64,000 nucleotides of DNA. It comes from Glutamicibacter sp. JC586 (lineage in GTDB: Bacteria; Actinomycetota; Actinomycetes; Actinomycetales; Micrococcaceae). Location of the stretch: the NCBI RefSeq assembly GCF_009805585.1, contig NZ_VHIN01000002.1, forward strand, positions 1 through 64,000. The letters run 5' to 3'. Under the pieces are notes generated by a model. The model ran no database searches, had not been told where the DNA came from, and worked only from the letters and a program-made list of their open reading frames with translations. Each line of letters starts with the position of its first letter. Within the stretch, counting starts at the first letter, position 1. The translations under genes and the position numbers were made by a program. Positions 1 to 64,000 of the stretch are shown piece after piece.

Positions 1-1
1 T

Positions 2-43
2 GCCGATGCCGATGCCGATGCCGATGCCGATGCCGATGCCGAT
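2..43 (+). repeat. GCCGAT hexanucleotide tandem repeat (7 visible copies)
   Basis: Seven perfect copies of GCCGAT lie in frame and encode (Ala-Asp)7 in the linker of the HNH protein. The array runs off the left edge, so the total copy number is unknown. A pure hexamer array inside a coding region changes linker length without a frameshift, and copy number may differ between strains. Confidence 0.9.
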
Positions 44-721
44 GCCCCCGCACCTGAAACGCCGAGCGTCGCACCCGAAGAGCCCGATGCTGCTCTGCGC
101 CGGCTCAACGCACTGATGGCCCTTGTTGCCGCTCCCTACGTTGGAGGTAAACGCAAGGTCGTTATCCCGAAGTTCATCGTCTACATGTGGCTTTCCGATC
201 TCCAAAATTTGGCGGAAGTCAACGGAATGACCGCAAATGGCGTAAAAATCCCGCCGGGCGAACTTAGAGTGCTACTGGCCAAAGCAGACATCATTCCTTT
301 GGTCCTTGGAGGCAATAGCCAACCACTGGATATGGGACGCAAGATGCGCTATCACAAAGGCCGCATTCGGGAAGCAATTTTGGCGCGCGATCGTGGCTGC
401 ATTGTGCCCGATTGCACGGTGCCTCCGGACCAAGTTGAAACCGACCACTACGACGTTCCTTGGTCCGAGGGTGGTGAAACGAGCGTCTGGTCCGGGGCAG
501 GAATGTGCACCGGCGATCATCACAAGCGCCACGCTGGACAAATCAAGGTCGTCGACGTTGATGGGCTACCTCATGTGATTCTGCCTGAACATCTTGATCC
601 CGAACAGAAACCACGTCGTAATACCTTCTGGGGCGCCCTGCAATCAGGCGATTCTCCCCCGCAACAAGAACCCGAACAAGATCCACCGCAAGTACAGAAC
701 CCTGAGCCCGACGAGTGCTGA
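2..721 (+). CDS. HNH endonuclease domain protein, DUF222 type (5' truncated by window edge)
   Basis: The frame is open from the first bases of the window to the TGA at 719-721, so this is the C-terminal part of a longer protein. The visible part starts with seven Ala-Asp dipeptides, then a Pro/Glu-rich linker, then an HNH module: Cys-x4-Cys (GCIVPDC), the ETDH first histidine, W-x-x-GG and a final C-x3-HH. The usual Asn of the HNH core appears to be Ser here (TSVWSGAGMC, compared from memory with TDLDNLVLLC). The acidic/Pro tail after the domain looks disordered. Proteins with DUF222 plus a C-terminal HNH occur in many copies in actinobacterial genomes; their role is unknown, and some are linked to mobile DNA. 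An internal ATG at 116 also exists but would cut off the linker. The DUF222 part lies outside the window, so that assignment is inferred. Confidence 0.8.
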   Translation, partial: ADADADADADADADAPAPETPSVAPEEPDAALRRLNALMALVAAPYVGGKRKVVIPKFIVYMWLSDLQNLAEVNGMTANGVKIPPGELRVLLAKADIIPLVLGGNSQPLDMGRKMRYHKGRIREAILARDRGCIVPDCTVPPDQVETDHYDVPWSEGGETSVWSGAGMCTGDHHKRHAGQIKVVDVDGLPHVILPEHLDPEQKPRRNTFWGALQSGDSPPQQEPEQDPPQVQNPEPDEC

Positions 722-728
722 GGTTAAA

Positions 729-768
729 CGACGACGCCCGAACCATCGATATGGTTCGGGCGTCGTCG
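729..768. terminator. Bidirectional hairpin between HNH gene and glpK
   Basis: A perfect 18-bp inverted repeat (729-746 with 751-768) has a 4-nt CGAT loop. It sits between the convergent stop codons of the HNH gene (721) and glpK (801), where a shared terminator is expected. There is no clear T-tract on either side, which is common for GC-rich actinobacterial terminators. Confidence 0.75.
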
Positions 769-800
769 CGCCTATGCGCTCAAGGATAAGCGCAGGCGAT

Positions 801-2321
801 TTAGGCCTTGGTGTCCTCGTCGACCCAGTCGAAGGTGCGAGTCACAGCTTTTTTCCACAGTCGCAGATTGCGTTCGCGGGTTTCCTCATCCATCTGTGGT
901 TCCCAGCGCTTGTCCTCGGACCAGTTCGCTTCAAGCTCACCTAGATCCTTCCAGAACCCAACGGCGAGCCCTGCAGCATAAGCAGCACCCAGCGCAGTGG
1001 TCTCGGTAACCTTTGGGCGTACCACCGGCACACCCAAAATGTCTGCCTGGAACTGCATCAACGCTTCGTTGGCAACCATGCCACCGTCGACCTTCAGTTC
1101 GGTCAACGGAACCTCAGCGTCGGCGTTTACCGCGTCGAGCACCTCGCGAGTCTGGAACGCGGTGGACTCTAATGCAGCACGAGCAATGTGGTTCCTGTTC
1201 GCAAAACGAGTCAGACCCACAATGGCACCACGAGCATCTGAGCGCCAATACGGGGCGAACAGTCCGGAGAATGCTGGGACAACATAAACTCCGCCGTTGT
1301 TATCCACCTTGGCGGCGAGCTCTTCGATTTCCGGCGCCGAGGAGATCATGCCAATGTTGTCGCGCAGCCACTGCACCAGTGAGCCAGCCACAGCTATGGA
1401 GCCTTCTAGCGCGTATACCGGTGCTTCGTCACCGAGCTTGTAGGCCATCGTGGTGAGCAGACCATTGGTCGAATTTACGATCTCGGTACCGGTGTTGAAG
1501 ATGAGGAAGCAACCAGTGCCATAAGTGTTCTTAGCGCTACCGGCGGTGAAAGCTGCCTGACCAAAAGTTGCCGCCTGCTGATCGCCCAAAATGCCAGCCA
1601 CCGGCACCTCGCGCAGCAACTGCTTGGTGTGCACCTTGCCGTACACTTCAGAGGACGAACGGATCTCAGGCATCATGGACAGAGGAACGCCGAAGTCAGC
1701 GAGGATCTTTTCATCCCACGACAGCGTCTTGAGGTCCATGAACAAGGTTCGCGAAGCGTTGGTCACGTCGGTGACGTGGACACCGCCGTCGGTTCCGCCA
1801 GTCAAGTTCCATAGCACCCAGCTATCGGTGGTTCCAAAGAGTAGATCGCCGGCTTCTGCACGTTCACGCGCACCGTCAACGTTATCCAGAATCCACTTGA
1901 TCTTGGTGCCTGCGAAGTAGGTTGCTAGCGGCAAACCAACGGTTTCTTTGTAACGGTCTACACCCTTGTCGGCAGCCAGTTCATCGACGATGTCTTGGGT
2001 GCGCGTATCCTGCCAAACAATCGCGTTGTAAACAGCTTCACCGGTGGTCTTGTCCCAGACCACGGTAGTTTCACGCTGGTTGGTAATGCCGACAACCTCG
2101 ATGTCGTGGCGGGTTAGGTTGGCCTTGGACAGCGCCTGGCCAATCACTTCACGCACGTTGTTCCAGATTTCAGCGGGATCGTGCTCGACCCACCCGGCGG
2201 CCGGGAAGATCTGTTCGTGCTCGAGCTGTCCTACCGAGTGCACATCGCCTGCGTGGTTGAAGACGATGGCGCGGGAGCTAGTCGTGCCCTGGTCAATGGC
2301 GATCACAAATTTTTCACTCAT
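801..2321 (-). CDS. glpK: Glycerol kinase
   Basis: This enzyme phosphorylates glycerol with ATP to sn-glycerol 3-phosphate in the cytoplasm. The 506-residue length is normal for the FGGY family. Visible motifs are the N-terminal phosphate-binding [10 protein letters not shown], the substrate-region GWVEHDP, the [10 protein letters not shown] segment and the C-terminal DGGMVAN adenosine-site motif. It is the last gene of glpD-glpF-glpK: it starts with ATG 17 nt after glpF and has an AGAGAG-type ribosome site. Coupling to the facilitator glpF suggests that entering glycerol is trapped at once. Identity is firm from the conserved motifs. Confidence 0.97.
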
Positions 2322-2338
2322 GATTTACTGCTCTCTTT

Positions 2339-3067
2339 CTAGAAGACTAGGGCGGCCATTAGTCCGCCAAGGATACCGCCGACGGCCGGCCCTGCCAATG
2401 GAACCCACGCGTAGGCCCAATCTGAGGAGCCCTTGCCCTTAATAGGTAGAACCGCGTGAGCCAAACGTGGGCCGAGGTCGCGGAACGGGTTGATGGCGTA
2501 ACCGGTGGCGCCGCCTAGGGACAGGCCGATAGCAACAACCAAGAGAGCTACGGCTAGTGGGCCAAGTTCGTTCGGGGTGTGACCCAAACCGGCGATCACC
2601 AAGACCAGCACGAAGGTACCGAAAATCTCGGTAACCAAGTTCCAACCATAGGAGCGAATAGCCGGTCCGGTTGCGAAGACGCCGAGCTGGGTGCCGGCGT
2701 TCTGCTTGTCATCAAGGTGCTTCTTGTAGGCCAGCCAAGTGCCAGTGGCACCAAGGAAGGCGCCGATGAATTGCGCCAAGAAGTACAGCAAAGTATTGCC
2801 CAAGGTGATGGCAACGCCAGGAGCGTATTCGGTGACGTCAGGATTGACCAACAGGCCTAGGGTCACCGCAGGGTTTAGGTGTGCACCTGAAATACCGGCG
2901 ATCCAGACACCACTGTAGACGCCAAGTCCCCAGCCGAAGCTGATGGCAAGCCATCCGGCGCCGCTTCCCAGCGTGCCCTTCAGTGCGACGTTGGCGCAGA
3001 CGCCAGTACCCATCAGCAATAGTACAAATGTGCCGAGTAACTCGGCGAAAAACACGTGAGTGGACAT
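2339..3067 (-). CDS. glpF: Glycerol uptake facilitator (aquaglyceroporin, MIP family)
   Basis: This 242-residue membrane channel lets glycerol cross by facilitated diffusion. Six hydrophobic segments are visible. The first half-helix signature is intact (SGAHLNPAVT), but the second reads NPFRDLGPR instead of the usual NPARDxGPR. The codons AAC CCG TTC in the DNA confirm this. By alignment to E. coli GlpF from memory, the selectivity-filter Trp (GWGLG) and Arg (NPFRD) are kept, and the filter Phe is Tyr (TGYAI). It lies between glpD (59 nt upstream) and glpK, so a role in glycerol uptake is well supported by context. Confidence 0.95.
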   Translation of the reverse strand: MSTHVFFAELLGTFVLLLMGTGVCANVALKGTLGSGAGWLAISFGWGLGVYSGVWIAGISGAHLNPAVTLGLLVNPDVTEYAPGVAITLGNTLLYFLAQFIGAFLGATGTWLAYKKHLDDKQNAGTQLGVFATGPAIRSYGWNLVTEIFGTFVLVLVIAGLGHTPNELGPLAVALLVVAIGLSLGGATGYAINPFRDLGPRLAHAVLPIKGKGSSDWAYAWVPLAGPAVGGILGGLMAALVF

Positions 3068-3126
3068 CGTTGACCTCTTAGTGATTTCGACTGCCGGCGG
3101 CTACTTACCGCCGGCCACGTGGCAGA

Positions 3127-4806
3127 TTAGCTCAGGATGACTCCGTGGCTTTCTGCAAGAACCGAGAGCGAATGGTCGATTTCGGCTTGTAGTTGAGACT
3201 GATCCCAACTCATTGGGTCAGCAAGGCAGTTGGCTACCTCGATGACCAAATCTTTTGTCACCAAGCCACGGAAGGCAAGGTTGGTGCGGCGAATGAATAC
3301 GTCAATGAGGCGGCCGACCTGCTCATTGTGAGCCATGTAGGCGATCTCCTGGCAGGACAGCTCGTCGGTATGCTCCAGCATCGTCTCGTTCTCACCGAGT
3401 TGTGCGAGCACGTAGTCGGCACGGGTGCCATAGCGCTCGAGCAAGACTCGCAGGCGGTCCCGGGATGCCTTCGACTCGCGAGCTGCATACCATGCGGCCA
3501 GTGCGCCGTCATTGGTCGGGAAGTTCTTGCCACCACCGATGGCCACACCGGCGGTCGACTTCACTTGGCGCTCACCCAAAAATTCTAGAGCCTTAGCACC
3601 CAAGTTCTCGCTCAGCGCGCGGAAGGTTGTCCACTTACCACCGATCAGCGAGAGCATCGTGGTCGAGTCAGTCAGGCGGGTTTCCTTCACCTGGTAGTCG
3701 CGGGAGACGAAGCCAGGAGCAGTGTCATCGTGGTTCGGCAGCGGACGAACGCCAGAGAACTTGTAGACAATCTGTTCCTCGGTGGCCTTGATGCCCGGGA
3801 AAACATGGTGGATCAAATCGAAGAAGTACGCAACTTCTTCATCGGTGCACACCGCTGGCTCGTTCATGTCGTGCTCAAGATCGGTGGTACCGACCAAAAC
3901 GCGTCCGAGCATCGGGTAGATCAGCACAATGCGGCCATCTTCGTGTTCGAAGAAGATTTCGCGGCCTCCAGTGGCCTCAAGTAGTTCGGGATGATCCAGC
4001 ACGATGTGCGATCCCTTGGTGCCACCGGTCCACTTGGTTTCGCGGCCCAGCTCCTTGTTGGTCAAATCCACCCAGGCACCGGTGGCGTTGATGATGACCT
4101 CTGCGTCGAAGTCGAATTCTGCGCCGGTGAGCACGTCGCGCAGCTTTGCGGTTCCGCTCTCAACACCGGTGAGCTCGATGTAGTTGCTGGCGCGCGCCTG
4201 GTCGTTAGCATCCAGACCTTCACGCAATACATCAAGGGTCAATCGTTCCGGGTTGTGCACCGAAGCGTCGAAGTAGGTGGCGGTGTATTTCACGTCATTG
4301 CGCAACTGCGGCAGATCCCTGCGGGCCGCTTTACCGGACTTAAAGGTGTGCCACGGAGTATTACGTCCGCCGATGCCAGCGAACACGTCGTACATGATCA
4401 GACCGGCCTTGATGAGCGCGGCACCGCGTTCGGTTGGCTTGCCCGACTTGTGGGTCAAGAAGCGCGTTGGTGCACTGAGGATGCCCGAGAAGGTGGAGAA
4501 AATCGGGATCGTGGTCTGCAGTGGCTTCACGTAATGCGGGGCGATTTCCAGCAGTGAGTTTCGCTCCTGCACTGATTCATGGACCAGACGGAATTCACCG
4601 TTTTCGAGGTAGCGGATGCCACCGTGAATCATGTGCGAGCTGGCCCCGGAGGCACCTTGGCTGTAGTCACCGCGTTCGATCAGTGCCACATCGATGCCCT
4701 GCATCGCGAGGTAGCGGAACGTCGCTACGCCGTTGATGCCACCGCCAACAACCAATACCCGCGCCTGCGGGCGTTCGCGCAGTTTGGATAGCTGTTCACG
4801 AATCAC
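3127..4806 (-). CDS. glpD: Glycerol-3-phosphate dehydrogenase (FAD-dependent, respiratory)
   Basis: This flavoprotein oxidises glycerol 3-phosphate to dihydroxyacetone phosphate and passes electrons to the respiratory chain at the membrane surface. It has 559 residues. The N-terminal Rossmann motif VVGGGINGVA (about residues 19-28) binds FAD and is followed by GASGASSHMIHGG and RYLE, typical of GlpD. The C-terminal helical domain is present. The start is GTG, with AAGGGG about 9 nt upstream. It is the first gene of glpD-glpF-glpK; the 76-nt gap to the divergent SorC-type regulator should hold the operon promoter. Confidence 0.96.
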   Translation of the reverse strand: MIREQLSKLRERPQARVLVVGGGINGVATFRYLAMQGIDVALIERGDYSQGASGASSHMIHGGIRYLENGEFRLVHESVQERNSLLEIAPHYVKPLQTTIPIFSTFSGILSAPTRFLTHKSGKPTERGAALIKAGLIMYDVFAGIGGRNTPWHTFKSGKAARRDLPQLRNDVKYTATYFDASVHNPERLTLDVLREGLDANDQARASNYIELTGVESGTAKLRDVLTGAEFDFDAEVIINATGAWVDLTNKELGRETKWTGGTKGSHIVLDHPELLEATGGREIFFEHEDGRIVLIYPMLGRVLVGTTDLEHDMNEPAVCTDEEVAYFFDLIHHVFPGIKATEEQIVYKFSGVRPLPNHDDTAPGFVSRDYQVKETRLTDSTTMLSLIGGKWTTFRALSENLGAKALEFLGERQVKSTAGVAIGGGKNFPTNDGALAAWYAARESKASRDRLRVLLERYGTRADYVLAQLGENETMLEHTDELSCQEIAYMAHNEQVGRLIDVFIRRTNLAFRGLVTKDLVIEVANCLADPMSWDQSQLQAEIDHSLSVLAESHGVILS

Positions 4807-4912
4807 GTTTTTGTGCCCCTTAGTAACAATTGAATAAGTCTGAGGCTAGTCTTGTAACAGAACGGCCATTCGGTCAAACAAATTGCACAAACGTGCAGAA
4901 ACGGTCAGATTG
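4807..4912. promoter_or_regulatory. Divergent glpD / SorC-regulator control region with palindrome
   Basis: This is the only space between two divergent transcription units. It contains the palindrome TGCAC-AAAC-GTGCA (4884-4897) and a direct repeat CGGTCA (4871-4876 and 4902-4907). A TTGACC-like -35 for glpD can be read on the minus strand at 4877-4872, but I see no convincing -10 at the right spacing. SorC regulators bind such sites next to their own genes, so the palindrome is a candidate operator; this is inferred. Confidence 0.4.
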
Positions 4913-5920
4913 ATGATGAAAACACCGTCGGGTGGAACCTATAAACGGGGCGTGCCTGGCACATCTGTGCACACCACTCCCAAGGCCAAGGACGCTCTGC
5001 GGGCAGCGCAGCTCTACTACTTGCAAGACATGAAGATGGAAGTGATCGCCAAAGAGCTGGGAACGTCCCGATCGACGGTTTCTCGATTGCTGACCCACGC
5101 CAAGCGAACGGGCATGGTTTCGATCAGCATCAGCCCCAGCGCCAACATGTCCGCATTACTGGGAAACCAGTTGCGTGAACACTACGGTGTGAACTTTTAC
5201 GTGGTGCCCACCGACGGGTCAATGGACGACTCCGAACTGCTCTCGCGGGTCTCAGCCCACGCGGCTTACCTGCTGGCCGACATCATCTCCTCCTCGATGA
5301 CCGTGGGAGTGGCATGGGGTGCGACCATGCAGGCGGTATCCACCGCGCTAGCCCCGCATCCAACGCACGATACGAAGATCGTCCAGCTCAACGGAGCAGC
5401 TAATCCGGTGACCAGTGGGGTGAGCTATGCCAGTGAAATCTTGACCCGCTTTGGTCAGGCCTTCACCGCGCGAACCGAACAGTTTCCGGTCCCAGCGTTT
5501 TTTGATCGAGCGGCAACTCGCGAGGCGATGTGGCAGGAAACCTCAATCAAGCGCGTGCTGAAGGTACAGCAAGAGATGAACGTGGCAGTGTTCTCACTGG
5601 GATCGGCCGGATCGGCCGTAATTTCTCAGGTGTATCGCGGCGGCTATCTGACTAAGGCCGAAACCCAAGAACTGCGCGATATGGGCGTTGTCGGGGACGT
5701 GGCGACAGTATTTTTCGACAAGGACGGCAACAGCTCCAATATCTCGCTTAATGCCCGATCCACCGGCCCCAATCTGGACGCGTTACGAAAAGTTCCAACA
5801 CGGTTTTGCGTGGTTGCCGGGCGCGGCAAGCTTCAGGCGGTACTCGGTGCGCTCAAGGGCGGGCTAATTACCGACTTGGTGATCGATGAGGGCACCGCAT
5901 TGGCTCTGTTGGACGGGTAG
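4913..5920 (+). CDS. SorC-family transcriptional regulator, probable regulator of the glp operon
   Basis: About 335 residues. The N-terminal helix-turn-helix lies in ALRAAQLYYLQDMKMEVIAK followed by LGTSRSTVSRLL. The rest is a SorC/DeoR-type sugar-phosphate sensing domain (NagB-like fold), with VAWGATMQAVS and the Gly-rich VVAGRGKLQAVLGAL near the C-terminus. It faces glpD divergently, so control of glycerol genes by a phosphorylated intermediate is the simplest guess; the effector is not shown by the sequence. I chose ATG 4913. A TTG at 4883 would add 10 residues but would run through the palindrome at 4884-4897. Neither start has a strong ribosome site. Confidence 0.85.
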   Translation: MMKTPSGGTYKRGVPGTSVHTTPKAKDALRAAQLYYLQDMKMEVIAKELGTSRSTVSRLLTHAKRTGMVSISISPSANMSALLGNQLREHYGVNFYVVPTDGSMDDSELLSRVSAHAAYLLADIISSSMTVGVAWGATMQAVSTALAPHPTHDTKIVQLNGAANPVTSGVSYASEILTRFGQAFTARTEQFPVPAFFDRAATREAMWQETSIKRVLKVQQEMNVAVFSLGSAGSAVISQVYRGGYLTKAETQELRDMGVVGDVATVFFDKDGNSSNISLNARSTGPNLDALRKVPTRFCVVAGRGKLQAVLGALKGGLITDLVIDEGTALALLDG

Positions 5921-5930
5921 GATTTTAGCT

Positions 5931-6830
5931 ATGCAGCAACGAGTTCAGGCAGTGTCCACGCACCAAATCAATGGATCGACGGTGCGTGTTTTCACCACCC
6001 TCGCGCACAAGCCGGCTCGCGGCGTCATCTTTGCGATTCACGGCTTCCGCGGTGATCACAACGGGCTTGATCGGATCATCGCGCACCTGCCGCAGTACAC
6101 GGTGATCGTGCCGGATCTGCCCGGTTTTGGTGCGTCGAGTTCCATGCAGAACGTTGAACATGATGTTCATGGTTACGCGAAAACCCTAAACCAGCTCGCC
6201 ACGCAGTTGCGGCTAGACTCCCGCGTGCATTTACTGGGCCACTCATTTGGTTCCATCGTGGCCGCCAAATTGGCTGGAGAACGCGAATTTGCGTCGCTAA
6301 TTCTGCTCAACCCGATCTCTGAGCTGGCCCTCGACTCTTCCCAAGCGCTACTGGCAAAAATTACCAGTGGCTACTACGATCTCTGCGCCAAATTGCCCGC
6401 CGCGGTGGCCGAACCACTGTTGCGATCTCGGCTCTTCACCGACGCTATGAGTGTGGTGATGACCAAGAGCAAGGAGCCAAACATTCGAGCCTATGTTCGC
6501 GAGCAGCATCGGGCGTATTTTGGGGGCTTCCATTCACGAGCAACTCTGGCGCAGGCCTATCGCGCTTCAATCTCAAGCACGGTCGGGGACTACTCCCCCG
6601 CCGTTGGGGTCCAAACCTTGATGATCGGCGGCATGCAAGATGAACTGGGCAGCGTTGCTACCCAGGAAGCGCTGCGAGAAAGTTTCCCCGACGCACGGTT
6701 AAGCATGTTGGCGAACGTGGGGCACCTGATTCACTACGAGAAGGCAAGCGAAACTGCCGACGAAATCCAGGGGTTCCTCTGCTCTCAGGGCGCCGGAAGC
6801 GCACGCAGCGGTGGGCTTAAAGAAAGCTAG
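5931..6830 (+). CDS. Alpha/beta hydrolase fold protein
   Basis: A 299-residue cytoplasmic hydrolase. The fold shows an oxyanion HGFRGDHNG loop (about 37-45), the strand and turn VIVPDLPGFGASS, the nucleophile elbow GHSFGS with Ser about 105, a late Asp (GMQDELGS) and a catalytic His (NVGHLIHYE) near the C-terminus. The substrate cannot be read from the sequence; esterase, lipase or C-C hydrolase are all possible. The start is ATG 5931 with TAGGA 8 nt upstream; an in-frame ATG at 5886 inside the regulator gene is less likely. It follows the SorC-type gene by 10 nt, so the two are probably co-transcribed. Its stop overlaps the convergent priA stop by 4 nt. Confidence 0.85.
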   Translation: MQQRVQAVSTHQINGSTVRVFTTLAHKPARGVIFAIHGFRGDHNGLDRIIAHLPQYTVIVPDLPGFGASSSMQNVEHDVHGYAKTLNQLATQLRLDSRVHLLGHSFGSIVAAKLAGEREFASLILLNPISELALDSSQALLAKITSGYYDLCAKLPAAVAEPLLRSRLFTDAMSVVMTKSKEPNIRAYVREQHRAYFGGFHSRATLAQAYRASISSTVGDYSPAVGVQTLMIGGMQDELGSVATQEALRESFPDARLSMLANVGHLIHYEKASETADEIQGFLCSQGAGSARSGGLKES

Positions 6831-8788
6831 AGCACGTCGTAGGGGTCAACAGCGATATTCACGACCGGGTCCTTAGCCGCGGACATGCTCGAACGCAGAT
6901 GCCGCAGTGCACTGGTGACTTCATGCCCATCGGCGTAGGAGAAGAAAAGAACGTAGCGATGGGTCAGTGGCGGTCCGTCAAATACGGTTGGTCCGTGGAT
7001 TTGCACACGAGCGCGCGTGGCTTGGTCCAGGGCAGCGATAAAGCGCTGCGCACCGAGTCCGGAGACCACAGCGCTTCTGAGTGCAGGAGGCAACGCGACA
7101 TCGTGACGTTCAGCCAGCTCGCGTTCGGCAAACCCTGCAGGGTCATAACGAACCAGCGATGCCCCAGCCGGTGACGGGTTGCCGGTAAGCACGACCACAC
7201 CCTGGCTTCTAGCCAGCGAAGCCGCGGTGAACCAGCGCGAGAGAACTTCTTCAGCGTTGCGCAGGGAGTCATGGGCAAGCATCTTGTCAGCGTCGAGCAA
7301 CAACACCGCTGCATATCCGGCTTCAACCAACGGTTCTACTCCCGGGGTAGAGACAACCAACGCCGGTTTGTCGGGAATTTTCTCGATGGGCTTAGCTCCG
7401 GTGGAGGAAATAACGCTGACCTTTGGAAAGGCCAGTCCTAGTTCTTCGGCCGTGCGCTCAGCGCCGACGCTGGCCGCCCGAATCCGTGGAGAGGAACAAT
7501 TTTGGCATCGGTAGTCGTGAAATTGTTCTCCACACCAGCGGCAGGCTACGTGCGAATTTTTGCCGGCGATGTGTAGCGGACCCTGACAACGAGTGCAGCG
7601 CGCTAACGTTCGACAATCTTGACAAGCTACTGCCGGGACAAAACCAGTGCGTGCTACCTGCACCAATACCGGACCGGTTTCTAGTGCCTTACTGGCTTCT
7701 CGCCAGGCCAATGAAGGAATTCGTGCGCGAGCCAGAGTCGGATCACGTTCTAACTCGAAGTCATTAGTGGTAGCGACTACGCGCGCGGTGTGCGTGCGTA
7801 ACAGATCGCGGGGTAGCTTCAGCTCAGTTGCCCAACCGGTCCCCACTAGGCGTTGGGCCTCAACCGACCGTGACGAGGAAGCGATGAGAAGCGAAATCCC
7901 TGCCTGGGTGCTGCGCAGTAGCGCAACTTCGCGACTGTGCTGATACGGGGCGCGCTGTTCGCGATGCGACTGGTCCGCGTCCTGCCAGACGATCATCAGC
8001 CCCAAGTCTGGTAGGTGGCACAGCGCCGCGGAGCGTGTACCGATGACGATCTGCACGTGTCCGGCGATGGCGCGCAGAAAATTGCGGTACCGCGGAGTCG
8101 GTCCATCGTCGGCCTGCAGTCGCGCATAGGAATCGACGCCATAGTACTGATCCAGGTAGGAGCTGAGGATTTTCAGATCTCGCGCATCGGGCACAATGAT
8201 TAACACACGCTGCGACCGCTCGAGCACAGGTCGGGCGGCATCCATCAAAAATTCGGGCCAGAAGCCCTGCAGGTTCGGTATCCAGGTGGCCACCGCGCGT
8301 AGCACTTCCCCACTGGCCCAGGCGTCCAGGGCTTGTGCACCATTTTCGTAATGGTTCAGTTGGTTTGGCCCGGCAGGCAGACTCGGCGCGGTTGTGGTCA
8401 GTTCTTCTTTTTCGACCTTGGCGGCACGAGCAGGGATGGCCGAACGCACCACATCCCATAGTGTCCCGGCGTAGCGTGTGGCCACTTCACTGGCCGTGGC
8501 AAGAACTTCGGGAAAGAGCAGGACCTGTTCGCTGACGATTTTGCTCAGCGGGCGCAACTTCATGGTCGTGGCGTGGTCTTCGAGAATTTCTACGATGAAC
8601 CCGGCGAGCTGCTGATGCCCAAAGGGCACCTTGACCCGAATCCCGGCTACCGCTTGTTCAGCCATGGAGGGTGGAACCTCGTAGTCAAAAAAGCGGTCCA
8701 AATGTGGAACCGAAGAATCAATCAGCACCCGAGCAACCCGCGCGCGGCGGGTCAGCTCGGGTGCTGAGATCAGTGCGTCTTGCTGCAC
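6827..8788 (-). CDS. priA: Primosomal protein N' (PriA), actinobacterial form lacking helicase motifs
   Basis: 653 residues, a replication-restart protein that recognises stalled forks. The N-terminal DNA-binding region is present (RVLIDSSVPHLDRFFDYEVP), as is the zinc-binding Cys block (CQDC, CTRC, CRWC, CQNC) in the C-terminal half. The Walker A GxTGSGKT and the DEEH box are absent; the corresponding region reads VWQDADQSHREQ. HAMAP describes actinobacterial PriA as lacking detectable helicase domains, which fits. The start is GTG 8788, 10 nt after the metK stop, with AGGA just upstream. The frame stays open to 9199, but that part is antisense-free overlap with metK and is not real. Confidence 0.9.
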   Translation of the reverse strand: MQQDALISAPELTRRARVARVLIDSSVPHLDRFFDYEVPPSMAEQAVAGIRVKVPFGHQQLAGFIVEILEDHATTMKLRPLSKIVSEQVLLFPEVLATASEVATRYAGTLWDVVRSAIPARAAKVEKEELTTTAPSLPAGPNQLNHYENGAQALDAWASGEVLRAVATWIPNLQGFWPEFLMDAARPVLERSQRVLIIVPDARDLKILSSYLDQYYGVDSYARLQADDGPTPRYRNFLRAIAGHVQIVIGTRSAALCHLPDLGLMIVWQDADQSHREQRAPYQHSREVALLRSTQAGISLLIASSSRSVEAQRLVGTGWATELKLPRDLLRTHTARVVATTNDFELERDPTLARARIPSLAWREASKALETGPVLVQVARTGFVPAVACQDCRTLARCTRCQGPLHIAGKNSHVACRWCGEQFHDYRCQNCSSPRIRAASVGAERTAEELGLAFPKVSVISSTGAKPIEKIPDKPALVVSTPGVEPLVEAGYAAVLLLDADKMLAHDSLRNAEEVLSRWFTAASLARSQGVVVLTGNPSPAGASLVRYDPAGFAERELAERHDVALPPALRSAVVSGLGAQRFIAALDQATRARVQIHGPTVFDGPPLTHRYVLFFSYADGHEVTSALRHLRSSMSAAKDPVVNIAVDPYDVL

Positions 8789-8798
8789 GTGAATGGTC

Positions 8799-10004
8799 CT
8801 AGGCGTTGAACCAGTTGCGCAAAGCGTCGACGCGGTCCAGCTTCTCCCAGGTAAAGTCGTTGTCCTCGCGGCCAAAATGGCCGTGGGCGGCGGTCTTGCG
8901 GTAAATCGGGCGTTTAAGATCCAGGTCCTCGATGATGCCCAGCGGGCGCAGGTCAAAGACCTCGTTGATGGCCGTGGTGATCTTCGCCGGGTCAACGGTC
9001 TCGGTGCCGAAAGTTTCAACGTAGAGTCCGACCGGGCGGGCCACGCCAATAGCGTAGGCCACCTGGACCTCAGCACGACGTGCCAGACCAGCAGCCACAA
9101 CATTCTTCGCGACCCAACGCATGGCGTAGGCGGCCGAACGATCCACCTTTGATGGGTCCTTGCCGGAGAAAGCGCCACCACCGTGGCGAGCGAAACCACC
9201 GTAGGTATCCACGATGATCTTGCGCCCGGTTAATCCAGCGTCGCCTACCGGGCCACCAATGATGAACGGACCCGAGGGGTTCAGGATGATTTTTGCGTTC
9301 GAAATATCCAGCCCGGAACGTTCCAGAATTGGGGTAACTACCTCTTCGTTCAGATCCGCCTTGAGGGTCTCCAGCTCATACTCGGAAGCATGCTGACTGG
9401 AAACCACCACGGTATCTACCGAAACTGGTTTCTCTCCGTCGTAGCCGATGGTGACCTGAGTCTTGCCGTCCGGCCGCAGCAGGGGCATGCGACCGTTCTT
9501 GCGCACCTGGGTCAGACGTTCGGAGAGGCGGTGAGCCAAGAAAATCGGGGTTGGCATCAGCGAGTCGGTCTCATCCGAGGCGTAGCCGAACATCAGGCCC
9601 TGATCCCCGGCACCCTGCAAATCGCGAGGATCCTTAGCGGTACCTTCACGCGATTCCAGCGAATTAAAAACACCGTCGTGGATCTCTTGGGACTGCTGGC
9701 CGATCGACACGGAAACACCGCAACGAGCGCCATCAAAGCCGTTGGCCGAGGAGTCGTAGCCGATGTCCAAAATGGTCTTGCGGACGATCTCGGGGATCTC
9801 CACGTAGCCGTTGGTGGTTACCTCGCCGGCCACGTGCACCAGGCCGGTGGTGGTGAGGGTCTCGACAGCGACCTTGGAGTCGGGGTCCTGGGCCAGCATG
9901 GCGTCGAGGATCGCGTCTGAGATCTGGTCGCAAATCTTGTCCGGGTGTCCCTCGGTCACGGATTCCGAGGTGAAAAGACGTAGTTCAGGGGTTGTTGAAG
10001 TCAC
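8799..10004 (-). CDS. metK: S-adenosylmethionine synthetase
   Basis: Makes S-adenosylmethionine from methionine and ATP as a cytoplasmic tetramer. The 401-residue length is typical. Motifs seen are [20 protein letters not shown] at the N-terminus, the ATP signature [12 protein letters not shown] and the phosphate-binding [16 protein letters not shown]. The start is GTG (protein begins [11 protein letters not shown]). It follows coaBC by 79 nt and precedes priA by 10 nt. I see no SAM riboswitch in the upstream gap. Confidence 0.97.
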
Positions 10005-10083
10005 GTTGTTACTCTATCTGGTCTGATGGACCGTTAAGCAGTTGTTGCGCCAATAGTGACCAAGCCGCGTATGGCTCAGCTCA

Positions 10084-11307
10084 CTATTTTTGCGCAGCAT
10101 GTCCTTTTGTTGCGTGCGAAATCTGTTCGATGACGACCCGCGCCACTTCCAATTTGCTTCCGGCGGCGCTGACCGCATCGGTGCCGTCGGCAAAGAGCAC
10201 CTGAATGTTGTTGGTCTCTTGCCCGAAAGTCAGTGTGGCACCCACTTCGTTCACAACCAGCATCTCGCACCCTTTGCGTTCTAGCTTGGCGCGACCATAG
10301 CCCAGCACCGTACCCATCTCATCGCCGGTCTCCGCGGCAAATCCCACGATGAAGCCTGGCAAATTTTCGGTGGTTGACCGTGCTTGCACCAGTTCAGCCA
10401 AAATATCCGGGTTGCGAACTAATTCGATCACCGGTGCAGAAGTTTCGTCGCGCTTTTTGATCTTTGAGTTTTCGATCGTGGCCGGTCGGAAGTCCGCGAC
10501 CGCCGCGTTCATGATCACCACGTTCTTGCCCGGTGCGTGGGTGAAGACAGCTTCGCGTAGATCAAGAGCGCTCGAGGCTTCAACGAGGCTCACCCCATGC
10601 GGTGCTGGCACCTCCAAGTGAGTCGCGATCAACGTGACCTCAGCGCCGGCGGCACGAGCGGCTTCCGCTAGGGCCACACCTTGGCGCCCCGAAGACCGGT
10701 TACCCAGGAACCTGACCGGATCCAGCGGCTCGCGGGTACCGCCTGCGGTGATCAGGACCTTTTGCCCGGCGAGAATCGGCTCGGAGAGCAGGTCTTGTAC
10801 CGAAGCGAAGATCTCTTCTGGGTCCGGAAGGCGTCCGGGGCCCGAATCTTTTCCAGTCAGCCTCCCCGAAGCAGGTTCGATAATCCGCACTGACCTATCA
10901 CGCAGAGTTTTGACGTTGGCAACGGTGGCCGGGTGCTGCCACATTTCGGTATGCATAGCCGGTGCCATCACGATAGGAGCGCGGGTAGCCAAGAGCGTGC
11001 CGGTGAGCAGATCGTCGGCCAAACCGCTGGCTGCTTTGGCCAAAAGGTCTGCGGTAGCTGGGACAACCATGACCAGATCGGCCATCTGCCCCAGACGTAC
11101 ATGGTTCACATTCTCGACCGCATCAAACACGCTGGAGGTCACCGGGTTACCCGAAAGCGCTTCCCACGTCGCATTTCCCACAAAGTTTTCGACGTTGCCA
11201 GTGGGGATCACATCAACGTGGTGGCCGGCTTCGCGCAATAAACGCAAGAGTAGGACCGACTTGTAGGCAGCGATTCCTGCCGAGACGCCTAAAACGATTC
11301 GCTTCAC
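10084..11307 (-). CDS. coaBC: Bifunctional phosphopantothenoylcysteine decarboxylase / phosphopantothenate-cysteine ligase
   Basis: Catalyses two steps of coenzyme A synthesis. The N-terminal CoaC flavoprotein (about 1-180) has the active His in NVNHVRLGQ. The C-terminal CoaB ligase has VLITAGGTREPLDPVRFLGN with RSSGRQG, and the KIKK lysines. Two CoaC motifs differ from the E. coli form: PAMHTEMW replaces PxMNxxMW, and SGRLTGKDSGPGRL has no Cys in the substrate clamp. I recall the same substitutions in mycobacterial CoaBC, so they are probably lineage features. 407 residues is the usual fused length. It lies behind a terminator after rpoZ. Confidence 0.95.
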   Translation of the reverse strand: MKRIVLGVSAGIAAYKSVLLLRLLREAGHHVDVIPTGNVENFVGNATWEALSGNPVTSSVFDAVENVNHVRLGQMADLVMVVPATADLLAKAASGLADDLLTGTLLATRAPIVMAPAMHTEMWQHPATVANVKTLRDRSVRIIEPASGRLTGKDSGPGRLPDPEEIFASVQDLLSEPILAGQKVLITAGGTREPLDPVRFLGNRSSGRQGVALAEAARAAGAEVTLIATHLEVPAPHGVSLVEASSALDLREAVFTHAPGKNVVIMNAAVADFRPATIENSKIKKRDETSAPVIELVRNPDILAELVQARSTTENLPGFIVGFAAETGDEMGTVLGYGRAKLERKGCEMLVVNEVGATLTFGQETNNIQVLFADGTDAVSAAGSKLEVARVVIEQISHATKGHAAQK

Positions 11308-11351
11308 GAGGTGCTTCCTTGAAGTGTTGGTGCGGTGAAAAGGTGCTTAAC

Positions 11352-11383
11352 CAAAAAGAAGGCGCCCTATGACAGGGCGCCAA
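11352..11383 (-). terminator. Intrinsic terminator between rpoZ and coaBC
   Basis: On the minus strand GGCGCCCT (11381-11374), a 5-nt loop and AGGGCGCC (11368-11361) are followed by TTCTTTTT. This is a strong stem with a T-run directly after the rpoZ stop codon, so much of the mihF-gmk-rpoZ transcript should end here and coaBC may depend on readthrough or its own promoter. Confidence 0.8.
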
Positions 11384-11391
11384 CTTTAAGA

Positions 11392-11652
11392 TTAGTCCTC
11401 GACGACCTCTGCCGGAGTAACCTTCAACAAGGTTTCATCCAGTTCGCGCAGGGCGATGGTCAGCGGCTTCTCATTCAGCTTGGTATCGACCAGTGGGCCA
11501 ACGTACTCGAACAGGCCTTCGTTCAGCTGTGCGTAGTATGCGTTGATCTGGCGGGCACGCTTGGCCGAGTTGAGCACAATGGCGTACTTCGAGTCGTTGG
11601 TCTCAAGCAACGAGTCGATCGATGGGTTAATGATTCCCTCTAGGTTGGACAC
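11392..11652 (-). CDS. rpoZ: RNA polymerase omega subunit
   Basis: 86 residues; helps assembly and stability of core RNA polymerase by clamping the beta' C-terminus. The conserved block [17 protein letters not shown] and the [11 protein letters not shown] region mark the family. The start is GTG with GGGAG upstream. It directly follows gmk (11 nt gap), as in many actinobacteria, and is followed by a terminator. Confidence 0.95.
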
Positions 11653-11663
11653 AGGACTCCCTA

Positions 11664-12227
11664 TTAGTCGTTCTTTAGCCCCATGAGGGCTACAAGCTCT
11701 TCGGCGGCACGTGCAACATCGTCGTTAACGATGGTCACGTCGAATTCAGATTCCGCCGCAAGTTCTAGTTTAGCGGTTTCTAGACGGCGGTGCTGTTCTT
11801 CGGGCGATTCAGTGCCACGTCCCACAAGGCGACGTACCAATTCATCCCACGATGGCGGTGCCAGGAACACAAACTTTGCTTCCGGCATCGACTCTTTGAC
11901 CTGGCGGGCACCTTGCAGATCGATCTCGAGCAGGACCTTTTTACCGTCAGCCACTGCATCCTCAACCGTTGAACGGATGGTGCCGTAGCTATTCTGGCCA
12001 TGGACTACAGCCCACTCCAGCATTTGGCCTTCTTCCACGAGCTCATGGAAACGTTCTGGGCCCACAAAAAAATAGTGGATCCCGTCTTGTTCCCCGGGTC
12101 GTGCATTGCGCGTCGTTGCGGACACGGAAAGCCAGACATCTGGGTAGTTATCACGGATGTAGGTGGAGACGGTGCCCTTACCTACGGCCGTGGGGCCGGC
12201 TAGAACAGTTACCGACGCAGCGGTCAT
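11664..12227 (-). CDS. gmk: Guanylate kinase
   Basis: Converts GMP and ATP to GDP and ADP. The P-loop is [10 protein letters not shown] at the N-terminus, followed by the GMP-binding [17 protein letters not shown] and the lid region [17 protein letters not shown]. Length 187 residues is normal. The P-loop Ser/Thr pattern (GPTAVGKGT) is a common actinobacterial variant. It starts 3 nt after the mihF stop, so mihF-gmk-rpoZ form one transcript. Confidence 0.96.
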
Positions 12228-12230
12228 TGA

Positions 12231-12566
12231 CTACACTTTCGTTTTTGGCGGGGTTTGCTTGAAGTGCTCGGTGATTGCGGTGCGCTGCTTGCGACCCAGT
12301 CCGCGCAGTCGGCGGGATGGGGAAATGCCAAGGCGTTCCAGCAAATTTGCCGCGCGTACTTCGCCGACGCCCGGCACCGATTCGAGAAGGTCCATGACAC
12401 GCATGCGTCCCACGGCTTCATCTTCGTATACCAAGTCTAGTACCTCGGTGATGGAAATTTTGCCGGCGCTGAACTCCGCCTTGATTTCAGCACGACGAGT
12501 GCGTGCGGCAAGGGCTTTGGCGCGGGCCCGGATACGATCTTCGTCAGAGAGTTCTCGCAGTACCAT
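12231..12566 (-). CDS. mihF: Actinobacterial integration host factor (mIHF)
   Basis: A 111-residue nucleoid-associated protein that binds and bends DNA. The N-terminal helix is rich in Arg/Ala (RARAKALAARTRRAEIKAEF), and the C-terminal helix-two-turn-helix core contains LLESVPGVGEVRAANLLERL followed by GISPSRRLRGLG, the family signature. It is unrelated in sequence to E. coli IHF. It heads the mihF-gmk-rpoZ unit, a conserved order in actinobacteria. ATG start with AAGGA upstream. Confidence 0.93.
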   Translation of the reverse strand: MVLRELSDEDRIRARAKALAARTRRAEIKAEFSAGKISITEVLDLVYEDEAVGRMRVMDLLESVPGVGEVRAANLLERLGISPSRRLRGLGRKQRTAITEHFKQTPPKTKV

Positions 12567-12604
12567 CGTTCAGCCATCCTTAATGTGTAGTTGACTAAGG
12601 CTAT

Positions 12605-12640
12605 GTTGAGAAACATAGCTTTCTAGCGCTGCTTTTGCAA
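12605..12640 (-). promoter_or_regulatory. Probable mihF promoter with palindrome over the -10
   Basis: On the minus strand TTGCAA (12640-12635) and TATGTT (12617-12612) are separated by exactly 17 nt. The -10 forms one arm of the inverted repeat GCTATGTT / AACATAGC (12619-12612 and 12607-12600), whose other arm covers the predicted transcription start near 12605. This may be an autoregulatory site or a 5' hairpin. The match is good but only sequence-based. Confidence 0.55.
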
Positions 12641-12645
12641 GACTA

Positions 12646-12688
12646 AACGCGTCGTGGCTACTAGAAACTCTAATAGCCACGACGCGTT
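12646..12688 (-). terminator. Hairpin after pyrF
   Basis: A perfect 15-bp inverted repeat (12646-12660 with 12674-12688) with a 13-nt loop lies 24 nt beyond the pyrF stop and before the mihF promoter. Only a weak T-run follows on the minus strand. It probably ends the pyr operon. Confidence 0.7.
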
Positions 12689-12711
12689 AATGTCACGAAC
12701 CTGAATTTTGG

Positions 12712-13546
12712 CTAGCCTGCGGCCAGTAATTCATCGCGTACGCTCAGCGCTTTCTTACGCAGCGCGCCTACACTCGGGCCGGCCTTGAGCACATCGCGGC
12801 TGCTGGTCCCCAATACCTGTGAATAGCTCGAGGCGAACGACTTAGCGATATCTTGGGCCGTTGCGCCCTGAGCTCCGAGCCCGGGAGTTAGTAGCGGTGC
12901 CTTGCTTGCAGTAAGGTCGATTCCCAGTTTTTCAGGCGCGTTACCAATGGTCGCCCCAACGACCAAACCAACGTGACCTAAATCTACTGCAGCAGCATTT
13001 TCCGCGGTGACTTGGTCGATAATTGATTTAGCAACCGAGTTTTCACCACCCACGTGCTGAACCGAAGGGCCCTCAGGATTGGAGGTCAGCCCCAGGACGA
13101 ACACTCCCCGACCGGTAGCGGCAGCCAGATCGAGCGCCGGACGTAGTGACTCATAGCCCAAGTAAGGGCTCAGGGTCACCGCGTCGGCGGCCAGTGGCGA
13201 TGCATCATCAAGCCACGCGGTCGCGTAGGCGGCCATGGTTGAACCGATGTCTCCACGCTTAGCGTCAGCCAAAGTCAGCAGCCCGGCAGATTTGGCAGCC
13301 GCCAAAGTCTCCTCCAGCACCGCAAATCCGGCTGAACCAAAACGCTCATACAGGGCAACCTGAGGTTTAAGAATGGCGGCTGCACCGACCATGGCCTCAA
13401 CGACGGTGAGTGAGAAAGATCGCACACTCTCGGCCGTGTCAGACAAGCCCCAGGCCTCCAGTAACGCTGGGTGTGGGTCAATGCCCACACACAGCGGGCC
13501 AGCGGCATTCATGGCAGTGCGCAGACGCTGCCCAAATGGGATTGGG

Positions 13547-13554
<8 letters not shown>
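12712..13554 (-). CDS. pyrF: Orotidine 5'-phosphate decarboxylase (type 2)
   Basis: Last step of de novo UMP synthesis. 280 residues, longer than the E. coli enzyme, as in the type 2 group of mycobacteria and relatives. The active-site signature is [15 protein letters not shown], with VGIDPHP near the N-terminus and LTPGLGAQG near the C-terminus for phosphate binding. Its ATG overlaps the end of carB by 8 nt, so translation is probably coupled. It is the last gene of pyrR-pyrB-pyrC-PH-carA-carB-pyrF. Confidence 0.95.
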
Positions 13555-16824
<3,270 letters not shown>

Positions 16825-16825
<1 letters not shown>

Positions 16826-17994
16826 TACTTGCTGTCCTTTTCTGCGGCGGAATCCAACGCGGTGATGAAGCGGTCAAAGAGGTAGGCGGCATCGTGGGGG
16901 CCCGATGCGGCTTCTGGGTGGTACTGCACGGAGAAGGCTGGAATGTCCAGGCAGTTCAGGCCTTCAACCACTTGATCGTTGAGCGAGTAGTGCGAAACTT
17001 CAACCTTGCCGAAGCGCTCTACTGGGGCCTGAACGGATCCTTCGATGGGGGCCTGAACAGCAAAGCCGTGGTTCTGGCTGGTGATTTCAACCCGGCCGGT
17101 GGCCTTATCCATTACCGGCTGGTTGATACCGCGGTGGCCGAAGCGCAGCTTGTAGGTGTCGAAGCCTAGTGCGCGACCGAGCATCTGGTTGCCGAAGCAA
17201 ATTCCGAAGTATGGAAGGCCTTCATCAAGTACCGAGCGGACCAGTTCCACCTGCTTGGTAGCGGTGGCCGGGTCACCGGGACCGTTGGAGAAGAACACAC
17301 CGTTGGCGCCGGTGGCCAAGATGTCCTCCAAGGTGGCGTCGTGTGGCAAAACGTGTACACGAAGTCCACGTTCGGCCAAACGGTGCGGGGTCATCGACTT
17401 CATGCCCAGGTCGATCGCGGCCACAGTGTGCTTGATGGCGCCGGTGTAGCCGTGATCGGCCGGCTCAACAATGTAAGCTTCATCCACCGATACCTCGGCG
17501 GAGATGTTCCGGCCTGCCATCGAAGGCTGCGCCTTGACGATCTCAACCAGTTGCGCATCGGACTTGGCAGCGTCATCGCCCGAGAAGACACCAGACTTCA
17601 GCGCACCTACTTCGCGCAGGTGTCGGGTCAGCGCACGGGTATCAACCCCGCGGATGCCTACGATGCCGTATTCCTTCAGGTCATCGTCCAAGGTGCGTTC
17701 GCTACGCCAGTTGCTTGGTCGGCGGGCGGCGTCGCGCACTACATAACCGGCAGCCCACATGCGGGTGGATTCTGGATCCTGTGAGTTCACACCGGTGTTA
17801 CCTACGTGCGGGAAGGTCTGCACGATGATTTGGTGTGCGTAGGACGGGTCAGTCAGCGTTTCCTGGTAGCCGGTCATACCGGTGGTGAATACTGCTTCAC
17901 CCAGGGTGGTGCCTACGGCGCCATAGCTGCGTCCGCGGAAGATGCGGCCATCTTCGAGTACCAACACGGCGGGTAGGTTGCTCAGAGAATTCAC
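16825..17994 (-). CDS. carA: Carbamoyl phosphate synthase, small (glutaminase) subunit
   Basis: Splits glutamine and channels ammonia to CarB. 389 residues: an N-terminal CarA domain ([15 protein letters not shown]) and a C-terminal class I amidotransferase with the nucleophile in [10 protein letters not shown] and the His-Glu pair in [12 protein letters not shown]. The start is GTG, immediately after the TAA of the PH-like gene, with AGGAG 8 nt upstream inside that gene. Supplies carbamoyl phosphate for both pyrimidines and arginine. Confidence 0.96.
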
Positions 17995-18501
17995 TTATTT
18001 GTCTCCTGCTCGGCTTACGTCGGTGTGCGACGCCAGCAACTGATAAATCTTTGGGGTGTCTTCGGAGTAGCGAGGGCGGAATCCGGTGTCGAAGGTGAAC
18101 CCTTCGCGATTCCAGGTGATCACGATCAGCCCGTTCTTCTCGACAAATTTGCCGATCATCCCGTTGGAACGCTTCACCTGCTCGTAGTGCTCCCAGGGAA
18201 TGTGCACATCTGTGCTGCCCGAACGGATCAGGTGGATCCCGTCGGTGCCCAGTTCCAAGGTGGCGTTGGTTCGTACGCCCAGATCGTGCACTGCAATACG
18301 GTCTAGCCAGTCATCAAATTTGGTGGTGGCCACGTACATTCCGGCAAAGCTGTGTTCGATCGAGTCATCAAATTCCGCAAAGGGTTCCGGGATCTGAGAC
18401 TGGCGGGCCTTGAGGTTTCGCCAGCCGAAAAGAATCATCGTGATAGCGGCGATGATGATCAGCGCCGTGATGACGATCGGGCCTAGCGCTCCCTCAGGCA
18501 T
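17995..18501 (-). CDS. PH-like domain membrane protein of the pyr operon
   Basis: 168 residues with one N-terminal transmembrane helix (about residues 7-24, GPIVITALIIIAAITMILFG), then a cytoplasmic domain of beta-strand character resembling the PH-like fold family found at this place in actinobacterial pyr operons (the mycobacterial neighbour of pyrC/carA is similar). Function unknown. ATG 18501 overlaps the pyrC stop by 8 nt, and the gene abuts carA, so it is translated as part of the operon. The frame is open further upstream inside pyrC, but that part is not coding. Confidence 0.75.
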   Translation of the reverse strand: MPEGALGPIVITALIIIAAITMILFGWRNLKARQSQIPEPFAEFDDSIEHSFAGMYVATTKFDDWLDRIAVHDLGVRTNATLELGTDGIHLIRSGSTDVHIPWEHYEQVKRSNGMIGKFVEKNGLIVITWNREGFTFDTGFRPRYSEDTPKIYQLLASHTDVSRAGDK

Positions 18502-19798
18502 TGGCCGACCTTGGGGTGGCGAGCTTGCCCTCGAGCACGGTGGGGTGACCGTGGAAGAAGGTGGCGCGCACTTGACCGGGCAGTTCCATGCCGGCGAACG
18601 GTGAATTCCGTCCCTTGGTGGCCATGGCGGATGGATCAACTTTCCACCGCGCGGCGGGGTCAACTAGGGTGAGGTTGGCGGGCTGGCCCACGGCGATCTC
18701 ACGGCCCTGATCGGCAACGCGACCAATTTGTGCGGGCACCGTGGAGGTAATCCGGGCAACGTCGGCCCAAGACAGCAGCCCGGTTTCAACCAGGGTGTGC
18801 TGGACGATGGACAGCGCGGTCTCCAGACCAGTCATGCCCATGGCCGCCGCTCCCCACTCGCAGTCCTTGGACTCCGAAGGGTGCGGAGCATGGTCGGTGC
18901 CGATCACGTCGATGGTGCCATCGGCTACGCCAGCACGCAGGGCCTGCACATCGGCTTCGCGGCGCAATGGCGGGTTGACCTTGTACACCGGATCATAGGT
19001 GCGCACCAGTTCATCGGTGAGCAGCAGGTGATGCGGGGTGACCTCGGCGGTGACGTTGATTCCACGCGCCTTGGCCCAGCGGATGATTTCGACCGAGCCT
19101 GACGTGGAGACGTGGCAGACGTGCAGGCGGGCGCCCACATGTTCGGCCAACAGCACGTCGCGGGCGATGATCGATTCTTCGGCCACCGCTGGCCATCCCG
19201 GCATGCCCAGGATCGAGGAAACTTCGCCCTCGTTCATCTGTGCGCCCTCGGTCAGTCGTGGCTCCTGAGCGTGCTGGGCGATGACCCCGTCGAACGCTTT
19301 GACGTATTCCAAGGCACGACGCATCAGCAGCGGATCCCAGACGCAGATGCCGTCATCGGAGAACATCTTTACCGCGGCGCGGGAGTCGGCCATGGCGCCG
19401 ATTTCGCTTAGCTGCTTGCCGGCCAGACCTACGGTCACCGCGCCCACCGGGCGAACATCTACCCAGCCAGCTTGACGGCCCAGCTCGTACACCTGCTCAA
19501 CCACGCCGGCGGTGTCGGCCACCGGGGTGGAGTTAGCCATCGCATGAACGGCAGTGTAACCACCCAAAGCTGCTGCTTGGGAACCGGTTTCCACGGTTTC
19601 CGCATCTTCGCGGCCAGGTTCACGCAGGTGGGTGTGGGTGTCGACCAAGCCTGGCAGCAGCACAAGATTTTTCGCGTCGATGACCTGCACGTCGTCGGTG
19701 GCCTCAATGGTGCCGATCTGAGCGATCTTGCCGTCGACGATGAGTACGTCCTGGACCTCATCGCCGAGGATCGCGGCCTGTTGGATCAAGTAATTCAT
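18494..19798 (-). CDS. pyrC: Dihydroorotase
   Basis: Cyclises carbamoyl aspartate to dihydroorotate. 434 residues, an amidohydrolase-fold class I enzyme. Metal ligands are visible in DTHTHLREPG (HxH), the Lys of AVKMFSDDG (probable carboxylated bridging lysine), HVCHVSTSGS and TDHAPH. Starts with ATG 11 nt after pyrB. Class I dihydroorotases may act with PyrB; here both are complete. Confidence 0.96.
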   Translation of the reverse strand: MNYLIQQAAILGDEVQDVLIVDGKIAQIGTIEATDDVQVIDAKNLVLLPGLVDTHTHLREPGREDAETVETGSQAAALGGYTAVHAMANSTPVADTAGVVEQVYELGRQAGWVDVRPVGAVTVGLAGKQLSEIGAMADSRAAVKMFSDDGICVWDPLLMRRALEYVKAFDGVIAQHAQEPRLTEGAQMNEGEVSSILGMPGWPAVAEESIIARDVLLAEHVGARLHVCHVSTSGSVEIIRWAKARGINVTAEVTPHHLLLTDELVRTYDPVYKVNPPLRREADVQALRAGVADGTIDVIGTDHAPHPSESKDCEWGAAAMGMTGLETALSIVQHTLVETGLLSWADVARITSTVPAQIGRVADQGREIAVGQPANLTLVDPAARWKVDPSAMATKGRNSPFAGMELPGQVRATFFHGHPTVLEGKLATPRSANA

Positions 19799-19809
19799 AG
19801 GGTCTTCTT

Positions 19810-20772
19810 TCAGATCAGGTCGCCGGAGAGGAGCATGTAGAGGCTAGCCATGCGTACGGCCACACCGTTGGTGACTTGGTCGAGCACCGTGGAGCGTGGC
19901 GAATCGGCGGCCGCCGAGGAAATTTCCAGGCCACGGTTCATCGGGCCTGGGTGCATGATCAAGGTTTGTGCGCCCGAGGCGTCGAGGGTAGCCAAGCGCG
20001 CATCGTCCAGGCCCCAATAGCGGGAATATTCGCGCGGGTTCGGGAAGTAGGCGGCGTTCATCCGCTCCCCCTGCACTCGTAGCATCATCAGTGCATCGAT
20101 CCCGGACGCGATGACTGCGTCGAGATCGTAGCTGATGGTGCATGGCCAGGAATGTGCGCCGACCGGAAGCAGGGTGGGTGGGGCCACCATGGTGACTTCG
20201 GCGCCGAGGGTTTTGAGCAGCCAGAGGTTGGAGCGGGCCACGCGGGAATGCAAAATGTCCCCGACGATCGCGACCTTCAGTCCATCAAGGCCCTGACCCA
20301 GTGGGTTGGTGCCGTTGCGCAAAGCCACCTGGCGGCGCAGGGTGAATGCGTCCAGCAGCGCCTGGGTGGGGTGTTCGTGGGTGCCATCGCCGGCATTGAC
20401 GATCGGCAGGCCGATCCAATCGGTGGCAGCAAGTCTGGCCGGTGCACCCGAGTCTGGGTGGCGGATAACTACTGCGTCGGCACCGATGGCCAGCAGGGTT
20501 TGAGCAGTGTCTTTTAGCGATTCGCCCTTGGAGACGCTCGAACCCTTGGCGGAGAAGTTGATGACGTCAGCGCTCAGTCGCTTGGCCGCCGCTTCAAAGG
20601 AGATACGGGTTCGGGTGGAGTCTTCGAAGAAGAGGTTTACCACGGTGCGTCCGCGCAAGGCTGGAAGCTTTTTGATGGCACGAGTTCCGGATTCGCGCAT
20701 TTCTTCGGCGATATCCAAGATGGCGATGGCTTCTTCGCGGGTCAAATCCGCGGTGGATAGCAGGTGCTTCAT
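19810..20772 (-). CDS. pyrB: Aspartate carbamoyltransferase catalytic subunit
   Basis: Joins carbamoyl phosphate and aspartate. 320 residues. The carbamoyl phosphate site [13 protein letters not shown] and the [12 protein letters not shown] motif are intact; the aspartate-domain LRVQGERM is present. No pyrI regulatory chain is seen, as usual in Gram-positives. The start ATG overlaps the pyrR stop (ATGA), showing translational coupling. Confidence 0.97.
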
Positions 20773-21338
20773 GCTGCGCCCTCGATAATCACTTCGTTCT
20801 TGCCATCAAGTTCTTCAAGGTGCACGCGCACCTTTTCGCTCTTGGCGGTGGGCAGGTTTTTTCCTACATGGTCAGCGCGGATGGGTAGTTCGCGGTGGCC
20901 ACGATCGACCAACACGGCCAGGCGCACGATACGCGGGCGTCCCCAGTCGGCCAAGGCGTCCAGCGCGGCACGGATGGTGCGGCCTGAATAGAGCACGTCG
21001 TCGACTAAAACTACGACCTTGCCATCGATGCCGCCAGCGGGCAGACGCGTGGGCGAAGGAGTGCGAGTGGTGGAGTGGCGCAGATCATCACGGTACATAG
21101 TGATGTCGAGCTGACCTATTAGAGTTGCTGGGTCCACATCCCCGGGTGCTGAAGCTGCAATACGCTGCGCCAAGCGTTGCGCCAATGGAAAACCACGGCT
21201 GGGAATGCCCAGGAGCACAAGGTCATTTGTGCCCTTGTTGGCTTCGATAATCTCGAAAGCCACACGAGTGAGTACACGATCAATATCGTCGCCGGTGAGA
21301 ACCGTGCGCGACACATCTGGCACTGAACTTTCATTCAT
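20769..21338 (-). CDS. pyrR: Bifunctional pyr operon regulator / uracil phosphoribosyltransferase
   Basis: 189 residues. The PRPP-binding motif [18 protein letters not shown] is intact, and the family N-terminus [17 protein letters not shown] is present. PyrR senses UMP/PRPP and controls pyr mRNA through leader RNA binding, and often has weak uracil phosphoribosyltransferase activity. I chose ATG 21338 with GGGAGAAGG upstream; an in-frame extension of 10 residues to 21368 has no comparable support. It heads the operon. Confidence 0.94.
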
Positions 21339-21603
21339 GCTGTGCACCTTCTCCCTTCCCCGCCTCACAGGACGGCATTTAAAGGAATATTGCTATTTCA
21401 AATTATCACGAGCCGGCAGTGATTCCCTAGCGGAAAGCTATGCATGACACTGAATGAGGCGTGAAATCGATCACCATAAGCGCTAGCTCGCATCGGCACA
21501 CCGGCGCAATGGTGCAGATCGCTAGCCTCGGCGCGGTGCATCGGTTAGGTTTGTTGGCTTCGGCACACCAAATTATTCGTGTCTACTTCGTGCTTTTGGT
21601 GGG
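21339..21603 (-). promoter_or_regulatory. pyr operon leader region
   Basis: About 265 nt without a gene between the DUF664 gene and pyrR. It must hold the pyr promoter. I do not see the Bacillus-type PyrR anti-antiterminator consensus or a terminator before pyrR. Two copies of CGCTAGC (21480-21486 and 21520-21526) and short imperfect repeats are present. Control by PyrR near the ribosome site is possible but not shown. Confidence 0.35.
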
Positions 21604-22164
21604 TTATTGACCCACGCGCCCGTCGATTCTTTCGCGCAACAGGTCCGCATGGCCACAATGCCGTGCATATTCCTCAATGCGATGCACCTGCAGTTCACGG
21701 ATGACCACGTGCTCGCGGCCAATAGCTAGTCCCAGATCGTCGTACTGCTCAAGCGCTAAGTCCGTAGCTTGTTGTTCGTCATGCAGAACCTGCAAGGCGC
21801 GGACTACCTCATCAGGGTTCGGCGCTACAAGATCAAAATCTGTCCCGGATGGCCCGTAGATTCGTTCGGCCGGCTGACTCACGGTAATCCAATTGCGCCA
21901 GTCGCGTTCTACTTCACCCAGATGGCGAAGCAGTCCCAGTAAGGACATCGTCGAAGGTGGCACCGAGCGTAAAGCAAGCTGGTTGGCGTTCAGACCCTGA
22001 CATTTCAGCTCCAGTGTCCATCGGTAATCACGCAGATATCTAGCGTAGGTCGCCTGCTCCCCCACGGGATCGGGCTCATCGGTATCCCTTGGGTCCTCAC
22101 CCGGATCCAGCCACATATCCGGAAGCTGCACTGATTTGGTCCAACGTTCAGGTAGCTCGTTCAT
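21604..22164 (-). CDS. DUF664 / DinB-superfamily protein
   Basis: 186 residues, a four-helix-bundle protein. The C-terminal block EEYARHCGHADLLRERIDG is the DUF664 signature, and LLGLLRHLGEVERDWRNWI supplies another His of the metal triad. Members of the DinB superfamily include mycothiol- and bacillithiol-dependent transferases; DUF664 proteins are common in actinobacteria, and a thiol-transfer role is a guess. I chose ATG 22164 with GGGTGG upstream; the frame is open to 22293 without support. Stands alone between nusB terminator and pyr leader. Confidence 0.8.
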   Translation of the reverse strand: MNELPERWTKSVQLPDMWLDPGEDPRDTDEPDPVGEQATYARYLRDYRWTLELKCQGLNANQLALRSVPPSTMSLLGLLRHLGEVERDWRNWITVSQPAERIYGPSGTDFDLVAPNPDEVVRALQVLHDEQQATDLALEQYDDLGLAIGREHVVIRELQVHRIEEYARHCGHADLLRERIDGRVGQ

Positions 22165-22242
22165 CCACCCATTCTTGCTGTGCCGTACCTGCAGTACAAG
22201 GCTTGACTTATTTTGGCAGGGGCCTCCTGTGTACCAACATAA

Positions 22243-22270
22243 GCAAAGCGCACACTGACTGGCGCTTTGC
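22243..22270. repeat. Short hairpin upstream of the DUF664 gene
   Basis: GCAAAGCGC (22243-22251) and GCGCTTTGC (22262-22270) form a perfect 9-bp inverted repeat with a 10-nt loop. It has no T-run and lies between the nusB terminator and the DUF664 start, so it may be an operator or 5' hairpin. Confidence 0.4.
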
Positions 22271-22291
22271 GCGCTACTTATCGGAAGGCGC

Positions 22292-22339
22292 AAAAAAGCC
22301 TGGGTCGAATCTCCATTACTGGTAATTCGACCCAGGCTT
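22292..22339 (-). terminator. Intrinsic terminator after nusB
   Basis: A 13-bp perfect stem (22325-22337 with 22298-22310) is followed on the minus strand by TTTTTT. It lies 35 nt after the nusB stop and ends the long alaS-to-nusB transcript. Confidence 0.9.
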
Positions 22340-22373
22340 CATGACTGAGTAACACGGTGACTATCCCGAGGGA

Positions 22374-22784
22374 TTAGTCGACCAAGGTGTCCTTGACGCT
22401 TTGGATGCGGCCCAAAACGCCGTTGACGAATTCAGGTGATTCGTCGGTAGAGAGTTCTCGAACGTTGACCACGGCCTCGGCCACGGCTACAGCGTCGGGC
22501 ACATCATCGTTATAGAGCAGCTCCCACACCCCGATGCGCAGCGCGCTTCGGTCAACGGCGGGCATGCGCTCAATGGTCCAGTCCTTGACGTAGCTCTCGA
22601 GAACTTCATCAATGCGGTCCAGATGGGCCATGACGCCTTCGAGGATCGTCAGCGAGTACTCATTGAGTACGATGTCCGAGTTTTCCCGGCGTGAGATAGC
22701 CACACCCAACGGATCAACGTCACGGGCTTCGGCTTCAAACAGGAACTCTAGGGCTCGGCGACGGGCTTTGGCGCGGGCTCTCAC
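22374..22784 (-). CDS. nusB: Transcription antitermination protein NusB
   Basis: 136 residues; with NusE it binds boxA of rRNA leaders and prevents premature termination. The N-terminal Arg-rich helix (RARAKARRRALEFLFEAE) and the WELLYNDDVPDAVAVAEAV block are typical. GTG start overlaps the efp stop by one base (TAGTG), so it is coupled to efp. Last gene of the aro/efp run. Confidence 0.95.
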   Translation of the reverse strand: MRARAKARRRALEFLFEAEARDVDPLGVAISRRENSDIVLNEYSLTILEGVMAHLDRIDEVLESYVKDWTIERMPAVDRSALRIGVWELLYNDDVPDAVAVAEAVVNVRELSTDESPEFVNGVLGRIQSVKDTLVD

Positions 22785-23344
22785 TAGTTGACACGACCCA
22801 GGTAGTCGCCGGTGCGGGTGTCAACCTTAACCTTGGTGTTCTGCTCTACGAACAGTGGAACCTGAATTTCCTTACCGGTTTCCAAGGTAGCTGGCTTGGT
22901 GCCGGCCGAGGAGCGGTCACCTTGCAGGCCTGGCTCGGTGTAGGTGATTTCCAGAACTACCGAGGCTGGCAATTCGAGGTACAGTGGGCTGCCATCATGC
23001 ATTGCGATGGTCAGTTCCTGGTTTTCGAGCATGAAACCAGCGGCCTCGCCGACGGTCTCACCTGTTACGGTGATCTGGTCGTAATCTTCAAGGTTCATGA
23101 AGACGTAGTCTTCACCATCCTGGTAGAGGTACTGGTAATCGCGGCGGTCAACAGTTGCGGTTTCGATCTTGGTGCCAGCGTTGTAGGTCTTGTCCACTAC
23201 CTTGCCGGTCATCACGTTACGCATCTTGGTGCGGACGAAAGCGCCACCCTTACCTGGCTTGACGTGCTGGAAGTCGATGATGGTCCAGAGCTGACCCTCA
23301 ATCTTCAGCACCACACCATTTTTGATGTCAGTTGTATCCGCCAC
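22784..23344 (-). CDS. efp: Elongation factor P
   Basis: 186 residues, three beta-barrel domains; relieves ribosome stalling at polyproline. The tip loop is [10 protein letters not shown] with Lys about 32, the residue modified in some bacteria. No EpmA/EpmB or EarP gene is in the window, and many actinobacteria use unmodified Lys, so modification cannot be judged. GTG start. The order aroB-(TPR)-efp-nusB is a conserved Gram-positive arrangement. Confidence 0.96.
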
Positions 23345-23461
23345 GTTTCCTCAATCCTCTATTTACACCAGCATGCACTGGCATTATCAAAAAACCATCT
23401 ACAACTTTACCCTACCGACACTCGAAACGTTAGGGCGTGGCGCGGTGGCGCTCGTTACTGC

Positions 23462-23998
23462 CTACTGCCCCGCGCGTTGTTCGGCAATGTTTAAGCAGAT
23501 GCTCGATGCGTTAACCAGGTAGGTGTCATCGTCCAGCGCCAAGCGAAGATCCATCGCCTTGCGGAAGCGGGTGGCTGCAGCCTTGTAGTCGCCCTTGGCA
23601 AAGAAGGAGAGCCCCAGGTGGTGATGCATCAGTGGCTCATAATCGGTGCCAGCGAATTCCTCGGCAAGTTTGCGCAGGCGATTGATCGCACGATCAAAGT
23701 CGCCCTGCATTCGAGTCAGCTCGGTGTCCAAGACACGCAGGTGTGCGTTGGTTGGATCGATCAAACGGGATTCGGCAATCAGTTCCCCGGCTTCGGCCAG
23801 ATGGCCTCGAGCCAATAGGATCATGACCTGATCGGTGGGTGAGCCAACCTGCATCTGGCGTTCGGCGGCCTGCTCGTCGGCCACATAAGGCTTGAGGGTT
23901 TCAGGATCAATCAAGACGCCTTCGACCGAAGTGCCCACGCCTTGGCGGTTTACCGATGCGACGTCAATGGCGTATGCGGTGTAGTCACCCATTTTCAT
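23462..23998 (-). CDS. Tetratricopeptide-repeat protein of the aro/efp cluster
   Basis: 178 residues, no signal peptide or membrane segment. The N-terminal 45 residues are unique; from about residue 55 there are three helix-turn-helix units of TPR type (ARGHLAEAGELIAESRLIDP, then MQGDFDRAINRLRKLAEE, then FAKGDYKAAATRFRKAMD). It probably mediates protein contacts; partner unknown. Its ATG overlaps the aroB stop (ATGA), and efp follows after 117 nt. Confidence 0.75.
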   Translation of the reverse strand: MKMGDYTAYAIDVASVNRQGVGTSVEGVLIDPETLKPYVADEQAAERQMQVGSPTDQVMILLARGHLAEAGELIAESRLIDPTNAHLRVLDTELTRMQGDFDRAINRLRKLAEEFAGTDYEPLMHHHLGLSFFAKGDYKAAATRFRKAMDLRLALDDDTYLVNASSICLNIAEQRAGQ

Positions 23999-25086
23999 TC
24001 CCCGATTTCTTGGTATGCCGCGAAGAGCAGCGAGTTATCCGGTACTTCGTAGATCCGAGGCTTGCCGATGGCTTCGAGAACCACAAAGCGTAGCTGGTCT
24101 CCACGAGCCTTCTTATCGCGCTTCATTCCATCCAGCAGTGAAGCCCAACGATCATTGCGGTAGGTAGTTGGCAACCCCAAGGACTTAAGGATGTTGACGT
24201 GGCGGTCGGCGATTTCATCGGAGATGTAACCCACCGAACGACCCAGTTCCGCCGCGAAGCACAGACCAATGGATACTGCCGCACCGTGGCGCATTTGGTA
24301 GCGCTCGGCCAGCTCAATTGCGTGGGCTAGGGTGTGGCCGTAGTTTAGGAACTCGCGGTCCCCCGATTCCTTCAGGTCGCGCGATACGACGTCGACCTTG
24401 ACCGAGATCGTGCGTTCGATCAGTTCACGAAGCCGGGCGCTGGACGGCTCGATGGCGTCGGCCGGATCTTCTTCGATGAGTTCAAGAATGCGTTCGTCGG
24501 CGATAAAACCGGTTTTAACGATTTCTGCCATGCCGGTGACCAGTTCGTTCTTCGGCAGCGTTGCCAAAGCGTCAAGGTCGGCCAATACGGCTGCCGGAGG
24601 GTGGAAAGCGCCAACGAGGTTTTTACCTTCGGCGGTGTTGATTCCGGTTTTGCCGCCTACGGCAGCATCAACCATCCCTAGTAAAGAGGTCGGGATGTGA
24701 ATAACCTTGACACCACGTAGCCACGTGGCGGCCACAAAGCCAGCAAGGTCGGTCACGGCCCCGCCGCCCACGGAGATCACGGCATCGGTGCGGGTGAAGT
24801 CATTCTTTCCCAGAACTTCCCAACAGAAGGAGGCCACCTGGATGTGCTTGCCTTCTTCGGCATCCGGGATTTCAGCGGTCAGTGCTTCGAGGCCGACGTT
24901 GGCCAATTCGTCACGGACCACGTCTCCGGTGGTGCGCAGGGCCCGAGGGTGGATAACCAAAACCTTCTTCACCGAAGATCCGAGTAGTTCGGGAAGGTGA
25001 CCCAAAAGTCCGTTGCCGATCAATACCGGGTACGATTCGGCGGGAGTGTTTCCCGAGACATTAAGAGTGGTCGGTGCCAATGGCAT
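23995..25086 (-). CDS. aroB: 3-dehydroquinate synthase
   Basis: Second shikimate step: DAHP to 3-dehydroquinate, with NAD and Zn. 363 residues. NAD site ISVGGGAVTDLAGFVAATWL, then IPTSLLGMVDAAVGGKTGIN, and metal ligand His in FLNYGHTLAHAIE and the downstream MRHGAAVSIG. It follows aroK by 78 nt, a gap that could hold an extra promoter. Confidence 0.97.
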   Translation of the reverse strand: MPLAPTTLNVSGNTPAESYPVLIGNGLLGHLPELLGSSVKKVLVIHPRALRTTGDVVRDELANVGLEALTAEIPDAEEGKHIQVASFCWEVLGKNDFTRTDAVISVGGGAVTDLAGFVAATWLRGVKVIHIPTSLLGMVDAAVGGKTGINTAEGKNLVGAFHPPAAVLADLDALATLPKNELVTGMAEIVKTGFIADERILELIEEDPADAIEPSSARLRELIERTISVKVDVVSRDLKESGDREFLNYGHTLAHAIELAERYQMRHGAAVSIGLCFAAELGRSVGYISDEIADRHVNILKSLGLPTTYRNDRWASLLDGMKRDKKARGDQLRFVVLEAIGKPRIYEVPDNSLLFAAYQEIGE

Positions 25087-25164
25087 CAGTTTGTTCCTCC
25101 TGATGGTGATGATTTTTCTAGCCTACGCGTGCCATTGAGCAGATATGACATCTCGTGGTCCTAA

Positions 25165-25653
25165 TCACAGTTGGTCAAGTTGAGGCAGAATCTCTTCGAC
25201 AATTTGTAGAACAGACTTGCCATCCACCACAACATGCACGTCAGCTAGCATTTCGTATATTGGACGGCGCTTTTCGTAGACCTGCTCCCACACGGTGAGT
25301 GCTTCGTCACCTGCCAATAGCGGTCGGTTCGACTCTTGTCGAATGCGTTCTGCTGCTGCCGCTAACCCGAGCTCGAGATACACCACGGTGCCTCGTGAGA
25401 GTAGCTGCTGGTTTTCTTCGCGAAGCACCGCGCCGCCGCCGGTAGCGACCACTCCGGTGAGCAATCTGGCCAGTGCTGCAACTTCGAGGTCGCGGAAGCG
25501 TGCCTCGCCGTGTTCGGCAAAAATTTGCGGAATGGTGCCATGATGAGCCACGACCGCAGCGTCGGAATCGGCAAAACTGGTTGATAAGGCCGTGGCCAGC
25601 GACCTGCCCACGGTGGACTTGCCACTGGCCATCGGACCAATGAGGTAAATCAT
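25165..25653 (-). CDS. aroK: Shikimate kinase
   Basis: Phosphorylates shikimate. 162 residues. Walker A GPMASGKSTVG at the N-terminus, DSDAAV after it, and the lid RLLTGVVATGGGAVLRE and SNRPLLAG arginines for substrate binding are present. Starts 13 nt after aroC. Confidence 0.95.
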   Translation of the reverse strand: MIYLIGPMASGKSTVGRSLATALSTSFADSDAAVVAHHGTIPQIFAEHGEARFRDLEVAALARLLTGVVATGGGAVLREENQQLLSRGTVVYLELGLAAAAERIRQESNRPLLAGDEALTVWEQVYEKRRPIYEMLADVHVVVDGKSVLQIVEEILPQLDQL

Positions 25654-25666
25654 TACCGAACGCTTC

Positions 25667-26866
25667 CTAGACGCCGGTAGATCCCAGATTATCCGGGATG
25701 TTAGCTAGGTAGGATTCGATATTTCGCTTGGTTTCAGCCACTGAATCGCCACCGAATTTCTCCAGAAGGGACTGAGCCAGCACCAGTGCAACCATCGCTT
25801 CAGCGACTACGCCGGCGGCTGGAACCGCACAGACGTCCGAGCGCTGGTGGTGCGCGGTGGTTTCTTCGCCGGTTGCGGTATCAATAGTACGCAGCGCTCG
25901 AGGCACCGTGGCGATCGGCTTCATACCCGCGCGAACACGGAGTACTTCACCGATGCTCATACCGCCTTCAATGCCGCCTGCTCGGTTGGAATTGCGCTTG
26001 ATGCTTCCATCTTCGGCGTACACAATTTCGTCGTGTGCAGCGCTACCGCGTCGCGCGGCGGTGGCAAAACCGTCGCCCACTTCAACACCCTTGATGGCCT
26101 GAATACCCATCAATGCTGCAGCTAAACGGGAGTCAAGACGGCGATCCCAGTGAACGTAGGAGCCGATGCCTGGAGGCAAGTTGTACGCCAAAACCTCTAC
26201 GACGCCGCCCAGGGTCTCCCCTGCTTTATGTGCGTCATCGACCTCGGCGACCATCGCCTTGCTGGTAGCTTCATCGAAGCAACGCAGTGGATCGGCGTCC
26301 AGGGCCGCAACATCACTGGCGGTAGGAAGCGGTGCCTCGGCCGGTGCACTCACGGCGCCTACGGCGGTGGTGTGCGAAACCAACTCGATGCCCAGATCCT
26401 GCAGGAAACGGGAGGCGACGGCACCCAGTGCCACACGCGCAGCGGTTTCGCGGGCGCTGGCGCGCTCAAGAATTGGTCGTGCGTCTTCAAAGCCGTACTT
26501 CTGCATGCCGGTGAAGTCGGCGTGGCCCGGACGGGGACGGGTCAGCGGCGCGTTACGTGCCATGGAGGCTAGTTCGTCAAGATCGACCGGGTCGGCGTTC
26601 ATGACGCGTTCCCACTTAGGCCATTCGGTGTTGCCGATCTGAATGGCCACCGGACCACCCTGGCTCTTACCGTGGCGGACGCCGCCAAGGAAGGTCACCT
26701 GGTCTTGTTCAAACTTCATGCGCGCACCGCGGCCATAGCCTAAACGGCGGCGCGCCAACGCTTCGCGTACTACTTCACTGTCTACCGATACTCCGGCAGG
26801 TAGTCCTTCAAGAATTCCAACGAGTGCAGGGCCATGCGATTCGCCCGCGGTCAACCAACGCAACAT
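25667..26866 (-). CDS. aroC: Chorismate synthase
   Basis: Final shikimate step, EPSP to chorismate, using reduced FMN. 399 residues. Signatures [18 protein letters not shown] at the N-terminus, [14 protein letters not shown], and the [18 protein letters not shown] block in the middle. Starts with ATG 29 nt after aroE. Confidence 0.97.
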
Positions 26867-26895
26867 GTCCTCTATTTTGCCACGTCCTGACGTAT

Positions 26896-27735
26896 TTACT
26901 GGTGTCGAGTTAGCCCCAGAGAGTCAAACATCGCATTTGTGACGTCCGGCCGACGGTGCTCGTCCCAATGATCGGGGGCAAAAAGGCGTACCTGTTCCAC
27001 CGCTTGATGCACCAACATATGCAACCCGGAAATAACCTGTCCGCCCCAGTGCTGTGCGATCTGCGAAGGCCACGGATCGTAGGCCACATCGAGCAGGATC
27101 CCGGTTCCGGGGCCCAAAGTTGGCACCCACGTATCAGCGGCTCGAGGTGGCAGGGTGCTAAATACCAATGGGGTGTCCCGAAGTTCCTGGGCCAGGGTGC
27201 TGTCCACGAAAGAAATTTCGTGGACGACAGAATCCAGGCCCAGCTCTGTGGCCAGGGCGACTGCGCGCGTGGCGCTGTGAGCGGAACGAACGATCAGGGT
27301 CACATGTTGTACCCCGAGTTCGGCACAGGCCTGAAGTGCGGCCAAGGAAGTATTGCCCGAACCTAAAATCATGGCCTTCCTCAGCTCACCGGGTGAGAAG
27401 TCTTGCACCGCGTGAACTAGTCCATCCACGTCGGTATTCTCACCGAACAGCGAACCGTCCTCGCGCACCACAATGGTGTTCAGCGCGCCAAGTTGTTTCA
27501 CCCGGGTGGACAGCTGATCCATGAGAGGCAAAAAAGTGTCTTTCAGTGGCATCGTGACCGAGCACCCTGCCCACTTCTCAGCACGAAGTCGCTGTGCGTG
27601 CTCGGCGCAGTGCGAGGGTTCAAGATCGATTGCATCGTAGCTGATCCGTGCGCCGAGCAATTGGTACGCGGTGCGATGCAACAGCGGCGACTTCGAATGG
27701 CTCACCGGGTGGCCTAGAACGGCAGCCTGCTTCAT
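26896..27735 (-). CDS. aroE: Shikimate dehydrogenase
   Basis: NADPH-dependent reduction of 3-dehydroshikimate. 279 residues. Substrate motif [12 protein letters not shown], catalytic Lys and Asp in MPLKDTF and ENTDVDG, dinucleotide loop [14 protein letters not shown] 27735 chosen; a TTG just before it is in frame. The NADP-loop lacks the NRT motif of E. coli AroE (has VRSAHSA), a common variation, so NADPH specificity is not certain. Confidence 0.92.
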
Positions 27736-27765
27736 CAATTATTGTGCTTTCTTCTGGGACTAAAA

Positions 27766-29181
27766 TTAGCAGTAACCGGGATTATCGGAGCACCACTGAC
27801 GGAATTGTGCGTGGTTCTTCTGATGTTCTGCGTAGGTGGAGGCGAACTTAGTTTCCCCGGTCTTGATGTTCACCGTCACCCAGTAGTAGAAACCATTCTC
27901 CTCTGGGTGCGCCGCTGCCTTGATGGCTGCGGTGGCAGGAGAGCCGATCGGTGTCGGCGGAAGGCCAGCATGAACATAGGTGTTGTACTTGTTGGCTTTA
28001 TCCTGCTTCTCGTCCTTGCTGAACTGCAAGCTGTAGCGCCCTAGGCCATAAACCACCGCTGAATCAACCTGCAGCAGACCGTGGGTTTCCTTGTTGGAGG
28101 ACTTCAGGCGGTTTTCGATCGCCCCGGCGACGGTGGCATAGTCCTTCTCGCGCGATTCGGCTTGCAGGATCGAGGCGACCTTCAGGGTTCGGTAACCCTG
28201 GTTGAGGTCGGTAATTCCAGCGTCTTTTAAGGTGGATTTGGTGTCTTTAACCAGTTTGCTAAGAACTTCTTTGGCGCTGGAGTCTAAAGCGAAGCGGTAC
28301 TCCCCTGGATGCAGCCATCCTTCGAGGTTTTTAACCGAAGCAGGTAGCCCAAATTTCTCCGGTTGGTTGGCCAGTTTTTCTAGATCCGCGATTTTCAGAC
28401 CAGAACTTTTCGCAATTTCTTCTAGTGCCGCACCCAGACGCATATTGGCCTTGAGCCCGATGTAGAAGACCTTGCCCGGCTTGTTATTAACGAGCTCTTT
28501 TGCCGCGTCCGCGGCTGACATCTGCGATTTGAGTAGATAGGTGCCCGGGTGGATGTACTTGTTGGACCCATCTGAGTCTTCAACTGCCTTAGTGAAAAGC
28601 TTGTCATTGGAGATGACGTCCTTCTCCTGCAGCTTCTTGGAGATGAGGTTTAGGCCCCAGCCGTCTTCGACGGTGAATTCCACGGCACCTGTGCCTGGCC
28701 CTGGATAATCGTCGGGGTTGAACTGCTTGTACAGGGCCTTAACGACAAAAATGGAGCCGGCCAGAATCAACGCAAAAATGACGATGGTGGCAACCATGAT
28801 GCTATTACGCTTGCGCCGGGTCTTTTGTCGGTCCTCGCGTTTGGCCGAAGAGCGTGTGGCACCAGACAGTGCGCTGGCAGTGAACTCTTGGTTTGCTGCA
28901 AAGTTTGAGATTTGCTCGGTGCCGATTGGTGCCACGGCGGGAAGGAACCGGGTGTTGGTATTCTCCCCGCCGTTTTGCTCAGCCACTTCTGTGACCGGCG
29001 ATGCTTGATCGTCCGGCTCGAGTTGATCTGTTGGTTCAGTGGCTGTTGTGGCGTAGTGCCCAAGGCCGGTCAGCTCTGGATCCGAGGGTTCTGCGATCGG
29101 CAGACCTTGGCCTGCCGCGAAGCTTTCGTATAGCGCGCGATGTGTGTCGCGTTGCCGCTCATGACGGGCTTCTTCTCGCAT
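27766..29181 (-). CDS. mltG: Endolytic murein transglycosylase MltG (YceG-like)
   Basis: 471 residues. A polar, disordered cytoplasmic N-terminus (about 1-125) precedes one transmembrane helix (SIMVATIVIFALILAGSIFV) and the external YceG domain. The catalytic Glu is in SILQAESREKDYATVAGAI, followed by ENRLKSSN and LLQVDSAVVYGLG. MltG cleaves nascent glycan strands and may set their length. Long N-terminal tails are usual in actinobacteria. It follows ruvX by 49 nt. Confidence 0.94.
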   Translation of the reverse strand: MREEARHERQRDTHRALYESFAAGQGLPIAEPSDPELTGLGHYATTATEPTDQLEPDDQASPVTEVAEQNGGENTNTRFLPAVAPIGTEQISNFAANQEFTASALSGATRSSAKREDRQKTRRKRNSIMVATIVIFALILAGSIFVVKALYKQFNPDDYPGPGTGAVEFTVEDGWGLNLISKKLQEKDVISNDKLFTKAVEDSDGSNKYIHPGTYLLKSQMSAADAAKELVNNKPGKVFYIGLKANMRLGAALEEIAKSSGLKIADLEKLANQPEKFGLPASVKNLEGWLHPGEYRFALDSSAKEVLSKLVKDTKSTLKDAGITDLNQGYRTLKVASILQAESREKDYATVAGAIENRLKSSNKETHGLLQVDSAVVYGLGRYSLQFSKDEKQDKANKYNTYVHAGLPPTPIGSPATAAIKAAAHPEENGFYYWVTVNIKTGETKFASTYAEHQKNHAQFRQWCSDNPGYC

Positions 29182-29230
29182 GAATTCTCGTTTCTCGGGG
29201 CAGATCGCACATCACCTAGGGTTACTAGGT

Positions 29231-29704
29231 TTACTTCAGTACGATCCGGCTGGCCTGCACGCGGACGTTGTTCCGGCGCATTTCCAGCACCTGCTGCAGG
29301 ATTTCGGTGGCTGCGACCTGATCGACAACCTTTCGATGGTCCTCCATCTTACGACCCGAAGCATGTAGTGCGCGGTGCGCATTAACCGTGCTTAAGCGCT
29401 CGTCAACAAGAAAAACCGCCAGCTCGATATTAGCCTCTGACGCTTCTTCTGCCAAAGCAATCGCGTAGTCACGTGCCATTTTGGTGGAGTCCGTGCTGTT
29501 TCCAGCCAAGGATTTTGGTTCACCAATGAACACTTCGGTGACCTCTCGATCGGCGATGATGCGCAAGAGCATCCGGCGATCTGAGTTTTTCTTCACATCT
29601 CGACGAAGGGTCATCACTGGGGTTGCCAAGATGCCCGAAGGGTCAGATGCGGCGACGCCGACGCGGGCTAGGCCCACGTCGACGCCGAGTGCGACATTAG
29701 CCAT
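29231..29704 (-). CDS. ruvX: Putative pre-16S rRNA nuclease / Holliday junction resolvase family protein (YqgF)
   Basis: 157 residues, RNase H-like fold. First Asp in ALGVDVGLARVGVA, Glu in VFIGEPKSL, and late Asp in VFLVDERLSTVNAHRAL. In E. coli YqgF trims the 5' end of pre-16S rRNA; the resolvase role is older and less certain. ATG 29704 overlaps the alaS stop by 8 nt. Sequence upstream to 29869 is open but within alaS. Confidence 0.93.
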   Translation of the reverse strand: MANVALGVDVGLARVGVAASDPSGILATPVMTLRRDVKKNSDRRMLLRIIADREVTEVFIGEPKSLAGNSTDSTKMARDYAIALAEEASEANIELAVFLVDERLSTVNAHRALHASGRKMEDHRKVVDQVAATEILQQVLEMRRNNVRVQASRIVLK

Positions 29705-32387
29705 TGGCCAAAGCCGCCCGGATAGCCTCAAGCGCTTCATCGATCTTTGAAGCGTCCTGGCCGCCACCCTGAGCCATGTCGTCCTTGCCACCGCCACCGC
29801 CGCCGAGTACGCCGGTTGCTGTACGGACCAAGGCGCCAGCCTTAAAGCCGTTGGCGCGGGCCTCGTCATTGGTCACTGCAAGAACCAGTGGTCGAGAGTT
29901 GGACTCGCCGATCAGTACGATCACCGCAGCTTCAGCACCCAACTTGCCGCGCAGATCCAAAGCCATGGTACGCAGGGCATCGGCCGAATCGATCGCACCG
30001 GCGTTGTGGGCTAGCAGGCGGGTCGAACCAATGGTGACAACCTTTTCCAGCAAAGCTGCCGACTGGGCCAACATTGCCTGGCTCTTAAGCTCAGCGATCT
30101 GCTTCTCAGCGGCCTTCAGCTTGGCTACGGTATCGTTCACACGCTCCGAAACCTGGTTTGAAGGCACACGGAAGAGGCCAGAAAGCTCGGAGACCAAGGC
30201 GCGCTCAGCGGCACCGTGGCGGAAGGCTTCCATGCCGACCAGGGCCTCCACACGGCGGTTACCTGAACCCACAGATGCCTCGGAGAGCAGGGTGAGCTGA
30301 CCGATGCGAGCGGTGTTATCCACGTGGGTACCACCGCACAATTCGCGGGACCAGGCACCATTCATCTCAACCACGCGAACGTCGTTGGAGTACTTCTCAC
30401 CGAACAGGCTCATCGCACCGAGCTTCTTGGCTTCAGCCAAAGACATCTCGTTGGTCAGAACCTGGTAGTTGGAAGTGATCGCCAGGTTGACCGCTTCTTC
30501 AACTTCGCTACGGGCGGCCGCCGAAAGTGCCTCAGCCCAGGAGAAGTCGAAGCGCAGGTAGCCGGCCTTATTGAAGGAACCAGCCTGGGTGGCCGTTGGG
30601 CCAAGTAGCTCGCGCAGCGCGGCGTGCACCAGGTGGGTAGCGGAGTGCGCCTGTTCGCCTGAGCGACGACGCACCGCATCAACCTGGGTACGAACCAGTG
30701 CCTCGGCGGGAAGTTCACCTTCGCGTACGATCACCTTGTGAACGTTCAGGCCCTTGACCGGAGCCTGCACATCGGTGACCTCCAGAACAAAACCGTCGCC
30801 AGTGATCAGGCCACTGTCGCCAGCCTGACCACCGGACTCAGCGTAGAACGGGGTTTCGTTCAACACCAGGTCGATTTCTTGACCCTGCTCTGCGTAGGGA
30901 ACCACCTGTCCGTCGCGGATAATGCCACGGATTGAGGATTCTCCCTCAAGGGTGTCGTAACCGGTGAAGTGAACATTGCCTGCCTCGGCGAGCTGGCTGT
31001 ACACCGACAGGTCGGCGTGGCCAGCCTTCTTAGCCTTGGCATCCTTCTGCGCGCGAGTGCGCTGTTCGTTCATCAGTTCGCGGAAGCGCGACTCGTCAAC
31101 GCTCAGGCCTGCTTCGGCTGCGATCTCCAAGGTGAGGTCGATCGGGAAACCGTAAGTGTCGTGCAGGGTGAATGCATCGTCACCGGAGAGGTTCTTGCCC
31201 TCTTCCTTGGCGTGACCCAGGGCTTCGTCAAGGCGGGTAGTGCCCGAAGCGATGGTGCGGCGGAAGGCACGTTCCTCGGCGTAAGCGATGCGAGCGATTC
31301 GCTCGAAGTCGTTCTCAACCTCTGGGTACACGCCTTTCATTGCGTCGCGGGAGACCGGAAGTAATTCTGGGAGTACTTCGGTGTCCACGCCCATCAGGCG
31401 CATGGCGCGTACCGCACGACGGATGAGGCGACGCAGCACGTAGCCACGGCCTTCGTTGCCCGGGGTGACCTGATCGGAGATTAGCATCAGCGAGGAGCGG
31501 ATGTGATCGGCGATCATGCGCAGGCGCACATCGGTGGCGTGGTTGGGATCGGTTGGATCTTCGGTGGAGGTGTAGGTAACGCCGGCAAGTTCTGCGGCCT
31601 TGTCGAGCACCGGACGGACCTGGTCGGTCTCGTACATGTTCTCCACGCCCTGCAGGATCATTGCTAGACGCTCTAGACCCAAGCCGGTGTCGATATTGCG
31701 CTTTGGCAGTTCGCCGGCCACGTCGAAGTCGGTCTTGGAGCGTACTGCCGAGAGGCGGTACTGCATGAACACGAGGTTCCAGATTTCGATGTAGCGGGTC
31801 TCGTCGACAGCTGGGCCGCCTTCTTGACCGTACTGGGGGCCGCGATCGTAATAGATTTCGGAGCAAGGACCGCCGGGGCCGGGCTGGCCGGTGTTCCAGT
31901 AGTTATCTTCCTTGCCGGTGCCCACTACACGCTCGGCTGGAATGCCGATCTCTTCTTCCCAGATGCGACGTGCTTCAACGTCCTTCTCGTCGCCGTCTTC
32001 ATAAACGGTGACCCAGAGGCGTTCCTTATCCAGGCCGTAGCCGCCGTCTTCGATGGAGCTGGTGAGCAGTTCCCAAGCGAAGTGAATGGCGTCCTTTTTG
32101 AAGTAGTCACCGAAGGAGAAGTTACCGCACATCTGGAAGAAGGTGCCGTGACGTACGGTCTTACCTACTTCTTCGATGTCACCGGTACGGATGCACTTCT
32201 GCACCGAAGTCGCACGGTTGTACGGGGCTTCTTCGCGGGCGGTGAGGTACGGAATGAAAGGAACCATGCCGGCCACAGTGAACAAAAGTGAAGGGTCAGC
32301 TGATACCAGCGAGGCGCTGGGCACCGCGGTGTGGCCCTTCGAGACGAAAAAGTCGACCCACCGACGGGCAATTTCCTGCGTTTTCAT
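29697..32387 (-). CDS. alaS: Alanyl-tRNA synthetase
   Basis: 896 residues. Class II core at the N-terminus (FFVSKGHTAVPSASLV, MCGNFSFGDYFK), editing domain with zinc ligands HSATHLVHAAL and CGGTHVDNT, and the C-terminal DHHA1-like domain ending in GGGGGGKDDMAQGGG. It charges tRNA-Ala and clears mischarged Ser and Gly. First large gene of the run to nusB. Confidence 0.98.
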   Translation of the reverse strand: MKTQEIARRWVDFFVSKGHTAVPSASLVSADPSLLFTVAGMVPFIPYLTAREEAPYNRATSVQKCIRTGDIEEVGKTVRHGTFFQMCGNFSFGDYFKKDAIHFAWELLTSSIEDGGYGLDKERLWVTVYEDGDEKDVEARRIWEEEIGIPAERVVGTGKEDNYWNTGQPGPGGPCSEIYYDRGPQYGQEGGPAVDETRYIEIWNLVFMQYRLSAVRSKTDFDVAGELPKRNIDTGLGLERLAMILQGVENMYETDQVRPVLDKAAELAGVTYTSTEDPTDPNHATDVRLRMIADHIRSSLMLISDQVTPGNEGRGYVLRRLIRRAVRAMRLMGVDTEVLPELLPVSRDAMKGVYPEVENDFERIARIAYAEERAFRRTIASGTTRLDEALGHAKEEGKNLSGDDAFTLHDTYGFPIDLTLEIAAEAGLSVDESRFRELMNEQRTRAQKDAKAKKAGHADLSVYSQLAEAGNVHFTGYDTLEGESSIRGIIRDGQVVPYAEQGQEIDLVLNETPFYAESGGQAGDSGLITGDGFVLEVTDVQAPVKGLNVHKVIVREGELPAEALVRTQVDAVRRRSGEQAHSATHLVHAALRELLGPTATQAGSFNKAGYLRFDFSWAEALSAAARSEVEEAVNLAITSNYQVLTNEMSLAEAKKLGAMSLFGEKYSNDVRVVEMNGAWSRELCGGTHVDNTARIGQLTLLSEASVGSGNRRVEALVGMEAFRHGAAERALVSELSGLFRVPSNQVSERVNDTVAKLKAAEKQIAELKSQAMLAQSAALLEKVVTIGSTRLLAHNAGAIDSADALRTMALDLRGKLGAEAAVIVLIGESNSRPLVLAVTNDEARANGFKAGALVRTATGVLGGGGGGKDDMAQGGGQDASKIDEALEAIRAALANG

Positions 32388-32406
32388 CGTGTTACGGATG
32401 ATCCCT

Positions 32407-32616
32407 TCACTTAGCGGCGTCCACGCCCAAGGCGGAACGTAATTCTTCTTCGCGGGAGCTCATTCCTTGATGGAAGGCTTCCAGATAATCCGCGACGCGG
32501 TCAGTATATTTGCTGACCTGGCGATTGAGCGCTGCCCCGGATTTTACTTCAGCGTATTTCTTGGTGGCGAGCATACCTACGCCCACACCAATAGAAACCC
32601 ACAAGAGCTTTTTCAT
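32407..32616 (-). CDS. Small conserved hypothetical protein upstream of alaS
   Basis: 69 residues: MKK, then a short hydrophobic segment (LLWVSIGVGVGMLATKKYAEV) resembling a YtxH-type membrane anchor, then a charged helix. The ribosome site AAGGAG precedes the ATG by 7 nt, so the gene is very probably real. It lies between a DUF948 gene and alaS (19-nt gap). Function unknown; the neighbour suggests a small envelope-associated pair. Confidence 0.7.
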   Translation of the reverse strand: MKKLLWVSIGVGVGMLATKKYAEVKSGAALNRQVSKYTDRVADYLEAFHQGMSSREEELRSALGVDAAK

Positions 32617-32672
32617 TCTAGTCTCCTTGGCGGCCGAGAGGTGGCCGACTGTCTGTACGCGCGCCGATACGT

Positions 32673-32684
32673 GTTCGATCGAAC
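32673..32684. repeat. GTTCGATCGAAC palindrome
   Basis: A perfect 12-bp palindrome upstream of the 69-residue gene. An 11-of-12 match occurs at 50483-50494 before ruvA. Could be a protein-binding site, though such palindromes also occur by chance. Confidence 0.3.
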
Positions 32685-32694
32685 AGCATCGTAA

Positions 32695-33066
32695 TTAGCG
32701 GCTGCGACGCGCCTTGCCACTTGGCTTAGTGTTCATCGCGGCCTTTACACCTTCGGTGAATGCGGCGACCTTGATCAGTGGCTTACCTACGGTGGCAGCT
32801 ACGAGCGAGGACAGCGCGGAAACATTGGCACTGGTGTCAGAAACGTTGTTGGTGATGGTGTCGACCTTTTTGAGCTGGTCGTTGGTGGTCGCCACCGTAT
32901 TGGCGACTTCGCCGAGCAACGGGGTGGTTCCATCGGCCACGTCCTTGATGGTCGTGCGTAGCTCATCAAACACCTTGCCCAACTTGATGATCGGCACTGC
33001 CAGCAGCACAACTAGTACTACAAATGCGCCGGCGGCGATAAGCCCTGCAATATCCGAACCCGACAT
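32695..33066 (-). CDS. DUF948 domain membrane protein
   Basis: 123 residues: one N-terminal transmembrane helix (IAGLIAAGAFVVLVVLLAVP), then a long heptad-like helix (LGKVFDELRTTIKDVADGTT through NNVSDTSANVSAL) and a basic tail. This is the DUF948 layout, an actinobacterial and Firmicutes family of unknown function. ATG 33066 has AAAGGAAG upstream. Sits between rpsD and the 69-residue gene. Confidence 0.8.
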   Translation of the reverse strand: MSGSDIAGLIAAGAFVVLVVLLAVPIIKLGKVFDELRTTIKDVADGTTPLLGEVANTVATTNDQLKKVDTITNNVSDTSANVSALSSLVAATVGKPLIKVAAFTEGVKAAMNTKPSGKARRSR

Positions 33067-33143
33067 GTGCTTCCTTTTCTGCTTGGGTTTTTGGTGCCAG
33101 TCCACCTTATCGAAGTCTGAGCTCCAAAAGGTAGTTAAGCGAC

Positions 33144-33173
33144 AAGCCCGCAACCGAAAACGGTTGCGGGCTT
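33144..33173 (-). terminator. Hairpin after rpsD
   Basis: Perfect 13-bp stem (33144-33156 with 33161-33173), AAAA loop, 18 nt beyond the rpsD stop. Only a poor T-run on the minus strand. It lies inside the leader of the DUF948 gene, so it may also be a leader element. Confidence 0.7.
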
Positions 33174-33190
33174 GGAACTAGCGCACGGAT

Positions 33191-33814
33191 TTAGCGTGCG
33201 TAGTACTCGACCACGAGGTTCTCTTCGCAGGTCACTGGGATCTCTGCACGCTCAGGAGCGCGCAGGTAGGTAGCCTGAAGGGCTTCCAGCTTTACGTCCA
33301 GGTAGCCAGGAACAGCTGGGAGCACCTTTGCGTGCTCGCCTGCTGCGGCCATCTGGAATGGAACCATCTTCTCGCTCTTCTCGTGTACGTGGATCAGCTG
33401 ACCCGGCTGTACCTTGAAGGACGGACGGTCTACACGCTGGCCGTTGACCAGGATGTGGCGGTGCACAACCAGCTGGCGAGCCTGCTGGATGGTGCGGGCG
33501 AAGCCTGCACGCAGAACCAAGGCATCCAAGCGGGACTCGAGCAGTGCCAACAGGTTGTCACCGGTCTGGCCGCCGAGGCGCTTTGCTTCCTTGAATGCGT
33601 TCAGCATCTGAACTTCGCGGATGCCGTACTGGGCACGCAGACGCTGCTTTTCGCGCAGACGTACTGCGTAGTCGCTGTCCTGCTTCTTACGGGCGCGGCC
33701 ATGCTGGCCTGGACCGTATGGACGGCGCTCCATGTACTTTTCAGCTTTAGGGGTCAATGCAAGGCCGAGCGCACGCGAAAGGCGTACGGTGCGGCGGGCA
33801 CGGGCGTTAGCCAT
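33191..33814 (-). CDS. rpsD: 30S ribosomal protein S4
   Basis: 207 residues; primary 16S rRNA-binding protein. S4 domain motif RLDALVLRAGFARTIQQARQ and VVHRHILVNGQRVDRPS, plus the N-terminal RGP-like YGPGQHGRARKKQ. It lacks the zinc Cys cluster, so it is the C-minus type. It is alone, not in the spc/alpha operon, a known actinobacterial variation. ATG start. Confidence 0.97.
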   Translation of the reverse strand: MANARARRTVRLSRALGLALTPKAEKYMERRPYGPGQHGRARKKQDSDYAVRLREKQRLRAQYGIREVQMLNAFKEAKRLGGQTGDNLLALLESRLDALVLRAGFARTIQQARQLVVHRHILVNGQRVDRPSFKVQPGQLIHVHEKSEKMVPFQMAAAGEHAKVLPAVPGYLDVKLEALQATYLRAPERAEIPVTCEENLVVEYYAR

Positions 33815-34003
33815 AATGTGTCCCTCTTTCGTTCAGCGACGGTATCTACTGGCCTCCAGGATGGAGAGTGTGTGGGCGTCGCGTCCCTGCTACACTGCAA
33901 CCTTGTCCCAGTCGCTGATTTCTCAGATTCCGGGTAGGGCTTGCCAGCCAAAGATCAAGTCTACACGAACCTGCAGCACGAAATGCTGAGGTGTAGCGCA
34001 CAT

Positions 34004-35410
34004 TTAACGCTTTCGTTGAGCTCGAATCGGATCTTTGCCTCGGATGATTTCGCGCAGCCTTGCCAGCCGTGCACCAATGGTTTTTTCCGCACCGTTTTCG
34101 GTGGGCGTGTAGTAGTTGGTGCCGACCAAATCATCGGGCAAATACTGCTGAGTGGCAATTGAGTGCGGCGCGTCGTGGGAGTAAATATAGCCGACCCCGT
34201 GGCCAAGCTGTTTGGCTCCGGGATAGTGGGAGTCGCGCAAATGATCCGGCACCAGTGAACCCTTGCCCTCGGACACATCGGCCAAGGCAGCGTTGGTGGC
34301 GTTGTACGCAGCATTTGATTTGGGCGCGGTCGCCAAATGCACGGTGGCGTGGCCTAGCATGATGCGAGCTTCTGGCATTCCGGTCAGCTGCACCGACTGG
34401 GCCGCGGCGACCGCTAAAGGCAGAGCGGTGGGGTCGGCCATACCAATATCTTCAGAGGCCGAGATCATCAGGCGTCGGGCGATAAATCGCGGGTCCTCCC
34501 CTGCCGATAGCATGCGTGCGAGGTAGTGCAGCGCAGCGTCTACGTCCGAACCGCGGATGGACTTGATGAACGCGGAGATGATGTCGTAGTGCTGATCGCC
34601 ATCTTTGTCGTAACGCTGGACGGCTTGATCCATAGCCAATTGGACGTGCTCTTGGGTGATCGCTACCGGCGGTTGCACATCCTTGCCGGCGGCATTCCAC
34701 GCGACGGCTCCTGCAGCTTCAAGCACAGTCAAGGAACGACGGGCATCGCCCTGGGCCAGGCGAATGATGGCGTCGCGCTGCTCGTCATCAAGTTGGACCT
34801 GCCCGTCAAAACCGCGTTCGTCTTGAATCGCACGCTGCAACAGATCCGCGAGGTCAGCATCGGTGAGTGGGCGCAGGGTGAGCAGCAGTGAGCGCGAAAG
34901 TAGCGGAGAGATTACCGAAAAGGAAGGGTTTTCCGTGGTAGCTGCAACCAGGACTACTACACGGTTTTCCACGCCGGGCAGCAAGGCATCCTGCTGGGCC
35001 TTGTTGAAGCGGTGGATCTCGTCGAGGAACAAGACGGTGGTAACCCCGCGCAGATCGCGGTCGTCCTTAGCCTGTTCAATGACGCGGCGGACATCCTTGA
35101 CACCTGCGGTAATCGCGGAAAGTTCAACGAACTTGCGATTGGTCGCCCGGGCAATCACGTGAGCGATGGTAGTCTTGCCGATCCCCGGAGGGCCGTACAA
35201 GATCACACTGGCCGGGCCGGCAAGGCCAGTTTCGGGATTCTCTGCCAGCTGGCGCAACGGAGAGCCGGGGCCCAATAGGTGCTGCTGGCCAACGAGTTCC
35301 TCGAGCGAGCGTGGGCGCATGCGCACCGCAAGAGGCGGGCGCGGCCGTTTGACTTGGGAGGCACGCTCATCTTGCGGATCTTCAGACAGGGAATCGAACA
35401 AATCGCTCAC
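34004..35410 (-). CDS. rarA: Replication-associated recombination protein A (RarA/MgsA, AAA+ ATPase)
   Basis: 468 residues. Walker [20 protein letters not shown], Walker [12 protein letters not shown], sensor regions [10 protein letters not shown] and the C-terminal MgsA domain ([35 protein letters not shown]). Acts at stalled replication forks, DNA-bound. GTG start. Divergent from dtd with about 80 nt between. Confidence 0.94.
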
Positions 35411-35491
35411 CGCTCCAGCCTACCGATATTCTGGAAGGTATGCGGAACCGAGTCTCGGTGACTGCACCAATCTACCGAGAGGATTTTGCGC

Positions 35492-35929
35492 ATGCGCGCC
35501 GTTGTTCAGGTTGCTAGCACCGCCCATGTTGAAGTTGAAGGGGAGGTTGTCGGGCAGTTGGACTCCCCAGGCTTGGTGATCTTGCTCGGCGTGACTCACG
35601 ATGACGATCAAAGAACCGCTCGCAAAGTTGCTGAGAAGATCTGGCACCTGCGCATTATGGACGAAGAGACCTCCGCGGCGGGTAATAACGCACCGCTGCT
35701 GGTGATCAGCCAGTTCACTTTGTACGGTTCGGTGCGCAAAGGGCGCCGGCCTTCGTGGTCTGATGCTGCGCCCGGTCCGGTGAGCGAGCCATTGTATGAA
35801 TACTTCGTGGCGTACTTGCGCGAGCTCGGTGCCCATGTCGAGACCGGACGCTTTGGCGCGATGATGGACGTGTCGCTGGTGAATAACGGCCCGTTCACGG
35901 TGATCGTTGATTCTGCGGATCTGGCCTAG
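35492..35929 (+). CDS. dtd: D-aminoacyl-tRNA deacylase
   Basis: 145 residues; removes D-amino acids from tRNA. Family motifs SQFTLYGSVRKGRRPS and FGAMMDVSLVNNGPFTV (Gly-Pro cis peptide region) are intact. ATG 35492 with GAGAGGA about 8 nt upstream; a TTG two codons earlier is less likely. Its TAG overlaps the convergent PadR stop by 4 nt (CTAG shared). Confidence 0.95.
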   Translation: MRAVVQVASTAHVEVEGEVVGQLDSPGLVILLGVTHDDDQRTARKVAEKIWHLRIMDEETSAAGNNAPLLVISQFTLYGSVRKGRRPSWSDAAPGPVSEPLYEYFVAYLRELGAHVETGRFGAMMDVSLVNNGPFTVIVDSADLA

Positions 35930-36255
35930 TTCCCGGTGGATTGTACGAGTGCGGCTAGCTTGGCGAAGCTATCACGCTGGCCGGCCAATTCGGCTCGACC
36001 AGCGGCGGCTAGTTCATAGACCTTCCGACCAGGCCCGCCCTGGCCGTCTTGCCACCGGGTTTTCACGAGGCCGGCGGCTTCGAGCTTAGCCAACGCGGGG
36101 TAAAGCGTGGCTCCCTTGATCGGCCCGAACCCGCGTTCTTGTAGTGATTTGGACAGCGCGTAGCCGTGGGCCTGGCCGTCGGAGAGTTCTGCGAGCAGGA
36201 GCAAAGGTAGCATCGCGCGCTGCCAGCTTCCCGGGATTGGCGCTTGCTTACTCAT
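35926..36255 (-). CDS. PadR-family transcriptional regulator
   Basis: About 109 residues. Winged helix typical of PadR: LLLLAELSDGQAHGYALSK, then FGPIKGATLYPALAKLEAAG and GGPGRKVYEL (wing and dimer helix start). The start could also be ATG 36264, 3 codons earlier; both lie inside or next to the HAAS-like gene. The gene is downstream of the HAAS-like membrane gene and overlaps it, unlike the common order with PadR first. Probably autoregulates that unit. Confidence 0.9.
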   Translation of the reverse strand: MSKQAPIPGSWQRAMLPLLLLAELSDGQAHGYALSKSLQERGFGPIKGATLYPALAKLEAAGLVKTRWQDGQGGPGRKVYELAAAGRAELAGQRDSFAKLAALVQSTGN

Positions 36256-37366
36256 CCCTGCCATCTTCTAGCCCGCGAGCCTGGGCGCGCCTTTCGGCAA
36301 GCTTGGATTCCACATATTCTGCGCGGTTTACGGGGCGCAACTCGTAGAGGGTCACCGCTGCAAAAATCAGAAGACATACTGCGAAGAAGATATCCCATCC
36401 GCTCCGGTCCGGGGCGATTACCTCCGGCACGGTGCTGAAGCTGAAGAGACATACGGAGACTAGCGGCAGCATGCGACGCAGCAACCAGCGCCGTTTCAGC
36501 GCTGTGCCGGTGTTCACTGACAGGCCGATGGCGAATTCACCTGGCGTGCCGAACTCTTGCGTAATGCTGGCCCCTCCGTCGTCCTTGCTCATATTTGACC
36601 AGTGCTCGCGGGCGGGTTCCAGAGCGGACGCCGCTTCCCTGCTGCGCATTCCGTAGCGCCCGCGCAGCAATCGGGTGGTTTCGGCAAACCATGCTTCCGG
36701 ATCCGTGAAAGCATAGGCATCACCGCGTACTGTCGCAGGCTCTTCATTCCATGGCAGCCAAAATACGCCGATACCAAGCGCCACGCCCAGGACTGGTGCC
36801 AGCCAGTTAGGCAGCGGCATGGCCTCCTCGCCGCCGAGTACCGCGATCAGTACGGCCGCGGCGATGGAAACAGCGATTCCGGAGAATCCCAGCACCCATG
36901 ATCGCGCAAATTTACCTTTCAACCGGTAGAACCACCACAGGTGCCCGGATAAGGCGATTCCCGTGCCTGCACTCAGGGCTGCCAGCTGCCAGAAATGCCA
37001 CGAGTTCGAGGTCCATCCGTCGCGAAATCCGATCAACGTGCCAAAACCAGCGCAGAGCAGGCCAACAACGAGCCCGAAGCCGCTCAGGAGCAGTACGCTG
37101 CTGTTGATCGGCATCTCCGAATCGGCGAGCTGCTGCGGGGTCAGACGCGCATAAGCCCGACCTTCGCCGAATTCAGTGGCATCGCCAAAGAGTTCTTCTG
37201 CGCTTTGACCGCTGTCGTGGATGGTCTCCAGTGCTGTGCTCAGTTCTGCAGCGCACTGGGAATCGTTCAGGTCCTTCCACCACATGGCGATATTGAAGTC
37301 CTGCGCCCATTTGCGGTCGCCATCAGGGTAGAGCTCGATGATGTCATTGGGTTCTGCCGAGGCCAC
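36248..37366 (-). CDS. Membrane protein with HAAS-like N-terminal domain, partner of PadR regulator
   Basis: 372 residues. The first about 75 residues form a soluble helical domain (WWKDLNDSQCAAELSTALET, then GQSAEELFGDATEFGEGRAY) resembling HAAS/DUF1700 domains found next to PadR genes. Then four transmembrane helices (about 87-113, 124-148, 155-178, 188-205), a soluble stretch, and two more near the C-terminus. The TAA lies within the start of the PadR gene, so translation is coupled. Function unknown; sensing or envelope stress is plausible from context only. Confidence 0.6.
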   Translation of the reverse strand: MASAEPNDIIELYPDGDRKWAQDFNIAMWWKDLNDSQCAAELSTALETIHDSGQSAEELFGDATEFGEGRAYARLTPQQLADSEMPINSSVLLLSGFGLVVGLLCAGFGTLIGFRDGWTSNSWHFWQLAALSAGTGIALSGHLWWFYRLKGKFARSWVLGFSGIAVSIAAAVLIAVLGGEEAMPLPNWLAPVLGVALGIGVFWLPWNEEPATVRGDAYAFTDPEAWFAETTRLLRGRYGMRSREAASALEPAREHWSNMSKDDGGASITQEFGTPGEFAIGLSVNTGTALKRRWLLRRMLPLVSVCLFSFSTVPEVIAPDRSGWDIFFAVCLLIFAAVTLYELRPVNRAEYVESKLAERRAQARGLEDGRDE

Positions 37367-37456
37367 AGGGCTCTCCTAGGATCAAGATAACTAGGTTGAA
37401 AACTAACCTAGTATTAAAACCAGCTTTAATCTACTTTTTGGCTCATCTGATGCAAA

Positions 37457-37500
37457 AAGAAGCCGGAGGCAACGCATAACTGCGTTGCCTCCGGCTTCTT
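37457..37500 (-). terminator. Terminator after aspS
   Basis: A perfect 20-bp inverted repeat (37457-37476 with 37481-37500) has a 4-nt loop. On the minus strand it ends in TTCTTTTTG. It follows the aspS stop by 15 nt and is one of the strongest terminators here. Confidence 0.9.
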
Positions 37501-37514
37501 AGACTTTCCGAAGC

Positions 37515-39317
37515 TTACTTGGCTTCTGCTTCAGCCTTCTCGGTCTCTTCGACCTTCTTCTTTTCAGGCTTGAAGTCGATGCCAGCTTCCTTACGCTGCT
37601 GCGGGGTAATTGGTGCAGGAGCCGCGGTCAGTGGATCGAATCCGCCACCGGTCTTCGGGAAGGCGATAACGTCGCGGATGGACTCTGAGTTGGTCAGCAA
37701 CTGCAGAACGCGGTCCCAGCCCAGTGCGATGCCGCCATGTGGTGGGGCACCGTACTTGAAGCCTTCAAGCAGGAAGCCGAACTGAGTATCTGCCTGCTCT
37801 TGGGTGACACCCATGAGCTTGAAGACACGTTCCTGAACTTCGCGCTGGTGGATACGGATCGAACCGCCACCAATTTCATTACCGTTGCAGACGATGTCGT
37901 AGGCGTAGGACAGGGCCGATGCTGGATCGGTGTCAAAGGTGTCCATGAACTCTGGCTTAGGGCTGGTGAACGCGTGGTGCACAGCGGTCCAAGCTCCAGC
38001 GCCCACGGCCACGTCGCCCGAGGCGACAGCGTCCGAAGCGGCTTCGAACATCGGTGCATCGACGATCCAGACGAAAGCCCAGTCGCCTTCCTTGATCAAA
38101 CCGGTGCGGTGACCGATTTCAACACGGACCGAACCGAGCAGTGCGCGGGACTCGTTCTTCTTGCCAGCGGAGAAGAAGATGCAGTCGCCGGCAGCTGCGC
38201 CGGTAGCAGCAGCCAGACCGGCCTTTTCTTCGTCTGAAAGGTTCTTAGCCACTGGACCAGCCAGCTCGCCATCTTCCTTAATCAGTACGTAAGCCAAGCC
38301 CTTGGCACCGCGCTGCTTAGCAAATTCCTGCCAAGCATCCAGGGTACGACGTGGCTGGGACGCACCGCCAGGCATGACCACAGCGCCAACGTACTCGGAC
38401 TGGAAGACCTTGAAGGAGGTGTTCGCGAAGTACTCGGTCATTTCGGTCAGTTCCAGGCCGAAGCGCAGATCTGGCTTGTCCGAACCGTACTTGGCCATGG
38501 CCTCCGAGTACGCCATGCGGCGGATTGGGGTCGGGACCTGTACGTCGATCAGGCTCCACAGCTCAGAAACCAGCTTCTCGCCAAGCTCGATGATGTCATC
38601 TTCTTCAACGAATGAAGCTTCGATATCCAGCTGGGTGAACTCTGGCTGGCGGTCCGCGCGGAAGTCCTCATCGCGGTAGCAGCGAGCGATCTGGTAGTAC
38701 TTCTCAAAGCCGCCAACCTGCAGCAGCTGCTTGAACAGCTGTGGGGACTGTGGAAGTGCGTACCACGAACCTGGGGTCAGGCGCGCCGGCACGACGAAGT
38801 CGCGGGCACCTTCGGGGGTGGAACGGGTCAGCGTTGGGGTCTCGATCTCGATGTAGCCCTGATCGTGCAAAAGGTTGCGGGCGATGCGGTTGGCCTCGGA
38901 GCGCAGACGGATATTGCGGGCCGGTGTGGGACGACGCAGGTCCAGGTAGCGGTGGCGCAGACGCGCCTCTTCGCCAACCTCAACGTGCTCGTCAACTTGG
39001 AAAGGCAAAGGGGCCGCGGTGTTCAGCACGGTGACGGTGTCAGCGATAACTTCGATCTGCCCGGTAGGCAGGTTCGGGTTCTCGTTGCCTTCTGGACGAC
39101 GCTCGACGGTGCCGACGATCTGCAGCACGAACTCATTGCGCAGCGGGTGGAAGTCCTCTTCATCACGTACCACAACCTGGGCTACGCCCGAGGCATCACG
39201 CAGATCCAAGAAGGCGACACCACCGTGGTCACGGCGACGTGCGACCCAGCCGGTGAGGGTAACCTGCTGTCCAATGTGCTCAGCGTTCAAGACGCCCAGC
39301 TGATGAGTGCGTAGCAC
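37515..39317 (-). CDS. aspS: Aspartyl-tRNA synthetase (probably also Asn-tRNA charging)
   Basis: 600 residues, class II. N-terminal OB fold ([20 protein letters not shown]), motif 2 [18 protein letters not shown] insert and motif 3 [12 protein letters not shown]. The lysine/Glu-rich tail is typical. Actinobacteria often use this enzyme as non-discriminating, with GatCAB; not decidable from the sequence. GTG start with AAAGGA upstream. Last gene of hisS-aspS. Confidence 0.97.
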
Positions 39318-39408
39318 TACGATCCTTTCGGTCGGGTGGGAAAGTTTCTCCCCATGAACTTTAGTGCACCTTGAGAAGGTGCCGGTGCGGGCGAAAAAGC
39401 CCTAGGTA

Positions 39409-40731
39409 TTAACTGATGGCGATTTTCAGGTCTTCGGCTGCGGGGGCCCAAGTACTTGGGTCAGCGGTGACCTGCTCGCCGGAACGAATGTCCTTGACCT
39501 CGTTGGTGCCATCATTCTGGGTGAACCAGACGAAAGGAATCCCGCGACGATCGGCAAATTTGATCTGCTTGCCAAACTTCTCTGCACTGGCTGCCACCTC
39601 GCAGGCAATGCCGCGCTCGCGCAGCTGGGAGGCGACATCCTGAGCTTCGTGCCATGAATCCTCGTTGGCCAAGGTGACATATACCACCGAGGGAACCGAG
39701 CGGCTGGCGGTGACAACCTCTTCAGCCAAGATGCGCGAGATCAGACGGGTAACACCGATGGAAAGGCCAACGCCTGGGTAATTCTTTTTACCCTTTGAGG
39801 CCAGTGATTCGTAGCGACCACCGGAACAGATCGAACCCAATGATTCGTGACCAACCAACACGGTTTCATAGACCGTGCCGGTGTAGTAATCCAGTCCACG
39901 GGCGATGGACAGATCGGCCATGACCTTGCCCGGGGCACGCTTGGAAGCAGCGTCGATCACCTGAGATAGCTCGTCGAGACCAGTATCGAGCAGTTCGTGG
40001 GAGACACCCAGTGCGCGGACCTCGTCAACAAATGAGGTATCTAGGGTGCGGATCTTTGCCAGTGCCAGAGCGGCGTCGGCTTGTTCGCGCGTTGCGCCAA
40101 CTTCCTCCACCAGGATCTTGGCGACTGCTTCATCGCCGATCTTTTCCAGCTTGTCGATGGCGCGCAAAACAGCATCTGGATCTTCCAGACCGAGCCCGCG
40201 GTAGAAGCCTTCTGCTAGTTTGCGGTTGTTCACGCGCAAGCGGAAGTCGCCGATAGGCAAGGCAGAGAGTGCATCGGCAATGGTTAGCGCGAGTTCCACA
40301 TCGTAGCTAAATGGCAAGCTACCATCGCCAACAACGTCAATATCGGCCTGGGTGAATTCGCGGAAGCGACCATCCTGCGGGCGTTCGCCACGCCAAACCT
40401 TCTGCATCTGGTATCGACGGAATGGGAAGGCCAGGTGTCCAGCGTTTTCCACTACGTAGCGCGCAAAAGGCACGGTGAGGTCAAAGTGCAGGGCTAGGGC
40501 ATTGGGATCGTTCTTGTCATCTTCGGCAGCCAGACGGGACAGACCGTAGACTTCCTTATCAATTTCGCCCTTGCGAAGAAGCTGTGCACGTGTTTCCACG
40601 GCGCGGGTTTCGATATTGGCGAAACCATGCAATTCAAAGACATGACGCAAGGTGTCCAGCACGTGCTGTTCAACAGCCCGTTCAGCTGGAAGCCATTCCG
40701 GGAAACCTGATAGTGAGGCCTTGCGTGCCAT
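39409..40731 (-). CDS. hisS: Histidyl-tRNA synthetase
   Basis: 440 residues, class II. Motifs FELHGFANIETRAVETR, the His A-type loop ARGLDYYTGTVYE, CSGGRYESL and the anticodon-binding C-terminus. ATG 40731 with AGGAG spaced 5 nt; the frame runs 10 codons further upstream without support. Followed by aspS after 91 nt. Confidence 0.97.
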   Translation of the reverse strand: MARKASLSGFPEWLPAERAVEQHVLDTLRHVFELHGFANIETRAVETRAQLLRKGEIDKEVYGLSRLAAEDDKNDPNALALHFDLTVPFARYVVENAGHLAFPFRRYQMQKVWRGERPQDGRFREFTQADIDVVGDGSLPFSYDVELALTIADALSALPIGDFRLRVNNRKLAEGFYRGLGLEDPDAVLRAIDKLEKIGDEAVAKILVEEVGATREQADAALALAKIRTLDTSFVDEVRALGVSHELLDTGLDELSQVIDAASKRAPGKVMADLSIARGLDYYTGTVYETVLVGHESLGSICSGGRYESLASKGKKNYPGVGLSIGVTRLISRILAEEVVTASRSVPSVVYVTLANEDSWHEAQDVASQLRERGIACEVAASAEKFGKQIKFADRRGIPFVWFTQNDGTNEVKDIRSGEQVTADPSTWAPAAEDLKIAIS

Positions 40732-40873
40732 GAAACTCCTTAGTGCAAATTGGGCTACCAATACATCTTAAGCCTGTTTTGCAAGAAACCTGTGCACGTC
40801 GGCTTACTAAGAAACGGAGGTCACAGGTAGAGTTGGCTAAAGCAAGTGCTCGTACAGTGAAAGAGTTTCAGCG

Positions 40874-42232
40874 GTGACCACCAGTCAGCAATCCGACGAC
40901 AGCCAGAAGACCCCATTGCCACAGGCTCAGAAGCCTGCCGCAAAGCCGGTCGTAGCGCCTAGCGTCGCACACACCACTCCCCTTGATGAAGCGGCTAAAT
41001 TTGCCCGCGTCACCGAGGACGGCCACGTCTTTGTCATCATCGACGGTGAAGAATTCCCAGTGGGTCAGTATCCCGACGCTACGCAGGAAGAAGCCTTGGG
41101 CTACTTTGTGCGCAAATATGACGATGCGATCTCTCAGCTCATGCTCTTGGAGCAGCGTGTCGTGGCCAAGGCCCCGGCCGGAGAGTTGAGCAAGGCTGTC
41201 TCCACCCTCTCGGCGACCGTCGCAGAGCGCCACATGGTTGGCGACATTCCTGCACTGGAAACCCGTCTTGAAAACGTTCGTGTTGCCGTTGAGAGCTTGA
41301 ACAATGAACAGCGCAAGGCGCATGATGCAGCGCGCGCAGAACAGCAGGCGATTCGCGAAGCGATCGTGGAGCAGGCCGAGGCCATGGCCGAAAAGCGTCC
41401 GGAGCAGATTCAGTGGAAGACCGCTTCGGCGTCCATGAACGAATTGTTCGAGCAGTGGAAAGCTTCCCAGCGTTCCTCGGTTCGTTTGCCACGGGCTACC
41501 GAAGATGCGTTGTGGAAGCGATTCCGCGCTGCACGCACCGTCTTTGATCGTCACCGTCGCGCGTACTTCTCGCAGCTTGACTCCACCAACGCGTCCGCAA
41601 AGGCCGTCAAGGAAGAGCTGATCGCTCGCGCAGAGGCTCTGCAGAGCTCCACGGACTGGGCCGCCACCGCTGCCGAGTACCGCAAGCTCATGGATGAGTG
41701 GAAGAAGTCACGTCGTGCTTCGCGTAAGGACGATGACCAGCTTTGGGGTCGCTTCCGCGCGGCTCAGGATGTTTTCTTCCAGGCTCGTTCAGAGGCCAAC
41801 GCTAAGATTGACGCTGAATACTCTGCGAACCTGGTGGTCAAGGAAGCCCTGCTTGAAGAAGCACGCGCCTTGTTGCCTATCAAGGATCTGGCCACCGCCA
41901 AGACCAAGCTAGAGAAGATCCGCGATCGTTGGGAAGCTGCCGGCAAAGTTCCGCGCAACGACCTGCAGCGTGTTGAATCGGCTCTGCGTCAGGTTGAAGA
42001 TGCGGTCAAGGGTGCTGAAGATGAGCAGTGGCGCCGTTCCAACCCGGAGACCAAGGCGCGCTCCAATTCGATGCTCTCCCAGCTCCAGGACACCATCTCT
42101 GCATTGGAAGATGACCTGGCTGCAGCTCAGGCTAAGGGAAATGCGAAGCAGATCGAGAAGGCTCAAGAGGCTCTTGATGCTCGCCGCATGTGGTTGAACA
42201 CTCTAGAGAAGTCGGCTGCCGATTTTCAGTAA
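40874..42232 (+). CDS. DUF349 domain protein
   Basis: 452 residues. A Pro/Ala-rich N-terminus is followed by a region with VFVIIDGEEFPVGQY, then three DUF349 helical repeats (about 180-245, 250-320 and 325-395), each with Trp and basic-acidic heptads (LWKRFRAARTVFDRHR, LWGRFRAAQDVFFQAR), and a coiled-coil C-terminus. Function is unknown; the position next to hisS and rel is typical of actinobacteria. GTG start. A 14-nt inverted repeat starts shortly after its stop. Confidence 0.85.
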   Translation: MTTSQQSDDSQKTPLPQAQKPAAKPVVAPSVAHTTPLDEAAKFARVTEDGHVFVIIDGEEFPVGQYPDATQEEALGYFVRKYDDAISQLMLLEQRVVAKAPAGELSKAVSTLSATVAERHMVGDIPALETRLENVRVAVESLNNEQRKAHDAARAEQQAIREAIVEQAEAMAEKRPEQIQWKTASASMNELFEQWKASQRSSVRLPRATEDALWKRFRAARTVFDRHRRAYFSQLDSTNASAKAVKEELIARAEALQSSTDWAATAAEYRKLMDEWKKSRRASRKDDDQLWGRFRAAQDVFFQARSEANAKIDAEYSANLVVKEALLEEARALLPIKDLATAKTKLEKIRDRWEAAGKVPRNDLQRVESALRQVEDAVKGAEDEQWRRSNPETKARSNSMLSQLQDTISALEDDLAAAQAKGNAKQIEKAQEALDARRMWLNTLEKSAADFQ

Positions 42233-42259
42233 GTAATCCACAGATCGTCAGTACACCGT

Positions 42260-42340
42260 CAACGCGACGGCGCTTACTGGTTCAGTAGCTACATGGAATC
42301 TAGAAATTACCAGGCTACCGAGTCAGGCGCCGTCGCGTTG
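42260..42340 (+). promoter_or_regulatory. Long-range inverted repeat around AbiEi-like start codon
   Basis: CAACGCGACGGCGC (42260-42273) and GCGCCGTCGCGTTG (42327-42340) are perfectly complementary, with one more wobble and one pair possible inward. They enclose the start codon ATG at 42293 in a 53-nt loop. The right arm is in the coding sequence. Could act as an operator or as an RNA stem that affects translation. Confidence 0.4.
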
Positions 42341-42916
42341 CGCATTCCCGAAGATCTTTGGATCGCCGGCCAAATGTTTAGCCGTAACGAGCTTTACGCT
42401 ATGGCCTCCAACGGCTTACTACGTGAAGTTCTGGGCGATTGCTTTTTGCCCCACAAATTTCAGATCACGCCTTCGCTCAGGGCACGTATCGCAGCTTTTG
42501 CTTGTGGCCGGGAACTGAATTCCGGTGCAGTACTAGCGCGACAAACCGCGGCCTGGATCCACGGTTTGCTGCCAGAGGTCTACACGCTATGCATCTACAC
42601 CCGCAGCTACCATCGACCATTCCAGCCAGCTTTCGGGTTGACTGCCGAATTCATGCAAACCAGAGTGCCCGACACGCAGATGGTTTTTCGCAGCAGGGTG
42701 AAGGTGACATCTGCGCTACGCAGCGTCTGCGATTGTGCGCAATATGACCCGCTTCCGGTCGCTACCCGGGTTTTGACTAACGCTATCAGCCTGCACGACC
42801 CGTATCTGAACTATGAGTCGATTACGCAGGCCCTTGTAAGGTGCGAACCATCCGCAGAACGCTCGCGCGCCCTACGTCTGGTCGAATCCTTTACCGATAT
42901 CGCCCAAGCAGCCTAA
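42293..42916 (+). CDS. AbiEi-like (type IV antitoxin family) orphan protein
   Basis: 207 residues. The N-terminal winged-helix-like [20 protein letters not shown], then a beta strand block, and the [20 protein letters not shown] segment match AbiEi-type antitoxin proteins, which usually have a wHTH and this Ala-Ala-x-hydrophobic-HGL motif. No AbiEii toxin gene is next to it. Its stop overlaps the convergent rel stop by 4 nt. No clear ribosome site precedes the ATG. Such orphan proteins are frequent in actinobacteria and have unknown function. Confidence 0.6.
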
Positions 42917-45180
42917 CGTCGTGAGCCCGCCGTCGTACGGTAGACGTCGTACACTCCGTCAATGCGACGGACTTGGTTCAATACGTGGTTCAGGAACTTA
43001 GGGTCACCCATTTCAAAGGAGAAACGGGACAGCGCCACACGATCCTTACTAGTCTGTACCGACGCCGACAAGATGTTCAGATGGCTCTCGGAAAGAATGC
43101 GCGTGACATCAGAGAGCAACGACTTTCGGTCCAAGGCCTCTACCTGGATCTCCACGAGGAAAACTCCGTGATGTTTCGCGGCCCATGAAACGTTAACTAG
43201 ACGGTCTGGCTGGGTCGAAAGCTGTACGAGATTAAGACAGTCAGTGCGGTGAACAGAGACACCCGTACCACGGGTGACGAAACCTTGAATTTCATCCGGT
43301 GGGACAGGAGTACAGCAACGAGCCAGCTTAACAAGTACGTCGCCAACGCCTTCGACAATCACGCCGGCGTCATTGCCCGTTGTCGCACTTGGAGCGTTCG
43401 GTCGAACAACTACTTCCTCATCGACTTGTTCGGCCTCTGGAGGGCCAATGAGGGCCGTCAGATGTTCAATGACGTTCTGAGCGCTCGTATGCCCATCACC
43501 TACGGACTGATACAGAGCAGAAATGTCCGTGTGGTGAAGTTCGTTGGCAACGGTCGTGAGCAAATCATGGGTCATCAACTTCTGCAGCGGCAGATGGTTT
43601 CGACGAAGCTCCTTGGTCAGCAGCTCCTTGCCCTTTTCGATGGCTTCTTCTCTGCGTTCCTTGGAGAAGTAACCACGAATTTTCGCTTTGGCGCGAGGAG
43701 ACTTAACAAAGTTCTGCCAGTCCTGGGACGGCCCAGCGCTCTCGGCCTTCGAAGTGAAGACCTCGACTACGTCGCCTTGTTTCAACTCGGTGTGTAACGG
43801 CACGAGCTTGCCGTTGACGCGGCTACCTATGGTTCGGTGGCCAACGTCGGTGTGTATGGAGTACGCGAAGTCTACCGGGGTCGCTCCCACAGGAAGAGAC
43901 ATGATGTCTCCCTTAGGGGTGTAGACGTAAACTTCGGCGGAGCTAATGGTGTAGCGCAGGCCATCGAGGAACTCTTCGGAGTCAGTCGTGTCCGCCTGCC
44001 ACTCCATCAAGGAGCGCAACCAGTCCATGTTTTGCTCTGGAGAAAGCATCGAGTTGGCAGTTTGACCATGCTTGTACTGGAAATGCGCAGCCACACCATA
44101 TTCTGCACGCACGTGCATATCGTGGGTACGGATCTGTATTTCAACCGGCTTACCTTCGGGACCCATCACTGTAGTGTGTAGCGACTGGTAGAGGTTCAGC
44201 TTCGGAATCGCGATGTAGTCTTTGAAGCGGTTTGGCAGAGGATTCCATTGTGCGTGGACCACACCCAGCGCGCCATAACAATCTTTAACGGTGTCAACAA
44301 GAATGCGGACACCCATCAAGTCATGGATGTCGTCAAAGTCTTTACCGCGAACGATCATCTTCTGATAGATCGAGTAGTAGTGCTTAGGACGGCCGGAAAC
44401 AGACGCGTGAATTGCTACATTGCCCAAGTCGCCGTTGAGTGTCTGGCGGATGGAAGCCAAATATTTTTCGCGTTCCGGGGTGCGATCCCCCACCATACGC
44501 ACGATCTCTTGATACACCTTGGGATGTAGCGCAGCGAAAGAGAGATCTTCCAATTCCCACTTCACGGTGTTCATACCAAGGCGGTGCGCCAGCGGAGCGA
44601 AGATCTCTAAGGTCTCTTTGGCTTTTCGCGACGAGGATTCTTGGGAGACGTAACGCCAGGTTCGAGCGTTGTGCAGACGGTCGGCGAGTTTGATCAGCAG
44701 CACTCGGATGTCGCGTGACATCGCAACGACCATTTTGCGAACGGTTTCGGCCGGAGCTGCATCACCGTAGGTGACTTTGTCCAGCTTGGTCACGCCATCA
44801 ACGAGCATGGCGATTTCTTCGGAGAATTCTTTTTTGACTGATTCGAGTGAATACTCGGTGTCTTCTACGGTGTCGTGCAATAGGGCCGCAGCAAGTATTG
44901 CGCCGGTCATTCCCATCTCCGCGAGAATGGTCGCTACGGCCACCGGGTGGGTGATATAAGGGTCGCCGCTCTTACGCTTTTGACCTTCGTGGTATTTTTC
45001 GGCCACTTCATAGGCGTGTACCAAGAGATCCAGGTCTGCCCGGGGATGCTTGGATTTCACCGTGCGCAATAACGGTTCAAGCGTTGGCGAGGTACCCGGT
45101 GTATTTCCGCGCCCGGCGAAGCGCACTAGACGGGAAATTGAGCGTCGTTTCGAATTGTTCAGGTTAGGCGTATTAGCCAT
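42913..45180 (-). CDS. rel: Bifunctional (p)ppGpp synthetase/hydrolase (Rel)
   Basis: 755 residues. HD hydrolase domain with [10 protein letters not shown], synthetase domain with [20 protein letters not shown] (the RxKD motif of bifunctional Rel), [19 protein letters not shown] and [11 protein letters not shown], then TGS ([16 protein letters not shown]) and ACT at the C-terminus. It is the stringent-response enzyme. ATG 45180 with AAGGAG 6 nt upstream chosen; the ORF extends 9 codons further. Confidence 0.97.
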
Positions 45181-45360
45181 GCCCCGCTCCTTCCCCATTG
45201 CCACCATGTCCGCTGACTACTGTGAGACAGCCAGAAGTTACGTGGTGGTAGTTTCCGGTCATAGACACCTCTACAACCTTGCACTTAAAAACACCTTGTT
45301 TGGTTCATTTGTTATAGCACGTTCGGCCGGTGACAACTAATTACACCGCTTCACGTAATG

Positions 45361-45402
45361 GCAAAGAGGCACTCCCAGCATGCGCTGGAAGTGCCTCTTT
45401 GC
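45361..45402 (-). terminator. Hairpin after secF
   Basis: GCAAAGAGGCAC (45361-45372) pairs with GTGCCTCTTTGC (45391-45402) and an inner imperfect stem. It follows the secF stop by 12 nt. No T-run is seen; an RNA terminator is likely by position. Confidence 0.65.
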
Positions 45403-45413
45403 ATAGTTCTAGA

Positions 45414-46382
45414 CTAGTCCTGAGCGAACTTCTTTGTATGTTCAACAACATCGTCATCGTTGCGACGCAGCCATTGATACAGCGGTGCCTGCACGAACAA
45501 TGTGGAGAGCGCCGAAATGATAATACCGACGAACAAGGCCAGTGAAAGGTCCTTGAGCGTACCGGCACCCAACAGGTAGGAGCCGATGAACAAAATTGCA
45601 GCGACTGGCAGAACAGCAACAACCGAGGTGTTGATCGAGCGAACCAGGGTCTGGTTCACAGCCAGGTTCACCAGCTGCTCGAAGCTTCTACGCGTTTGCT
45701 TGGTGAAATTCTTCGTATTCTCTCGAACCTTGTCGAAGACCACCACCGTGTCATAGAGCGAGTAGCTCAGAATCGTCAAGAATCCAATGATCGCACTTGG
45801 CGTGATCTCAAAACCGGTGAGCGAGTAGATTCCAGCGGTTACGATGATCACCACGAACAGTCCGACGATTGCGGCCAATGACATCTTCCAGGTGCGGAAG
45901 TAGACAGCCATCAGCAACCCGACCAGCACCACGAAGGCTACAAGACCGACCAGGGCTTGGCGGGATACGTCCTGACCCCAGGTAGGACCGATGAAGTTAC
46001 TGGTCACTTCCTTTGGCTGAACGTCGTAGCCTTCAGCGAGCTTGGTGGCGATTTCTAGAGTCTGATCATCGCTCAAGCGTTCGGTCTGAACGCGCATGGT
46101 GTTCTGCGCAATGTTGGTGACCGTAGCTTCAGAACCTGAGGCCACCGAGGTAACTGCGTTTTCACCGATCTTGATGTCAGTACTCTGCACATTCGAGACA
46201 GTGAACTCGGAACCACCACGGAAATCGATACCTAGATTGAATCCACCCTTAACCACGGGTACCAGGATCGAAAGAATCACCAATGCGCCGGCGATGGCGA
46301 ACCACAGACGGTGCTTGGAGGTGAACGGGTAGGAACGTTTGCCGGTGTAGAGCTCGTTACCCCACGTCACTAGCTTATTCAT
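45414..46382 (-). CDS. secF: Protein translocase subunit SecF
   Basis: 322 residues, six transmembrane helices and a periplasmic-type loop. FNLGIDFRGGSEF, GPTWGQDVSRQA, and SLYDTVVVFDKVRENT are family motifs. With SecD it uses the proton-motive force to assist Sec export. Its ATG overlaps the secD stop by 8 nt. Confidence 0.96.
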   Translation of the reverse strand: MNKLVTWGNELYTGKRSYPFTSKHRLWFAIAGALVILSILVPVVKGGFNLGIDFRGGSEFTVSNVQSTDIKIGENAVTSVASGSEATVTNIAQNTMRVQTERLSDDQTLEIATKLAEGYDVQPKEVTSNFIGPTWGQDVSRQALVGLVAFVVLVGLLMAVYFRTWKMSLAAIVGLFVVIIVTAGIYSLTGFEITPSAIIGFLTILSYSLYDTVVVFDKVRENTKNFTKQTRRSFEQLVNLAVNQTLVRSINTSVVAVLPVAAILFIGSYLLGAGTLKDLSLALFVGIIISALSTLFVQAPLYQWLRRNDDDVVEHTKKFAQD

Positions 46383-48108
46383 TGTTCTCCTCCTGCGCCT
46401 TGGACTGCGCCTTGCCAGGCTCCGAAGACTTCAGTGCTTCTGCGCGACGACGCTCAGCAATGGTCATGCGCTTGGCTGCTTCACCAGAGGCCTTGGCGTT
46501 CTTCTTGCCACGGTTGGCTTCAGCGTTGGCGCCGAACTGACGGATCTGACCGGCACCCTTGTACAACGGTTCAACACCGAGCAACGAAGGATCCAAGCCT
46601 GAGAGTCGGTGACCGTCGGCAAAGAAGCGGGTGCGTGCAAGCAGTACCAACGTTGGGTGGGTCAGACCGTAGACCACGACAAGGTCAATGATCGCGGTTA
46701 GGCCCAGCGTAAAGGCGAAGCCTCGCACGTTACCCACGGCCACGATATACAGCACAACTGCAGCAAGAAGGTTCACGGCCTTCGAAGCCAAAATGGTGCG
46801 CTTTGCGCGGCCCCAGCCGATCTCCACGGCGCTAGCCAGCGGACGGCCCTCACGCAGCTCATCTCGAACGCGTTCGAAGTAGACGATGAACGAGTCAGCG
46901 ATCAAACCGATAGCCACAATCAGACCAGCAACACCGGCCAAGGACAGTCGGTAGTTCATTCCCCAACCAAGTAGCACCAGGGCCAAGTAGGTCAGGACGC
47001 CCGAGACCAACAGGGATGCGATGGTTACCAGACCCAGCGCACGGTACTGGAACAGCGAGTAGATGAACACCAGAACCAGACCGATAACGCCAGCGATCAA
47101 ACCTGCTTGAAGCTGGTCTGCACCGAGGGTAGCCGAGACCTGACGTTCGGACTGGATGTCGAAGCTGATCGGCAGCGCGCCGTACTTCAGCTGTTCGGCT
47201 AGCGCTTGTGAAGACTCCTGGGTGAAGCCACCGGAGATCTGAGGTCGCCCATCGGAAATTACCGCATTGGTGGTTGGAGCCGAAATAGTTTCGCCGTCAA
47301 GCACGATCGCAAACTGGTTCTGAGCGCCCTGAAGCGCGACCAGTCGCTGAGTGGTGTCGGCGAAAGTCTTGGTGCCCTGCTGGTTGAACTCAATGACAAC
47401 AACCCATTCGCCGGTCACCGAACCATTGGTACCGCGAGCCATTTGAGCATAAGCGTCAGAAATCTGGTCGCCGGGGATTTCCTGCGGGCCCAAGATGTAC
47501 TTCGACTGCGTACCGGCATCGCAAGAAATCATCGGCTTCTTAGGGTCAGCTTCTTCTCCGCTGTCCTTCGCCAACTCAGTTTTGCAGTCGTACGCTTCGA
47601 ACTGCTTATACAGATCCGCGGTCACCCAACTGGTGTCCGAACCATTCTTTGGCTCGTCCTTTGGATTAGGCAGATCAGCTTTGGCAGTGCGCTGGTCCTT
47701 CGGAGTCGCTTCGTAACTGCCAGATACGAGTACCGGACGGAACTCCATTGCTGCTGAAGCCTGAATCAGGTCACGTGTGGCCTGATCAGGGATGCCTGGC
47801 ATGGAAACAACCACGTTGCGACCGGACTGGGTGGTGACTTCAGCTTCGGTAACACCGTTGCCGTTGACACGTTGTCGAATAATCGACACCGCCTGATCCA
47901 GCTGTTCCTGGTTGATCGTCTGATTGCCCTGAACCCTAGGGGCCAGGATCATCTCGGTGCCGCCTTCAAGGTCAAGGGCTAACTTTGGCCCCCACGCGGT
48001 TTTACCTGTCGTCGCACCAGCCACCAGCACGCCGGTTGCGATGATGAAGACGATCAGTAACCACAGCAACGCCTTGCGCGCCTGCTTCACTGGTCTGATT
48101 GATGACAT
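46375..48108 (-). CDS. secD: Protein translocase subunit SecD
   Basis: 577 residues. First transmembrane helix at about 14-31, then LALDLEGGTEMILAP, the large exterior region, and the transmembrane set LQAGLIAGVIGLVLVFIYSL, with IADSFIVYFERVRDEL. The long polar C-terminus is common in actinobacteria. Ends in secF overlap and starts 59 nt after yajC. Confidence 0.96.
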   Translation of the reverse strand: MSSIRPVKQARKALLWLLIVFIIATGVLVAGATTGKTAWGPKLALDLEGGTEMILAPRVQGNQTINQEQLDQAVSIIRQRVNGNGVTEAEVTTQSGRNVVVSMPGIPDQATRDLIQASAAMEFRPVLVSGSYEATPKDQRTAKADLPNPKDEPKNGSDTSWVTADLYKQFEAYDCKTELAKDSGEEADPKKPMISCDAGTQSKYILGPQEIPGDQISDAYAQMARGTNGSVTGEWVVVIEFNQQGTKTFADTTQRLVALQGAQNQFAIVLDGETISAPTTNAVISDGRPQISGGFTQESSQALAEQLKYGALPISFDIQSERQVSATLGADQLQAGLIAGVIGLVLVFIYSLFQYRALGLVTIASLLVSGVLTYLALVLLGWGMNYRLSLAGVAGLIVAIGLIADSFIVYFERVRDELREGRPLASAVEIGWGRAKRTILASKAVNLLAAVVLYIVAVGNVRGFAFTLGLTAIIDLVVVYGLTHPTLVLLARTRFFADGHRLSGLDPSLLGVEPLYKGAGQIRQFGANAEANRGKKNAKASGEAAKRMTIAERRRAEALKSSEPGKAQSKAQEENNE

Positions 48109-48167
48109 CTACTGTGCTTTCTAGTTTTGGTGGCCGTACGTTCGCGCCACCGCTGACAACCCTGGAC

Positions 48168-48584
48168 TTAGGAGTTGCGTTCGTCCTTGCCCTCGTCGTT
48201 AAGGCGACGCAGGGACTCTTCAGGGGTTTCAGCGACATCGTTGGTTGCTTCAGTGCGCTCTGCAACAGGCGCAGCAGCCGCAGCTGGTTCGTTATCCAAG
48301 AAAGTGGAAATTGCCTGGCGGTGCAAGGTCAGCACTACGCCGTTGGCGACCTCGACCTGAACGCGATCCTCTGCGTCAACGCCCACGATGGTGCCGAAGA
48401 TGCCCGAATTGGTCATGACCTTAGCGCCAGGAACGGTGTTGGTCTTCAGCTTCTCCTGCTGCGCAGCCTGCTTCTTGCGGCCACGGAACATCATGAAGAT
48501 CAGCACTGCGAACAGTGCGACCATCAGGATGAGTGATGGGCTGAAGCCGCCACCAGCGGCCTGGGCGATCACGGGGGAATTCAC
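48168..48584 (-). CDS. yajC: Preprotein translocase subunit YajC
   Basis: 138 residues: one transmembrane helix (SLILMVALFAVLIFMMF), then the cytoplasmic MTNSGIFGTIVGVDAEDRVQ YajC core and an Ala/Glu-rich tail. GTG start. Upstream gap holds the ruvB terminator. Confidence 0.93.
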   Translation of the reverse strand: MNSPVIAQAAGGGFSPSLILMVALFAVLIFMMFRGRKKQAAQQEKLKTNTVPGAKVMTNSGIFGTIVGVDAEDRVQVEVANGVVLTLHRQAISTFLDNEPAAAAAPVAERTEATNDVAETPEESLRRLNDEGKDERNS

Positions 48585-48664
48585 GTATTTACCTGCTAAC
48601 GATTCGTTGCGTTTTAATCAAAAGATCTGGGATGCTGCGGCGCTCGGGTGCGAGCGATAACAGC

Positions 48665-48711
48665 AAAGACGCCCCACCGTACCCGCAAACGGGTATAGGT
48701 CAGGCGTCTTT
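48665..48711 (-). terminator. Terminator after ruvB
   Basis: AAAGACGCC (48665-48673) pairs with GGCGTCTTT (48703-48711), with inner pairs ACC/GGT and a GTACCCG/CGGGTAT stem. On the minus strand it ends in TCTTTGCTGTT. It is 61 nt after the ruvB stop and separates ruvB from yajC. Confidence 0.75.
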
Positions 48712-48771
48712 AGTCTAATCGGTCACGGTCTAGGGTCGAACCATTTACGCGAGCAGTGAAGCGTTACTTGC

Positions 48772-49821
48772 CTAATCCTCATCGGATTCATAGCTTTGTG
48801 CGCTGGCAAAGATCGCGTCCTTAGGCATTTTCAGTCCCAGATGCTCCCATGCTCCGGGCATCGCGATCCTTCCACGCGGGGTACGACCCATTAATCCTTC
48901 GCGCACCAAATATGGTTCGGCGACGGTCTCGACTGTTTCGGTTTCTTCGCCTACGGCAATGGCTAGGGTGGAAAGCCCCACCGGTCCCCCACCAAATTTA
49001 GTGCACAGTGCTTCAAGCACGCCTCGGTCCAGACGATCCAACCCGCGCGCATCTACCTCGTACATGTCCAGCGCAGCGGCCGCAGCTTTGTGGTCGATCT
49101 CTTCGAGCTTGTGAACCAGCGCCCAGTCACGGACTCGACGCAACAGACGGTTGGCAATACGAGGGGTGCCTCGTGAACGGCCTGCGATTTCGGTGAATGC
49201 TAGTGAGGTGACGCTGAGATCCAGCATCATTGCAGAACGGCGCAGCACTAGTTCAAGTTCTTTGACTGCGTAAAACTCTAGATGACCGGTAAATCCGAAA
49301 CGATCGCGAAGCGGCCCTGGAAGCAACCCTGCGCGAGTAGTTGCCCCCACCAAAGTGAATGGTGGTAGTTCCAGTGGGATCGCGGTGGCTCCAGCACCCT
49401 TGCCAACGACGATGTCCACCCGGAAATCCTCCATGGCCATGTAGAGCATTTCCTCTGCAGGACGAGACATGCGGTGGATTTCGTCCAAGAACAGAACTTC
49501 ACCTTCAGTCAATGAGGAAAGAATCGCAGCGAGGTCTCCAGCATGCTGAATAGCTGGGCCCGATGAGATGCGCAGTGGAGCATTCATCTCGGCGGCAATG
49601 ATCATCGACAGTGTGGTCTTTCCCAGTCCTGGAGGTCCCGAGAGCAAAACGTGATCTGCGGTGCGTTCGCGAATCTTTGCCGCTTCGAGTACTAGTGAAA
49701 GTTGTTGGCGCACTCGGGCCTGGCCCACAAAATCGTCAAGATTGCGTGGACGTAACGCGGCCTCTAGGACGCGCTCTTCGGGCTCACTGCCCGCATTGGT
49801 CAGTCCAGTGGAGTCACTCAT
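48772..49821 (-). CDS. ruvB: Holliday junction branch migration helicase RuvB
   Basis: 349 residues, AAA+. Walker [19 protein letters not shown], Walker [16 protein letters not shown], sensor [18 protein letters not shown], arginine finger region, C-terminal winged helix. With RuvA drives branch migration. ATG start, 25 nt after ruvA. Confidence 0.97.
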
Positions 49822-49845
49822 GATGCTGGTCCTCTCGAACGCGGG

Positions 49846-50463
49846 TTAGGGTCGGGTTCCGCTGGACATACTACGCAAGGCAGCCCGCAGAATATCGGCA
49901 ACGTTACCGCCCGAAACGATCTCTGGCTCCGCCTTAGACAGCGACTTAAGGGTGCTCGTGGCATCCTTCTCACTCCAACCCAAACCGGTGAGCGCTTCAA
50001 TGACCTGGGGCTCCCAAACACTTGCAGTTCCCGCGCCAGCAGGGGTGGATACGGGAGCGCCAGTTGGGACTAGCTTGCCGTTTAGCTCCAGCACGATGCG
50101 GCTGGCGCCCTTGGGGCCAATGCCTGAAACCTTGGTAAACGCGGCGGTGTCCTTGGTGTTGGCGGCAATACGCACTTCTTCAGCGCTATGCACCGCAAGA
50201 ATGGCTAAACCGGTTCGCGGGCCGATGCCGGAGACAGAGATCAGAACCTCAAAAACATCGCGTTCCTCGGCGCCGGCAAACCCAAAGAGGGTCATAGAAT
50301 CTTCGCGAACCACCATCGAAGTGAACACGGTCGCATCACGGCCGACATGCAAGGTTGCCAATGTTCCCGGGGTGGCGTTGATCAGCATGCCGAAGCCGTT
50401 AACATCAATTACCGCGGTATTCAGTGCCACCGCTTGAACGGTGCCGGTCAATGAGCTGATCAT
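49846..50463 (-). CDS. ruvA: Holliday junction DNA helicase RuvA
   Basis: 205 residues. OB-fold N-terminus (MISSLTGTVQAV), double helix-hairpin-helix (VSGIGPRTGLAILAV and VSGIGPKGASRIVLELNGKL), flexible linker and a C-terminal domain III (VIEALTGLGWSEKDATSTL) binding RuvB. ATG with AAGGAG upstream. 92 nt after ruvC. Confidence 0.96.
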   Translation of the reverse strand: MISSLTGTVQAVALNTAVIDVNGFGMLINATPGTLATLHVGRDATVFTSMVVREDSMTLFGFAGAEERDVFEVLISVSGIGPRTGLAILAVHSAEEVRIAANTKDTAAFTKVSGIGPKGASRIVLELNGKLVPTGAPVSTPAGAGTASVWEPQVIEALTGLGWSEKDATSTLKSLSKAEPEIVSGGNVADILRAALRSMSSGTRP

Positions 50464-50555
50464 GCCACTCCTTGGGATATATATTCGATCGAACTAAGCT
50501 TATCGAAGATACCTACGAATAGCGATGTGCGCAGCACACCGGTGGGTCGCCGTTG
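50464..50555 (-). promoter_or_regulatory. ruvA: ruvA promoter region with SOS-like box
   Basis: The gap between ruvC and ruvA holds TCGAAGATACCTACGA (50503-50518), 12 of 16 matches to the mycobacterial LexA box TCGAAC-N4-GTTCGA. A -35 TTCGAT and a -10 TATATA with 18-nt spacing may be read just downstream, with the box over the -35. The 3 mismatches in the right half make this tentative. It also holds ATTCGATCGAAC (50483-50494). Confidence 0.35.
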
Positions 50556-51155
50556 CTACCGGCGAACGGTTCTTCGCTTGGCTGAGGCCTCAGCAGCAAT
50601 CCAAGCTTGTTGAGCTCCGGTGAGTTGAGAGGAACCGGTGGCTCCGGCGGCGGAGGCCGATGCATTAGATCCGGAAGCAGCACCTCGCCAACCATGCGCG
50701 ATAGCCAAGGCCACAGCGTCAGCCGCGTCGGCAGGTTTTGGAGCTTCCTCCAGTCGACAAATTTTAGCTACCATCTTGCCGATGGCGGCCTTGGTGGCCT
50801 GACCGGAACCAGTCACCGCGGCTTTGACTTCCGTCGGTGTATGCAGAGCGACCGGTATTCCCCTGCGGGCAGCGGCGGTAATGACTACGCCGGTCACCTG
50901 GGCGGTGCCGATCACCGTAGACACGTTGGCCGAGGCAAAAACGCGTTCCAATGCCAGAACATCGGGCTTGTGAAGATCAAGCCAGGCATCAATAGCGTTG
51001 GCGATCTTCAGCAAACGCGCGTCCAACGGAGTTCCCGGCGGCGTGCCGGCGACTGTCACATCGATCAGTGACACTTGCCTATTTGCAGCAACGTCGACCA
51101 CGGCCAGACCACAGCGGGTCAGTCCGGGGTCGACGCCGACAACGCGAAGGGACAA
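50556..51155 (-). CDS. ruvC: Crossover junction endodeoxyribonuclease RuvC
   Basis: 199 residues. First catalytic Asp in [17 protein letters not shown], Glu in [11 protein letters not shown], and the C-terminal [12 protein letters not shown]. The start is TTG, 3 nt after yebC, with a purine stretch upstream. Ala/Ser-rich tail with positively charged end. Confidence 0.95.
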
Positions 51156-51158
51156 GTC

Positions 51159-51917
51159 TTACTGCTCTTCGTCCAGCGCGGCGCGAACCTCGTCGGACAG
51201 ATCAGCGTTGGTGTATACATTCTGCACATCGTCAAGTTCTTCGAGAGCATCGTAGAGCTTGAGGAACTTACGCGCACCATCAACGTCCAGGTCCACCTTC
51301 ATTGAAGGAAGGAATTCCATTTCGTCGGACTCGTAGGCAATTTCTGCCTCGTCGAGCGCTGCGGCAACTGCACGCAGGTCCGAAGGGTCACAAACGATGG
51401 CGAAGTTCTCGTCTTCGTCCAAGATCTCGTCAGCACCAGCGTCCAGGACGGTCATGAGCAGATCGTCCTCGGTCAGCTCACCCTTTGGAAGGCGAACGAC
51501 ACCTTGGCGGTTGAACAGGTAAGCCACCGAGCCTGGGTCAGCAACGGTGCCACCGTTGCGGGTGATGCCAACGCGAACCTCGGAAGCTGCACGGTTCTTA
51601 TTGTCGGTCAGACATTCGACCAACAACGCCGAACCCTGTGGGCCACGTGCTTCGTAAATGATTTCGGTGTAGTCAACGACTTCACCAGTCAGGCCCGCAC
51701 CGCGCTTGATAGCGCGGTCGATGTTGTTGACTGGCACGGAGTTCTTTTTGGCCTTGCTAACAGCAAGTTCCAGCGCTGGGTTACCGGAGAGGTCTGCACC
51801 GCCGGCACGGGCTGCGACTTCAATGCCCTTAATGAATTTTGCGAAGGCTTTGGCGCGTTTGGCGTCGATCGCAGCCTTCTTGTGCTTAGTGGTTGCCCAT
51901 TTGGAGTGGCCTGACAT
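51159..51917 (-). CDS. yebC: YebC/PmpR-family DNA-binding protein
   Basis: 252 residues. N-terminal [27 protein letters not shown]-like [19 protein letters not shown] and C-terminal [16 protein letters not shown] are family marks. Recent work links the family to translation of proline-rich tracts, older work to transcription. Placed pdxT-yebC-ruvC as in many actinobacteria. Confidence 0.95.
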
Positions 51918-51920
51918 GCT

Positions 51921-52532
51921 TTAAGCGTCTCCTCGCGTGAGTTGGATGAAAAATTCGTGGATCGCCGTGCTGCCGGTGACTTCCGGGTGAAAGCTGGTTG
52001 CCAACAAATTTCCCTGACGTACTGCAACAATTCTACCCTGTTCGCGCTCATCTTCCGCCGGAACGGTGCTGATCACCTGTACTTCGGGCCCAACCTGTAC
52101 CGCAACCGGTGCTCGAATAAAGACTGCTTCGAGATTTTTGCCGTTGAAGTCGAGCCGGTGCTCGAACGAATCAACCTGACGACCGAAAGCGTTACGTCGC
52201 ACGGTCATGTCAATTCCGCCGAAACTTTGCTGAACCGCTCCCGTGCTAGAAACAGCCGGGTTTTCGATGCGGTCCGCCAGCATGATCATTCCTGCGCAGG
52301 AGCCGTAAGTGGGCATGCCTGCTGCAATGCGAGCCTTAATGGGTTCTGCCAGCGAATAATTGCGCGATAGACGATCAATGACGGACGACTCACCGCCGGG
52401 TATGACTAATGCGTCAACCCGTTCAAGGTCTTGTGGGGTGCGAACAATCTGGGTTGCTTCACCGAGCCGATCCAACGAAGCAAGATGTTCACGGAAGTCC
52501 CCTTGGAGGGCGAGGACGCCGAATTTCAGCAT
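51921..52532 (-). CDS. pdxT: Pyridoxal 5'-phosphate synthase glutaminase subunit
   Basis: 203 residues. Produces ammonia from glutamine for PdxS. Motifs PGGESSVIDRL, the nucleophile Cys about 79 in GSCAGMIML and the His-Glu pair in FHPEVTGS are all present. ATG 52532 with AAGG about 9 nt upstream; a 12-residue longer frame lacks support. pdxS is not adjacent: it lies at 58.8-59.7 kb, on the same strand. Confidence 0.95.
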   Translation of the reverse strand: MLKFGVLALQGDFREHLASLDRLGEATQIVRTPQDLERVDALVIPGGESSVIDRLSRNYSLAEPIKARIAAGMPTYGSCAGMIMLADRIENPAVSSTGAVQQSFGGIDMTVRRNAFGRQVDSFEHRLDFNGKNLEAVFIRAPVAVQVGPEVQVISTVPAEDEREQGRIVAVRQGNLLATSFHPEVTGSTAIHEFFIQLTRGDA

Positions 52533-52656
52533 GGGTATGACCTTCAAAGTATGAATTGTTTGGCGCACTTTGCGCCGAAACTACGTTAGCCCTCTGTCGG
52601 GTAGCAGTTGATTTTGTTGCACGGTGTGTCGCAGTATCTGACGATCCACTAGTTCG

Positions 52657-53868
52657 TCAGTCCACCTTCCACGGCTTTAAACCGTCATCGATCGCACCGT
52701 AGGCATCGACGGTTTCTGTGGTGCGCGCTAGCGAGGCCTTCGCTTCCTTGGCCGGTAGACATTGGGACGGCTCGAATACTTGGCACCATTTCACCGGCGC
52801 TGTTGAAAGCTGATGCGGGACCCACTGAAGATTGCTAACTTCCCATGCTCCAGTTTTCGCATCTGCACCGAACGTAGCTTTCACGCTGATTCCTTCGCGG
52901 TTCAAGATCGTGGGGGTAGCGTGCTTGGCGACCGAATTACCCAGGCCGTAGACGATCCAGGTACCGTCATGCTTTTCTATGGGAAGCACCGAATGTGTGT
53001 GATGCATGTAGATCAAGTTAAAGGCTCCGGACTCAGCCAGGGTTTGACCTAGTTCTCGCTGCTTAATGCTGGGACGGTCCGTATATTCGGTTCCGTCATG
53101 TATCGCTGCCACAACAATCTGTGCGCCAGCCTTTTTGGCCGCTTTGGCGCGGCTAATCAATCTTGTGGTGTCAACTCCGGTATCTACCTGCCAGTCTGAG
53201 GCTGCCGCCAGTCCGTTGAGTGAATAAGTGCTGGCAACTACGCCCAGCTTCACTCCTTCAACATCCATAATTGACGGTTTCTGAGAATCCTTTTGCGTTC
53301 GATAAGAGCCGGTAGCAAACAGGCCTTGGTCCTGCAGTGCGTCTAAAGTGCGATTAACTCCACCAGTTCCGGCGTCCACCGTGTGGTTGGTAGCTGTGGT
53401 GCAACCGTCGTATCCAACATCTTTCAAATCTGAAAGGATCTGCGCCGGGACGGTAAAACGCGGGTAGCCCGAGTAGGGCTCAGTGCCAATGGGAGTTTCC
53501 AGATTGCATAGGGCCACATCTGCATCTTGCGCATATGGTGTGAGCCCCTCCAGAAGTGGCGCGAAATCAAAGTCTTTGCCATTGCCGCCAGCCGATTGAG
53601 CTGCGGTCTTTGCCTCGTCGAGTAGCTGGGGATGTAACAACACATCACCGGTCACCATAAGCGATATTTCCGCTCGCTCTGCCGAAGCAGAAGCCGGTGG
53701 TTTAGTCCCGCGGGTAGCTGAGCTTGTAGTCGTATCGGAGGGAGAATGCGTCGTTGGCAACGAGTCATTCTTCGATGTGTTCTCACTCGCAGAACACCCC
53801 GAAAGAAGGGCAAGGCCGAGCGCGCTGACTGTTACGTATCGAATAACGGGGGACCCACGAAGTCGCAT
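52657..53868 (-). CDS. CapA-family lipoprotein (metallophosphatase-like)
   Basis: 403 residues. Lipoprotein signal with lipobox LLSGC (Cys about 25), a Ser/Thr-rich linker, then the PGA_cap domain with MVTGDVLLHP, CNLETPIG, TNHTVDAG, HDGTEYTDRPS and YMHHTHSVLP metal-site motifs. It should be attached to the outer membrane face. CapA proteins act in poly-gamma-glutamate capsule; single copies in other genomes have unknown roles. ATG 53868 is preferred over a 35-residue longer frame. Divergent from the M3 peptidase gene. Confidence 0.85.
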   Translation of the reverse strand: MRLRGSPVIRYVTVSALGLALLSGCSASENTSKNDSLPTTHSPSDTTTSSATRGTKPPASASAERAEISLMVTGDVLLHPQLLDEAKTAAQSAGGNGKDFDFAPLLEGLTPYAQDADVALCNLETPIGTEPYSGYPRFTVPAQILSDLKDVGYDGCTTATNHTVDAGTGGVNRTLDALQDQGLFATGSYRTQKDSQKPSIMDVEGVKLGVVASTYSLNGLAAASDWQVDTGVDTTRLISRAKAAKKAGAQIVVAAIHDGTEYTDRPSIKQRELGQTLAESGAFNLIYMHHTHSVLPIEKHDGTWIVYGLGNSVAKHATPTILNREGISVKATFGADAKTGAWEVSNLQWVPHQLSTAPVKWCQVFEPSQCLPAKEAKASLARTTETVDAYGAIDDGLKPWKVD

Positions 53869-53938
53869 GTTTTGAGCGTAGTCGAGTTTTTCACTAAGAG
53901 TGTTAATGCAAGCTAAATCACGTCGGTTGTGAAAGCCT

Positions 53939-55957
53939 ATGCTTATGCAAAATCCGCTCTTGACTCCCAGCACGCGCCCCTACCAATGGCCGGCTTTTGA
54001 TGTATTGACCGCCGAGCACTACTTGGAAGCCGCCGAGCTCGGTGCTGCGGAACAACGTGAAGAACTGCAGCTCATCGTTTCTGATTCTGCCACGCCGTCA
54101 TTCGCCAATACCTTCCAGGCTCTTGAACGCAGCGGTCAGACGCTACGCCGGGCGATGATGACCTACTTCAGCGTCCTTTCTGCCCACGGAACAGAGCCCA
54201 TCAGGGCTATTCAGTCGCAAATGTCTGCGATCAATAGCGCGCAAGATGATGAGATTTACCTAAATGAAACCTTGTATTCTCGTTTACAAGGTGTGGATTG
54301 CTCGGAGTTGGACAGTGAAGATGCTCGCCTGGCAGAGCAGACGTTGAAAAATTTTGAGCTCTCCGGCGCCGGCCTGGATGAGGCAGATAAACAGAAGCTC
54401 AAAGAACTCAACGCGCAACTATCTGAGCTATCGAGCCAATTCGGCAACCGCGTTCTAGAGAATCAGAACGCACACGCGGTGCACTTTGACGCCGTTGAAG
54501 AGCTTGCGGGACTGAACGATCAAGCTATCGATTCAGCTGCCCAGGCTGCCAAACAAGCAGGTCATGCCAGCGGATATTTACTGCCCCTAGTCTCGCCAAG
54601 CCAGCAGCCACTGCTTGAATCGCTGAGCTCCAGCGAATCTCGCCGAAAGGTTTTTACCGCTTCGATCACCCGCGGTTCAGAAGAGAATCCCACGATTAAT
54701 CTTGCGGCCCAGATGGCATCTGCGCGCGCTGAACGGGCGCGCCTGCTCGGGTTTACCAATCACGCTGAAACTGTTTTGGCTCAAGCCACGGCGCCGTCCA
54801 CCGCCGCAGTTGAACAGCGACTTGCTGAGCTGACTGCGGCGGCCACCCTTAACGCGCGCAAGGAAGCGGCGGTACTGGCTAAGGTTGCCGGGCATGAACT
54901 GAAATCCTGGGATTGGAAGTACTACTCTAATCAGGTTTTGCGCGACCAGTACGCAGTGGACTCCGAGCAATTGCGAGATTACTTCGAGCTTGATCGCGTT
55001 TTGATTGATGGTGTTTTTGCCACCGCTACCAAGCTCTTTGGCATCACTTTCACCGAGCGCTTCGACCTTCCGACGTATCACGAGCAGGTCCGTGTTTTTG
55101 AAGTATTCGACGCCGACGGTACTCCATTGGCCCTGTACACCGGTGACTACTTGGCTCGCGATACCAAGAAGGGCGGCGCATGGATGACCAGCTTGCGAGA
55201 TGCTGCCTCATTCTTAGACGAGTTACCCATCGTGACCAATACGTTGAACATCTCGGCTCCTGCCGAGGGGGAACCAGTCTTGCTGTCGTTGGACGAAACC
55301 AACACGTTGTTCCACGAATTCGGTCACGCCTTGCACGGCATGTTCTCCAACGGTAAGTATGCTTCACTGGCCGGAACCGCTGTCCCCCGCGACTTCGTCG
55401 AGTTCCCCTCTCAAGTCAACGAAATGTGGGTGCTCGATGAGCAGGTCATCGCTGGTTACGCGCTGCACCACACAACCGGCGAAAAATTAGATTCAGCTAC
55501 CATTACCAAGATTCGCGACGCCGCGTTGTGGGGTCAGGGTTTTGCCACCACCGAGTACCTTGCTGCCAGTGTCTTGGACTGGGCATGGCACACCATTAGC
55601 GCAGGCACCGTCATTGATGATCCGCTGAAGTTTGAACAGCAGGTTCTGGTTGATGCAGGTTTTGATACAGAACTTATTCCCCCGCGTTATCGAACCGGTT
55701 ACTTCCAGCACATTTTCGCCAATGGATATTCAGCTGGCTACTACTCCTACATCTGGAGTGAAGTACTCGATGCCGACACTGTGCAGTGGTTCGAGGAAAA
55801 TGGGGGCCTGATGCGCGAAAATGGTAATCGGTTCCGTGAGGAACTACTTTCACGCGGTAATACGCGTGATCCCCTAGAGTCCTATGAATTGTTCCGTGGC
55901 CGCACCGCTCGGGTAGAACCGTTGCTGCGCCGTCGAGGATTGGTGAACGCAGAATAA
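53939..55957 (+). CDS. M3-family metallopeptidase (oligopeptidase / dipeptidyl carboxypeptidase type)
   Basis: 672 residues, cytoplasmic, no signal. Zinc site HEFGH at residues 459-463, followed by LHGMFSNGKYASLAG and the third ligand Glu in FVEFPSQVNEMWV. Substrate-binding tyrosine and FANGYSAGYYSYIWSEVLDAD near the C-terminus. Similar to Dcp/oligopeptidase A. ATG 53939 or 53945. Ends in TAATG overlap with the GNAT gene. Confidence 0.93.
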   Translation: MLMQNPLLTPSTRPYQWPAFDVLTAEHYLEAAELGAAEQREELQLIVSDSATPSFANTFQALERSGQTLRRAMMTYFSVLSAHGTEPIRAIQSQMSAINSAQDDEIYLNETLYSRLQGVDCSELDSEDARLAEQTLKNFELSGAGLDEADKQKLKELNAQLSELSSQFGNRVLENQNAHAVHFDAVEELAGLNDQAIDSAAQAAKQAGHASGYLLPLVSPSQQPLLESLSSSESRRKVFTASITRGSEENPTINLAAQMASARAERARLLGFTNHAETVLAQATAPSTAAVEQRLAELTAAATLNARKEAAVLAKVAGHELKSWDWKYYSNQVLRDQYAVDSEQLRDYFELDRVLIDGVFATATKLFGITFTERFDLPTYHEQVRVFEVFDADGTPLALYTGDYLARDTKKGGAWMTSLRDAASFLDELPIVTNTLNISAPAEGEPVLLSLDETNTLFHEFGHALHGMFSNGKYASLAGTAVPRDFVEFPSQVNEMWVLDEQVIAGYALHHTTGEKLDSATITKIRDAALWGQGFATTEYLAASVLDWAWHTISAGTVIDDPLKFEQQVLVDAGFDTELIPPRYRTGYFQHIFANGYSAGYYSYIWSEVLDADTVQWFEENGGLMRENGNRFREELLSRGNTRDPLESYELFRGRTARVEPLLRRRGLVNAE

Positions 55958-56721
55958 TGACGACGATTGCCTCCGCACAGGAAGCACTGAGCCACTGGCA
56001 TCAGGCACTAGCAGTTGCCACAGGCGGCAAGATTTTTACCACCCACGGGTGCTCGTGGGCATGGCAGCCGGTGCGCAAGCGCTTGATTCTGCTGTTCCCG
56101 GAAAGCCCCGAACAATCAGGATTACGCCCTGCCTTGGCTGAGGGTCAGCGTTTGGGTGCCCGCCGGGTCGAAGCATGGGTTAATGCCGGTTCTGACTCGG
56201 CTGAACTGAAGGCTGCCGGTTTCTCGGATAACGCTCAAGTATCCTGGCATGCTGGCCCCCTAGCCATTCCGATGGATCGTTGGGCCGGGAAGATCCGCCT
56301 AGGCAATAACGTCCCAGAAGCTACCGGCGCTGATGCATCGGAACTGAATGTGACCAACCTGTGGCGTGACTTGAGTAGCCAACTTTCCAGCGGTCATCCC
56401 GCGTTGCGCCGTGTTGAGCACGCTTTGGCACGAACCGACGAGGGTGAAATTGTTGGCCGTGGCTTTGCACAGCAGGGCTTGGGCGGACAGTTGATGGTTC
56501 ATTCCCTTGCGGTTGGCAAGGAACACCGTCGCCAAGGCATCGGCACTGCCTTGCTCCATGGCCTGTCACGTTCCATGATCAACCCGTTGTCGCCACCGGA
56601 TGAGGAAGTGGCCGTGGAGCTGTTGGCTGCTGCAACTCCGTCCAGTGCGGACTTCTTCAGTGCTAACGGACTGAAGTTGCTTGGCCGCGGCCGGCACATG
56701 GTGCTCCGGTCCTGGTCATAA
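55957..56721 (+). CDS. GNAT-family N-acetyltransferase
   Basis: 254 residues; acyl-CoA-binding motif A is VHSLAVGKEHRRQGIGTALL (about residues 180-199) and the C-terminal FFSANGLKLLGRGRHM fits motif B. The N-terminal half may be a degenerate second GNAT domain. Substrate unknown. Starts in the M3 stop (TAATG), suggesting coupled expression with the peptidase. Confidence 0.85.
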   Translation: MTTIASAQEALSHWHQALAVATGGKIFTTHGCSWAWQPVRKRLILLFPESPEQSGLRPALAEGQRLGARRVEAWVNAGSDSAELKAAGFSDNAQVSWHAGPLAIPMDRWAGKIRLGNNVPEATGADASELNVTNLWRDLSSQLSSGHPALRRVEHALARTDEGEIVGRGFAQQGLGGQLMVHSLAVGKEHRRQGIGTALLHGLSRSMINPLSPPDEEVAVELLAAATPSSADFFSANGLKLLGRGRHMVLRSWS

Positions 56722-56737
56722 CGCTCAAAATTTTTTG

Positions 56738-56790
56738 CCAAGAAGCCGCCGGGTCACAGGTTTCCCCTGTGACCCGGCGGCCTCTTTGTA
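56738..56790. terminator. Bidirectional terminator between GNAT and DHFR-like genes
   Basis: GCCGCCGGGTCACAGG (56745-56760) pairs perfectly with CCTGTGACCCGGCGGC (56766-56781) with a 5-nt loop. A T-rich run follows on the plus strand (CTCTTTGTAGT), and a T-rich tract also follows on the minus strand. It lies between two convergent genes. Confidence 0.85.
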
Positions 56791-56794
56791 GTAT

Positions 56795-57355
56795 TTAGTT
56801 AGTGTGTCTCACTCGATAGGTCAGTCGCGCAAAAGGACCGGCCACTCGGGCTTCGGTCAGCGCCAAACGGTCACTACCAATATTTCTTGGCAAGAGCGTA
56901 GCCCCGGCCGACACTGCTGCAGGGGCAACGGTCAACGCCAAAATATCGATAGCGTCAATGTCGAAAAATTGGCCGAGGAGCTCGCCACCACCAAGCACCC
57001 AAATGTTTTGCTCGCCGGCCAGCCCTCGAATTTCTGGCAGTAGCTCAGCGACAGACCCTTGGACCAGGCGTACATCGGCGCCGTCCGGGATCGGAAGATC
57101 CCTAGAAGTAAATACGTAGGTGGTGATTCCCGGATAGTATTCTTGCCACTTGTGCGGATTTTCCAAGAGCTGTTCGTTTTCAAGCATCCACAAGTATGTA
57201 TTGGCACCCTCTATGTGGACGCGTACGTTCTGTGGCAACAGGTCCGGGTCCGGCTCCTGGGCCCCGGGGACATCAAAGAGCCACTGTAGGCTGTGGTTCT
57301 CATCTGCTAGGTAGCCATTAAGCGTCACGGCAGCATCAAAAATGATCTCGCTCAT
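56795..57355 (-). CDS. Dihydrofolate reductase family protein (RibD C-terminal domain)
   Basis: 186 residues. Fits the RibD_C/DHFR-like fold: IIFDAAVTLNGYLADENHSLQW at the N-terminus, VHIEGANTYLWML, VYVFTSRDLPIP-type strand and NIWVLGGGELLGQFF (NADPH-binding Gly pair). Such single-domain proteins are reductases of unknown substrate. I chose ATG 57355; three codons upstream is also open. Confidence 0.85.
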   Translation of the reverse strand: MSEIIFDAAVTLNGYLADENHSLQWLFDVPGAQEPDPDLLPQNVRVHIEGANTYLWMLENEQLLENPHKWQEYYPGITTYVFTSRDLPIPDGADVRLVQGSVAELLPEIRGLAGEQNIWVLGGGELLGQFFDIDAIDILALTVAPAAVSAGATLLPRNIGSDRLALTEARVAGPFARLTYRVRHTN

Positions 57356-57399
57356 GGACTTCAACTTACTACAGCTTGCGCCCTGTCATCCCAATTCCT

Positions 57400-57442
57400 C
57401 CTACGTCGAGACCGGGTCTGGTGCAGTCGGTCGCGACGTAGG
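57400..57442 (-). terminator. Stem-loop after the TauD-like gene
   Basis: CCTACGTCG (57400-57408) pairs with CGACGTAGG (57434-57442), with an inner GACCG/CGGTC stem. There is no T-run, but the position 39 nt past the TauD-like stop fits a terminator. Confidence 0.5.
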
Positions 57443-57480
57443 AATACGGGGAACAAACTGAATTCGGGGAACGTAGCTAA

Positions 57481-58410
57481 TTAGTCAAGATCGACGATTG
57501 GCGAGTAGTGCGAGGCATCACCTTCGACCGAGTAACTTAGCTTTCCCTCCACGCTGCGCGGAATATCCCCGGCAACCGTGATGCGATTGAGCTTGCGCGG
57601 TGCGCGGCCATAATTGTCGATGGCATAGTGCTGGGTGATGCGGTTATCGAAGAGCACCACCTGTCCTGGTTCCCATGCGACGCGTACGACGTGTTCGGGG
57701 CGAGTGACATGACTCTGGAGCAGTCGTAGCAGGTCGTGTGACTCGTAGGGCGAAACACCAACGATCTTTAGGTGGCGTGCGAAGGTTCCGATGAATAATC
57801 CTTTTTCACCGGTCAGTGGATGCACGCGAACTACAGGATGAATTGTTCGGTACTTTTCGGAGACGAAAGCCTCTTGGTAGGCCTTCTCTTTATCTGTATT
57901 TACGGTTCGGGGCCGAACGTAGTCGGAATCATTAGAGTGCTCGGCCCACAATCCGTCGGCGAGTTTCTGAATTTCAGTAGGCAAGCTTCGGTACGCGGCG
58001 GCGGCATTGGCAATTAGCGTTTCGCCTCCATATTCAGGCAGTGTGACAGCGCGAAGGGTGGACGCCTGCGGTGGATTCACAATGAACGTGACGTCGGTGT
58101 GCCACTGGTTGGCGATCGACTGTTCGCTGTCTACCGGCAGTACCGTCTTCTTTACTTGTTCACTGAACGTCACCGTGGGATGGGCTGTGGTCAGTGGGCC
58201 GAAATGAGATGCAAAGAGTTCCTGCTGCTCGTCGGTTTCAATTCCCGACCGGCTGAAAATCAGCGCCTTGTGCTCGTTGAGAGCAGCGCGGATCGCATCG
58301 ACAGTTTCTGTATCAAGTGCCCCGCTGAGGTCCAAGCCCTCAACACGCGCCCCGATGTGTTCGCCGAGCTTGGTGAGCTTCAGTTCGGTGGCGGTGGTCG
58401 TAATAGTCAT
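57481..58410 (-). CDS. TauD/TfdA-family Fe(II)/2-oxoglutarate dioxygenase
   Basis: 309 residues. Iron ligands are His 104 and Asp 106 (NQWHTDVTF) and His 261 (TQHYAIDNYG), with the 2-oxoglutarate Arg in RKLNRITVAGD. Members oxidise taurine, alkyl sulfates, phenoxyacetates or carnitine-type compounds. No tauABC or ssu transporter genes are present here, so the substrate is not inferred. Strong AAGGAGG ribosome site before ATG 58410. An in-frame stretch to 58503 is open but unlikely coding. Confidence 0.92.
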   Translation of the reverse strand: MTITTTATELKLTKLGEHIGARVEGLDLSGALDTETVDAIRAALNEHKALIFSRSGIETDEQQELFASHFGPLTTAHPTVTFSEQVKKTVLPVDSEQSIANQWHTDVTFIVNPPQASTLRAVTLPEYGGETLIANAAAAYRSLPTEIQKLADGLWAEHSNDSDYVRPRTVNTDKEKAYQEAFVSEKYRTIHPVVRVHPLTGEKGLFIGTFARHLKIVGVSPYESHDLLRLLQSHVTRPEHVVRVAWEPGQVVLFDNRITQHYAIDNYGRAPRKLNRITVAGDIPRSVEGKLSYSVEGDASHYSPIVDLD

Positions 58411-58726
58411 GATGGCCTCCTTAGCAGCAGTGTTTACGCGGCTGCGTTGATCTGTTTGCTGATCTCCGGGATGGAGAACTTGGATCAAGACTAAGCACGA
58501 CAAATCGAATCCTCACCTGCTCCGTCACACGGCGAGAAGTGTTGCTCAGGGTTTCATTCGACCATCGGTGAAGGCACTAGAAGTGTTGCTCTGCTGGAAC
58601 CAGGATGACCTTGTGTGACGCAGATGAAGACTCGTGAACCTGCCTTTCGCCGGCCGTCGGGTGGTTGCTTGCTCGGTAGAATCTGTCATGGCTAGCGGAT
58701 TCTGTGTCCGCCCCGGATTAATGACC
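58411..58726 (-). promoter_or_regulatory. Upstream region of TauD-like gene with 13-bp direct repeat
   Basis: About 300 nt with no gene between the TauD-like gene and the pdxS terminator. AGAAGTGTTGCTC occurs twice, at 58535-58547 and 58579-58591, 44 bp apart (four helix turns). These are candidate binding sites for a regulator of the dioxygenase gene. No clear promoter consensus found. Confidence 0.35.
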
Positions 58727-58766
58727 AAAAGCCCACGCCACCGAATACTCGGTGGCGTGGGCTTTT
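58727..58766 (-). terminator. Terminator after pdxS
   Basis: A 17-bp perfect stem (58727-58743 with 58750-58766), loop AATACT. The stem ends in AAAA/TTTT, so on the minus strand it finishes with a short T-run. It lies 17 nt past the pdxS stop. Confidence 0.85.
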
Positions 58767-58783
58767 AATTGTGGCGCTGGGGT

Positions 58784-59686
58784 TTACCAGCCGCGCTCCG
58801 CTAGGCGGTGAGGCTCTGGCAGTTCGTCAACGTTGATGCCAACCATAGCTTCACCCAGACCACGGGAGATCTTGGCCAGCTCGTCTGGATTGTCGAAGAA
58901 GGTAGTGGCCTTCACGATGGCTTCGGCGCGCTGTACTGGGTTGCCCGACTTGAAGATACCTGAGCCAACGAAGACGCCATCGGCGCCTAGCTGCATCATC
59001 ATTGCTGCGTCGGCCGGAGTTGCGATGCCACCAGCGGTGAAGAGCACTACTGGCAGCTTGCCGGTGTGGGCGATTTCCTTGACCAGTTCGTAAGGAGCTT
59101 GAAGTTCTTTTGCAGCAACATACAGCTCGTCTTCTGGAAGGGCTGCGAGCTTGGCAATCTCGGAACGGATCTTGCGCATGTGTCCGGTGGCGTTAGAAAC
59201 ATCGCCGGTTCCGGCTTCGCCCTTGGAACGAATCATGGCTGCGCCCTCGTTGATGCGACGCAGGGCTTCACCCAGGTTGGTGGCACCACAAACGAACGGA
59301 ACGGTGAATGGCCACTTGTCGATGTGGTTTTCGTAGTCTGCTGGCGAAAGAACTTCCGACTCGTCGATGTAGTCCACGCCCAGGGACTGCAAGATCTGTG
59401 CTTCTACGAAGTGACCGATACGTGCCTTAGCCATCACTGGGATGGAGACCTCGGCGATGATGCCGTCGATCATGTCTGGGTCGCTCATACGCGAAACGCC
59501 GCCCTGTGCGCGGATGTCGGCTGGAACTCGTTCCAGAGCCATAACAGCCACGGCGCCAGCATCTTCAGCGATGCGCGCCTGCTCTGGGGTTACTACGTCC
59601 ATGATGACGCCGCCCTTGAGCATTTCGGCCATGCCGCGCTTGACGCGGTCCGAACCGACGACGGAGTTCTGGTTGTTCGTAGACAT
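58784..59686 (-). CDS. pdxS: Pyridoxal 5'-phosphate synthase lyase subunit
   Basis: 300 residues, (beta/alpha)8 barrel. Condenses ribose 5-phosphate, glyceraldehyde 3-phosphate and ammonia to PLP. Motifs [38 protein letters not shown], catalytic Lys in [10 protein letters not shown] and [21 protein letters not shown] 59686, with GAAAGGA about 13 nt upstream. The glutaminase partner pdxT lies 6 kb away, separated by five genes. Confidence 0.96.
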
Positions 59687-60002
59687 AGTGAGGAGGGGTT
59701 CCTTTCGACACTGCATGGATTCGCTATGGGCCGGAAATTTCGGCGCTTGTGCGAGGTGGTACGTCAGTAATCGTAGGAGCCGATCGCTTTATGACCTTGG
59801 GTGTTTCGTCATATTGTTACGATAGGAGATTTATCGCCTAGTTTCGAGTTGGTGCGTAACATAGCATTTCAGCCTTAAACGCCTAGTCAATTACCTTTAT
59901 TCAGTGATTTCTCATCAAACACCGCGTTCTGGTTAGATTGAGGGATATCCGTAGTTCTCCCGCAGATTGACAAGTGCAGAAGTGGGCTATGCGGAACAGG
60001 TT
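59687..60002. other. AT-richer intergenic region between pdxS and the HIT gene
   Basis: No gene is seen over about 316 nt. It must contain the pdxS promoter, but I find no convincing -35/-10 pair, no PdxR (MocR-type) gene nearby and no RNA gene. The base composition is lower in GC than in the coding parts. Confidence 0.5.
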
Positions 60003-60050
60003 AAAAGAAACATGGCGATCGGAATAGATAATATTCCGACCGCCATGAAA
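60003..60050 (-). terminator. Terminator after the thrS-HIT unit
   Basis: CATGGCGATCGGAATA (60011-60026) pairs with TATTCCGACCGCCATG (60032-60047) with one mismatch and a 5-nt loop. On the minus strand a TTTCTTTT tract follows. It lies 14 nt after the HIT stop. Confidence 0.85.
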
Positions 60051-60063
60051 CTTTGATGATTAC

Positions 60064-60633
60064 TTAGCTGGGGTTTTCGCTGTCCCAGGCTTCGGCGATT
60101 GCCTGACGAACCTCAGAGAGTGTCTGCGGGATTGCCTTGGTCTTAGCGATAATCGGGAAGAAGTTTCCGTCGCCGTTCCAACGAGGCACGATGTGCTGAT
60201 GTAGGTGAGCAGCAATGCCAGCTCCCCCAGCCTCACCCTGATTCATGCCCAGATTAAACCCTGAGGGGTTGGAAACCTTACGCAGCACACGCATGGCTTG
60301 CTGCGTCAGCGCCGCCATTTCTGCCGTTTCTTGAACCGTAATATCGGTGTAGTTAGGCACATGACGATAAGGGCAGACCAACAGGTGCCCAGGGTTGTAC
60401 GGGAAGAGATTCAGGATTACGTAGCAGGTTTCCCCGCGGTGCACGATCAAGGCTTCTTCGTCGGTTCGATCAGGACCTGCGCAGAATGGGCAGCTAGCCT
60501 CATCCTTAACTTGATCCTGCCCACCCTTGATGTAGGCCATGCGATAGGGAGTCCACAAGCGCTGGAACGAATCCGGTACTCCGGCGAGTTCAAAATCGTC
60601 GGTGACGGACTGATCTGATTCCTGCATACTCAT
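60064..60633 (-). CDS. HIT-family hydrolase
   Basis: 189 residues. Histidine triad HLHQHIVPRW, with CPFC Cys pair near residue 48 and HRGETCYVILNLFPYNPGHL, placing it in the actinobacterial HIT group related to Ap4A phosphorylase or hydrolase. Nucleoside-phosphate hydrolysis is likely but the substrate is unknown. Starts 26 nt after thrS; this pair is conserved in actinobacteria. Confidence 0.9.
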   Translation of the reverse strand: MSMQESDQSVTDDFELAGVPDSFQRLWTPYRMAYIKGGQDQVKDEASCPFCAGPDRTDEEALIVHRGETCYVILNLFPYNPGHLLVCPYRHVPNYTDITVQETAEMAALTQQAMRVLRKVSNPSGFNLGMNQGEAGGAGIAAHLHQHIVPRWNGDGNFFPIIAKTKAIPQTLSEVRQAIAEAWDSENPS

Positions 60634-60659
60634 GGACTCCCTATCGGTACTAGTGGTGA

Positions 60660-62675
60660 CTAGTTGTTGTTGTCGCGGCTCTTGATGGCTTCGACAATGC
60701 GGGCTACAGCATCATCGATTGGCACCTGATTTTCCTGGCTGCCATCACGGAAGCGGAAGGACACAGCATTGGCATCTGCATCTTCGCCACCGGCGATGAG
60801 TACAAATGGAATCTTGTCCTTGGACGCATTACGGATCTTCTTCGGGAAGCGATCGGTGGAGTCATCCAGCTCAACACGAACACCCTGAGCTTTGAGCTTC
60901 GCGACTACCTCTGAAAGGTAATCGTTGAAAGCTTCTGCCACTGGGATAGCGCGAACCTGTACTGGCGAAAGCCATGCCGGGAAAGCACCCGCATAGTGCT
61001 CGGTCAGTACGCCGAGGAAGCGTTCGATGGAACCAAACTTTGCAGCGTGGATCATGACCGGTTCCTGACGGCTTCCGTCGGCTGCTTGGTATTCCAAACC
61101 GAAGCGTGCAGGCTGGTTGAAGTCATACTGCACAGTACCCATCTGCCAGGTACGACCGATAGCGTCCTTGGCCTGAACCGAGATCTTCGGGCCGTAGAAC
61201 GCAGCTCCACCTGGATCGGCAACCAGCTCAACACCTGACTCGGTAGCGACGCGTTCCAGTACGGCAGTTGCTTCTTCCCACTGCTCGTCGGAGCCGATGA
61301 ACTTATCCGACTCCGGGTCGCGGGTGGACAGCTCTAGGTAGAAGTCATCCAGTCCGAAGTCCTTGAGCAAGGAAAGCATGAAGTTCAGCAGGTGATCAAC
61401 TTCGGCAGGTGCCTGTTCCTTGGTGACGTAGGAGTGCGAGTCGTCTTGAGCGAAACCACGTACGCGGGTCAGTCCGTGAACCACACCGGACTTCTCATAG
61501 CGGTACACGTGACCGAATTCGAATAGTCGCAGTGGCAATTCGCGGTAGCTACGTCCACGGCCACGGAAGATCAGGTTGTGCATTGGGCAGTTCATTGCCT
61601 TCAGCCGGTATTCCTGACCCTGCTTGGTGATGTTGCCATCTTCATCGCGCTCTTCATCGATGTGCAGCGCTGGGAACATGGTGTCCGCGTAGTACGGCAG
61701 GTGGCCAGAGGTGTGGAACAGCCCATCCTTGGAGATGTGTGGGGTTCCCACATACTGGAAGCCTTCTTCTACGTGGCGATCACGTACGTAGTCTTCCATC
61801 TCGCGCTTGATGATGCCGCCCTTAGGGTGGAACACCGGCAGGCCCGAGCCCAGCTCATCCGGGAAGGAGAACAGGTCTAGTTCGGCGCCGAGCTTGCGGT
61901 GATCGCGACGCTCAGCTTCAGCCAGACGCTCCTGGTAGGCCTTGAGGTCTTCCTTGGTTGGCCATGCGGTGCCATAGATACGCTGCAGCTGCTTATTCTT
62001 TTCACTACCCAACCAGTAGGCGGCGGCCGAACGAGTCAGCGCAAAAGCGTTCTTGATCAGCTTGGTGTTGGGCAGGTGCGGGCCGCGGCAAAGATCCTTC
62101 CACACGATGTCGCCGGACTTGCGGTCAACATTGTCGTAGATGGTGGTTTCGCCGGCAGCAACCTCAACGGTGACGCCTTCTCCGGAAGTGTCAGCGGAGT
62201 CAGCCTTGGCCAGAAGTTCGCACTTGTATGGCTCGTTGGCCATTTCTGCCTTGGCTTCTTCTGGCGAAACTTCGCGGCGCGCAAAGAGCTGGTTCTGGTT
62301 GACGATCTTGAGCATCATCTTTTCCAGCTGCTTGAGATCTTCTGGGGTAAATGGTTCAGCCACATCGAAGTCGAAGTAGAAACCGTCGGTGATGTATGGA
62401 CCGATTCCCAGCTTGGCATCCGGGCGAAGCTGCTGCACAGCCTGGGCCATCACGTGGGCGGTCGAGTGACGCAGCACCTCCAATCCTTCTGGATCGGTGA
62501 TGGTTACGCGGGTGACAGAGGTGCCGGCTTCTAGTTCGCGGGAGAGGTCACGCAATACGCCGTCGACGTGCATAACAACCACGTCTTTGTCCTTGGCAAA
62601 ATACTGCAGACCGGTTGTTCCCGCGTCCACCTGTACCTGCTCGCCGTCAATGGTGAGGGTCAGCTGCTCGCTCAT
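60660..62675 (-). CDS. thrS: Threonyl-tRNA synthetase
   Basis: 671 residues: TGS domain (about 1-65), editing domain with [11 protein letters not shown], class II core with zinc Cys in [13 protein letters not shown] and [17 protein letters not shown], and motif 3 [13 protein letters not shown], then the anticodon domain. First gene of a thrS-HIT unit. Confidence 0.97.
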
Positions 62676-62783
62676 GAGATCGGGTTCTACCTTTCAATCT
62701 GGGATGGCTTCATAGCTTGTGGCATACCTTGGCCACAGCCAGCCAGAATCCAGTTTAGTTCAGGACCTCACCGACGTGCGCGC

Positions 62784-63431
62784 TCACTTCGAGTTTTGCG
62801 ATGATTGTTCACCCATATGTGATTCGTTCAACAGAGAATCAGCGTTATACAGGGTCATGACGTGCCAGATCTCGCGTTCCTGCGCGGACTGAGAGCTTTT
62901 AACCTTGCCGTTTTTTAGATCCTCGCGGAATGCTGGAATCACTTTTTCCATACGCCTGATGAGCTCTTGGCATTCGTCATGAGTGAGCATCAGATTGCTC
63001 GTTTGCATCTGTGCTTTCACAACCCCCGATTCTTCTCCGCGATAGTGCTTTTCGGCATGCTGCAACGCGGCCTGCAGGCGACGTTGCTCATCGTGAACAA
63101 CCTGGCCTAGGTAGGCGTTCATGGCCGTTCCAGTCAGATCTTCCGGGCGCTCCCCTACCTCTCCGGTGGTGTAGCCTCGGGCCGCAGGCTTCCAGACCCG
63201 ATCGCGTTTGTCACGAGCCAACTCCGGAACTTCAACAATCATGTTGGCCTTAGCCAGCTCGCGCAAATGGAAGCTGACTTTATTTGCGGGCACTCCAAGA
63301 GTCTGCGCAAGATCGGCGGCACGGGCATTTTCCATCGCTGAGAGCGTGTCAAGAATTTGCCTTCGAAGCGGGTTCGCAATGGCCTTGAGCATGGGAGTGG
63401 TGAATGTGACCGGTGGCTCAGGAGTGCTCAT
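62784..63431 (-). CDS. ArsR-like winged-helix regulator
   Basis: 215 residues. Winged helix over about residues 10-75: MLKAIANPLRRQILDTLSA, then AADLAQTLGVPANKVSFHLR and VPELARDKRDRVWKP. The C-terminal part is helical and charged, possibly effector-binding or dimerising. It faces an MFS transporter gene divergently across three TTGCGCAA boxes, so repression of the transporter is the natural model. ATG 63431 lacks a ribosome site and lies just after a TATGCT-like -10, hinting at a leaderless mRNA. Confidence 0.88.
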   Translation of the reverse strand: MSTPEPPVTFTTPMLKAIANPLRRQILDTLSAMENARAADLAQTLGVPANKVSFHLRELAKANMIVEVPELARDKRDRVWKPAARGYTTGEVGERPEDLTGTAMNAYLGQVVHDEQRRLQAALQHAEKHYRGEESGVVKAQMQTSNLMLTHDECQELIRRMEKVIPAFREDLKNGKVKSSQSAQEREIWHVMTLYNADSLLNESHMGEQSSQNSK

Positions 63432-63453
63432 GTCCACAGCATAGCAATCCACC

Positions 63454-63511
63454 AAATAAAGTTGCGCAAATTTGATTGCGCAACTTTATTTGCGCATCTA
63501 TAGTTGTTGAC
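63454..63511. promoter_or_regulatory. Divergent promoter/operator with three TTGCGCAA boxes
   Basis: TTGCGCAA at 63462-63469 and 63476-63483 and TTGCGCAT at 63490-63497 are spaced by exactly 14 bp. The first two lie inside a perfect 16-bp inverted repeat (63454-63469 with 63476-63491). Plus-strand -35 TTGCGC (63476-63481) and -10 TATAGT (63499-63504) have a 17-nt spacer. Transcription would start at or next to the ATG at 63512. Confidence 0.65.
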
Positions 63512-64000
63512 ATGGACTCGCCCCAAAGCACCAAGAACGTCGCCGCAGATGTTACTTCGCAGGCTTTGCTGCCTCCGTTGCATAAGCAGCGGAACTACCG
63601 CATGTGGCTTGCCGCAGATACCTCAGCCTTACTATCGGGGAGTATCTACGGATTCGTTTTCCCGTTGATTCTGCTGGCTACGACCAGCTCCCCTGCTTTA
63701 GCGGGGATACTCGCTGCAATAGGGATGATTGCTCGGGCCAGTTTGATTCTTGCTGGCGGGTCCAAAGCAGACCGCTCCAACAAGGCGAGGATGATGCTCA
63801 TGGGCGGTATCTGCGGGGCAATCATCACCGCGGCCATGGCGCTAGGTAGCCTTACGGGCTCCATACCAATCGCACTTCTGTGCATTGCGCACGTCTTGAT
63901 GGAATTACGTGGTGGATACTTCGGCTCGATCACCAATGCTGCTTTGAAGGATCTTGTTCATCCCAAACAATTGGGTCGAGCCATGGCCGCTAACCAAGGG
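63512..64000 (+). CDS. MFS transporter (3' end beyond window)
   Basis: 163 codons, open to the window edge. After a polar N-terminus (about 1-30), transmembrane stretches appear: SALLSGSIYGFVFPLILLAT, then AGILAAIGMIARASLILAGG, the A-motif-like GGSKADRSNKARMM, GGICGAIITAAMALG, and IPIALLCIAHVLMELRGG. This is the N-terminal half of a major facilitator; drug efflux is a common role but the substrate is not shown. No ribosome site precedes the ATG. Confidence 0.85.
   Translation, partial: MDSPQSTKNVAADVTSQALLPPLHKQRNYRMWLAADTSALLSGSIYGFVFPLILLATTSSPALAGILAAIGMIARASLILAGGSKADRSNKARMMLMGGICGAIITAAMALGSLTGSIPIALLCIAHVLMELRGGYFGSITNAALKDLVHPKQLGRAMAANQG

Follow-up and report, generated by a model that had tools for sequence, protein, structure and literature searches.

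A 14-bp box array as the very probable operator of an ArsR-like regulator in a divergent MFS transporter promoter

Introduction

In the double-dimer operators of the DtxR/IdeR type, several repressor dimers are bound on close or overlapping sites and on different faces of the DNA helix. The array described here resembles these operators in that multiple dimers would lie close together, but the protein family and the pitch are different.

SmtB, AzuR, and ZiaR are ArsR-family repressors with 12-2-12 operators, and one site of this kind, listed in Table 2 of the paper describing them, reads TGAA-N6-TTCA (PMC8790569). Its spacing is the same as that of GCAA-N6-TTGC, the candidate dimer site at the present locus. 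The likeness extends to the divergent arrangement of ZiaR and to the overlap of 12-2-12 operators with the promoter, as these are presented in that paper (PMC8790569). However, the letters of the half-sites differ, and the paper's account of the operators gives one or two repeats per promoter, in contrast to the three abutting sites at a fixed 14-bp pitch that are proposed here (PMC8790569). Rv2034 is an ArsR-like auto-repressor of M. tuberculosis with a footprint that extends from -30 to +3, and a section heading of the report states that its binding is not inhibited by zinc and four other metals (PMC3338718). Its palindrome, CCGnAA...TTnCGG, is like the outer half-site CCGCAA that is common among relatives of the present locus. 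The Rv2034 operator, CCGTAAGT-N4-ACTTACGG, corresponds to GTAA-N8-TTAC, which is 2 bp wider than the unit proposed here and counts against GCAA-N6-TTGC, and unlike the present locus no 14-bp array is described in the report's treatment of this operator (PMC3338718).

In this work, we discuss a window of 64,000 nucleotides (the whole stretch of DNA that was analyzed) in which the gene of an ArsR-like regulator and that of an MFS transporter diverge from a region that carries three 8-bp boxes. The openly licensed literature was searched through titles and the beginnings of abstracts, and the regulator group, the box, the related word TTTGCAAAG, and a 14-bp ArsR array were not recognized in it. 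As far as these searches go, the parts of the locus are of known kinds, and the fixed 14-bp three-site array as the rule of a family is new within that literature. What had appeared to be an oddity of a single promoter becomes a predictable operator rule for a family, which helps sequence-based searches for the genes that these regulators control.

The ArsR-like regulator

The regulator is encoded by the following reading frame.

62784-63431, minus strand: ORF of the ArsR-like regulator, 215 aa, with an N-terminal winged helix and a helical C-terminal half

The protein scores above the thresholds for PF12840 (HTH_20; 36.8 bits, cut-off 27) and PF01022 (HTH_5; 24.5 bits, cut-off 22), but with 43.8 bits it does not reach the 55 bits required by HTH_metalloreg (NF033788), the metalloregulator model of NCBI. 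Cysteine is absent from the invariant and nearly invariant columns of 15 aligned regulator sequences, a result that leaves room for other metal ligands. By sequence, the closest PDB entry is an ArsR protein (6j05, E 2.3e-5). In the predicted fold (mean pLDDT 72.8) the winged helix is confident and the C-terminal part is weak. The solved structures that match this model at E <= 0.001 are just CzrA (4ggg) and CadC (3f72), and many ArsR and MarR folds follow below them. With its winged helix-turn-helix, the protein belongs to the ArsR/SmtB-type winged-helix regulators. The named close relatives are Glutamicibacter and Arthrobacter strains, and the window itself probably belongs to Glutamicibacter.

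Kfla_6221 (4g6q) and PH1932 (2cwe and 1uly) resemble the regulator in having a winged helix-turn-helix with a longer C-terminal part. Among the best 50 structures listed, 4g6q, 2cwe, and 1uly cover most of the model (182, 209, and 203 columns), with low TM-scores on the query (0.40, 0.37, and 0.32) and a model of moderate confidence. The PDB title of 4g6q gives that protein as functionally unknown. The regulator differs from SmtB, AzuR, and ZiaR, as they are described together with their operators (PMC8790569), in its length of 215 aa, its helical C-terminal half, the lack of a conserved cysteine, and its MFS neighbor.

The box array in the window

A preliminary description of this DNA had placed three boxes at a period of 14 bp upstream of the MFS gene. 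The positions and the period were confirmed, with TTGCGCAA present exactly at two places and a third box, TTGCGCAT, that matches it at 7 of 8 bases. The two exact boxes also lie in an inverted repeat as had been claimed; the arms were found to be 17 bp long, not 16 bp.

63453-63492: inverted repeat with arms of 17 bp each (63453-63469 and 63476-63492) and a 6-bp center
63462-63469: central full box, TTGCGCAA
63476-63483: central full box, TTGCGCAA, within which TTGCGC resembles a -35 element of the MFS gene
63490-63497: third box, TTGCGCAT, in the spacer between the MFS -35 and -10 elements
63448-63455: fourth box register, on the regulator side, TCCACCAA (minus strand TTGGTGGA), a half-box

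Lone TTGCGCAA boxes are mildly enriched in the window (5 compared to 1.82 expected), and 3 of 100 shuffles reach this number. In 20,000 dinucleotide shuffles of the surrounding 201 bp (63380-63580), an exact palindromic 8-mer repeated at a lag of 14 never arose; when the whole window was shuffled, it arose in 1 of 20 trials. The rarity resides in the pairing of the boxes and not in the single boxes. A chance origin of the pair was rejected on the basis of the local shuffles.

In the genome to which the window belongs, the box pair with zero or one mismatch is found at this one locus, and the idea that the genome contains a whole regulon of similar arrays was rejected on that ground. When up to three mismatches are allowed, 28 sites are obtained compared to 14 for the reversed pattern, so the weak matches are largely noise. 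Four sites have two mismatches, and two of these lie inside open frames of more than 150 codons. No terminator was found in 63380-63560, and no Rfam RNA matched in 62600-63600.

Conservation of the array

The regulator is present in 15 of 18 genomes of the genus, and a box pair with at most one mismatch lies beside it in the same 15. The other three genomes (G002, G010, and G013) hold just a C-terminal remnant of the regulator of 30-51 aligned residues (L110, L111, and L112). An MFS match and the box pair were not found in the 6-kb stretches around these remnants, and the box pair was found nowhere in the three genomes. By counting arrangements, such perfect agreement has a chance of 1 in 816, a figure that shared descent makes too strict. 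Close relatives in which the gene pair persists without the boxes were sought, and none was found.

Homologues were collected from 58 relatives, from 295 family genomes (36 at E <= 1e-15), and from 396 order genomes (52 at E <= 1e-12), and 20 further loci came from a scan of named genomes. From the resulting 123 regulator loci, 13 were removed (3 copies of the window locus, 6 second copies within the genus, and 4 remnants) as were 2 with identical upstream regions, leaving 108. Some of these upstream regions are still close kin, and the counts ignore descent except in a reduced set of 52 operators that is described below. An 8-mer that recurs at lag 14, with a single mismatch allowed, is present upstream of 96 of the 108 homologues, compared to 10.0 in shuffles (sd 3.0). 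The count falls to 49 of the 108 for a lag of 28 and to 25 for a lag of 42; lags of 9 and 24 also pass the mark but are much weaker (27 and 22 of 108).

The controls were 30 MarR genes of the order and the 30 best generic HTH_20 genes of the phylum, with the interval 59 nt off at one control locus (L175). In a common interval from -300 to 0 relative to the match, the repeat is found for 96/108 homologues, 2/30 MarR genes, and 3/30 generic HTH_20 genes, and the corresponding counts for the interval from -260 to -40 are 83/108, 1/30, and 3/30. As the 14-bp array is common upstream of the homologues and rare in the controls, it is a property of the regulator group and not an oddity of the window. 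The preliminary description had considered a three-box operator to be unusual for an ArsR-like protein, a view that does not hold within this group, where 14-bp arrays are the rule. The rule is not valid for every homologue, since a second, distant homologue in the same genome as the window (G000:C3:107348) and five relatives have no 14-bp repeat; within the 108 upstream regions it is absent from 12.

The exact pair is present in 25 of 290 family genomes, and all 25 have the regulator. Ten regulator-positive family genomes are without an exact pair (one of them, G017, has a pair with a mismatch), and G315 is not among the matches listed. When the search was made from the operator, with an extended pattern and up to two mismatches, 15 of 394 class genomes were matched, and the reversed pattern gave none among the matches listed. 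Five of the 15 loci had already been found through the protein. At each of the 10 new loci a regulator homologue lies beside the array, with the MFS gene divergent in 4 and downstream in the direction of the regulator in 6.

In six large genomes (L207-L212), which are probably Streptomyces, the array stands ahead of a regulator-MFS tandem pair and not between divergent genes. Four of these loci have reading frames nearby that we take to be HisF-like.

Box words and regulator subfamilies

Regulators with the helix xN.xS[FY]HLR (N-type) have the 14-bp repeat at 72 of 77 loci, and the other types have it at 24 of 31. In the N-type group TTGCGCAA ranks first, outright or in a tie, at 74 of the 77 loci, and no word reaches the threshold at the remaining 3. 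The 17 regulators of the SSGxTSYHLR type have TTTGCAAA as the best word in 14 cases and none in 3. In two smaller GSxS types (12 regulators) the preferred words are TTGTACAA, TTGTGCAA, TTGCACAA, or TTCTACAA, with TTGCGCAA scoring equally well in three cases, and of the last 2 regulators among the 108 one has TTGCGCAA and one has none. In these comparisons the box word follows the regulator subfamily. A specificity code of one residue was considered and rejected, because six loci with SLVSYHLR helices, in large genomes of group g128, also use TTGCGCAA; this group is probably Streptomyces.

By tblastn, 68 of the 77 N-type loci have a divergent gene whose product is related to the N-type MFS proteins, compared to 0 of the 31 others. 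Because the queries were MFS proteins from N-type loci, the zero means that there is no relative of these proteins at the other loci, not that there is no transporter.

The binding unit

Of the 77 N-type operators, 72 were aligned; L060, L069, L102, L106, and L131 are too weak to align, and in 6 of the 72 the register is ambiguous and the first register was kept. A full box is defined as a match of at least 7 of 8 bases, and the reduced set of 52 takes a single operator from each group below 75% identity. Read from the MFS gene toward the regulator, the registers have full boxes in 10, 71, 70, and 11 of the 72 operators, values that correspond in the window to the third box, the central boxes at 63476-63483 and 63462-63469, and the regulator-side register; the next registers outward have 1 and 0.

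In most relatives just the inner half of the third box is left. For the outer box on the MFS side, the inner three bases match better than the outer three in 63 operators, worse in 3, and equally in 6, and for the outer box on the regulator side these numbers are 52, 6, and 14. The reduced set gives 43, 3, and 6 on the MFS side and 35, 6, and 11 on the regulator side. The preliminary description had treated the TTGCGCAA box as the unit. Outer boxes of which, as a rule, just the inner half is retained point instead to GCAA-N6-TTGC, which spans from one box to the next, as the putative unit: an array of such sites fits half-boxes at both ends, whereas an array of TTGCGCAA sites would not leave them. 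This edge rule is a tendency, since full outer boxes do occur on both sides (10/72 and 11/72), and on the MFS side the outer half adjoins the -10 element, so that the needs of the promoter could also explain its loss. The sites proposed for the window are as follows.

63452-63465: proposed dimer site A (CCAA-N6-TTGC), on the regulator side, in which the outer half is imperfect
63466-63479: proposed dimer site B (GCAA-N6-TTGC), at the center of the dyad
63480-63493: proposed dimer site C (GCAA-N6-TTGC), on the MFS side

The linkers that flank the central pair of boxes (63456-63461 and 63484-63489 in the window) tend to be reverse-complementary to each other. They match at 5-6 of 6 positions in 17 of 72 operators, compared to 2.4 when partners are shuffled, and in 8 of 52 operators of the reduced set, compared to 1.0. 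In L074 there are 23 consecutive matched positions per arm, and L208 carries a palindrome of 52 bp, the 23-bp arms of which are exact. This complementarity indicates that in some species the whole operator behaves as one long palindrome, which could result from selection for symmetry or from templated repair of near-palindromes.

Other readings of the array have to be weighed against these data. It is unlikely that each 8-bp palindrome TTGCGCAA is itself a dimer site, with three dimers on the three boxes. The perfect palindromy of the boxes, the third box of the window with 7 of its 8 bases, and the three near-full boxes in a row in some relatives (e.g., L018, L081, and L084) agree with this reading, but it does not predict flanking boxes that are mostly reduced to their inner halves, and the half-sites of the 12-2-12 sites listed for SmtB-like proteins are 6 bp apart and not abutting (PMC8790569). 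A reading in which one dimer, bound to the central GCAA-N6-TTGC or to the entire dyad, does the work and the outer half-sites only modulate it is slightly less likely again. In its favor, the central pair of boxes hardly varies in comparison to the flanks, and the whole operator can form one long dyad, as in L074; against it, the inner halves of the outer boxes are also strongly kept, as CGCA on the MFS side (60/72) and as TTG or GTG on the regulator side (54/72).

It is highly improbable that some other transcription factor, encoded elsewhere, recognizes the boxes and that they lie beside the regulator by coincidence. An exact triple array that lies away from the regulator in one family genome (G130:C22) would agree with such a factor. 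Against it, operator and regulator co-occur in 15 and are jointly absent from 3 of the 18 genus genomes, and 10 of 10 new operator-first matches adjoin a regulator homologue. We regard it as very probable that the array serves as operator for the adjoining ArsR-like regulator, which is divergent from the MFS gene, and three abutting GCAA-N6-TTGC sites are the preferred reading of its structure.

The MFS gene and the divergent promoters

The features of the MFS gene and of the two promoters are as follows.

63512-64000, plus strand: MFS transporter gene, with its start at 63512, continuing past the window; 445 aa in full
63499-63504, plus strand: MFS -10 element, TATAGT, 7 nt before the ATG at 63512
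63443-63438, minus strand: regulator -10 element, TATGCT, with TGC ahead of it, 6 nt before the ATG at 63431

The MFS protein, represented by the full protein from locus L031, passes PF07690 (109.4 bits, cut-off 33.4). It is related to drug-exporter models but is well short of their cut-offs (TIGR00900, 106.5 compared to 319.6; Tet(V), 51.1 compared to 640; Mef(A), 40.6 compared to 675).

The promoter elements are located where the preliminary description had put them. The middle box supplies the -35-like TTGCGC (63476-63481) with a 17-nt spacer to the -10 element, the third box lies in this spacer, and the two -10 elements are close to their start codons at the distances listed above. TTGCGC matches TTGACA at 3 of 6 positions, and a strict sigma-70 scan found no promoter. 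The box array overlaps the MFS promoter by sequence, and the overlap is conserved among relatives. Among the 72 aligned operators the distance on the MFS side is fixed, and between the second central box and the start of the regulator gene it ranges from 22 to 86 nt.

In C. glutamicum the -10 motif is TAnnnT, which was located ahead of about 97% of the mapped starts, and 33% of the mRNAs lack a leader (PMC3890552). Leaderless starts are therefore ordinary in such bacteria. At the present locus, inspection of the sequence found no purine-rich ribosome site upstream of the MFS ATG, as had been claimed, and the comparison supports a leaderless spacing for both genes. On the regulator side, where any in-frame ATG or GTG beyond the operator was accepted, TAnnnT stands 6 nt (63 loci) or 7 nt (6 loci) before a start at 69 of 72 loci; other gaps between 3 and 12 nt yielded one case, the second start of a locus that had already been counted. 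On the MFS side, a TAnnnT hexamer occupies one fixed place in 58 of 72 aligned operators, and an ATG follows that place by 6 or 7 nt in 52 of 72. The exceptions are an ATG at 2-3 nt in 6 of 72 and none within 30 nt in 14 of 72. Both genes have a predicted -10 element of the form TAnnnT that is placed for initiation at the start codon. Leaderless starts of both genes are well supported by this spacing, and the regulator and MFS genes are probably among the leaderless ones.

Proposed mechanism of regulation

We infer that a dimer of the regulator binds GCAA-N6-TTGC and that three such sites lie end to end at a 14-bp pitch from 63452 to 63493, so that each TTGCGCAA box would consist of two abutting half-sites that belong to neighboring dimers. 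As 14 bp is about 1.33 turns at 10.5 bp per turn, neighboring dimers would be placed about 120 degrees apart around the helix. The bound dimers would cover the MFS -35 element and much of the spacer between -35 and -10, and they would reach near the regulator -10 element; in this position they are proposed to shut off both genes. A small molecule, perhaps one that is handled by the exporter, would free the regulator from the DNA. Transcription would then begin at or within about a base of each start codon and give leaderless mRNAs. Taken as a whole (three abutting dimer sites, repression of both genes, release by a ligand, and leaderless mRNAs), this model appears likely from the comparative evidence. 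It proposes both a dimer site and a stoichiometry, and conserved paired promoters that are apparently leaderless would allow repression and leaderless initiation to be studied together.

A broader proposal is possible but more doubtful. A large clade of ArsR-like regulators in actinobacteria may act as a cooperative trimer of dimers on six half-sites at a 14-bp pitch, with the dimers about 120 degrees apart and sheathing the DNA helically, and the operator may evolve as a palindrome of about 50 bp in register with a leaderless exporter promoter.

Additional observations

In G002, the flank of the regulator remnant (L028) matches the flank of the window that carries the presumed thrS gene. The region from about 62676 to 62760, upstream of thrS, had no Rfam match; it appears nearly invariant across the 11 genus loci in which it is seen, L009 being somewhat changed, and is possibly a leader or promoter region. 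G130 is one of the 25 family genomes with the exact pair, and it has an additional array of three exact TTGCGCAA boxes at a 14-bp pitch that is away from the regulator (G130:C22, 1699-1734; L234). This array may be a second target or a coincidence. It lies in an ORF that may be interrupted and whose end, we assume, resembles the S1 domain of polynucleotide phosphorylase.
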